Below are positions 1-32,057 of a stretch of 32,057 nucleotides of DNA, piece after piece. Below the pieces are notes generated by a model. That model saw nothing but the letters and a program-made list of their open reading frames with translations, had not been told where the DNA came from and ran no database searches. Origin of the DNA: a virus. How positions within the stretch are numbered: the first letter of the stretch is position 1; every line of letters begins with the position of its first letter. The stretch covers positions 1 through 32,057 of IMG/VR virus record IMGVR_UViG_3300025889_000550; one strand, written 5' to 3'. The translations under genes and the position numbers were made by a program.

Positions 1-2613
1 CATTCCAGCTTGGAACTGCGAGGCGGTAACGTATTCCACTTCATTGATGCGTTCGACGTTGTAGCGGACATCTACCACCATAGGCCCAGCAGCGGCTGTA
101 GCAGTGCCGCCTTCACTGTTGCCACCATTGCCGGCAATGACGCTTTCACCACGAGCACCACGGCTGTAGCGGGCCATGGCTGATTGCATTTTGCTGGCGG
201 GAATGACATATTCGGATTCGCCGCCCTCGCCGATAACGGCGCTGGTTGGACCTGTGACAAAACCGCCTTCGGCCATGAGCTTGGGCATTGCCAGTGCGCC
301 CTTGAAGCTAGTTTTAGGTGCGCTCTTGAATGCGCTGCTGTAATTGCCGCCGCCGCCGCCACTACCTGCAGCTCCACCAATAATGCCAAGTACGGTTTGC
401 AGAATAAACATCTCAATCATTTTGGCAATCATCTGCGATGCCATATCCAAAAAGTGATCAGCAACGCTTTTGAAGAATGACGCTAAGGCTTCCTTGGCTG
501 TCATGCTGCCAGAAACTAGTCCCATAAATGCTTGCTGGAATGCGCCGCCAATTGCTTCAGCGCCTTTTGTTACTTGGTTGGAAAGGCTTGTCAGTTCTTT
601 AAGTTCATTTTTTACTTTGCCTAAGCGTTCTTCTATCTTTTGGCTTTCTTCCTTAGGCTTAGCCAACTCAGTCTTTTTGCCTTTAATTGCGTCAGTTTGT
701 TCACGCGTAAACCCTTGACCGCTTAATTTAGCAATCTCGGCTTCAAGCCGCAATTGCTCACGTGCTTGCTCGGTGGTGGCAGATTTAAGTGCTAACTCTA
801 GGTCAAGGCCAGCAATGATCTCATCAAATGACTTAGTGCGCTCCGCTTCAATGCGTTGCATTTCAAGCGCTGTATCTTGCCTTGCAATTAGGATTTCACC
901 TTCTGCTTTAGCAAGAATCTTTTGCTGCAATCGTTGATCAGTAATACCATCTAATGCTTGCGCAGTAGATTGCATGATTTGGATGATGCGTTCCTCGCCT
1001 TGCAACCTAGCTTGCAACTCTTTGTTGCCATCCATCTCCGCTTGGAACTGCAAATTCTTGATTGTTCCAATTTGGCTGGTAAGTTCAATTTCACGCGTCA
1101 ATCCACGCAGCCGCTCTTGAATTTGTTTTTCTGCTTGCGCTGCTTGCTCTGCAGCCCGCTTGGCATTCCTAGCTGCTTTATCAACGCCACCGCCTCTTGC
1201 GCGGCCACCACCGCCTACGGTGGAGCTTGGAATCATAAGTGGCGGCGGCAGATTATTGGGTTTTTGACTAAGCCGTTTTGGCACTGCCGGCCCTTGCATT
1301 TGTGGAGCTGCTGGTCCGATAAATGATTTTTTTTGTGACTGCCGTTGACGTGATGCAGCCCCACGGATTGTTGATTTGCCACGTTCTGCCGCCCCGCCAA
1401 TTACCTGCATCGCCCATCCAGGCGGTGTCAGATTGGTAAAAAACCACTGCATTTGGCTTAAACCATTCAGGAATGGCGCAATCTGACCGGCTGCATACTG
1501 GAACGCAAGTGCTATGTCTTCTACAAAGGCTGGCGTTTGGCTTAGTGATGTATTTAATTGTTGCAGCATTCCAATCAACGCAGGCGTTAGGACTTTGCCA
1601 ACTTCTCTGGCAACGCCATCAACATTATCTTGGAGTGTGCTCAACCTTCCGCTTAAGGTGTCGCTTTGCGCAATAGCACCATTGGCGTATTTGCCGCCAG
1701 TGTTAGTAAGATTTTCTAAAGCAACTTCTACGGCTTTGGCGCTGAATTGACCTTTGCTTAGAGCTTTTTGAAACTCCTCGCCAGTCATGCCATACATCTT
1801 GCGCAGTTCTTCCTGCAATGCAATGCCACGCTCTTGGAACTGCAGTAGCTCCTCGCCTTGCAGTCGCCCTTTGGCTTGCACTTGGCCATAGGCGGTCACA
1901 AGACCGCTTAGCTCAGCGCCAGTAGCACCTGAGGCATCTGCCAGCCGTCTAGTGGTTTCTACCACCTTGTCAGCTTCAACACCAAATGCTTGTAACCGCT
2001 TGGCCGCATCAATCAGTTCAGTGCTAGTAAACGGCGTGATAGCGCCAAGATCTTGCAGCTCTTTAATAATTTGTCCCGCTTTTTCGGCGCTACCTGTTAA
2101 TACTTGTAAACTACGCGTCTGGCTTTCTACTTCGGCAGTTTTAGCAAATACAAATCGTCCTGCTTGAATAGCGCCAAACACTGCCGCAAGCCCGCCAAAA
2201 GCGCTACTAATGCCAGCCAATGAAGTACGCAAGCCATTAAATTTGCCAGCAGCCCGCTGTGTTTCTGCATTTGCACTCCTAAGAACAGCTTCATATTGTT
2301 TAATCTGCTGCCCTGCTTTTTGATAAAGTGCTCCGTTGAATTGGACTTTTGACTGCACATCACGCAATGCAGCAATTTGTGCTTTTATTGCCAACTCAGT
2401 ATTTTTTACTTTAGCCGCAAATACACCTTGAACAGTAGATGCTTTCGCAAAGCTGCCTTGCTGCGCTTCAACTATAGATTTGACAGCTTGAGCCCTAGCC
2501 TGCAGATTCTTAAATCCATCTGCCGCGCCAATAGAACCTTGCCGAATTGCAGCAAGCTTTGCGGTGACGCCGCGAGCGTCTAGATTTACCGCGACATTAG
2601 CGACAACCGACAC
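1..2613 (-). CDS. Tail tape measure protein (3' end outside window)
   Basis: The frame stays open from a GTG at 2613 to the left edge, giving 871 codons. The GTG start is chosen because AGG sits 6 nt upstream, the frame is closed by a TGA just before, and the preceding chaperone extension ends at 2621. The visible protein opens with SVVANVAVNLDARG, continues with long Ala/Gln/Lys-rich helices, has a glycine-rich linker (PPPLMIPSSTVGGGGRARGGG), then a coiled-coil rich in Glu/Arg/Gln, and near the edge a hydrophobic stretch (FILQTVLGIIGGAAG) followed by a Gly-rich segment. This layout is typical of siphovirus tape measures, which set tail length and occupy the tube lumen. The position after tail tube and chaperone genes supports the call. 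The C-terminus lies outside the window. Confidence 0.9.
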   Translation of the reverse strand, partial: MSVVANVAVNLDARGVTAKLAAIRQGSIGAADGFKNLQARAQAVKSIVEAQQGSFAKASTVQGVFAAKVKNTELAIKAQIAALRDVQSKVQFNGALYQKAGQQIKQYEAVLRSANAETQRAAGKFNGLRTSLAGISSAFGGLAAVFGAIQAGRFVFAKTAEVESQTRSLQVLTGSAEKAGQIIKELQDLGAITPFTSTELIDAAKRLQAFGVEADKVVETTRRLADASGATGAELSGLVTAYGQVQAKGRLQGEELLQFQERGIALQEELRKMYGMTGEEFQKALSKGQFSAKAVEVALENLTNTGGKYANGAIAQSDTLSGRLSTLQDNVDGVAREVGKVLTPALIGMLQQLNTSLSQTPAFVEDIALAFQYAAGQIAPFLNGLSQMQWFFTNLTPPGWAMQVIGGAAERGKSTIRGAASRQRQSQKKSFIGPAAPQMQGPAVPKRLSQKPNNLPPPLMIPSSTVGGGGRARGGGVDKAARNAKRAAEQAAQAEKQIQERLRGLTREIELTSQIGTIKNLQFQAEMDGNKELQARLQGEERIIQIMQSTAQALDGITDQRLQQKILAKAEGEILIARQDTALEMQRIEAERTKSFDEIIAGLDLELALKSATTEQAREQLRLEAEIAKLSGQGFTREQTDAIKGKKTELAKPKEESQKIEERLGKVKNELKELTSLSNQVTKGAEAIGGAFQQAFMGLVSGSMTAKEALASFFKSVADHFLDMASQMIAKMIEMFILQTVLGIIGGAAGSGGGGGNYSSAFKSAPKTSFKGALAMPKLMAEGGFVTGPTSAVIGEGGESEYVIPASKMQSAMARYSRGARGESVIAGNGGNSEGGTATAAAGPMVVDVRYNVERINEVEYVTASQFQAGM

Positions 2614-2620
2614 AGCCGAC

Positions 2621-2806
2621 CTACCGTCTTCGTTTCATTCTACGCTCCTGCTCTTCGTTTTGCAGCTCAAAATATGCTGACCACAAAAGTAATTCTTCCA
2701 TGGTCACTTCTTGATTGAGCCGGACTAATGAGTAGCCAAGCTCTTTTGCAATACTAAGCTGCAACAATAGCAGGTTATCTTTACTTAGCTCCCGCTTTAG
2801 TGCTTT
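2621..2806 (-). CDS. gpT-like tail chaperone extension, reached by frameshift
   Basis: In the +1 (equivalently -2) frame relative to the upstream chaperone, an open frame runs from just after a TGA at 2809-2807 to a TAG at 2623-2621, about 61 codons. It contains LSIAKELGYSLVRLNQEVT and then EELLLWSAYFELQ, the pattern of lambda gpT-type extensions (an ELG segment, then a W-x-AYF segment). It has no convincing start of its own: candidates are a TTG and an ATG well inside. The shift must occur between 2806 and the zero-frame stop at 2783-2781. Runs AAAA (2807-2804) and AAAG upstream of that stop allow a +1 slip of lysine tRNA. The fused product would be about 169 residues. The exact slip site is inferred. 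Confidence 0.72.
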   Translation of the reverse strand, partial: KALKRELSKDNLLLLQLSIAKELGYSLVRLNQEVTMEELLLWSAYFELQNEEQERRMKRRR

Positions 2807-3131
2807 TCATATCCACCTCTACCTCTTCAGGGTTGGTGATAATCGCAAGCATCAGTTGCTGAAGGTCAGCATCAGCTACCTCGTTTTTGAGTTCAGCCGC
2901 ATCACCCGATGCAAATAACCGCTGGCCAGCTTCATCGGCTGCCTTCATGATGAGCAGGTTCAATGCAAACCCATTGGCATCATCGCCACCGGGCATCTTC
3001 TGCGCACGTTCACGTTCGGCCATAGTGAGCGGTGATGCCCACATCTCAAAGACAGTGCCATCACCTAAGGTAACGGCACGCTTTACGGGTGTGAGATTAG
3101 CTGCTTTCTTAAGGCGTGCTAAAGCTGTCAT
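2781..3131 (-). CDS. Tail assembly chaperone (gpG-like)
   Basis: This 116-residue protein lies between the tail tube and tape measure genes, the fixed place of tail assembly chaperones that coat the tape measure during tail polymerisation. The N-terminus (LARLKKAANLTPVKRAVTLGDG) and the acidic, helical C-terminus (LQQLMLAIITNPEEVEVDM) fit small G-type chaperones, although sequence identity in this family is low. The start ATG overlaps the stop of the tail tube gene (ATGA-type). A second product made by frameshifting into the frame ending at 2621 is likely. Confidence 0.8.
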   Translation of the reverse strand: MTALARLKKAANLTPVKRAVTLGDGTVFEMWASPLTMAERERAQKMPGGDDANGFALNLLIMKAADEAGQRLFASGDAAELKNEVADADLQQLMLAIITNPEEVEVDMKSTKAGAK

Positions 3132-3886
3132 ACAGTTGTGCTGAAGTCAAACGTAGGAGCACCAGATGGCCTAAAGGTAATTTCTACCTGCTGAGCATCA
3201 TCTGGGTTGATGTTAAGGCTAGCACTAAGAAGCACCGCATCCATTGCGATGCTGCGGCTGAGTGCTTCAGTGCCTTGCTTGTCGGTGTACAGCTTGAAGC
3301 CGCAGCCTACTTGCTGGCGCTGAAGTACATCTTCCACCATCCGGTTGGATAGCGCAGCATCCTCATTGGTGACGTAGACCGTAGCAGTGCCGGTACCATC
3401 AGCAAAACCAGGGATGTAAGCGCGAAATGGCGCATACTGACCAGCAGTTTGCCCGATGGTGGTTACGTCGATCTCAGCGCGGCTGATCTCAAATGACCAT
3501 GATTGCACCTGGCCGACAGCGGCGTAGGCGGCGTATTCAACTTGGAACTCATTAGGCGCTACGGCAGTGCCATCGTCCGTAATGGTCAGGATGCTGCCGC
3601 CGAGGGTTGCCGATACGGTCAACGCACCAGTGGCCGCAGTGTAGGTGAGCACATAGTAGGTGGTAGCAGCATCGATGCCAGCGGGCAAGGTGCCAGTACC
3701 AGCGCCGTTGGTTTGGCTATTAACAACCGAGAACACAACCGGATCACCAACCTTCAAGTTCAGGTATGGCTGAATGGTGATCACATCAGTGGCGACAGCA
3801 ATACCAGCTTCAGGGAAGGTGCCGGTGGTGCCAGCAGGTTTGTAGTAGAGAGCGCCGGACGTACCGGACAAGACAGTGGTGGCCAT
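3128..3886 (-). CDS. Major tail (tail tube) protein with inserted beta domain
   Basis: This 252-residue protein would form the stacked rings of the tail tube. It sits between the tail terminator and tail chaperone genes. The C-terminal two thirds (VQSWSFEISRAEIDVTT; later LLSASLNINPDDAQQVEITF) has the alternating beta pattern of phage tube proteins. Residues about 38-112 look like an inserted module: KVGDPVVFSVVN, then GTLPAGIDAATTYYVL, then ALTVSATLGGSILTI. That module resembles the 'LPAG-TTYYV-SAT-GG' beta repeat found in many phage structural proteins, and may be exposed on the tail surface. The start ATG at 3886 is the first in frame. Confidence 0.82.
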   Translation of the reverse strand: MATTVLSGTSGALYYKPAGTTGTFPEAGIAVATDVITIQPYLNLKVGDPVVFSVVNSQTNGAGTGTLPAGIDAATTYYVLTYTAATGALTVSATLGGSILTITDDGTAVAPNEFQVEYAAYAAVGQVQSWSFEISRAEIDVTTIGQTAGQYAPFRAYIPGFADGTGTATVYVTNEDAALSNRMVEDVLQRQQVGCGFKLYTDKQGTEALSRSIAMDAVLLSASLNINPDDAQQVEITFRPSGAPTFDFSTTV

Positions 3887-3910
3887 TGTTGTGAACGGTA
3901 GTGGCTGCGT

Positions 3911-4333
3911 TCAGTCTACATACGCCTCAAACGTTGCCGCAAGCTGCGTTTGATAGTACGGCTCCGGTGCGGATGGTGTTACCTGCGCTGGGCCAGATGC
4001 TGGATCAAATATGATGCTGGAGAATTTAGCGCGATCAAATAGATCCTTGACGCGTTCGGCAATCGTGAAGTTAGCGGCTGTACCAGCGCCGATGGGTGTG
4101 AAGACATTCACCACTAGCGTGCCATTTTGCCGGTTGAAGCCAACGCCACCAGTAGGCAGCAACGTGGCATAAGCATTATCACCGAAGCGTATGAATGCTT
4201 GCAGCCATGGCGTGTTGTTAGGCGGCGTGAATGGCACGTTCTGATAGCTGACGGGGTATGTAGGTGCCTTGGCTAACTCCGCTGCAATGCGGCCTTCAAT
4301 GGCGGCGCGGATGTCGTTGTAGGTGCTGGTCAT
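3911..4333 (-). CDS. Tail terminator protein (DUF4128-like)
   Basis: This 140-residue protein begins MTSTYNDIRAAIEGRIAAEL and contains the YPVSYQNVPFTPPNNTPWLQ segment, a pattern of the DUF4128 'phage tail terminator-like' family. Members of this type cap the tail tube and join it to the head. It overlaps the HK97 gp10-like gene by 4 bp and is followed by the tail tube gene after a 24 bp gap. Order and length both fit. Confidence 0.8.
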   Translation of the reverse strand: MTSTYNDIRAAIEGRIAAELAKAPTYPVSYQNVPFTPPNNTPWLQAFIRFGDNAYATLLPTGGVGFNRQNGTLVVNVFTPIGAGTAANFTIAERVKDLFDRAKFSSIIFDPASGPAQVTPSAPEPYYQTQLAATFEAYVD

Positions 4334-4767
4334 GACTCCCTGCCGATACGTGCTGCTGCAATTCTGACGCGGCCTTGGACATCTTTAGCAACGCCTTGCA
4401 CCCAGCCGGGATTGGCTTGCTTGCTGCTGCCATTAGCTAACGGCTCCGCATATGGCAGGTTGTTGTGGACTGAGTACACGTTGCCGATACGTTCTTGCTG
4501 GTAGTTCATCTTGCGCAGCGGAAACATCGGCTTAGCTGGTGCACTGGTTTTGTCACGGTCAGGATTGCTTGGCGCCTGCTGCGGGCCTGCATCATATGGC
4601 CCGGCAGCATTCTCACCTACCTGCCAGCTAGCGCGGAACCTGCCGGTATCAACCGGACTGGCTTGCTTGACGAGTGAGTCAGTTTCCAGCACCGCTGCAC
4701 GGAGCAGTTTTTCCATCTGCTGATTGACGTAATCGCCAATGTCACCAACGCGGATAGTGCGTGCCAT
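4330..4767 (-). CDS. HK97 gp10-like head-tail joining/tail completion protein
   Basis: This 145-residue protein carries the family hallmark SPVDTGRFRASW (residues about 56-67) after an N-terminal helix, and a later VYSVHNNLPYAEPLANGSS segment (Y-N-xPYA-xLexG pattern). Both are typical of the HK97 gp10 family, which acts at the neck between connector and tail tube. The ATG at 4767 overlaps the last base of the upstream head-closure gene stop, consistent with coupled translation. Confidence 0.85.
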   Translation of the reverse strand: MARTIRVGDIGDYVNQQMEKLLRAAVLETDSLVKQASPVDTGRFRASWQVGENAAGPYDAGPQQAPSNPDRDKTSAPAKPMFPLRKMNYQQERIGNVYSVHNNLPYAEPLANGSSKQANPGWVQGVAKDVQGRVRIAAARIGRES

Positions 4768-5123
4768 TATGTTCTCAGGATCAGCTCATGGGTGATAGCG
4801 GTATTATCCTGCTCAATGGTGGTAACGCGGATGATTTGATGCGTCACACTGCCAACTGATACGCGATCTGCAGTCGATGGTACTGCGGCTAGATCTGCGG
4901 CTGCAACGGTCAACCGCTTATCGCCTGATTGGATCAGGTCATTTACCTCCCGCACATTGACATCTTCCAGCACGCCACGCACCACAGTGCCGACCACCAC
5001 CTCGCTAACAGTGCCGGTGGTTGGGTTGTAGACGCCAGGGGTAACACGGTTGATGGTTACCTCACCACCAAACTTTGCCATCAGCTTGCTGGCAACCTTG
5101 CGTAGCGGACTAGCAAGTGCCAT
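4767..5123 (-). CDS. Head closure/head-tail joining protein
   Basis: This 118-residue beta-rich protein (FGGEVTINRVTPGVYNPTTG; later VSVGSVTHQIIRVTTIEQD) matches the general look of SPP1 gp16/HK97 gp9-type stoppers, which seal the portal after packaging and bind the tail. It lies where that protein is expected, between connector genes and the gp10-like gene. The ATG overlaps the preceding stop (TGATG). Confidence 0.7.
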   Translation of the reverse strand: MALASPLRKVASKLMAKFGGEVTINRVTPGVYNPTTGTVSEVVVGTVVRGVLEDVNVREVNDLIQSGDKRLTVAAADLAAVPSTADRVSVGSVTHQIIRVTTIEQDNTAITHELILRT

Positions 5124-5374
5124 CAGATCCTATATGCAACGCAATGGCCATTTTGCAATTTGACACTTGTAAATACACCATAAATAATGGTGCCAGCATC
5201 ATATTGATGCCCAGCAAGCGTATTGCCATCCCAATTAGAGGCAATGGCGTCAATGGTTGTATTGCTAGAAAATTGCAATGCGCACCACCTGCCAGTGCGC
5301 GTAGTGGTGTCAGTAATGAACGTGGCGCCCTTGGCGTAATCAATCCCCCATACCCCTGCGTAGTTCATGGTCAC
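5123..5374 (-). CDS. Small virion-type protein, paralogue 2 of a tandem pair
   Basis: This 83-residue protein was not recognised as a named family. It is clearly paralogous to the next-upstream gene: both share the order TGR(W/F), GNT, GVFTSV and L-x-(N/S)G-x-x-VAY(R/K)(I/V) at the C-terminus. The fold is probably a small beta sandwich. Its place inside the head-tail connector block suggests a virion or neck decoration role, but this is inference. It overlaps its paralogue by 4 bp and the head-closure gene by 1 bp. Confidence 0.75.
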   Translation of the reverse strand: MTMNYAGVWGIDYAKGATFITDTTTRTGRWCALQFSSNTTIDAIASNWDGNTLAGHQYDAGTIIYGVFTSVKLQNGHCVAYRI

Positions 5375-5601
5375 ACCTTATAAGCAACAACCTTGCCACT
5401 TGCCAATGTGACGCTAGTAAATACACCTGAGATGCTGTCGCCACCTTTAAGGGGCACTGATGTGAAGGTATTGCCAGTTTGGTTTTCAATCACTGCGCTA
5501 GCAATTACTGCATCAGCCAGTGCATACAATTGCCAGAAGCGGCCAGTGTGCGCAGCGGTGTCATCAATGTATTCAAAGCCGATGCTGTAACTGCGATCCA
5601 T
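5371..5601 (-). CDS. Small virion-type protein, paralogue 1 of a tandem pair
   Basis: This 76-residue protein starts MDRSYSIGFEYIDDTAAHTG and ends with the GVFTSVTLASGKVVAYKV strand pattern. It is the tandem paralogue of the following gene; the shared elements span most of the length and imply an old local duplication. It begins 2 bp after the connector gene stop. Function is unknown; a small beta-structured virion component is the likeliest role. Confidence 0.75.
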   Translation of the reverse strand: MDRSYSIGFEYIDDTAAHTGRFWQLYALADAVIASAVIENQTGNTFTSVPLKGGDSISGVFTSVTLASGKVVAYKV

Positions 5602-5603
5602 GG

Positions 5604-6167
5604 TCAGCTCCGGCGAATTGAGAAGTTACCTGGTCCACTTATTCTAAGCCCTGTCAGGTACCGCTCCATCAGCGGTGGCACCTTATCTGCGCCAACAGCG
5701 CCATAACCCAAGTTAGGTGTTACGTCAATGCTGCCGATTTTGACATTTTTGTAATCTTCCAATCCGCTAAGGCCAATCCCATCTGGGTTGTTGTGCAGAT
5801 ACGTCGCAAGTACGGTTTGCGCGTACTTGATCTGACTTGGTATTTCGTTGTCATCAAAGTAGTCAGTGGTAATCCGAAATGGAAAACCAACGGCATAGGT
5901 GTTGATGTATGTATCAGGCCTGCGCACGCCAGTTCTTGGCCACTGCAATGATTGAGTGTCAGTAGCACGGGCACCAAGGTACCGTTCACGATCCAAGCGT
6001 TGAGTAGCGGTAAACAAAGCACGGTTCTTTTGGTCAGTGGTTGCTGTCGCCCACGCCGTTACATCAGCATCCTGCACAAAACCATCAATGATCGCTTGCG
6101 CGTCAGCTAGCGTCAGATACGAGTTTGCGTTGGCGGCCCCTGGTGTGGCCACGATCACTATTGCCAT
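5604..6167 (-). CDS. Head-tail connector / DnaT-like adaptor protein
   Basis: This 187-residue protein has the signature of the family often annotated as 'putative DnaT-like ssDNA-binding' in phage structural modules: NSYLTLADAQAIID near the N-terminus (residues about 15-28), then KNRALFTATQRLDRERYLGAR, then QSLQWPRTGVR, and IPSQIKYAQTVLATYL. In phages this fold is the gp6/gp15-like head-tail adaptor attached below the portal, and a true DnaT role is unlikely here. Order (after capsid, before stopper) agrees. Confidence 0.85.
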   Translation of the reverse strand: MAIVIVATPGAANANSYLTLADAQAIIDGFVQDADVTAWATATTDQKNRALFTATQRLDRERYLGARATDTQSLQWPRTGVRRPDTYINTYAVGFPFRITTDYFDDNEIPSQIKYAQTVLATYLHNNPDGIGLSGLEDYKNVKIGSIDVTPNLGYGAVGADKVPPLMERYLTGLRISGPGNFSIRRS

Positions 6168-6273
6168 TGTCCGGCTCCGTTGGTATCAGTGTAGGCTCCG
6201 CAATAGAAAGAGAGGCCGCCTCCGTAGAAGCAGCCTCCTGGTTACGCAGTCGCCGGAAAGCGAACAAGCCCAT
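6103..6273 (-). CDS. Small hydrophilic protein between capsid and connector genes
   Basis: A 56-codon frame starts at an ATG 1 bp after the stop of the decoration-like gene and overlaps the first 65 bp of the connector gene in another frame. The product (MGLFAFRRLRNQEAASTEAA...) is short, charged at its start and rich in Ala/Ser/Glu/Pro. It fills the only gap in this tight block. Small proteins of this look often occur after capsid genes in tailed phages. The long overlap at the 3' end lowers certainty; no Shine-Dalgarno site close to the ATG is seen. Confidence 0.5.
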   Translation of the reverse strand: MGLFAFRRLRNQEAASTEAASLSIAEPTLIPTEPDNGNSDRGHTRGRQRKLVSDAS

Positions 6274-6274
6274 A

Positions 6275-6643
6275 TCAGGCTTCAGCGCCCTTGATGATGG
6301 CAAAGTTCAATACCAACGCCTCGGCTGCGGTTGCACCCACATTGGAAAGCGTGATGGTAAATGAACCAGCCGCAACGGCGCTAACGCTTGCGACATAGGT
6401 GCCAGTGGTTGCCCCAGATTGGATTGCCACAACAGGCACATCGTTAATGCCAACGAAAGTGTTGGTCACAACGAAGCTCACTTCAGCACCGCCAGCTAGC
6501 GACGCATCATGAGTGGTGATCTCACCAGCAGGCTTACTAAGCGTAACCCCAGTAGCTTTGCTAGTTTCCTGGGTAACAGCACCGCCTAACCCAGTCGGGT
6601 AGCCGATGGCTTTACCAGCAGTTGCCTCAAAGATAGATGCCAT
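6275..6643 (-). CDS. Capsid decoration-like beta protein
   Basis: This 122-residue protein sits directly downstream of the major capsid gene. It carries the segment GAVTQETSKATGVTLSKPAG, then SFVVTN, GTYVASVSAVAAGSFTITLSNV and a hydrophobic end (ALVLNFAIIKG). The pattern recurs in small proteins next to phage capsid genes and suggests a beta-sandwich displayed on the capsid. A decoration role is inferred from family look and place, not shown. Confidence 0.65.
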   Translation of the reverse strand: MASIFEATAGKAIGYPTGLGGAVTQETSKATGVTLSKPAGEITTHDASLAGGAEVSFVVTNTFVGINDVPVVAIQSGATTGTYVASVSAVAAGSFTITLSNVGATAAEALVLNFAIIKGAEA

Positions 6644-6654
6644 GATTAGTTACC

Positions 6655-7677
6655 TCAGAAGTTGGAAGTAACAGTAGCCCTAACGATGCCGAGGTTCTTA
6701 AGCTCGTACACCTTAGTCCAGTTACCGATTGTGGCAAGTTGAGCTTGTGTCGGGTTAGCAGTACCCACAACCCACTTAGCGCCAACCGGGTGATAGCAGT
6801 AGTGCAGGTCGATTGACATGGCATCACTCTTGGCGAGGATGTCACGATCAGTTTCAGTCTGCATCGCCATTTGCTCACCGCTGGCGATAGCGCCTTGAGT
6901 GAAGAAATACACCGGGTAGTTGGTGCTGGTAGGTGCCAGGTCGTCAGAGACGATGACGCGGAGGCCCATGTAGGTGGGCACTGAATTGTCGCCGCCGTAA
7001 GCGCCAGCAATGCTGCCAGCAAATACAGGAGCGATGCCAGTGGTAGCAACAGTGCCACCGCCACGTGCCTCAGCATTGGTCACGTAATCAATGGCCTTGC
7101 GCTCAACCAAGTCGTAGTACACAGCAGAGTGCATGCCGACAGCGGTGAGCTTGTCGCCTTGATCGCCAAGCAGCGCACGTGCCTTAGCCACCTGACGGGG
7201 GCCAAGAGCAGTTTGCCCAGTCTTGTCAAAAGACAGATCAATAAATGCAGCGCCGGTGTTGGAGGTCAAGCCGCCAAATACACCTTCGAGGCACTTGATC
7301 AGATCCTTCTGCCGTTGGTTGGCCACATAGTCGGCCACCTTGGCACCGATGGCGGCCATCGGGTCAGCACCAGCAGCCAGAGCTGCGAGATCACGAGACT
7401 CGAAGGCACGACCACGGTGCAGGATGACACCGACTTGCTTGTCGGCGGTGATCTTGCCAGGCGTCAGCGAGGTGCTGTCAGACAGCACTTCAAAGTCACC
7501 GGTAAGGTTTGCTTTCCAGAATGGAATGTTGACATAGTCACCGCCCTCGGTTGCATTCAGCTCGGCCATCGGCTGCACCACACCGCTAGCCAAGAAGGCA
7601 TCGCGAAGGGTGGTTTGCTCGATGACGTAAGGCGTGAAAATTTCGGGGATGATGACATCAGAGCGAAGTGTCGCCAT
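6655..7677 (-). CDS. Major capsid protein (HK97 fold)
   Basis: This 340-residue protein follows the scaffold gene and precedes the decoration-like gene. It starts MATLRSDVIIPEIFTPYV, has the E-loop-like region GGDYVNIPFWKANLTGDFEV, the helix RGRAFESRDLAALAAGADPM..., the middle LIKCLEGVFG helix, and the P-domain/A-domain patterns AVGMHSAVYYDLVER and TYMGLRVIVSDDLAP, all typical of HK97-fold capsid proteins of this length. No delta domain or head protease gene is seen; the separate scaffold gene fits that. An AGG lies upstream of the ATG at 7677. Confidence 0.92.
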   Translation of the reverse strand: MATLRSDVIIPEIFTPYVIEQTTLRDAFLASGVVQPMAELNATEGGDYVNIPFWKANLTGDFEVLSDSTSLTPGKITADKQVGVILHRGRAFESRDLAALAAGADPMAAIGAKVADYVANQRQKDLIKCLEGVFGGLTSNTGAAFIDLSFDKTGQTALGPRQVAKARALLGDQGDKLTAVGMHSAVYYDLVERKAIDYVTNAEARGGGTVATTGIAPVFAGSIAGAYGGDNSVPTYMGLRVIVSDDLAPTSTNYPVYFFTQGAIASGEQMAMQTETDRDILAKSDAMSIDLHYCYHPVGAKWVVGTANPTQAQLATIGNWTKVYELKNLGIVRATVTSNF

Positions 7678-7748
7678 GATGAATACCTAAAGAGTGTGTT
7701 TACGGTGTGGGCGCAGCCCGATCACCAGCGCAGCCGGTTGTAGATATG

Positions 7749-8420
7749 TTAGCGCATGGCAATTGCTTTCATCCGATCGTATAAGTCACGATCCGTCCTG
7801 AATAGCCGCGCCTGCTCCGTCAGGTTGAATGATTCCCTGGCAAATGGGTTTTTCAGGCCAGCAGGGATGCTGCTACTAGCCTGAGAACCTGGTGCACCAC
7901 TGCCTTGTGGCCGCGGCTGCTTTTGCATCCATGCCGGTAGCGTCTTGGCCCATTCAGCAACAGGCGTGCGTTGATAGCCGTCTACTACTACCACCGTGCC
8001 ATCTGGTTCGCGTTCAATTTGATCGCTGCTTAGCTTGGTCTTTAGCACCATGTCCGGGTCATGGACGATGTCAGCCAATGCCGTCACGGCTGGTGTGACC
8101 AGTTCAAGCTCACGGCATTTGACTTCGAGTTCTGCGATGCGCTGGTCCTTTTGCGCCGTCGCCTCACGGAACTGCTGCTCCAGTACCTGTCGTGCTTCGG
8201 CGTACTTTCCTTGTGATTCAAGCTCAGCCTGTTCAGCGCGACGCTTGAATTCAAGGAGTTCGTCGACATTGACACCATCCGGCAATTTCTTTGACTTTGC
8301 AGCACGCAGCTCGGCAATCAGCTCTTGATTCTTGCGCTCAAGTGCTTCAATGCTGCGTTTGAGCGCATCTGTATCACCACTGGTAGCCGCAGGCTCCATT
8401 GGTTGGTTTTCTTCAGACAT
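7749..8420 (-). CDS. Capsid scaffolding protein
   Basis: This 223-residue, strongly charged protein has a long coiled-coil (residues about 18-105: SIEALERKNQELIAELRAAK, then LLEFKRRAEQAELESQGKYA and further Glu/Gln/Arg heptads). A linker and a C-terminal helix (NLTEQARLFRTDRDLYDRM) that could touch the capsid protein follow. Lying directly upstream of the major capsid gene, it is the expected internal scaffold for procapsid assembly. A 71 bp gap without a gene separates it from the capsid gene. Confidence 0.85.
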   Translation of the reverse strand: MSEENQPMEPAATSGDTDALKRSIEALERKNQELIAELRAAKSKKLPDGVNVDELLEFKRRAEQAELESQGKYAEARQVLEQQFREATAQKDQRIAELEVKCRELELVTPAVTALADIVHDPDMVLKTKLSSDQIEREPDGTVVVVDGYQRTPVAEWAKTLPAWMQKQPRPQGSGAPGSQASSSIPAGLKNPFARESFNLTEQARLFRTDRDLYDRMKAIAMR

Positions 8421-8452
8421 GGATAAGCCGCAGGCTTAAGTACACGTCTAGG

Positions 8453-8599
8453 TTACCACTTCTTCTTCTTACCCTTGCGGCTTTTGCCGGCTTTTGCGAG
8501 TGCGATTGCTATTGCTTGCTTTTGCGGTTTGCCCGCTTTCATCTCCGCTTTTATGTTGGCTGATACTACATCCTTGGATTTGCCCTTCTTGAGTGGCAT
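8453..8599 (-). CDS. Small lysine-rich protein (DUF6496-like)
   Basis: This 48-residue protein begins MPLKKGKSKDVVSANIKAEM, continues KAGKPQKQAIAIALAKAG and ends in a run of Lys/Arg. It matches the look of the DUF6496 family, very basic small proteins common in phage head modules. It may bind DNA or capsid inner surface, but the role is unknown. It overlaps the 3' 131 bp of the neighbouring gene in another frame. The start was chosen because the family begins with MP-(L/F)-KKGKS. Confidence 0.75.
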   Translation of the reverse strand: MPLKKGKSKDVVSANIKAEMKAGKPQKQAIAIALAKAGKSRKGKKKKW

Positions 8600-8765
8600 G
8601 ACGCCATTCAGCAACTGTGATTAGTGTACCGCCGTCTGCAGTGGCCCAACCTTTATCGGTGTAGATGGCTAGCACCCATGCCTCACCTACAAGCGCCTCA
8701 ACTGGATCGCTATAGATATGGAAGATGCCACGGTCACCAAAATGCCGGAGGCTAGGTAGGTCCAT
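8469..8765 (-). CDS. Hypothetical small protein overlapping the DUF6496-like gene
   Basis: This 98-residue protein is not recognised. The first 58 residues (LRHFGDRGIFHIYSDPVEAL, then GEAWVLAIYTDKGW) look like a genuine compact domain and occupy DNA not used by any other gene. The last 40 residues share DNA with the lysine-rich gene in another frame and are low complexity (Ser, Gln, Lys, Arg). The ATG lies inside the end of the head morphogenesis gene (14 bp overlap). Confidence 0.6.
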   Translation of the reverse strand: MDLPSLRHFGDRGIFHIYSDPVEALVGEAWVLAIYTDKGWATADGGTLITVAEWRHATQEGQIQGCSISQHKSGDESGQTAKASNSNRTRKSRQKPQG

Positions 8766-9936
8766 ATCGTTTGCGGAGCTGCTTTAATGTTACCTCTGCG
8801 CCATCATCACGGACTAGCTTTGCGATGGCGTTACGTGGACCGTATTTATCGGCAAGGCGGTTGAAGTATGCAACCTTGCCGGGGCCAAGCGCATCAGCTT
8901 GCACGCTACGCGGCTGCTTAGCTAGCCATTCGCCATAGCTTTGGTTGATTGGCACTTGGCCATCTTTACTAGCCCTGGTTGCCGTAGTCGATGGCGGCAG
9001 GATGTCTGGGTCGATAATTGGCACTGTAGTACTGCGGCAGTTGAAATGCTGCGGTGGCATTGGACCGCGGCCATATTCAAACTCTCTGCCATCTAATGCT
9101 GCGCATCTTGCGCTGGTGCGTGTATCAAGCGTGGCGACGTATCGATATTTCTTGGTTATATCTTGGTTTGCTTCATATACCTGCTGACTGGCAGTATTAG
9201 CCACCTGGTTGATGCTGGTGCGAATTAGCGCCATAACTTGATTGTCAGCTACGGCAGTGGCTTGACCACCTGCTGCTACAAGTTGCCGCACGGTTTTAGC
9301 TTCCTCGCCAAATTGCAAGTTACCAATCAACCGCTTGACGATGCTTGGTGTGGTTTCACCTGTCAATAACCCTTGCCGCACCACTTGGTTAAACCGCTCT
9401 GCTTGATCAACGGCAATGCCGCGAAATGCCTTAGTGACCACCTCACCATTAGGTAGCGTGATGGTGGCACCTTGAGCAGCGGTAAGGCTGAATGTTTGCG
9501 GTGCACCTTGCACTGCAGCAAATAGATCATCCGATAATGCCACCACATTGAGCTGCGTTGGATCTGTGGTGACCACTGACTGCGCAAATTGCAAGCTGAT
9601 CTCCACGGTGCGCACTGCATCACGGCTACCAGGCGGCAATACACGGCGTAGCTGCTCAGTGACAAACTCAGATTGCAACTCGGCTAATCCTTGCAGTTCT
9701 GGCACCATCAGCTCACTTGCATCACCTGCCCATGTTGCCAGGCTGTCCTTCAATTGCGCCAGGATTGCCCGCAACCTTGCTGCTTTGACTGGTGCGGCTA
9801 GCTCATCAATGGTGCGCAGTTGGTTGGCAGCATCAATGATGATGTCGTTATATGCGTTGATCACCCGCCTAGCTACAGAATTGCTATAGCGGTTTAGATC
9901 TATTGCATTGCGATATAACGCCTCTGGTGTGCTCAT
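8752..9936 (-). CDS. Head morphogenesis protein (phage Mu F / SPP1 gp7-like)
   Basis: This 394-residue protein has the Mu F-like domain at about residues 236-308. The pattern is LIRTSINQVANTASQQVYEA, then YVATLDTRTSARCAALDGRE, then PPQHFNCRSTTVPI with conserved Arg, His and Cys. Such minor head proteins are few per capsid, bind the portal and help genome ejection or assembly. The N-terminal 230 residues are helical. It follows the portal gene, as in SPP1-like modules, and its ATG overlaps the preceding stop (ATGA). Confidence 0.9.
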   Translation of the reverse strand: MSTPEALYRNAIDLNRYSNSVARRVINAYNDIIIDAANQLRTIDELAAPVKAARLRAILAQLKDSLATWAGDASELMVPELQGLAELQSEFVTEQLRRVLPPGSRDAVRTVEISLQFAQSVVTTDPTQLNVVALSDDLFAAVQGAPQTFSLTAAQGATITLPNGEVVTKAFRGIAVDQAERFNQVVRQGLLTGETTPSIVKRLIGNLQFGEEAKTVRQLVAAGGQATAVADNQVMALIRTSINQVANTASQQVYEANQDITKKYRYVATLDTRTSARCAALDGREFEYGRGPMPPQHFNCRSTTVPIIDPDILPPSTTATRASKDGQVPINQSYGEWLAKQPRSVQADALGPGKVAYFNRLADKYGPRNAIAKLVRDDGAEVTLKQLRKRYGPT

Positions 9937-10199
9937 TGGAAAATGCCTAGGTCTTGCGGCGCATATCCTGATCGGATACTTACATTTGCGCCACGGTTCA
10001 ACGAGCCTGTAACTAACGCTGCAAATGCGTCATATCCATTCTGCCCATCTTCCATCAGCACAGTTTCATCTACCTCATCTGCTCGGCCATCTTTGTACCA
10101 ACTGATGCGCACAATGGCAAGGATCTCTTCTGGTAGTGCAGATACGGTGTAATCAAGCGTCGAGTTCCTGTTGCTCTTTTGCGGGTCGATCCAAATCAT
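9933..10199 (-). CDS. Hypothetical protein after portal gene
   Basis: The product is 88 residues from the ATG at 10199 (MIWIDPQKSNRNSTLDYTVS...). Upstream in-frame ATGs exist but would overlap the portal gene by over 150 bp; the chosen start still overlaps it by 47 bp. The middle (EEILAIVRISWYKDGRADEV) suggests a small alpha/beta domain. No family is recognised. The stop overlaps the start of the head morphogenesis gene, so it is in the coupled operon. Confidence 0.65.
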   Translation of the reverse strand: MIWIDPQKSNRNSTLDYTVSALPEEILAIVRISWYKDGRADEVDETVLMEDGQNGYDAFAALVTGSLNRGANVSIRSGYAPQDLGIFQ

Positions 10200-11601
10200 C
10201 ACGTCCACTAGGCGATCCGTTATCCAGTCGAGTAGCCGGTAAATCAAGCCCCGCATTGGATGTAGCCTCCAGTTCTTCATCCACGTTAAAGTCATCCCCC
10301 AGCACCTCACCGTCGCTTAACTGACGGAGCAGTGTTTCCTGGGTGATGGTGCCAGCAGTGTACAGCTGCAGCAGCGACTGGATTTCTTGTGGTTCAAGGC
10401 GTGCGCCGATGAAGTCACGGTTGACGTAGCAGCTACCGGCTGCAGCGGCTTGCCCGAGGTACTGCGCATGGTATTGCAGACAGTTGTCGATCATGTCCTG
10501 CACGTTCTGGGCAATGACCGTCATCGTGCTGTCGCCTTGGCTGCGATCAATGCGCTTTGCCTCGGCAGTCTCTGCTGATAGCTTCTGGCCTAGCACTGCA
10601 GATAGCCCTAGCTCATTGATCTGCGCAGCAATCTGCTCCAGCCTGCGAAACTGATAGTCGAAGCTGGTGCCCTTGGGCTCGATGTACTCTGCCTTGCCTT
10701 CAGCAGGAAATGCAATGGCCTCGCCAGGGCCTGCAGATACCTCCTCGGCTGCCGATGGGAAACCAAAGAATGCCAGCATCGGCACCGCTGAGATATGCAG
10801 TTGATTGTCGAGGTCTGATTGCACCTGATATACCTTCAGGTTTAGCTCTGCAATATCTTCCAGCGGCGGCCGTGATTCGAGGTAGCCAACACGGTTGCTA
10901 TATGCAATGGAGAATGGGATCTCGCTAAGGCTGGTGGTGCCTTCATCAGTGATGCGAAATTCACCGTCATCACCTTTCTGGTGGAGTTGATATGCGCCAG
11001 GTGTCAGCAGTCGAATCTGCTGCACTGCCTTCTCGCCATATTCGCCATCAGGTACGGTGACAGTTTCCGATAGCCGCAGCATGGATAGCACCTGTTGGCC
11101 ATCTTTTAGCTCAGTGCGCCAGCCAAGGATCTGCCGTGGCGTGTAGGTCACCCAATATGGGCGCCCACCATCTTGCGGTGCGTCTACGAGCGTGCCGACG
11201 TGGCCATAACGCACCAGCTTGCGAGCAGTTTCGTAGGTCCATACATTCAGGTCATTGCCTTGCATGTCTACGTCAAATAGCTGCTCAGTGATCACATCAC
11301 TGGTATCCTCAAGCCTTACTGGCTTGCGCGTCAACATGCCAGCGAGCATCCGCTCAAGGCGCTGGTAGTACGGAGGGCATACACTGCGTGCTAGGCGGTT
11401 GTCGTAGGATTCATCAAGCTCGCGGGGCTCTTGCGGCAGATAACGGCGGTGCTTCTTGCGCATCCCGTAGGTGCCGCTCATCAGATCTTCAATCAAGATC
11501 CAATGCGGCTCCTGCGCAAACCATGCGGTGTTCGGATCACTAACCTGCGTGACTTGCCGCTGAGCAAGCGGGCGATCGTAGAAGTTATAACCTGAATACA
11601 T
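10153..11601 (-). CDS. Portal protein (DUF4055-like)
   Basis: This 482-residue protein lies two genes downstream of the large terminase. It shows DUF4055-type portal features: an N-terminal region with RRYLPQEPRELDESYDNRLA, the YYQRLERMLAGMLTRKP segment, the wing/stem part ESRPPLEDIAELNLKVYQVQ and SDLDNQLHISAVPML, and a C-terminal helical region (LSAETAEAKRIDRSQGDS). Portals form the dodecameric ring at one capsid vertex through which DNA is pumped. Length fits. The C-terminal tail is acidic and overlaps the next gene. Confidence 0.9.
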   Translation of the reverse strand: MYSGYNFYDRPLAQRQVTQVSDPNTAWFAQEPHWILIEDLMSGTYGMRKKHRRYLPQEPRELDESYDNRLARSVCPPYYQRLERMLAGMLTRKPVRLEDTSDVITEQLFDVDMQGNDLNVWTYETARKLVRYGHVGTLVDAPQDGGRPYWVTYTPRQILGWRTELKDGQQVLSMLRLSETVTVPDGEYGEKAVQQIRLLTPGAYQLHQKGDDGEFRITDEGTTSLSEIPFSIAYSNRVGYLESRPPLEDIAELNLKVYQVQSDLDNQLHISAVPMLAFFGFPSAAEEVSAGPGEAIAFPAEGKAEYIEPKGTSFDYQFRRLEQIAAQINELGLSAVLGQKLSAETAEAKRIDRSQGDSTMTVIAQNVQDMIDNCLQYHAQYLGQAAAAGSCYVNRDFIGARLEPQEIQSLLQLYTAGTITQETLLRQLSDGEVLGDDFNVDEELEATSNAGLDLPATRLDNGSPSGRDDLDRPAKEQQELDA

Positions 11602-11624
11602 TGATCGCCCGCAGTGTTAACAGT

Positions 11625-11963
11625 TTAAGCGGGTACCGCCGATAGCGTAATGCTGGTGCGGCCTAGCTTGATGTCAAATTCATCGCCGGGTTGGAAACCC
11701 ATTGATGTGACATAAGCAGAACCAACCAACAGGTTACCGTTAAACTGCACCTTAGCCTTGTTGCTAAGTTTGCGGCCTGGCTTCTTCTCAGATGTCAAGG
11801 CAACACCTTTGGCTTCCAGTAGCGCCTCATAAAAGGCGGTGAAATTCAGACGTTCGGTGCCATCCTTTTTGGTGCTTACATAGCCGCATTCACGGACAAG
11901 CACCGATTTTGAGGCATCACCTAATTCTTTTACTTTTGCGAGTAGCTCAGATCCGGTCAGCAT
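11625..11963 (-). CDS. cyAbrB-like transcriptional regulator
   Basis: The 112 residues match the cyanobacterial AbrB-like (cyAbrB, PF14250-type) architecture throughout. They open LTGSELLAKVKELGDASKS, then CGYVSTKKDGTERLNFTAFY, then EALLEAKGV, and end with the swapped-hairpin AbrB-type domain FNGNLLVGSAYVTSMGFQPG followed by DEFDIKLGRTSITL. In cyanobacteria such proteins bind DNA and control carbon/nitrogen genes and differentiation. Here it sits between large terminase and portal genes on the same strand, an unusual place for a regulator. It may act on host or phage promoters late in infection; this is inference. The family call is strong. Confidence 0.9.
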   Translation of the reverse strand: MLTGSELLAKVKELGDASKSVLVRECGYVSTKKDGTERLNFTAFYEALLEAKGVALTSEKKPGRKLSNKAKVQFNGNLLVGSAYVTSMGFQPGDEFDIKLGRTSITLSAVPA

Positions 11964-11987
11964 TTGGTATGGGCGTGCTGGGCTTGC

Positions 11988-13337
11988 TCAGTATATCCTA
12001 ATGCCTGTCGATCTGCCAGCACCAGCATGTAATGGGTTGAATTCACGCCAGATCAGATAGCCGAGTGCGTCATTCATGTGGTCATGGCCGCCATCCTTAT
12101 CGGGTTCGCCTTTCTCGGTGTAACACTGCAGCTCTAGGCATTCGATCATGCGCTTGCAAGTTTCTGACACCTGCAACCGGATCTGCCCTTTGCCATTTTC
12201 TAGTAGCGCCTGGACTGCTGCGACGCGATCACGCACTGGTGGATTGGCACGTGGTGACTGGTTGCTGATGCCGTATGTCTCAAGGATCTGAATGTCAGTT
12301 TGCGTTGCATTAGTGCTGCGGTTGCCGCCGCTGGCATCTGGATAGCCGTAGATGCGATGGTCTGGGTACCGCCTGCGAATTTCAGCACCAAGCTGGTCGG
12401 TGTCATGAGCGCCTGAGATCTCGTCAATGATGACCAACCCTTTAGCAGTGCGTATGCCGATAACAGCCGACATGTTGCCAACGTTGAAGTCAACGCCAAC
12501 CCTGAGCGGTTCACGGTCAATGCTGGGCAGGTCAGTGGTTACATGTTTCTCCCGCGTGAAGCGGTCGTAAACAGTGCCGGTTGTCAGGTTGACGAAGTCG
12601 CCGTCGAGGTATGCCCGCAGCATTGTCGGGTCATAGTTGGCCTGCAGCCGCTCGATGAAGTCAGCAGGTAGGTGTGGGTTATCCACTGACCGCATCTTGA
12701 TCAGCTTGCGGTCATCACGGCCGCGTGCTTCATCGCTGCCGAATGTGTTCCACATCCAGCGGAAGCCTTCTGGCGTGGATGCTGCTCCAAACTGGCGGAC
12801 ATTACCGGCACGCAAGCGGCCAAGGATCTTGGGGAATGCCTTGTTGGCGATAGATGGCGTGACGGTGTCGATCTCATCAGCTAGCACCCAGGCAAGGTTC
12901 AAGCCAATGATGCGGCTCCAATTCTCGAAGCTGCGACACAGGATCTTGGTATCACCGCCTGGCAGGTGCAGCATGTATTCCGGCAGCGGGCTGGCGCGAA
13001 AAGTGTATGGGATGCCGTAAGCGTCGAGGAAATCATCGAAGTCGTTTTGCCAGATGTCGCGGATTAGCGGCCCCGTGGGCTCCATCACCGCGCCAATAAA
13101 GCCTTGGTTGGCCACGGCCAGCATCACCGCTTTAGCGCATAACGCACGGGTCTTACCAGCGCCATAGCCAGCGGAAATGCCAATGATCTGCGTGGCGGTG
13201 TCATCAACAAATGCAAGCTGGCCTGGGTGTAGGCCATTGCGGATGTTTGCTATTTGCTCACTCATGGATGATGCGGTTGGCATCTCCATAAAGCTAAGCA
13301 ATGGCACAGGCTCGCAGATGCCGGTAACGAGGCTCAC
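11988..13337 (-). CDS. terL: Terminase large subunit
   Basis: This 449-residue packaging motor has an ATPase domain with Walker A SAGYGAGKT at about 55-63 and Walker B VLADEID at about 151-157. A motif III-like GAASTPEGF follows. The RNase H-like nuclease domain has acidic residues in GVDFNVGN (Asp283), YGYPDASGGNRS (Asp334) and HDHMNDALGY (Asp423). It would cut concatemers and pump DNA through the portal. The GTG start at 13337 is chosen because it overlaps the stop of the tiny upstream gene (GTGA); ATGs at residues 17, 19 and 25 are alternatives. Confidence 0.95.
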   Translation of the reverse strand: MSLVTGICEPVPLLSFMEMPTASSMSEQIANIRNGLHPGQLAFVDDTATQIIGISAGYGAGKTRALCAKAVMLAVANQGFIGAVMEPTGPLIRDIWQNDFDDFLDAYGIPYTFRASPLPEYMLHLPGGDTKILCRSFENWSRIIGLNLAWVLADEIDTVTPSIANKAFPKILGRLRAGNVRQFGAASTPEGFRWMWNTFGSDEARGRDDRKLIKMRSVDNPHLPADFIERLQANYDPTMLRAYLDGDFVNLTTGTVYDRFTREKHVTTDLPSIDREPLRVGVDFNVGNMSAVIGIRTAKGLVIIDEISGAHDTDQLGAEIRRRYPDHRIYGYPDASGGNRSTNATQTDIQILETYGISNQSPRANPPVRDRVAAVQALLENGKGQIRLQVSETCKRMIECLELQCYTEKGEPDKDGGHDHMNDALGYLIWREFNPLHAGAGRSTGIRIY

Positions 13338-13459
13338 AAGGGCTTGCGGATGATCGTCTTGGCGGTGCCATCAGGCTTTACGACGATGCGATGCAGAATC
13401 CGCGGCTCATCACCCTTGGGCTTAAGCAGTCGGCCAACAGCGGTAACGGTGGGTGTCAT
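13334..13459 (-). CDS. Tiny basic protein upstream of terL
   Basis: A 41-residue frame (MTPTVTAVGRLLKPKGDEPR..., ending ...AKTIIRKPL) is joined at both ends by overlapping codons: its ATG overlaps the preceding gene's TGA (ATGA) and its TGA overlaps the terminase GTG (GTGA). This double overlap and the filled gap support a real gene. The product is basic with a short beta pattern. No family recognised. Confidence 0.65.
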   Translation of the reverse strand: MTPTVTAVGRLLKPKGDEPRILHRIVVKPDGTAKTIIRKPL

Positions 13460-13593
13460 TCTGCATCCTCGTCAGTAGTGAACAGGTCGTTAAGCAGCTC
13501 AGCCTTAGCGATTTCAAGCGCGCCAATCAGCTCAATAGCTGACAGCTCAGATTCGCCAATGAGATCAGCAAGGCTGGCGAGAAACAATTCCAT
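13456..13593 (-). CDS. Small acidic helical protein
   Basis: The product is 45 residues from the ATG at 13593 (MELFLASLADLIGESELSAI...), almost wholly helical and acidic, ending DEDAE. A longer form from 13674 would overlap the metallopeptidase-like gene by 47 bp; the start is uncertain because neither has a clear ribosome site. Its stop overlaps the next ATG. Function unknown; position between terminase genes is noted only. Confidence 0.55.
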   Translation of the reverse strand: MELFLASLADLIGESELSAIELIGALEIAKAELLNDLFTTDEDAE

Positions 13594-13627
13594 ATTGTAA
13601 GGTGATAACGTGTTGAGCTTAGCAGAG

Positions 13628-14500
13628 TCAACGTTTGCGCTTTGCACGCGGAGACACAAATTGACCAACAACACCTTGCCGGCGTTGCTGGGATTTAACT
13701 GAAGGCAGCCGCTCGCCAGTGACTTGTCGATAAAGGCCCATTACTTTGCTGTCATATTTCTTGCCAAGAGACAACGCAGCCCTGGTTTCAGCCGCAAACT
13801 CTGCTGGGCTAGTTCGTGCATATTGACTCACCCGCCTAGCCAGCCTTTGCGTTGCAACTACTTTGTCTGCATCTGCGTAAATTTGCCCTTTCTTTCTCAA
13901 TTGCATTTCAAAACTGGCTGCCATTTTCATAGGATTATGCCTAATATGCCCAAGTTCATGCTGAACAACGTGGCCTGCTTTAGCTGTTGAAAAAAGATTC
14001 CGCCTCCTATCCTTAATTGCGGATTGCCGAGGATTTGCCCACGAAGAATGGGAAGCGTTAAAATCAATTTGATTGGGCGTTTTTGAGCTAACAGACGCAA
14101 CTGAACTACTTCGTTTGTTGCTTCTTAGTGCTGTTCGTGCTCCAGCCATTTCTGCTGTTTTTCTGGCATTAGCAATATTTGCTTTAGCATCAGTGCCGTA
14201 ACCAGGTGTTGATTTTGTTGCTCTTGAAAAAAGATTTTCTGGCCTAGCGTTAGCTTTAACTAGGACGCGTTTTTTGGCTACATTTGTCGCAGTCTTGCCT
14301 TGCCCAATTTTGCTAGCGGCGCTAGGGTCGCGCTTTACTTTTCCTTTGATGGTGCCTGCTGCTTTAGAGCCACTGGCTTGCATAGTTTGCGTCTTGCGCT
14401 TATTACCTGCTGCTGTCCTAAGCCGTCCGCCTCTTGCCGTAGCTCCTGCGCCTTTCGGAGCAAATCTGCCTCGATTGTCACGGGAATAACGGCGTGCCAT
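13628..14500 (-). CDS. Basic protein with HExxH metallopeptidase motif
   Basis: This 290-residue protein has an N-terminal half that is very basic and disordered-looking (MARRYSRDNRGRFAPKGAG...). The C-terminal half carries HVVQHELGHIRHN, with HELGH at 181-185, and a downstream helix SPAEFAAET whose Glu238 could be a third zinc ligand, as in gluzincins. The end is again basic (SPRAKRKR). It could be a virion or head maturation peptidase, or one injected with DNA; the sequence does not tell. It is unusual in lying between small and large terminase genes. Lys/Arg richness suggests nucleic acid contact. Confidence 0.7.
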   Translation of the reverse strand: MARRYSRDNRGRFAPKGAGATARGGRLRTAAGNKRKTQTMQASGSKAAGTIKGKVKRDPSAASKIGQGKTATNVAKKRVLVKANARPENLFSRATKSTPGYGTDAKANIANARKTAEMAGARTALRSNKRSSSVASVSSKTPNQIDFNASHSSWANPRQSAIKDRRRNLFSTAKAGHVVQHELGHIRHNPMKMAASFEMQLRKKGQIYADADKVVATQRLARRVSQYARTSPAEFAAETRAALSLGKKYDSKVMGLYRQVTGERLPSVKSQQRRQGVVGQFVSPRAKRKR

Positions 14501-14528
14501 TGCTAATGTTTCATTGCACGCAGTCTAA

Positions 14529-14879
14529 TCACTTCATCTCAAACTGCAGCAGCGAAGCCTGAGCTTTTAGGAACTGCAGTGCCGCAAGTCGGTTGGTAGT
14601 GGTGACACCTTCATCGCGATCTTCAGGATTAAGCTCCTGCCATCTCCAATCTTGCAGCTCAGCAACAGACTGCTCCAACCATTTAGGGCGCTCAATTTCT
14701 AGATCACGCGATAACAATTGCCGTGCTTCGGCAAGGTAAGTTTCGCCTGTTCTTTCACTTACTTTCCATTTTTCCGAAGCATGACGAAGGATTCGATACC
14801 TAGAGGCCCCTTTAATTAGGAGCCTGTAGATCTCATGCACCCGTAGGATTTTCTCGTGTTCAGTGCCCTTGCGCGCCAC
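14529..14879 (-). CDS. Probable terminase small subunit
   Basis: This 116-residue helical protein has a helix-turn-helix-like N-terminal half (ILRVHEIYRLLIKGASRYRI, then WKVSERTGETYLAEARQLL) and a C-terminal oligomerisation-like helix (TNRLAALQFLKAQASLLQFE). This matches small terminases, which recognise the packaging site. It lies three genes upstream of terL and 4 bp after the clamp gene. A different DNA-binding role cannot be excluded. Confidence 0.68.
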   Translation of the reverse strand: MARKGTEHEKILRVHEIYRLLIKGASRYRILRHASEKWKVSERTGETYLAEARQLLSRDLEIERPKWLEQSVAELQDWRWQELNPEDRDEGVTTTNRLAALQFLKAQASLLQFEMK

Positions 14880-14883
14880 GGAA

Positions 14884-15918
14884 TTAACTGCGAATTTGCA
14901 CAGGCATAATCAGGTAAGTCTGATCTGATGCATTGGTTGGCGTGATAACTACAGGAGTAGTAGCACCATTTGCCGATAGTGTAACAGATTCCGCTGAACG
15001 GAATGCTTTTAGACCATCGAGCAGGTAATGCACGTTGAAGGCTAGCGCTAGTTTGCCAGTGGTGCCGGTGTATTTGATGGATTCGGTGCCATTGCTGGCA
15101 TCCGCTTCAGCGCTGATCACCATGGTGCCATTGTCGCCGATGAGTAGTTTGACGATTTCGCCAATGAGCGCAACACGCTCAAGGCATCGCGCAAAGCGGT
15201 GACGATCAAGGGTGATAGCGGTGTCGAAGGTGGCGGGTATGAGCTTTGCCACATCGGGGTAAGTGCCATCAAGGATGCGGCTGTAGATGGTGATGCCATC
15301 GCCGGCGTCGATAACCGCTTGGCCATTAGCTGCTGCGATGCCAACGGTGCGATCCTGCAACAGCTTCATGGTGCTGGCTGGCAGGGTGAGGTTAATGCCA
15401 TCGGGTAGGTCCACCGGCAGCCGCATGAGCCGATGGCCATCGGTGGCTTCCATGAAGCCGTTGGCGAGGTGAATCCCCTGTAGCACCTGCTTGGATGCGT
15501 CAGTGCTGGCTGCCATGAGACATGCACGCACGCCAGCGGTGATGTCTAGGTCAGCGCTAGGAGCCTCTACAACGGGCATCGCCGGGTAATCGGCTGCATC
15601 CTGCCCAGCAAGGCCGTAGGAGCCCCCAGAGGCGCTCACAGTGCCATCTGCGACCTCCACAGCCTCCGTGTCATCCATGCGGCTTACAAGGCCAGCTAGA
15701 AGCCGATACGGAAGTGCCATGGCGCCGGCAACGTTGACGGCTGCCGGGATGGTGACGGTGATGCCTAGGTCAAGGTTGAAGCCGGTGATGGTGGCAGTGG
15801 CGTTAGCAGCGGTGATCAGGCAGCAGTCAAGGATCGGGTGTGAGCTGCGAACACCAACGGCTGGTGCAATGGTGCGTAAGGCGTGGTCGAGATCAACCTG
15901 CGAGGTGATGAGCTTCAT
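14884..15918 (-). CDS. dnaN: DNA polymerase sliding clamp (DnaN/beta-like)
   Basis: The product is 344 residues from the ATG at 15918 (MKLITSQVDLDHALRTIAPA), the usual beta-clamp N-terminus. The frame is open farther upstream, but those residues are not clamp-like and overlap the previous gene. Three repeated domains are visible, with family landmarks SHPILDCCLI, LAGQDAADYPAMPVV, ATDGHRLMRL, LDGTYPDVAKLIP, HRFARCLERVALI and the C-terminal YLIMPVQIRS. A clamp tethers a polymerase to DNA. No polymerase gene lies in the window, so it may recruit the host replicase or an enzyme encoded outside. Confidence 0.92.
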   Translation of the reverse strand: MKLITSQVDLDHALRTIAPAVGVRSSHPILDCCLITAANATATITGFNLDLGITVTIPAAVNVAGAMALPYRLLAGLVSRMDDTEAVEVADGTVSASGGSYGLAGQDAADYPAMPVVEAPSADLDITAGVRACLMAASTDASKQVLQGIHLANGFMEATDGHRLMRLPVDLPDGINLTLPASTMKLLQDRTVGIAAANGQAVIDAGDGITIYSRILDGTYPDVAKLIPATFDTAITLDRHRFARCLERVALIGEIVKLLIGDNGTMVISAEADASNGTESIKYTGTTGKLALAFNVHYLLDGLKAFRSAESVTLSANGATTPVVITPTNASDQTYLIMPVQIRS

Positions 15919-16111
15919 GGAGTGATGCGATGATTTTGCTGTAGTCGTCTTCAAAGCTGATGACCAGTTCCATGGGGATTGGCTGGCCGTCGTCTTGAGC
16001 ATTGTCGCGGATGGCCGCGGCGTATGCAAGCGCTCGTGTCATGCAGTCATGGAGTCGGTTGATGACCGGCGACTGCTTGGCTGGGATGTTGATCAAGTCT
16101 GGTGATGACAT
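15893..16111 (-). CDS. Hypothetical small protein before the clamp gene
   Basis: The product is 72 residues from the ATG at 16111 (MSSPDLINIPAKQSPVINRL...). It is acidic near the end (VISFEDDYSKIIASLHEAHH). It overlaps the RHH gene by 65 bp and the clamp gene by 26 bp. A shorter start at 16042 would remove the first overlap. No family recognised. Place in the operon suggests a replication accessory role, without proof. Confidence 0.6.
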   Translation of the reverse strand: MSSPDLINIPAKQSPVINRLHDCMTRALAYAAAIRDNAQDDGQPIPMELVISFEDDYSKIIASLHEAHHLAG

Positions 16112-16325
16112 AAGCGATAAGTGTTTCAACTTGCATCCTGGGCAGATCACCGCGCATGAAGGCAACGGCATCAGCCACCAACGCATGATACTCCGCCGTG
16201 GTGAGCCGCCTTAACGCTCTGTCACGAATGAACGCAGCACGGGATGTGCCAGCGCTAGCGGCTTGGTGGTCCAATGCCGCCAGATCGGTGGCTTCAAAAC
16301 GGACTTTGATCTCTTGCATGGGCAT
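16047..16325 (-). CDS. Ribbon-helix-helix (Arc/CopG-like) protein
   Basis: In this 92-residue protein, residues about 6-40 (IKVRFEATDLAALDHQAASA, then GTSRAAFIRDRALRRL) have the beta strand, helix, turn, helix pattern of RHH DNA-binding proteins. The remaining part is helical (YHALVADAVAFMRGDLPRMQ). It is the first gene after a 188 bp repeat-rich spacer, which is a natural place for its own operator. It could repress the clamp-to-tail genes; this is inference. Confidence 0.75.
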   Translation of the reverse strand: MPMQEIKVRFEATDLAALDHQAASAGTSRAAFIRDRALRRLTTAEYHALVADAVAFMRGDLPRMQVETLIAYVITRLDQHPSQAVAGHQPTP

Positions 16326-16513
16326 TTGGAGGTTGGACGAAGTTAGACGCCTTGGTATGACTGGGTTTGTCCGACCGTCTAACCAACCTAACCTCTTAAA
16401 GAGAATAAGTAAATAGAGGAGTAGGGGGGGGTGTGGGGTAACTCTCTAAGGGAGGTAGGTCGGACCGGAGGTTAGGCGGCTGAGATCCACTGCGCCAGAA
16501 TGGATCCCGCCGC
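16326..16513 (-). promoter_or_regulatory. Repeat-rich spacer between primase and second RHH gene
   Basis: This is the longest spacer on the minus-strand side. GTTAGACG occurs at 16342-16349 (plus) and at 16376-16383 (minus), forming a dyad; a third copy (minus, 16531-16538) is in the primase 3' end, and a GTTAGGCG variant is at 16471-16478. GGTCGGAC occurs inverted at 16369-16376 and 16458-16465. CTCTTAAAGAG and a run of eight G (16424-16431) lie between. It probably holds a promoter/operator or processing site for the genes below. Confidence 0.5.
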
Positions 16514-18550
16514 CTAGCCCTTAGGTTGGTCGTCTAACTGGTAGTACCAGCGGCGCTTGCCGGATGATTCGCGACGTTTGGTCCAACCCAGCTCTTTGAG
16601 GATGGATGCAACCTGCATCTGGTCCACTTTGGTCTGGCGCTCCATCGGCTTTTGTATAGCCTTTGCAAGGATCTCTTCAGAGGTCAATACATCAGCAGAT
16701 CGCCGATCTGTTAAGTAGGTAAGGATAGCTAGCCGCCATGGTGATTCAATCATGTAAGTATCATTTTCCTGCTGCACTGCAAGTTCCATTGCAACTGGCA
16801 AACGATTAGTTTCACCATTTCGATATGCGTGGACAGCAGCGGACCAGATCGCATCGCGCTCCATGAGCAGCATGGCGGTGTTAATTTGATCAACTTGTGT
16901 TTTGGTTGTAGGTATCACCCAGAAGCGACGGTTTCCGGTTTCATCAACCAAGAATCCCGTAGTCTTATTGGTGGTACCAACAATAATGCCACGCCTAGGA
17001 AATGCCTCAACGGCCTTGCCGTATGGCACCCTCAGTAAGTCAATAGCTTGCGAGAGGAATGCCTTTACCTGACCGGCATGTTTGCGGTTAGTGATGTGAT
17101 CTAATTCTGCCCATTCCATAATCCATGAGCGATGCAAAACCATGACATCATCCTTGGTGCTGATGTCACCTAAAGCATCGGAATAGAACGGACCGCCTAA
17201 ACATCCCCAGAAACTAGACTTATAAGCACCTTGATCGCCCATGATTACGCAAGCGGTGTCATGCTTGTAACCAGGGTCAAAAGCACGAGCAACAGCACCA
17301 ATTAGCGTGCGTTTTAGCATCTCGTCGTAGATGGTGGTGCCGTCATCACCTGGCCGGAGATAGGCGGTAGCCAGACCATCGATGTAGGTCGGCTCAACAT
17401 GTCGCTCGCAATGGAGCAGGTATTCGGTGACAGGGTTGTAGGGATTTTCATTGGCTACCTGCACAAGGCAATCAATGGCTAGTTCTTTGCCGACCTTGTA
17501 ACCCATTTCGGCCAGCTTGAGGTAAAAACGATCAGCGCCATCAATGGCCTTTTCTTTGATCTCGATCTGCTGGGTGAAGACGTTGTAGCGAATCTCATCG
17601 GCTTGACTACGCAGCAGCGCTAGCAGCTCTGCAGTTTCCAGCTTTTCGGGTTTGGTGATGATGGGCGGCTTGCTATCCCCATTTGCCACGCTGCGGCTCG
17701 GTTCTTGCCGTTGCGACCGCCACCCATCCTTCTTGGCCATATCGCCAAGGGTGCCAAGGCTGATGCCGGACTTTTTGAAACTCTTCCACTTGCGCTGGCA
17801 GTCGCTGGGCTTGTGCTTGTTGGACTGCGCCGACCAGTGTTCCCAGTCGCCTAGAAGGCTGTCATCGCCGACGCTATGGAGCGCCATGCCAACTGCTAAC
17901 CAGTCGTCGTAATCATCAGCGCGACTAGCCGACAGGGCCTCTAGGTATGACCGCGCCCTAGCTGCATCATCAGATGCCACCAGCAATGGTGCCGGCTGTG
18001 CCACCGGCTTGAGCATTTTCTCTATGAGGCAAAGCGGCGCTTCTGCTAGGTCGAGGTCTTCGGGGCTGTATTTGGTGACCCAGTGATAGCCGGTAGTGGT
18101 TGGGTGCGCACCAGCTACAACAGATTGGCAACCAGTCCAGCGGAGCTCCACTTGCTCGGGTTTGCCTTCGGAGTCGGTGACACCGGTCTTGTATTTGCGT
18201 GTGGCAATGTCTGGCCAATACTGCTCTGGTACGCGGTAAATGACCTGAAACCTGCCATCACGACCACTGGTAACGGTCCACGACCGCGGCAATGACGACA
18301 TGGGACAACCCCAGTCGCGCAGGATGGTGCTGGCGCTGCGGCCATCGTGATCAAGAAACAACAGACCACCGGATGGAACACCGCAGCACACGCCAATGGC
18401 TTTGGCGCTGCCAGCTTCTAGCTCAACCTGCAGGCCGGCCTTGTCGAGTGGCCGCTCCTGCCATTTGGTTTGGTATGGCCGCTTCTGATCATCGACAGCA
18501 ACATATCCCCACCCATCGGGTAGGCGTGCAAGCTCTTCGGATAGGGTCAT
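16514..18550 (-). CDS. Primase-polymerase / VirE-type helicase fusion
   Basis: This 678-residue replication protein has three parts. Residues about 1-180 are a bifunctional primase/polymerase N-terminal (Prim-Pol) domain with the metal-binding LLFLDHDG (Asp67, Asp69). Residues about 198-278 are a PriCT-2-type domain (YLEALSASRADDYDDWLAVG; WKSFKKSGISLGTLGDMAKK). Residues about 390-560 are a VirE-family P-loop ATPase with GDQGAYKSS at 438-446, IMEWAELD at 477-484 and GTTNKTTGFLVDETGNRRFW. The Walker A has Ala where Gly is usual before Tyr-Lys, but Lys and Ser are kept. It would unwind and prime the phage origin. Its ATG overlaps the stop of the small RHH gene. Confidence 0.92.
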   Translation of the reverse strand: MTLSEELARLPDGWGYVAVDDQKRPYQTKWQERPLDKAGLQVELEAGSAKAIGVCCGVPSGGLLFLDHDGRSASTILRDWGCPMSSLPRSWTVTSGRDGRFQVIYRVPEQYWPDIATRKYKTGVTDSEGKPEQVELRWTGCQSVVAGAHPTTTGYHWVTKYSPEDLDLAEAPLCLIEKMLKPVAQPAPLLVASDDAARARSYLEALSASRADDYDDWLAVGMALHSVGDDSLLGDWEHWSAQSNKHKPSDCQRKWKSFKKSGISLGTLGDMAKKDGWRSQRQEPSRSVANGDSKPPIITKPEKLETAELLALLRSQADEIRYNVFTQQIEIKEKAIDGADRFYLKLAEMGYKVGKELAIDCLVQVANENPYNPVTEYLLHCERHVEPTYIDGLATAYLRPGDDGTTIYDEMLKRTLIGAVARAFDPGYKHDTACVIMGDQGAYKSSFWGCLGGPFYSDALGDISTKDDVMVLHRSWIMEWAELDHITNRKHAGQVKAFLSQAIDLLRVPYGKAVEAFPRRGIIVGTTNKTTGFLVDETGNRRFWVIPTTKTQVDQINTAMLLMERDAIWSAAVHAYRNGETNRLPVAMELAVQQENDTYMIESPWRLAILTYLTDRRSADVLTSEEILAKAIQKPMERQTKVDQMQVASILKELGWTKRRESSGKRRWYYQLDDQPKG

Positions 18551-18711
18551 CGCTTAGTCGCTGGCAGGATGCCGTGCAGGTGCAGATCAAGCGACTGCTC
18601 CAGTAGCAACCGTATGGCAGTGGCACGGCTCATGCGATCACCACGCCAGGAATCAAGGCGCCGTTGCAGGTCGGCGGTGAGGCGTATATGGGTTGGATGG
18701 CTAAGGCGCAC
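18547..18711 (-). CDS. Small ribbon-helix-helix protein at head of the minus-strand operon
   Basis: The product is 54 residues from a GTG at 18711, read as MRLSHPTHIRLTADLQRRLD, then SWRGDRMSRATAIRLLLEQS. The pattern of strand, helix, short turn, helix is that of small CopG/Arc proteins. An in-frame TAG upstream limits the start; GTG is the best candidate and no clear ribosome site is seen. The TGA overlaps the primase ATG (ATGA). It lies next to the divergent region with a perfect dyad and may bind it as an autoregulator (inference). Confidence 0.68.
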   Translation of the reverse strand: MRLSHPTHIRLTADLQRRLDSWRGDRMSRATAIRLLLEQSLDLHLHGILPATKR

Positions 18712-18728
18712 GATGCTGGGCGAGGTGC

Positions 18729-18757
18729 TTGCACACTGTAGCAGCGGCTGCTACGGT
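18729..18757 (+). promoter_or_regulatory. Promoter-like elements for the plus-strand operon
   Basis: TTGCAC (18729-18734) and TACGGT (18752-18757) are 17 nt apart, upstream of the ATG at 18769. Each matches the sigma-70 consensus only partly. The perfect dyad 18738-18754 fills the spacer, which would allow control by a bound regulator. The transcription start would be very near the ATG. Confidence 0.4.
18738..18754. promoter_or_regulatory. Perfect 17 bp dyad, candidate operator
   Basis: GTAGCAGC, one G, then GCTGCTAC: 8 bp arms that are exactly complementary. It lies in the 57 bp between the divergent starts at 18711 (minus) and 18769 (plus), overlapping the promoter-like spacer. Size and symmetry fit a dimeric repressor site. 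The binding protein is unknown; the adjacent RHH protein is the first candidate. Confidence 0.6.
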
Positions 18758-18768
18758 GGCAAGGCCAG

Positions 18769-21036
18769 ATGGCTGCCATGACCTACCAAGACTTCCTTGC
18801 TTCAAAGTCCACTGCCTGCGCACCTGCAGGATTTGACCCGACTAGCTTCACAGCGCCGCTGTTTCCATTTCAGCGGGACATTGTGACAATGGCCTGCCGC
18901 GTTGGCAGGTTCTGCATCTGGGCTGATTGCGGCATGGGTAAAACCGCCATGCAGTTGGAGTGGGCGCATCAAGTGCATCAGAGCACTGGCGGCAATGTGC
19001 TGGTACTAGCGCCGCTTGCTGTTGCCCACCAGACAGTGCGCGAGGGTGCCAAGTTTGATATTGCCTGCAGCTTTGCGGCGACGCAATCTGAGGTGAAGCC
19101 TGGCATCACGATCACCAACTACGAGAAGCTCAGCCATTTTGATCCTGCCAGCTTCCAAGGAGTAGTGCTTGACGAGAGCAGCATCCTCAAGGCATACACC
19201 GGCAAGATCCGCAACCAGATCATCTTTAGTTTTAGCCAGACGCCATTTCGGCTGGCTTGTTCAGCGACACCAGCACCTAATGACCACATGGAGCTAGGCA
19301 ACCACGCTGAGTTTATTGGCGTGATGACTAGGACTGAGATGCTGGCTATGTTCTTCGTGCATGACGGTGGCGACACTGCCAAGTGGCGCATCAAAGGGCA
19401 CGCCAAAAGCAAGTTCTGGGAATGGGTATGCAGTTGGGCGGTAACCATCCGCAAACCATCAGACCTTGGCTATGAGGATGGCGACTTCATCCTGCCGGAG
19501 CTGCAGATCAGTGACTGCACGGTGGAAACACCACGCGAAGCAGTAGCAGATGATGCTGGCCAGATGGCGCTGTTTGCTATGGAAGCGCGGACGCTCAACG
19601 ATCAACGCCAGGTGCGTAAGGCATCGCTGCAGATGCGGGTTGATGCTGCTGCGGCACTAGCCAACAGCAACGGTGAGCAGTGGTTGGTGTGGTGCAATCT
19701 GAACGATGAATCCAAAGCGCTTGCTGCTGCTATTGATGGCGCCGTTGAGGTGTCAGGTAGCGATAGCGATGACCACAAGCGGCAATCAGCTATCGACTTT
19801 CAAGATGGCAAGATCCGCGTATTGGTTAGCAAGCCCAGCATCTTTGGCTTTGGGCTCAACTTTCAAAGTTGCCATAATGTTGCATTTGTTGGGCTAAGCC
19901 ACAGCTACGAGGCTTTCTATCAAGCCATCCGTAGGTGTTGGCGATTTGGCCAGCAGCAACCAGTTAATGCGCACATTATCTACGACGTAGGCGAAGGTCG
20001 CGTCATTGAAAACATTCGCCGCAAAGAAGCGGACAGCATCGCCATGGCTGAATCAATGGTTGTCATCATGAAACAACAAACAATGGAACAGCTCAAGAAG
20101 ATCCAACGTCAAGTTGCACCGCACATTACAGAGCATCAGTCAGGTGACAACTGGGATATGTACATGGGCGACTGCGTTGAGAGTATCAAGCAGCTCGACT
20201 CAGATAGCATCCACTACAGCATCTTTAGCCCGCCATTTGCGTCGCTTTACACCTACTCCAATAGCGACCGCGACATGGGCAATAGCCGCACTGAGCAGGA
20301 GTTCTTTGATCACTTTGCGTTTCTAGCAACAGAGCTGCATCGGGTGATGATGCCTGGCCGACTGATCAGTTTTCATTGCATGAATCTGCCCAGTAGCAAA
20401 GAGCGTGATGGATTCATTGGCGTCAAGGACTTCCGTGGTGACATGCTGCGGATATTCCAATCTGCGGGCTTTGTATTCCATAGCGAGGTCTGCATCTGGA
20501 AAGATCCGGTTACCGCGATGCAGCGCACTAAGGCCATTGGGTTGCTGCATAAGCAAGTGCGCAAGGACTCAGCGCTTAGCCGTCAGGGCATCCCGGATTA
20601 TTTGGTAACGGTGCGCAAGCTGGGCGAGAATACTGAGCCAGTTGCTGGGCCGTTTACTGAGTTTGCAGGCGAGAATCCACCACCTAAAAGTGGCGATGCC
20701 ATCAAGGATTCAATTAACATCTGGCAGCGGTATGCCAGCCCGGTATGGATGGACATCAACCCATCGGATACGTTGCAGTACCGCAGCGCAAGGGCTAATG
20801 AGGATGAGCGGCACATTTGCCCGCTGCAGTTAGAGGTGATCCGCCGTGGGATGCAGCTATGGAGCAATCCAGGCGATTTGGTGCTTAGTCCGTTTGCTGG
20901 TATCGGCAGCGAGGGCTACGTCAGCCTGCAGATGCAGCGCCGGTTTGTTGGATTTGAGCTGAAGCCCAGCTACTTCAATTGCGCCGCCAAGAACCTGAGC
21001 ATGGTCGAGTCGCATAAGCAGGGTGAGCTGGTATGA
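18769..21036 (+). CDS. SNF2-like helicase fused to beta-class DNA methyltransferase
   Basis: This single 755-residue chain has two enzymes. Residues about 30-430 are a superfamily 2 helicase/translocase: GMGKT at 55-59, VVLDESS at 132-138, SAT at 165-167, and QAIRRCWRFGQ (motif VI) at 385-395. Residues about 460-745 are an SAM-dependent amino-methyltransferase with motif IV SPPF at 487-490, a motif X-like RHICPLQLEVIRR at 681-693, motif I LSPFAGIGS at 706-714 and motif II FELKPSY. The IV-before-I order is the beta class; SPP(F/Y) is more often seen in N4-cytosine than N6-adenine enzymes. No nuclease domain is present. It may modify phage DNA while moving along it. Its stop overlaps the next ATG. 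AAGG lies before the start. Confidence 0.9.
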   Translation: MAAMTYQDFLASKSTACAPAGFDPTSFTAPLFPFQRDIVTMACRVGRFCIWADCGMGKTAMQLEWAHQVHQSTGGNVLVLAPLAVAHQTVREGAKFDIACSFAATQSEVKPGITITNYEKLSHFDPASFQGVVLDESSILKAYTGKIRNQIIFSFSQTPFRLACSATPAPNDHMELGNHAEFIGVMTRTEMLAMFFVHDGGDTAKWRIKGHAKSKFWEWVCSWAVTIRKPSDLGYEDGDFILPELQISDCTVETPREAVADDAGQMALFAMEARTLNDQRQVRKASLQMRVDAAAALANSNGEQWLVWCNLNDESKALAAAIDGAVEVSGSDSDDHKRQSAIDFQDGKIRVLVSKPSIFGFGLNFQSCHNVAFVGLSHSYEAFYQAIRRCWRFGQQQPVNAHIIYDVGEGRVIENIRRKEADSIAMAESMVVIMKQQTMEQLKKIQRQVAPHITEHQSGDNWDMYMGDCVESIKQLDSDSIHYSIFSPPFASLYTYSNSDRDMGNSRTEQEFFDHFAFLATELHRVMMPGRLISFHCMNLPSSKERDGFIGVKDFRGDMLRIFQSAGFVFHSEVCIWKDPVTAMQRTKAIGLLHKQVRKDSALSRQGIPDYLVTVRKLGENTEPVAGPFTEFAGENPPPKSGDAIKDSINIWQRYASPVWMDINPSDTLQYRSARANEDERHICPLQLEVIRRGMQLWSNPGDLVLSPFAGIGSEGYVSLQMQRRFVGFELKPSYFNCAAKNLSMVESHKQGELV

Positions 21037-22379
21037 ACCTCCGCCCTTACCAAATCCAGCTCATCACCGACATCCGCCTGCAATACCAGCTAGGCCACCG
21101 CAAGGTGCTGGCAGTGCTGCCCACTGGTGCTGGCAAGACCGTCTGCTTTAGCCACATCGCTCAAGCTGCTGCCCGCAAAGGCAACCGCGTGCTTATTGCG
21201 GTGCACCGGCAGGAGCTACTGGATCAAGCGTGCCGCGCACTACCCATGCCACATGGTGTGATCGCCGCTAGCCGCGCCATGGACCTATCTGCAGCGGTGC
21301 AGGTGGCCAGTGTGCAGACCTTGGCTCGCAGGCTCCACAAGCTGCCGCGTGACTTCTTCCAACTGGTGATCATCGACGAGGCGCACCACAGCAATGCGAA
21401 ATCTTGGGCTCAGACATTGGAGCACTTCCAATCTGCGCACCTGCTGGGTGTCACTGCTACACCGATCAGGCTCGATGGCCGCGGCCTTGGCGAGCACTAC
21501 CAGATCATGGTGGAAGGTCCCAGCGCTGCATGGCTAACCGATAACGGCTTCCTAGCTAGCGCACGAGTGCTGGCGCCACCAGGGTTTGATACCACCGGCT
21601 TGCGTAAGCGGATGGGTGACTTTGACACCCGCGAGGCTGAGCATCGGGTCGGCACCATCATGGGTGACTGCCTTAGCCACTACCGCAAGCACCTAGATGG
21701 CCAAACGGCAATTGCGTTCTGCTGCTCAGTGGCACATGCGGAGGCAGTGGCAAGGCTATTCATGGGTGCCGGCATCCCAGCCGCCAGCATCGACGGCAGC
21801 ATGACCAGCGAGCAACGCCGTGACCTGCTGCAGGCGCTAGGCACCGGAAGGATTAAGGTGCTCACCTCCTGCGCACTTATAGGTGAAGGCGTGGATGTCC
21901 CCAGCGTTGGTGGCTGCATCCTGCTTAGGCCTACCGCTAGCACCAGCTTGCACCTGCAGATGATCGGCCGATGCCTTAGGCCATCACCGGGCAAGGCCGC
22001 TGCGGTGGTGCTCGATCATGTCGGCAACACCTTGCGGCTCGGCCACCACCTAGAACCACGTGAATGGACGCTAGACGGCCTGGCCAAGCGCGACCGCTCC
22101 GCCGCGCCATCGGTGAAGGTGTGTCCTAACTGCTTCGCTGCAATGGCCAGCCAGGCCAAGCAGTGCGGTGAATGCGGCCATACGTTTGCGGCTGAGGCAC
22201 GCGAGCTGCAGCAGGTGGAGGGTGAGCTGGTTGAGCTTCAGAGGCAGCAGGCTAAGCGGGAGCAAGGTGGGGCGCAAACGCTTGAGCAGTTGCGGCAGCT
22301 AGCGCAGCAACGAGGATATAAAGTTGGCTGGGCCGAACGCGTGTATCAGGCAAGGTTGGCCAAGCGGTATGGCGTCTGA
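21033..22379 (+). CDS. DEAH-box helicase with C-terminal zinc ribbon
   Basis: This 448-residue superfamily 2 helicase has LRPYQIQLITDI (Q-like motif), PTGAGKT at 30-36, IIDEAHH (DEAH at 115-118), VTATP at 140-144, TSCALIGEGVDVPSV (motif V region) and QMIGRCLRP at 309-317 (motif VI). A treble-clef/zinc ribbon follows, CPNC at 364-367 and CGEC at 378-381, then a Gln/Glu-rich helix. This is the SSL2/UvsW-like arrangement used in recombination-dependent replication or fork repair. It is coupled by ATGA to the helicase-methyltransferase gene and overlaps the nuclease gene by 11 bp. Confidence 0.9.
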   Translation: MNLRPYQIQLITDIRLQYQLGHRKVLAVLPTGAGKTVCFSHIAQAAARKGNRVLIAVHRQELLDQACRALPMPHGVIAASRAMDLSAAVQVASVQTLARRLHKLPRDFFQLVIIDEAHHSNAKSWAQTLEHFQSAHLLGVTATPIRLDGRGLGEHYQIMVEGPSAAWLTDNGFLASARVLAPPGFDTTGLRKRMGDFDTREAEHRVGTIMGDCLSHYRKHLDGQTAIAFCCSVAHAEAVARLFMGAGIPAASIDGSMTSEQRRDLLQALGTGRIKVLTSCALIGEGVDVPSVGGCILLRPTASTSLHLQMIGRCLRPSPGKAAAVVLDHVGNTLRLGHHLEPREWTLDGLAKRDRSAAPSVKVCPNCFAAMASQAKQCGECGHTFAAEARELQQVEGELVELQRQQAKREQGGAQTLEQLRQLAQQRGYKVGWAERVYQARLAKRYGV

Positions 22380-22746
22380 GCAATCCATCCAGCAACACAT
22401 CCGCCTGACCTGCGGCGCGGGTAACACCAGGCTGTTCCGCAATAACACCGGAGTGCTGCGCGATTACCACGGCAGGCCGGTGAGCTTCGGACTTGCTAAA
22501 GGCAGCGCTGACCTGATCGGCTGGGCTAGCCGCGTCATCACCCCGGAGATGGTCGGCCAGCGTGTTGCGGTGTTTACCAGCATCGAAGTCAAGACCGCTA
22601 GCGGCAGGCTGCGGCCAGAACAGAAGCAGTGGCTGGATGCAGTGCAAGCAGCAGGTGGCATCGCTGGTGTGGCGCGGTCGGTTGATGATGCAAATGCACT
22701 ACTTATCAATGGAATCCATTGCGGCGCAACGGATCTGACCCTGTAG
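22369..22746 (+). CDS. VRR-NUC domain nuclease
   Basis: The product is 125 residues from the ATG at 22369 (MASEQSIQQHIRL). The PD-(D/E)xK core is visible: GLAKGSADLIGW (Asp48), SIEVKTASGRL (Glu73, Lys75), then PEQKQWLDAVQAAGG and GVARSVDDA. VRR-NUC proteins act on flaps, junctions or as stand-alone phage nucleases. Being last of three overlapping genes after two helicases suggests joint action on branched or unmodified DNA. The longer upstream frame was rejected because it lies inside the helicase gene. Confidence 0.9.
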   Translation: MASEQSIQQHIRLTCGAGNTRLFRNNTGVLRDYHGRPVSFGLAKGSADLIGWASRVITPEMVGQRVAVFTSIEVKTASGRLRPEQKQWLDAVQAAGGIAGVARSVDDANALLINGIHCGATDLTL

Positions 22747-22797
22747 TACATCCGCTCACCCCTGATTGTGACCCGATGTAACGCGAGGCAGTGTGAC

Positions 22798-22825
22798 ACC
22801 TGTGGAAATCGACTTTTTCACAGGT
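22798..22825 (+). repeat. Hairpin downstream of the VRR-NUC gene
   Basis: Arms ACCTGTGGAAA and TTTTCACAGGT pair over 11 positions (one G-T wobble) around a 6 nt loop. No T run follows, so a standard intrinsic terminator is doubtful; an RNA processing site or a protein-binding dyad is possible. Confidence 0.6.
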
Positions 22826-22901
22826 ACATGCGGATACATTCCCTGAGATCCCAGCCGCCGCAATGTATTTCAGCAATAGTGCATCTGATCTAGCCCGTCA
22901 G

Positions 22902-22926
22902 TTTTGGCATCCAAGTGATACCAAAA
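22902..22926. promoter_or_regulatory. Imperfect dyad TTTTGG..CCAAAA
   Basis: TTTTGG, one mismatch, ATC, a 5 nt centre, GAT, one mismatch, CCAAAA. The half-site TTGGCATC recurs inverted at 23033-23040. This looks like a repressor or initiator site cluster; the binding protein is not identified. Confidence 0.45.
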
Positions 22927-23138
22927 TCAGCGGCCCTTGTGCCAGTTGGCGCCAGAACCGTGTGCAAGGAGTGTGCCAGTTCTTGCTTATGGTGACACTT
23001 ACTTATTGGCACGCGCCCGCCAAGATCCCAGTGATGCCAACGGGTTTGGCCGTTCTTGGTACCCCTGTATCAGTTGGCGGTGCGTGACATCGGGTGACGT
23101 TATGGCGCACGCTGATAGGGCACCACGCACCACACGTC

Positions 23139-23321
23139 ATGGGCGTCATCGCCGACACGCTCCGCGCCACCCTCCGGGACATGGCCCAGAGCGATGCCCG
23201 TCTTTACCGCGGGCTGGCCACCGAGCTGGGCACCACGCCCGCTCAGGCGGCACTCCCCACGGAGGAGATCGCAGCCGCCATCGCGCTCCTTGAGGCGCAT
23301 GGCTACACGGTCACTCGTTGA
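23139..23321 (+). CDS. Small hypothetical protein, GC-rich block
   Basis: The product is 60 residues from the ATG at 23139 (MGVIADTLRATLRDMAQSDA...). A GTG at 23094 would add 15 residues. It is helical with LPTEEIAAAIALLEAHGYTV at the end. No family recognised. It opens a stretch visibly richer in G and C than its flanks. Confidence 0.6.
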   Translation: MGVIADTLRATLRDMAQSDARLYRGLATELGTTPAQAALPTEEIAAAIALLEAHGYTVTR

Positions 23322-23383
23322 CCATCGCGGGCGCCACACGGCGCCCCATCACCTGACTCACGCACCGCGCCACACGCCACGCC

Positions 23384-23626
23384 ATGGACCACGCCACCCC
23401 CACTGACACCGACGCCCTGATGGCAGAGGTGGACGCCCTGCTGGAGCAGGTCGCCGCCACCGACGCCCGGCTGGACGCACTGCTCGACGGCTGGACGCCA
23501 CGGCCCGCCACGGCCCTGCGCCGGCTCCAGCGCACCGCTCGGCACACGGCCCGGTTGTCGGCCCTAGTGGAGCGCCAGCAGGCGGCCCTGGCCGCCCAGC
23601 TGGACGCCATGGAGCAGGACGCCTGA
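23384..23626 (+). CDS. Small coiled-coil protein, GC-rich block
   Basis: This 80-residue protein is one long Ala/Leu/Asp/Arg helix (ALMAEVDALLEQVAATDARL; then ARLSALVERQQAALAAQLDA), probably a coiled-coil. The third codon positions are strongly G or C. No family recognised; possible accessory or regulatory partner. Confidence 0.7.
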   Translation: MDHATPTDTDALMAEVDALLEQVAATDARLDALLDGWTPRPATALRRLQRTARHTARLSALVERQQAALAAQLDAMEQDA

Positions 23627-23667
23627 GCGGTTCCCGTCCGCCACCTCGTCACACTGACTGAACACCG

Positions 23668-23832
23668 ATGACTGACTACGACATGCACGACCTGATCCGG
23701 GATCAACTGACCGGGATCTACGTCGATCTCACCGCTCTGGGACTGATGCCGGAGCAGTACGACCAGCGACTGACTCAGGCGCTCCAGCTGCTGCGCGACG
23801 CCCGAGCCCTGCTGGAGGAGTGCCATGCCTGA
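23668..23832 (+). CDS. Small hypothetical protein, GC-rich block
   Basis: This 54-residue acidic, helical protein (MTDYDMHDLIRDQLTGIYVD..., ending LLRDARALLEECHA) has a stop overlapping the start of the zinc-finger gene by 8 bp. The composition and length are those of many small cyanophage or cyanobacterial accessory proteins. Function unknown. Confidence 0.65.
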   Translation: MTDYDMHDLIRDQLTGIYVDLTALGLMPEQYDQRLTQALQLLRDARALLEECHA

Positions 23833-24091
23833 CACCAGCGCCGCCCGCACCCGTCGCTACCGACTGCGCCTGCGTGGCCTGCCTGATCCCGATGCACCGC
23901 AGCCCTGCGCCACCTGCGGCCGGCAGGTGCGATCGAAGCGCACGGCGCCGCTCTGCTCGCATTGCTGGAAGCGATCACCAGCAGGACGTGAGCGGAACCG
24001 ATTGCGCATGGCATCAACGCGCGCGCAGCACTTGCTAGCGGCAAAGCCAGATCGCGTGCCAGGTGCCGGCCATCAGCAGCGGCCCGAGTAG
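23825..24091 (+). CDS. Small zinc-finger protein
   Basis: This 88-residue basic protein has two CxxC pairs, CATC and CSHC, separated by 15 residues (CATCGRQVRSKRTAPLCSHC), followed by a basic helix WKRSPAGRERNRLRMAS. An N-terminal RTRRYRLRLRG also suggests nucleic acid binding. It could be a transcription or replication regulator; no named family was recognised. The C-terminal part overlaps a broken minus-strand frame. Confidence 0.7.
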   Translation: MPDTSAARTRRYRLRLRGLPDPDAPQPCATCGRQVRSKRTAPLCSHCWKRSPAGRERNRLRMASTRAQHLLAAKPDRVPGAGHQQRPE

Positions 24092-24170
24092 ACCCTGACC
24101 ACAGCGCAACGCGCAGCTCATGCTCGCGGATGGCATGGTTGATGAGGTGCTGCACGCGGTGGTCATCCAT
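24035..24170 (-). pseudogene. Possible frameshifted small membrane-protein gene
   Basis: On the minus strand an ATG at 24170 reads MDDHRVQHLINHAIREHELR, then VALWSG. At a GGG run the sensible reading moves to another frame, which gives LLGPLLMAGTWHAIWLCR and a stop at 24035. Removing one G would join the two into a 44-residue helix plus membrane segment. The 3' part overlaps the zinc-finger gene on the other strand. It may also be chance. Confidence 0.35.
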
Positions 24171-24203
24171 GCCGGCAGGGTAGCGACTGGATATGTGACG
24201 GAT

Positions 24204-24219
24204 TGTTGCCGATGCAACA
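24204..24219. repeat. Short perfect hairpin
   Basis: TGTTGC, loop CGAT, GCAACA. It sits 10 nt upstream of a promoter-like TTGACC and within the gene-poor 24,092-24,297 stretch; a possible operator or RNA end. Confidence 0.4.
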
Positions 24220-24229
24220 GGGACTAGGG

Positions 24230-24257
24230 TTGACCACGGCGGATCAGGGTGTAGGAT
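24230..24257 (+). promoter_or_regulatory. Sigma-70-like promoter before the small membrane genes
   Basis: TTGACC (24230-24235), 16 nt, TAGGAT (24252-24257). The gene at 24298 starts 40 nt downstream. This is one of the best consensus matches in the window and would drive the coupled genes from 24298 onward. Confidence 0.5.
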
Positions 24258-24297
24258 ATGCGCAAGCCGGACGACCCGGCACCCCAACCCGAGAGCC

Positions 24298-24480
24298 ATG
24301 ACTACAACCCTCGCCTTAATCCTCGCCCTGCTGCTACTGCCGCTGCTAGTGCTGCTGTGGGCTACCGAGAGCACCGAGCAACGCACCAAGCGGCTGCACA
24401 GCTACGGCTGGAGCCAACGCCGCATTGCTGATCACCTGCATATCACCCGTTACCGCGTCCGCGTGGCGCTTGCATCATGA
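24298..24480 (+). CDS. Membrane-anchored helix-turn-helix mini-protein
   Basis: The 60 residues are a single hydrophobic segment (about 4-21: TLALILALLLLPLLVLLW) followed by an HTH-like part, RTKRLHSYGWSQRRIADHLH, then ITRYRVRVALAS. The WSQRRIADHL-ITRYRVR pattern is that of resolvase/transposase-type HTH motifs. A membrane-tethered DNA-binding protein of this size is odd. Its stop overlaps the next ATG. Function unknown. Confidence 0.75.
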   Translation: MTTTLALILALLLLPLLVLLWATESTEQRTKRLHSYGWSQRRIADHLHITRYRVRVALAS

Positions 24481-24608
24481 TCGCTAACCCTTGGATCAAC
24501 CGCATCACTGTATTGGTGGTAATGGTCGCCATCTATGCCGCTGGTTACGCCGGTGGCCGCGACCAAGCCATTCTTGCCCATCAACAACAACTTACGTGCG
24601 TCAAATGA
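24477..24608 (+). CDS. Small membrane protein
   Basis: This 43-residue protein has one transmembrane segment (ITVLVVMVAIYAAGYAGG) and a short polar tail ending CVK. It starts in an ATGA overlap with the HTH mini-protein and ends in an ATGA overlap with the next gene, which supports reality. It may be a spanin-like or holin-like peptide, or simply an accessory protein; nothing decides. Confidence 0.65.
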   Translation: MIANPWINRITVLVVMVAIYAAGYAGGRDQAILAHQQQLTCVK

Positions 24609-24805
24609 GCGACTCTGACATCTACTGGACATTCGTTACCGCTGGCAAATTCGGCGGCAGCTTCTTTCAAGCACTGGGTAATGCAGGACTTGCTGCAGAC
24701 CCTGCTAACAAGCGCCTCATCTTAAATACATGGCCGAGGATGGTTGCCACCTATGGCGTCACCAGCCGGCTGCATCGTGAACTGCGTTATGGGGTGACAG
24801 CATGA
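24605..24805 (+). CDS. Hypothetical protein
   Basis: The product is 66 residues from the ATG at 24605 (MSDSDIYWTFVTAGKFGGSF...). Aromatic-rich start and a helical C-terminus (SRLHRELRYGV). It overlaps both neighbours by 4 bp. No family recognised; its placement before the exonuclease gene suggests the same transcript. Confidence 0.7.
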   Translation: MSDSDIYWTFVTAGKFGGSFFQALGNAGLAADPANKRLILNTWPRMVATYGVTSRLHRELRYGVTA

Positions 24806-25590
24806 CCAGCAACGCTGACTACCACGCCGATCCAGCCATCAGCGCTAGCCACCTCCATGCGGTTGCTGCTAGCCCCTACCACTACTGGAGCCGCTTTATC
24901 AACCCAGATCGTCCGCCATCAGTGCAGACGGCAGCGATGAAGCTCGGCAGCTTGACCCATTGCGCTGTGCTCGAACCCGACGAGCTTGCCAGCCGTTATG
25001 GCATTGCACCAGATCGCCGCACTAATGCAGGTAAGGCTGCTGTTGCTGCAATGGAAGCTGCTGGCATTGAAGCTGTCACTGCACCAGAAATGGAGCAGGC
25101 GATGGCAATGGCCGCCAGCGTCCGCAGCCATCAAGCTGCTGCAACATTGCTGCGTGACGGTAAGGCTGAGCAGAGCTTCTGGTTTGATGATATTGCTACT
25201 GGTCTGCGGTGCAAATGCCGCCCGGACTGGTACACCGGCAGCACCATCGTGGACCTTAAGACCACGGTTGATGCAAGTCCGAAAGGATTTGCCAAGTCGG
25301 TTGCGCAATGGCGGTATCACGTCCAGCAGTCGCATTACCTTGCCGGCACCTTTGCCGAGCGGTTTGTGTTTATTGCAGTGGAAAAGTCCTACCCGTATGC
25401 CGTTGGTGTGTACGAGTTAGATGCTGATGCCGTGCAATTTGGCGATTACGAACGCCGCAACAACCTGCAGACAATTGCCGACTGCCGCGCCATCTCCGAA
25501 TGGCCTGGCTATGGCAACATCATTCAACCGCTGAGCCTGCCTAAATGGGCTTTGCAAACTTCGTCATCTATTACTTCGGAGGATTTCTAA
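24802..25590 (+). CDS. RecE-like PD-(D/E)xK exonuclease (DUF3799-like)
   Basis: This 262-residue protein has family landmarks ISASHLHAVAASPYHYW near the N-terminus, MKLGSLTHCAVLEP (His53), LRCKCRPDWYTGSTIVDLKT (Asp142, Asp151, Lys153) and RYHVQQSHYLAGT. Such enzymes resect double-stranded ends to give 3' tails for an annealing protein. The Bet-type annealing protein is two genes downstream, so the pair forms a recombination system. The gene ends with a GGAGG that serves the next start. Confidence 0.9.
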   Translation: MTSNADYHADPAISASHLHAVAASPYHYWSRFINPDRPPSVQTAAMKLGSLTHCAVLEPDELASRYGIAPDRRTNAGKAAVAAMEAAGIEAVTAPEMEQAMAMAASVRSHQAAATLLRDGKAEQSFWFDDIATGLRCKCRPDWYTGSTIVDLKTTVDASPKGFAKSVAQWRYHVQQSHYLAGTFAERFVFIAVEKSYPYAVGVYELDADAVQFGDYERRNNLQTIADCRAISEWPGYGNIIQPLSLPKWALQTSSSITSEDF

Positions 25591-25592
25591 TT

Positions 25593-26420
25593 GTGGAAAC
25601 AAAACTGGTCACAATGACGCCTGAATGGGCAGAGCAATTGTTAACACTCAATGTTCACAACAGAAAGCTAAGCAAAAATACCATTCTCTTTTACGAAAAT
25701 CTTATTAACAGGGGACAATGGAAAACTACTCATCAAGGTATTGCAGTTGATTGGAACAATGTCTTGCAAGACGGCCAGCACAGGCTTCATGCAATAGTCA
25801 AAAGCGGGCAGTCAGTTCAAATTCTGCTTTCTACAAAAGTTGATCCTTCTAATTACGAAGCTATTGATGGAGGTAAAAAACGAAGCGCGGCTGACACGAT
25901 AGGGCTTTTAGGCGCAAAAAATACAACACAAATAGCGGCAGCAATAAGAGCATATTTGCTTTATCAAAGATATCCCGCGTACGTATGGGTCGGTAATAAT
26001 TTTAATGCTATTACCATATCAGACATTAAATTATTTTATGAATCCGCGCCGGATTCAATTAATGAATTAGCGGCTAGCGCCCGTAAAGCTTATAAAAAGT
26101 TTAGGCCTTTAAACGCTAGCGCTTTAATTTGCTTTCTTTTGCTTGCCAAATCATCCGATACGGACTATAAGGCACTTGAGTTTGTAGGCAGGTTGGGCAG
26201 TGGAGAAAATCTAAATACTTATGATCCTATTTTAGTGTATAGAAGTTTTTTGTCAAACAATAAAGCTTCTAGAGGATTACAGTTTTATGTCGCCTCAAAC
26301 ATTAAAATGTTTAACAAATGGCTTAACGGGGATCGTCTTACGCAGTTTAGAGCGCCTGAGTTCCCCCCAATGCCAACTATTGCATTACCAGTCACATCAT
26401 TTGCGAGATCACCTCAATGA
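25593..26420 (+). CDS. ParB-like-fold phage protein of unknown function, AT-rich
   Basis: The product is 275 residues from a GTG at 25593, chosen because GGAGG lies 10 nt upstream. It has TPEWAEQLLTLNVHNRKLSK, NLINRGQWKTTHQGIAV and NVLQDGQHRLHAIVKSGQSV, then IDGGKKRSAADTI. The DGQHRL segment resembles the ParB/sulfiredoxin motif (GxxRxxA). This family recurs in phages without an assigned function. The gene is clearly richer in A and T than both neighbours and uses codons such as AAA, ATT and TTA, suggesting recent transfer. It sits between exonuclease and Bet genes. Confidence 0.75.
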   Translation: METKLVTMTPEWAEQLLTLNVHNRKLSKNTILFYENLINRGQWKTTHQGIAVDWNNVLQDGQHRLHAIVKSGQSVQILLSTKVDPSNYEAIDGGKKRSAADTIGLLGAKNTTQIAAAIRAYLLYQRYPAYVWVGNNFNAITISDIKLFYESAPDSINELAASARKAYKKFRPLNASALICFLLLAKSSDTDYKALEFVGRLGSGENLNTYDPILVYRSFLSNNKASRGLQFYVASNIKMFNKWLNGDRLTQFRAPEFPPMPTIALPVTSFARSPQ

Positions 26421-27160
26421 CCACCTCATCACTAGCCCTCTGGACACCAGAGCAAACCCAACTGATCAGCACCACCATTGCACCAGGTTGCAGTAATGAT
26501 GAGCTACGGCTATTTGCCTATGCCTGCCAGCGCACGGGGTTAGATCCGTTTAGCAAGCAGATATACGCCATCAAGCGTGGCGGCAAGATGACCATCCAAG
26601 CCGGCATTGACGGCCTGCGCAGCATTGCTGAGCGCACCGGCCAACTCGATGGCTCTGAGACGCTCTGGTGCGGCGAAGATGGCCAATGGACTGATGTATG
26701 GCTTGGCAGCAAACCGCCTGCCGCGGCCAAAACCACCATCTGGCGCAAAGGTGCCGGCCATCCATTCACAGGAGTGGCGCGGTTTGCGGATTACAACGCT
26801 GGCCAAGGGCTGTGGTCAAAGATGGGCGCCACCATGATTGCCAAGTGCTCCGAGGCACTAGCGCTGCGCAAGGCATTCCCTGCAGACCTCAGCGGTGTCT
26901 ACAGCACCGATGAGATGGATCAGGCAGTGGAGCCGGTGACAGTGACCAGCGTTGCCACTGCTGGCGATGATAAGGTATTCACCGCCGGCAAGGCTGCTAT
27001 TGCTAAGGCAACCACTATGGAAGCATTGGCCAAGGTGACCGAGCGCATGGAGGCCCGCAAAGGTGACCTATCCACTGAGCAACAGGAAACTTTACTAGCG
27101 CTTGCATTGGAAAAAGAAGCCAGTTTCGCCACTGCTGAAGAGGATCCGTTTGATGATTGA
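26417..27160 (+). CDS. bet: Bet-type single-strand annealing protein
   Basis: In this 247-residue protein the N-terminal 170 residues match the Bet family: ELRLFAYACQRTGLDPFSKQ, IYAIKRGGKMTIQAGIDGLR, SIAERTGQLDG, ATMIAKCSEALALRKAFPAD and LSGVYSTDEM. The Thr/Ala-rich C-terminal part is variable. It would anneal single strands made by the exonuclease upstream. The 3' end overlaps the HTH gene by 8 bp and the 5' end overlaps the preceding gene by 4 bp. Confidence 0.93.
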   Translation: MTTSSLALWTPEQTQLISTTIAPGCSNDELRLFAYACQRTGLDPFSKQIYAIKRGGKMTIQAGIDGLRSIAERTGQLDGSETLWCGEDGQWTDVWLGSKPPAAAKTTIWRKGAGHPFTGVARFADYNAGQGLWSKMGATMIAKCSEALALRKAFPADLSGVYSTDEMDQAVEPVTVTSVATAGDDKVFTAGKAAIAKATTMEALAKVTERMEARKGDLSTEQQETLLALALEKEASFATAEEDPFDD

Positions 27161-27362
27161 GCCGTATCTAACCACTGACCAGCTAGCTGCACGGTGGGGT
27201 TTAAGCCCTGCCACGATCAAAGGCCAACGAGCACGAGGCATTGGCCCAGTGTATTACACCATTCCACGCAACAGCGCACCACGCGGCGCATCACGTGTCC
27301 GTTACCCGCTAGCACAAGTGCTGGCATTTGAAGAATCCAATTCCATTACACCACTGACATGA
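27153..27362 (+). CDS. Small helix-turn-helix (HTH_17/excisionase-like) protein
   Basis: The product is 69 residues from the ATG at 27153 (MIEPYLTTDQLAARWGLSPA). The pattern LTTDQLAARWGLSPATIKGQ, a wing with YYTIPRNSAPRG, then VRYPLAQVLAFEE is that of MerR-like/excisionase-like winged HTH proteins. It could be a transcription regulator or an excisionase; no integrase is visible, so the latter is unproven. Coupled to bet and ssb. Confidence 0.8.
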   Translation: MIEPYLTTDQLAARWGLSPATIKGQRARGIGPVYYTIPRNSAPRGASRVRYPLAQVLAFEESNSITPLT

Positions 27363-27703
27363 GTCTCTACGCAACCGGCATTATTCGTATCATCACTGAA
27401 CCATCGCTGCGCACCTTTGATACCGGCACCATGGTCGCTAACTTTGCTGGCGGCATTATGGAAGGCAAAGATAAGCAAGGTAACTACATCAACAATGCAA
27501 TAGACATTGAAATCTGGGGCAAGTCTGCTGAAGTAGTAGTTGATCGCTGCAAAAAGGGTGATTGCATTATCGTTAGCGGTAATGTCAAACGCCAGGAGTG
27601 GGCAGATAAAACCACAGGTGATAAGCGTAGCAAGCATGTGCTAAGCGTCCAGCGGTTTGAATTCTTACCGCGCACTACACCAACAGAGGAGGTTGCCTTT
27701 TGA
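27359..27703 (+). CDS. ssb: Single-stranded DNA-binding protein
   Basis: This 114-residue OB-fold protein has YATGIIRIITEPSLRTFDTG, NFAGGIMEGKDKQG, IDIEIWGKSAEVVVDRCKKG and DCIIVSGNVKRQEW, typical SSB landmarks. The C-terminus ends PTEEVAF, short but acidic-hydrophobic in the way of partner-binding tails. It would protect single strands in replication and recombination. Overlaps both neighbours by 4 bp. Confidence 0.9.
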   Translation: MSLYATGIIRIITEPSLRTFDTGTMVANFAGGIMEGKDKQGNYINNAIDIEIWGKSAEVVVDRCKKGDCIIVSGNVKRQEWADKTTGDKRSKHVLSVQRFEFLPRTTPTEEVAF

Positions 27704-27792
27704 CTACATTCTTTGCAATATGGGTAATGGCTATTGCTGTTGCCCTTTTCTTTAATTACATAATTCACTCGCTAGATGACGATGATGATTAA
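27700..27792 (+). CDS. 30-residue membrane mini-protein with acidic tail
   Basis: A TTG at 27700 is preceded by GAGGAGG with good spacing, overlapping the ssb stop. The product is FFAIWVMAIAVALFFNYIIH, a single membrane segment, followed by SLDDDDD. The strong ribosome site argues for translation despite the rare start. Function unknown. Confidence 0.6.
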   Translation: MTTFFAIWVMAIAVALFFNYIIHSLDDDDD

Positions 27793-28117
27793 CCCAATCA
27801 CTCCACCGCCGGAACTGGTGCAGCAATGGCGCAATGAGGGATACGGCATACCTGGCACTATCTCTTCTGAATACGTCGCCGCCCGCGCCGCCCAATGGGG
27901 TGCCGCCCAGGAGCTGGAGGCGTGTTGTGAGTAGCTTCACTGGCAAAACCTGGCCACACATTCCGAACTGATCCCTTCGCTCCGCGCCGCCCGCCGCCCC
28001 AAGCCACTGAGCTTGAAGCAGCGAGCGTTGGAGGCTATGCACCGCAACTGGAATCCACACAACAACGACGATTTCGCCACCATCGCACGCGCACTGGAGG
28101 CTCTTTCTGATGACTGA
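27785..28117 (+). pseudogene. Amber-interrupted paralogue of the gene at 28836
   Basis: Codons 1-49 read MINPITPPPELVQQWRNEGY... to EACCE, then TAG at 27932-27934, then the same frame continues 60 codons (LHWQNLATHSELIPSLRAAR..., ending ALEALSDD) to TGA at 28117. The intact paralogue downstream shares NPITPPPELVQ, AAQWGA-QELEAC, RAARRPKP-SLK and RALE-L. A TGG to TAG change would explain the stop. Other genes here use TAG as stop, so recoding is unlikely. A 49-residue truncated product may still be made. Confidence 0.75.
27981..28005 (+). repeat. 25 bp exact repeat, copy 1 (copy 2 at 29020-29044)
   Basis: A C-rich 25 bp stretch encoding RAARRPKP is identical at 27981-28005 and 29020-29044. 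It lies in the two paralogous genes and marks DNA-level duplication or gene conversion between them. Confidence 0.8.
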
Positions 28118-28682
28118 TTACAAAGCAACGTCTGAGCAGTGGAATCAAGTTCAGAAATGCGCCGATGTAATTGGCAGCTCTGATTGCTCTGCAATTCTTG
28201 AACTCCGCGCCAGGATTGAAACACTAGAGAATGCTGCTCACAAACACATCGTTGAAACCAATTCCAACATCGTGGCCTTGTTTACTAGGGTCGAGTCGTT
28301 GGAAGCCGCCGAACGCGGAGCGTCAAAGGTTTACGAAATCAGCAAACCGCTGAAGTTAACACCGGATCAGGTGCAGCAGGTCCTTGACCAGTTGCGACCA
28401 AAGTCCAAGCCAACTCCTAATCCAAGCCAAATTAGGAGTTCGCTGGACCTGACCCCAAAGCAACAGGAGGAGATCGCCGCGCTGTTGCGGCCTGACCCCA
28501 AGCCAGTGGTCAAGGGGCCTTTGCTGGTGACGCGAGTGGCTGCCGCCATCAGCCAAGACGGTGATCCCATCAACTGGCCCGGAGCCTACGCCGCGATCCG
28601 CGAGGTGGCGGCGTGGTTGCGGGAGCACTACGGCGGACCGACTGCATCCTCTACAGCACTTGAGCGGGAGGTTCAGCGATGA
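28110..28682 (+). CDS. Hypothetical protein with coiled-coil and internal repeat
   Basis: This 190-residue protein begins MTDYKATSEQWNQVQKCADV. Residues about 28-70 are a coiled-coil (AILELRARIETLENAAHKHI). Two similar units follow: LKLTPDQVQQVLDQLRP-KSKP and LDLTPKQQEEIAALLRP-DPKP. The C-terminus (DPINWPGAYAAIREVAAWLR) is a further helical unit. No named family; likely multimeric. It overlaps the broken gene before it by 8 bp and its stop overlaps the next ATG. Confidence 0.75.
   Translation: MTDYKATSEQWNQVQKCADVIGSSDCSAILELRARIETLENAAHKHIVETNSNIVALFTRVESLEAAERGASKVYEISKPLKLTPDQVQQVLDQLRPKSKPTPNPSQIRSSLDLTPKQQEEIAALLRPDPKPVVKGPLLVTRVAAAISQDGDPINWPGAYAAIREVAAWLREHYGGPTASSTALEREVQR
28412..28440 (+). 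repeat. 10 bp perfect hairpin inside a gene
   Basis: AACTCCTAAT, 9 nt loop, ATTAGGAGTT. It lies in the linker between the two internal protein repeats of the host gene. The 3' arm contains AGGAG, but no ATG/GTG/TTG follows at a useful distance. Confidence 0.6.
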
Positions 28683-28843
28683 TCCACATCACATCCGACC
28701 ACGGCTACATCGGCCCGTTCTGGTGGGTCAACAGCCAGCCATCCGAGCGGCAATGGCTAGCCGACCGTTACTGGCAACTCTGGGGCACCTTCGGCATCGG
28801 CCGCAAAACCTTGCGCATAGCTCTGGAGCCGCTCGATGACTAA
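28679..28843 (+). CDS. Small aromatic-rich protein
   Basis: This 54-residue protein is rich in Trp and Tyr (MIHITSDHGYIGPFWWVNSQ..., then WQLWGTFGIGRKTLRIALE). ATG overlaps the preceding stop; its own stop overlaps the next start by 8 bp. No family recognised. Overlap at both ends favours a real gene. Confidence 0.65.
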   Translation: MIHITSDHGYIGPFWWVNSQPSERQWLADRYWQLWGTFGIGRKTLRIALEPLDD

Positions 28844-29165
28844 CCCCATCACCCCACCGCCGGAGCTGGTGCAGGAGTGGGCCGATATGCTTGCCTCTGG
28901 CTCAGGCCAAGCCGTATTCGCCATGGCCGCCCAATGGGGCGCCGACCAAGAGCTGGAGGCGTGCCTAAGGCTGGTTGAAATTGACGCTGGTGAGGATGCT
29001 TATGACTTTGCTCGCTACATCCGCGCCGCCCGCCGCCCCAAGCCGCCGAGCTTGAAGGAGCAGGCGCTGAGCGAGCTGAACCTGACTGCCGATCCCGATG
29101 GGGCGGAACTTTCACGCACTCAAGTTGATCTTCTTCGCCGCGCCCTCGAACAACTCCCCGACTGA
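28836..29165 (+). CDS. Accessory protein, intact paralogue of the broken copy at 27785
   Basis: This 109-residue protein starts MTNPITPPPELVQEWADMLA; middle AAQWGADQELEACLRLVEID; then RAARRPKPPSLKEQALSELN and ends RRALEQLPD. It is helical and acidic with a conserved basic RAARRPKP patch. The family is not named; paralogy with the interrupted frame 1 kb upstream shows that it has been duplicated here. Confidence 0.75.
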   Translation: MTNPITPPPELVQEWADMLASGSGQAVFAMAAQWGADQELEACLRLVEIDAGEDAYDFARYIRAARRPKPPSLKEQALSELNLTADPDGAELSRTQVDLLRRALEQLPD

Positions 29166-29174
29166 CTAACCGCC

Positions 29175-29372
29175 ATGACTACTCTCTCCCCCGCCGCGCA
29201 AGCGGTGCTGGATGCCGCCAACGGTCGCAGCTCCTACGGTCCAGATGACTGCCTAAGTGAGTCACGCTGGATTGCTGCCGCCGCCCTGCGGGCTCTAGCC
29301 GTACGCATCAAAGGTGCCGACGCCATCCGCCAAGACGTGCTCGACATCGCCGCCGAGCTGGAGGCCCAATGA
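29175..29372 (+). CDS. Small helical protein
   Basis: This 65-residue protein (MTTLSPAAQAVLDAANGRSS..., IAAAALRALAVRIKGADAIR, ending AAELEAQ) is Ala-rich and helical. It overlaps the zinc-ribbon gene start by 4 bp. No family recognised; the same style as the neighbouring accessory genes. Confidence 0.7.
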   Translation: MTTLSPAAQAVLDAANGRSSYGPDDCLSESRWIAAAALRALAVRIKGADAIRQDVLDIAAELEAQ

Positions 29373-29707
29373 ACTGCCCACTCTGCGATGGCATCACCCA
29401 CGTCCACAACACCGAAAATAAAGGTGACATGATCCACCGCTGGCGGCGCTGCACTAGCTGCCCACATCGGTTTCGCACCATTGCGCCTTGGCTAGATGGT
29501 AAAAATGAATCAATTCACATCGGCCCAGCGCGTCACCCGAAAGGTACTGACCATGCAAATTCAGTATTCACGGCTGATGATGTCCGCGCAATACGCGAAG
29601 AACGTGCCAAAGGTCGTAGTCTTGTTGCATTAAGCATCAAATATGGTGTCCACATTGATACAATCTCAAGGATCTGCTTGCGCAAGTCCTATCGCCATGT
29701 GGACTGA
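29369..29707 (+). CDS. NrdR-type zinc ribbon fused to HTH
   Basis: In this 112-residue protein, residues 1-38 have the zinc-ribbon pattern of NrdR: MNCPLCDGITHVHNTENKG, then MIHRWRRCTSCPHRFRT (Cys3, Cys6 and a second CTSC pair). The ATP-cone of NrdR is absent. In its place residues about 67-108 form an HTH (FTADDVRAIREERAKGRSLV, then ALSIKYGVHIDTISRI). It is probably a small sequence-specific regulator. The gene is just upstream of the phage sigma factor and may act with it. Confidence 0.8.
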   Translation: MNCPLCDGITHVHNTENKGDMIHRWRRCTSCPHRFRTIAPWLDGKNESIHIGPARHPKGTDHANSVFTADDVRAIREERAKGRSLVALSIKYGVHIDTISRICLRKSYRHVD

Positions 29708-29886
29708 CGCATTGCTTCACCTGCCAACCATCGAATTTGCGACTTCTGTGATGCCTCCGATTCTGCTAGCAATAGTGCATACTCCAGCAAAGCATTCCAG
29801 TCTTGCGCTTGATGCAACCGGCGTAATGCAGCCGCATTGGCGGCGCCATGGAACTGAGCCTCCATTGTATGAACCAGTGGATTCAT
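29689..29886 (-). CDS. Small helical protein divergent from the sigma gene
   Basis: The product is 65 residues on the minus strand (MNPLVHTMEAQFHGAANAAA..., then LRRLHQAQDWNALLEYALLL, AESEASQKSQIRWLAGEAMR). Its composition is that of a real helical protein, and no plus-strand gene covers most of it. It starts 1 bp from the sigma start in the opposite direction and its end overlaps the zinc-ribbon gene by 19 bp. An ATG at 29865 is an alternative start. Function unknown; antisense or regulatory coupling to sigma is possible. Confidence 0.62.
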   Translation of the reverse strand: MNPLVHTMEAQFHGAANAAALRRLHQAQDWNALLEYALLLAESEASQKSQIRWLAGEAMRQSTWR

Positions 29887-29887
29887 A

Positions 29888-30781
29888 ATGTCATCCTCAT
29901 TTAAGAGCTACCTTAACGAGATTGCCCGCTATCCACTGCTCACAGTGGACCAAGAGATCCAATACGGCAGACGTATTGCTGCAATGCGTGAGTTACGTGA
30001 CATTAGCAGGTCGCTAACACCAGCAGAGCAACGCATAATGCGTAGTGGGATGCGTGCCCGTGAGCGGTTCATGCAATGCAATCTACAGCTAGTGGTGCAC
30101 GTAGCAAAGAAGTACGAGAACCGTAAACGCAAATCACTAGAGATAATGGATCTTGTCCAGGAGGGTAACATCGGCCTAGCACGTGCAGTTGAGTTGTTTG
30201 ATTACACACGGGGCTATAAGTTTTCAACCTACGCATACTGGTGGATCAAGCAAGGCATTCAACGGGCAATATCCCAAAGCGATGCAATGATTCGATTGCC
30301 TACTGGTTTGCATGATCTACTTGCGAAGGTAGCCCGCACCACATCAGACCTTGGCCAGCAGTTAGGCCGTATGCCATCGATGCAAGAAGTAGCAGATAAT
30401 ATGGCCATCAGTCTAACTGCAATACATGATGCAATACATCGCAGTTATGCGGTGTGTAGCCTTGATGCAATATCAACCAACAATGATACAGCATCCATCT
30501 TAGATATGATTGCTGATGCGCCGCCAGCAGATGATCATGTTATCAGTGAGCAAGCGGCAGAAATGATGGAGTTGATGGATATGTATTTAGATGAGCGTTC
30601 GGCTTATGTAATAAGAAGTAGGCGGCTGCAGAAACCAATGTCATGGCCTGAACTGGAGGCTGCCACTGGCATGACAGCTTCGCAATTGCAACGGTTTGAA
30701 AAGGCTGGCATGTTTCGATTACGAATGATGCTAACCAAAGGCAAAGAGCTGCACGGTACCCCATTAGGTGGTTTAGGCTGA
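29888..30781 (+). CDS. RpoD-like sigma factor with divergent region 4
   Basis: The 297 residues have sigma-70 regions in order: 1.2 (SYLNEIARYPLLTVDQEIQY, residues 7-26), 2 (residues 62-137, with CNLQLVVHVAKKYENR, IMDLVQEGNIGLARAVELFD and FSTYAYWWIKQGIQRAI), 3 (about 138-195) and 4 (about 220-282). Regions 1.2-3 resemble cyanobacterial RpoD-like factors. Region 4 is unusual: the core helix reads TASQLQRFEKAGMFRLRM where ERVRQIEAKALRKL is normal, so -35 choice may differ. It would direct host polymerase to phage promoters. No strong ribosome site precedes the ATG. Confidence 0.9.
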   Translation: MSSSFKSYLNEIARYPLLTVDQEIQYGRRIAAMRELRDISRSLTPAEQRIMRSGMRARERFMQCNLQLVVHVAKKYENRKRKSLEIMDLVQEGNIGLARAVELFDYTRGYKFSTYAYWWIKQGIQRAISQSDAMIRLPTGLHDLLAKVARTTSDLGQQLGRMPSMQEVADNMAISLTAIHDAIHRSYAVCSLDAISTNNDTASILDMIADAPPADDHVISEQAAEMMELMDMYLDERSAYVIRSRRLQKPMSWPELEAATGMTASQLQRFEKAGMFRLRMMLTKGKELHGTPLGGLG

Positions 30782-30806
30782 TCAAGCCGCTGCAGCCAAG
30801 GAGATC

Positions 30807-30980
30807 ATGCCACAACCGACTATTGAGCGCATAGATAATACATGGCGTGTATGCAGTAATGGCATATGTAAAGAGCACCATCAAGAGTGGCAGGCACGTA
30901 TATTCTTTCACCAGTTGCTCAGTAATCCCAGCGTACACGAGGCCGCCCTTGGCGGATGCCAAGATGCACAAAACCTCTAG
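30807..30980 (+). CDS. Small protein after sigma gene
   Basis: The product is 57 residues from an ATG preceded by AAGGAG at short spacing, the best Shine-Dalgarno in this area. It reads MPQPTIERIDNTWRVCSNGI, then CKEHHQEWQARIFFHQLLS. It overlaps the 3' end of the endolysin gene on the other strand by 62 bp. No family recognised. Confidence 0.6.
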   Translation: MPQPTIERIDNTWRVCSNGICKEHHQEWQARIFFHQLLSNPSVHEAALGGCQDAQNL

Positions 30981-31992
30981 CAGCGCCATAGCCTAAAGAA
31001 TACGGCCACTGCTTATCGCACCATCCTTGCACTTGATAAATATCTACGCCATCGATATAAAAGTCAACGGCACCAACACCAGGTGCATTAAATAGATGCT
31101 CAGATGAGATGGCGCCGTGCATCATCTTATTGATAGCTGCTGGCCGATAGCCAGATGTAATGGTAATACGTTTGCCGCCAAATGCAGTACGCACGCGCTC
31201 TAAGAATGCAGCTAGCTCTGCTGCGGTGTCGACTTGGTGCTGCGCAATGAAACGCCTTGCAGGTTGGCCTAGCGCAAATTCACCTAGCGTGATATTGGGA
31301 GATAGGCGAGTGCCGAATGGGTCGCTAGGTTTGACCTTATACGGGAGGTCTTGTTGCACTGCCTGCTTTACCATGCCTTCTGCCCACAATGCACCTTCTG
31401 CTTTGCGGCGACGTAACAAGCCTGCCTCTGCACTGGTGCCAGGGTTGCGATACAGCTCTAACGCTGCGGGTACCGCTTTCCAATCTTTCTCGCGTAGCCG
31501 CTTGCTAATGGTTTCAAAGCCTTTTGTGGCGTAAAAGTTAGGGCCAAGGTTGAATGCAAAGCTGACCAACGCACTGCGCTGCTTGATGCTCATCTCCTTC
31601 CAAGCAGGCACGCTATGAGCCAGCTTGTCGACAACACGTGCAACTTCAGCAGCAAGCATTGCATCGGCTTGTGATTGGGTGATCCGGTCACCGCGTTTGA
31701 CGCCATGCGTAGATCCATAGCCGATGGTGGGCACCTTCCAGCCATGTAGCGGATCAGCATAGGCTTCCAACCGCAAGCCTTCAAATTCTTTGATCAGCTT
31801 TAGCGCTGGTGCATAGTCTTGTTGCTTGCCAGCTTGGCTCCAGGTCTTGAACCACGGCTGCTCCCTATTAAAGGCATCAGGCGCAACCTTTAATAGCGCC
31901 GCCTCCAATTCAGCGATGGCCGCCATTTGGTGTGGCGTGCCGTGCTTGTAGTATCGGAACAGGTCAGCAAGCCTGACTGGAGATTTAGTCAC
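30919..31992 (-). CDS. Two-domain endolysin: GH24 muramidase plus M15 peptidase
   Basis: The 357 residues have three parts. The N-terminal 56 residues (LADLFRYYKHGTPHQMAAIA) are a helical cap. Residues about 60-205 are a T4-lysozyme-like muramidase with KEFEGLRLEAYADP (catalytic Glu71, Asp80) and TIGYGSTHG. Residues about 225-357 are an M15-type carboxypeptidase with LSPNITLGEF, ITSGYRP, SEHLFNAPGVGAVDF (His299, Asp310) and FVHLGI (His343) as zinc ligands. It would cut both glycan and peptide of peptidoglycan at lysis. GTG start; it overlaps the preceding gene stop by 8 bp. Confidence 0.92.
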   Translation of the reverse strand: MTKSPVRLADLFRYYKHGTPHQMAAIAELEAALLKVAPDAFNREQPWFKTWSQAGKQQDYAPALKLIKEFEGLRLEAYADPLHGWKVPTIGYGSTHGVKRGDRITQSQADAMLAAEVARVVDKLAHSVPAWKEMSIKQRSALVSFAFNLGPNFYATKGFETISKRLREKDWKAVPAALELYRNPGTSAEAGLLRRRKAEGALWAEGMVKQAVQQDLPYKVKPSDPFGTRLSPNITLGEFALGQPARRFIAQHQVDTAAELAAFLERVRTAFGGKRITITSGYRPAAINKMMHGAISSEHLFNAPGVGAVDFYIDGVDIYQVQGWCDKQWPYSLGYGAARGFVHLGIRQGRPRVRWDY

Positions 31993-32057
31993 GTTTCCAT
32001 GGTGCGTGGATACTCATGCCGCCACCTAGCAGCTCGTTGTCGCCAGGCTGCATTGGA
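31985..32057 (-). CDS. C-terminal end of a virion-type protein (cut by window edge)
   Basis: The frame enters from the right edge and reads PMQPGDNELLGGGMSIHAPW, then KRD, stop at 31987-31985. The stop overlaps the endolysin GTG. Only 23 codons are seen, so identity is unknown; its place before the lysis gene suggests a distal tail gene. Confidence 0.55.
   Translation of the reverse strand, partial: PMQPGDNELLGGGMSIHAPWKRD

Follow-up and report, generated by a model that had tools for sequence, protein, structure and literature searches.

A helicase-methyltransferase fusion and a probable branched-DNA processing set adjoin in a cyanobacterial virus

When genes for a DNA modifier, a helicase and a nuclease overlap in a viral genome, do they encode one machine, or do separate modules merely lie side by side? 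The question is raised by three adjoining genes in the DNA of a cyanobacterial virus (IMG/VR record IMGVR_UViG_3300025889_000550, positions 1 to 32,057; this whole stretch of 32,057 nucleotides is called the window below). A preliminary description took them for one undescribed system of modifier and nuclease. We consider it quite probable instead that two known phage modules adjoin here, a self-modification unit and a branched-DNA processing set, which are probably co-transcribed. The three genes are real and seemingly intact, with open reading frames well above chance; neither tRNA genes nor Rfam families were found in the window. They were assigned as follows:

18769..20103, + strand: fusion gene, N-terminal Snf2/Rad54-type SF2 translocase domain, residues about 1-445 (Pfam Helicase_C/ResIII)
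20104..21036, + strand: fusion gene, C-terminal beta-class N4/N6 DNA methyltransferase domain (Pfam N6_N4_Mtase)
21033..22379, + strand: helicase 2, a RadD-like SF2 helicase with a C-terminal zinc ribbon, C-x2-C-x10-C-x2-C (Pfam)
22369..22746, + strand: VRR-NUC (PD-(D/E)xK) nuclease, probable Holliday-junction resolvase (Pfam VRR_NUC; phrog_5702)

The Pfam matches at these coordinates confirm the identities first proposed for all three genes, and the key motifs are indeed all present, most of them being kept in roughly 90-99% of homologues. The reported overlaps are also exact: the fusion and helicase 2 share 4 bp (ATGA, 21033-21036) and helicase 2 and the nuclease share 11 bp (22369-22379), the latter gene starting with ATG, while a longer nuclease frame from TTG 22324 is unlikely to represent the true start. 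Transcription as a single operon, as had been suggested, is probable. The second overlap is not conserved, and more than 250 bp are inserted at that point in 34/85 and 32/52 relatives.

The fusion gene (18769-21036, 755 aa) probably starts at ATG 18778 rather than at 18769, because many relatives, including that of Synechococcus phage S-CBS3, begin there. The fusion matches phrog_16 (DNA helicase) at 2.4e-78, and its translocase part matches Pfam Helicase_C (5.8e-8), ResIII (5e-6) and, by profile, SsoRad54 (PDB 1z63), with the Snf2-type motifs GMGKT, DESS and QAIRRCWRFGQ. The AlphaFold model of residues 24-438 aligns with the INO80 ATPase at Z 32.2 (3.2 A over 375 residues), and Z values of 28-32 against INO80/ISWI ATPases place the domain among Snf2-clade SF2 ATPase cores. 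Residues 483-740 match Pfam N6_N4_Mtase (E=1.3e-13), and profile matches include TTHA0409 (2zie, E=5e-20) and a cytosine-N4 methyltransferase (8s9n, E=1.9e-9). Motif IV (SPPF) lies ahead of motif I (SPFAGIGS), which is the beta order, and SPPF was found in 190/190 homologues with a readable motif IV. Given SPPF, the methylated base is more likely to be N4-cytosine than N6-adenine.

Helicase 2 is 448 aa long, matches Pfam ResIII (4.6e-31) and Helicase_C (2.9e-16), and carries GAGKT, DEAH, TAT and QMIGRCLR motifs in addition to the zinc ribbon CPNC-x10-CGEC. Judged by its sequence it is RadD-like only and not a RadD equivalog, scoring 131.3 bits against NCBIfam RadD (NF053632), under the 720-bit cut-off. 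The closest solved helicase by sequence is E. coli RadD (6JDE, E=4e-29), which has 586 aa as compared with 448. Because the score falls far under the cut-off, and because E. coli RadD is RecA-dependent (PMC8887467), the exact role assigned here to helicase 2 is a predicted one.

The nuclease belongs to the Pfam family VRR_NUC (PF08774; E=2.8e-10, 40.7 bits against a curated cut-off of 23.8) and also matches phrog_5702, annotated as a Holliday junction resolvase. Its catalytic residues are E4, D48, E73-x-K75 and Q85, of which E4, D48, E73 and K75 are invariant. A sequence-profile search against PDB sequences returned only spurious ribosomal S19 matches, so that structure comparison was required, and the AlphaFold model (pLDDT 87) best matched 4qbn (Z 10.0), 4qbo (9.8) and 4qbl (8.7). 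With stNUC, saNUC and psNUC (4QBO, 4QBN, 4QBL) the window nuclease shares a standalone VRR-NUC fold of about 125 aa, at about 17-19% sequence identity, its resolvase activity being a predicted one. These VRR-NUC domains dimerise and cut four-way junctions (PMC4103454). The window nuclease is thus probably a Holliday-junction resolvase, in keeping with the earlier suggestion that it acts on branched DNA.

Were the trio one modification-plus-cleavage machine, the fusion would mark phage DNA and the nuclease, driven by helicase 2, would destroy unmarked DNA of the host or of competitors. The overlaps between the genes fit this, as does their company in the closest lineage: helicase 2 and VRR-NUC accompany the fusion in 55/55 close cyanophage relatives with room downstream, and the fusion-helicase 2 junction is nearly always within 6 bp there. 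Among distant fused homologues, however, helicase 2 or VRR-NUC was found nearby in 0/17 loci, and of 15 reference phage genomes that carry the helicase-methyltransferase, 11 gave no VRR-NUC match and a twelfth gave only a sub-threshold one. The nuclease travels with helicase 2: VRR-NUC loci with room upstream have helicase 2 in 55/55 and the methyltransferase in 30/55, and helicase 2 loci have VRR-NUC in 58/58 and the methyltransferase in 28/66. As many as 52 of 159 distinct helicase 2 loci lack such a methyltransferase within at least 2.8 kb upstream, and VRR-NUC is present in all 52; 15 long virus records of phages of this kind likewise carry no full-length helicase-methyltransferase at any position. 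Phages S-2L, PPpW-3, D1024 and Alexa also have an SF2 helicase with VRR-NUC and no fusion.

A nuclease that this methylation kept in check would do harm or serve no purpose in those 52 loci. Moreover, VRR-NUC domains cut structure-selectively, psNUC leaving linear duplex DNA uncut (PMC4103454), and we regard the single machine as extremely improbable. Nor does the trio classify as a restriction-modification system, in which the nuclease should never occur without the methyltransferase. The supposition that the nuclease is cognate to the modifier is thus not supported, and the two modules are inherited independently. Since the trio is invariably complete in the closest cyanophage relatives, we entertained a functional link confined to that lineage, such as methylation of forks or junctions steering resolvase cuts; it would explain their invariant adjacency there, and we give it only a slim chance.

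The recombination context of helicase 2 and the nuclease is provided by further genes of the window:

16514..18550, - strand: primase/helicase with PriCT_2 and VapE-like domains (Pfam)
24802..25590, + strand: exonuclease VIII (RecE)-like exonuclease (phrog_412, 5.7e-86)
26417..27160, + strand: RecT/Bet-like single-strand annealing protein (phrog_2780, 1.7e-62; TIGR01913 bet_lambda over cut-off)
27359..27703, + strand: single-strand DNA-binding protein, SSB (phrog_44, 3.9e-15)

The RecE-like exonuclease belongs to the recombination module in which helicase 2 and the nuclease lie, as its gene occurs in 55/55 VRR-NUC loci with room downstream. In every VRR-NUC locus that could be tested the pair is accompanied by the exonuclease and RecT, in about half of the cases without a methyltransferase, and this constancy argues against reading helicase 2 and VRR-NUC as an anti-host or superinfection-exclusion nuclease. 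That reading draws on PADLOC, in which helicase 2 matches the type IV restriction model mREase_IV (5.8e-38) and PbeA (1e-22), but these matches span the generic SF2 helicase core only and the nuclease has no PADLOC match; we find it highly doubtful. Filing the locus as a defence system was rejected in the same way, the PADLOC matches being to generic methyltransferase and helicase cores.

Upstream of helicase 2, the divergent primase/helicase bounds a slot that holds other cargo where the methyltransferase is missing. Modification-related cargo in this slot comprises the Snf2-methyltransferase fusion and DUF3440/PAPS-reductase-like genes, which alternate with helicases and HNH genes, and the slot may be a place to search for cyanophage counter-restriction genes. 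Other methyltransferases occupy the next slot in these cyanophages. The fusion could alternatively be mainly a replication or repair remodeller, its methylation marking parental or new strands for timing or packaging control and not for counter-restriction. It does lie in an early replication module beside primase, beta clamp, exonuclease VIII and SSB genes, and distant homologues also adjoin replication genes such as those for a sliding clamp, RecA or SSB. However, about one in three distinct helicase 2 loci has unrelated cargo in its place; it is dispensable, unlike a core replication factor, and we hold a remodelling role to be rather unlikely.

Under the two-module reading, the Snf2-type double-stranded DNA translocase and its fused beta-class methyltransferase would form the self-modification unit, moving along replicating phage DNA and methylating a specific motif, most likely shielding it from host restriction. 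Helicase 2 and VRR-NUC, with the RecE-like exonuclease, RecT and SSB, would process branched recombination and replication intermediates ahead of packaging. Palindrome avoidance was compared between fusion-bearing and fusion-lacking loci over 56 palindromes, by label shuffling that ignores relatedness. CTCGAG, GTCGAC and CAGCTG seemed to be avoided less where the fusion is present, but relatedness confounds this signal; counts clump by lineage, with zero CTCGAG in about half of the fusion loci and none in the window. Given this clumping, the number of palindromes and the blindness of shuffling to relatedness, we claim no methylated motif.

The closest known arrangement is the replication module of Synechococcus phage S-LBS1 (MG271909; PMC6157547), which has the gene order of the window: opposite-strand primase, SF2 helicase, DNA modification methylase, second SF2 helicase, VRR-NUC, single-strand annealing protein and SSB. 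Its authors assigned the second helicase to DNA repair (PMC6157547). There two overlapping genes encode the first helicase and the methyltransferase separately, with 41% and 48% identity to the respective domains in the window, and VRR-NUC is set apart from helicase 2 by one additional gene. The combination is therefore not undescribed, and methylase-Snf2 coupling is already a class (PMC5512222). What looked plausibly like one new system, from a tight overlap in one lineage, is better described as two familiar and separable phage kits.

That class, the methylase-helicase dyad, joins a DNA methyltransferase to a SWI2/SNF2 ATPase in phages and conjugative elements, with P1 DarB as archetype, and has been proposed to carry out translocation-coupled modification against restriction (PMC5512222), a precedent that makes a counter-restriction role, as suggested earlier, plausible here. 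As in the dyads, whose partners share one polypeptide or lie in neighbouring genes, the window fusion couples a methyltransferase, with motifs I and IV intact, to a Snf2 ATPase, and we place it in a non-DarB branch. We rejected membership of the P1 DarB-type polyvalent proteins because of the class of the methyltransferase and the order of the domains: in DarB-type enzymes, which are large virion proteins with LPD36, a gamma-class methyltransferase (NPPY/F) precedes the helicase, whereas the window fusion is of the beta class (SPPF), has its methyltransferase C-terminal to the helicase, and shows no extra domains in its 755 aa. No characterised phage Snf2-beta-class methyltransferase fusion was found in the papers searched. 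The coupling of a Snf2 ATPase to a beta-class methyltransferase is widespread among phages. Helicase and methyltransferase lie side by side in 38/38 distant loci; S-CBS3, Ramsey, S-LBS1, GMA1, vir525 and Dulem virus 39 have the two either as neighbouring genes or as a fusion, and in Sakai and Cerasum they are annotated as 'DNA helicase/methylase'. In S-CBS3 (NC_015465), gp40 is a full-length fusion 84% identical to that of the window, yet helicase 2 and VRR-NUC are both missing and a RusA-like resolvase is present instead, a resolvase swap that we count in favour of two modules.

By its nucleotide-similarity matches to the Synechococcus phages KBS-S-2A and S-CBS3, the window, a single IMG/VR virus record of 32,057 bp, is assigned to a siphovirus-like cyanophage, whose host would be the one indicated by these relatives. 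Its features are as follows.

Left part, (-): tail, major head, scaffolding, head morphogenesis and terminase genes
Left part, (-): sliding clamp and PriCT_2/VapE primase-helicase
Right part, (+): the trio listed next, exonuclease VIII-like gene, RecT/Bet-like annealing protein, SSB and sigma factor
18769-21036, (+): fusion of translocase and methyltransferase
21033-22379, (+): helicase 2
22369-22746, (+): VRR-NUC nuclease
22747-24801: roughly 2 kb separating VRR-NUC from exonuclease, small ORFs only
23775-24389, (-): 204-aa ORF within that interval, no match in a PHROG search
25545-26420: 291-aa gene that separates exonuclease from RecT and matches phrog_5931 (unknown function, 3.4e-55); tblastn against the first 240 loci fetched gave just 5 hits
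Right part, (-): endolysin

The three trio members are real genes with intact motifs that overlap by 4 and 11 bp, as the preliminary description had it; the fusion probably starts at ATG 18778. Across 27 diverse fused homologues DESS, SPPF and FAGIGS vary hardly or not at all, and VRR-NUC shows no variation at its catalytic residues E4, D48, E73 and K75. This conservation suggests retention of the three proteins as active enzymes. In its N-terminal half the fusion is a Snf2/Rad54-type dsDNA translocase, based on a profile match to SsoRad54 and a model that superimposes on the INO80 ATPase (Z 32.2, 3.2 Å over 375 residues). The C-terminal half, in which motif IV (SPPF) precedes motif I, is by sequence a beta-class methyltransferase, with TTHA0409 as the nearest profile and a cytosine-N4 methyltransferase also matched. 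Since SPP(F/Y) is more frequent among m4C enzymes, we lean towards m4C within a class that leaves the base undecided. Helicase 2 is RadD-like, yet scores far under the RadD equivalog level. For the VRR-NUC model (pLDDT 87), the top structural matches are 4QBN, 4QBO and 4QBL, standalone phage and bacterial domains that form dimers and cut Holliday junctions; linear duplex was left uncut by psNUC (PMC4103454).

The nuclease had been proposed as the cognate partner of the fusion, and the co-occurrence this implies holds only from one side. Of 80 close fusion relatives (at least 90% identity), 55 have at least 4 kb downstream and all 55 carry helicase 2 and VRR-NUC; the trio is therefore a fixed arrangement within this cyanophage lineage. 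As these relatives represent one lineage, a functional link specific to it is possible, though improbable. The expectation fails from the nuclease and helicase sides: VRR-NUC loci with upstream room contain helicase 2 in 55/55 cases and the methyltransferase in only 30/55, and helicase 2 loci contain VRR-NUC in 58/58 and the methyltransferase in 28/66. Exonuclease and RecT accompany VRR-NUC in 55/55 loci with downstream room. After duplicate removal, 159 helicase 2 loci comprised 92 with an upstream methyltransferase (69 fused, the others divergent split genes or truncated contigs), 52 lacking one in at least 2.8 kb upstream, every one with VRR-NUC, and 15 too short for a call. Because the loci are contig fragments, absence is claimed only for those with the stated room or for whole records, some of which may be incomplete, and counts refer to loci rather than independent events. 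A full-length helicase-methyltransferase was absent from 15 of 18 whole records searched. One of these (IMGVR_UViG_3300032233_001117) has a 27-residue match (67%) to the fusion N-terminus at 16731-16811, possibly left over from loss of the gene or marking the border of a cargo swap.

The co-occurrence also fails among distant fused homologues, where neither helicase 2 nor VRR-NUC was found in any of the 17 loci with room. Both genes accompany S-LBS1-like split pairs in 9/31 loci, for the most part at a distance of several kb, upstream or on the opposite strand. In 15 reference phage genomes with a helicase-methyltransferase, VRR-NUC exceeds the curated cut-off in three (S-LBS1, S-H1, XX1924), gives a sub-threshold match in snusmum6-2 and no match in 11. 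In S-2L, PPpW-3, D1024 and Alexa the situation is reversed: VRR-NUC and an SF2 helicase are there, the fusion is not. The S-H1 helicase 2 gene looks truncated in GenBank (6484-7359), as its homology (L241:6001-7356) begins about 480 bp before the annotated start.

S-CBS3, like the window, carries the fusion (84% identical); unlike the window, it lacks helicase 2 and VRR-NUC, and its recombination module includes a gene annotated as a RusA-like resolvase. This fits VRR-NUC being a resolvase rather than a methyltransferase partner. Where there is no fusion, the slot that separates primase from helicase 2 is filled by DUF3440/PAPS-reductase-like genes, SF1 helicases or HNH endonucleases. The DUF3440 cargo is frequent there (L168:5172-7799, L205:5280-7802, L184:5151-6470); we read some of these genes as having a ParB-like neighbor, in an apparently IbrA/IbrB-like pair, and they are possibly alternative DNA-modification or counter-defence cargo in cyanophages. 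Helicase 2 and VRR-NUC flank a second slot, which accepts C5-cytosine methyltransferases, an N4/N6 methyltransferase or PAPS-reductase-like genes, and the 11-bp overlap is thus not conserved. At L051:12401-13435, a partial copy of the N-terminal ~37 VRR-NUC residues lies 5' of a PAPS-reductase-like gene that also has a VRR-NUC hit downstream, which suggests that this cargo entered through recombination at the start of the nuclease.

We read the locus as two modules, whose identities, folds, active-site conservation and independent inheritance are shown by the data. The fusion would move along duplex phage DNA, methylating a motif, and the second module would process branched DNA within an exonuclease/annealing recombination pathway; we infer the coupling of translocation to methylation, the base, the motif, the purpose and junction cleavage. 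The first module has a precedent in the methylase-helicase dyad, of which P1 DarB protects phage DNA in cis; the authors describe coupling of Snf2 ATPases to methyltransferases as widespread in phages, within one polypeptide or across neighboring genes (PMC5512222). By analogy the fusion may work like this dyad, but it is not DarB, being of the beta class with the helicase first. The gene set itself is already known: the S-LBS1 annotation lists these genes in an identical order, its second helicase having been assigned to DNA repair by its authors (PMC6157547), and fused genes carry the annotation 'DNA helicase/methylase' in phages of mycobacteria and Arthrobacter.
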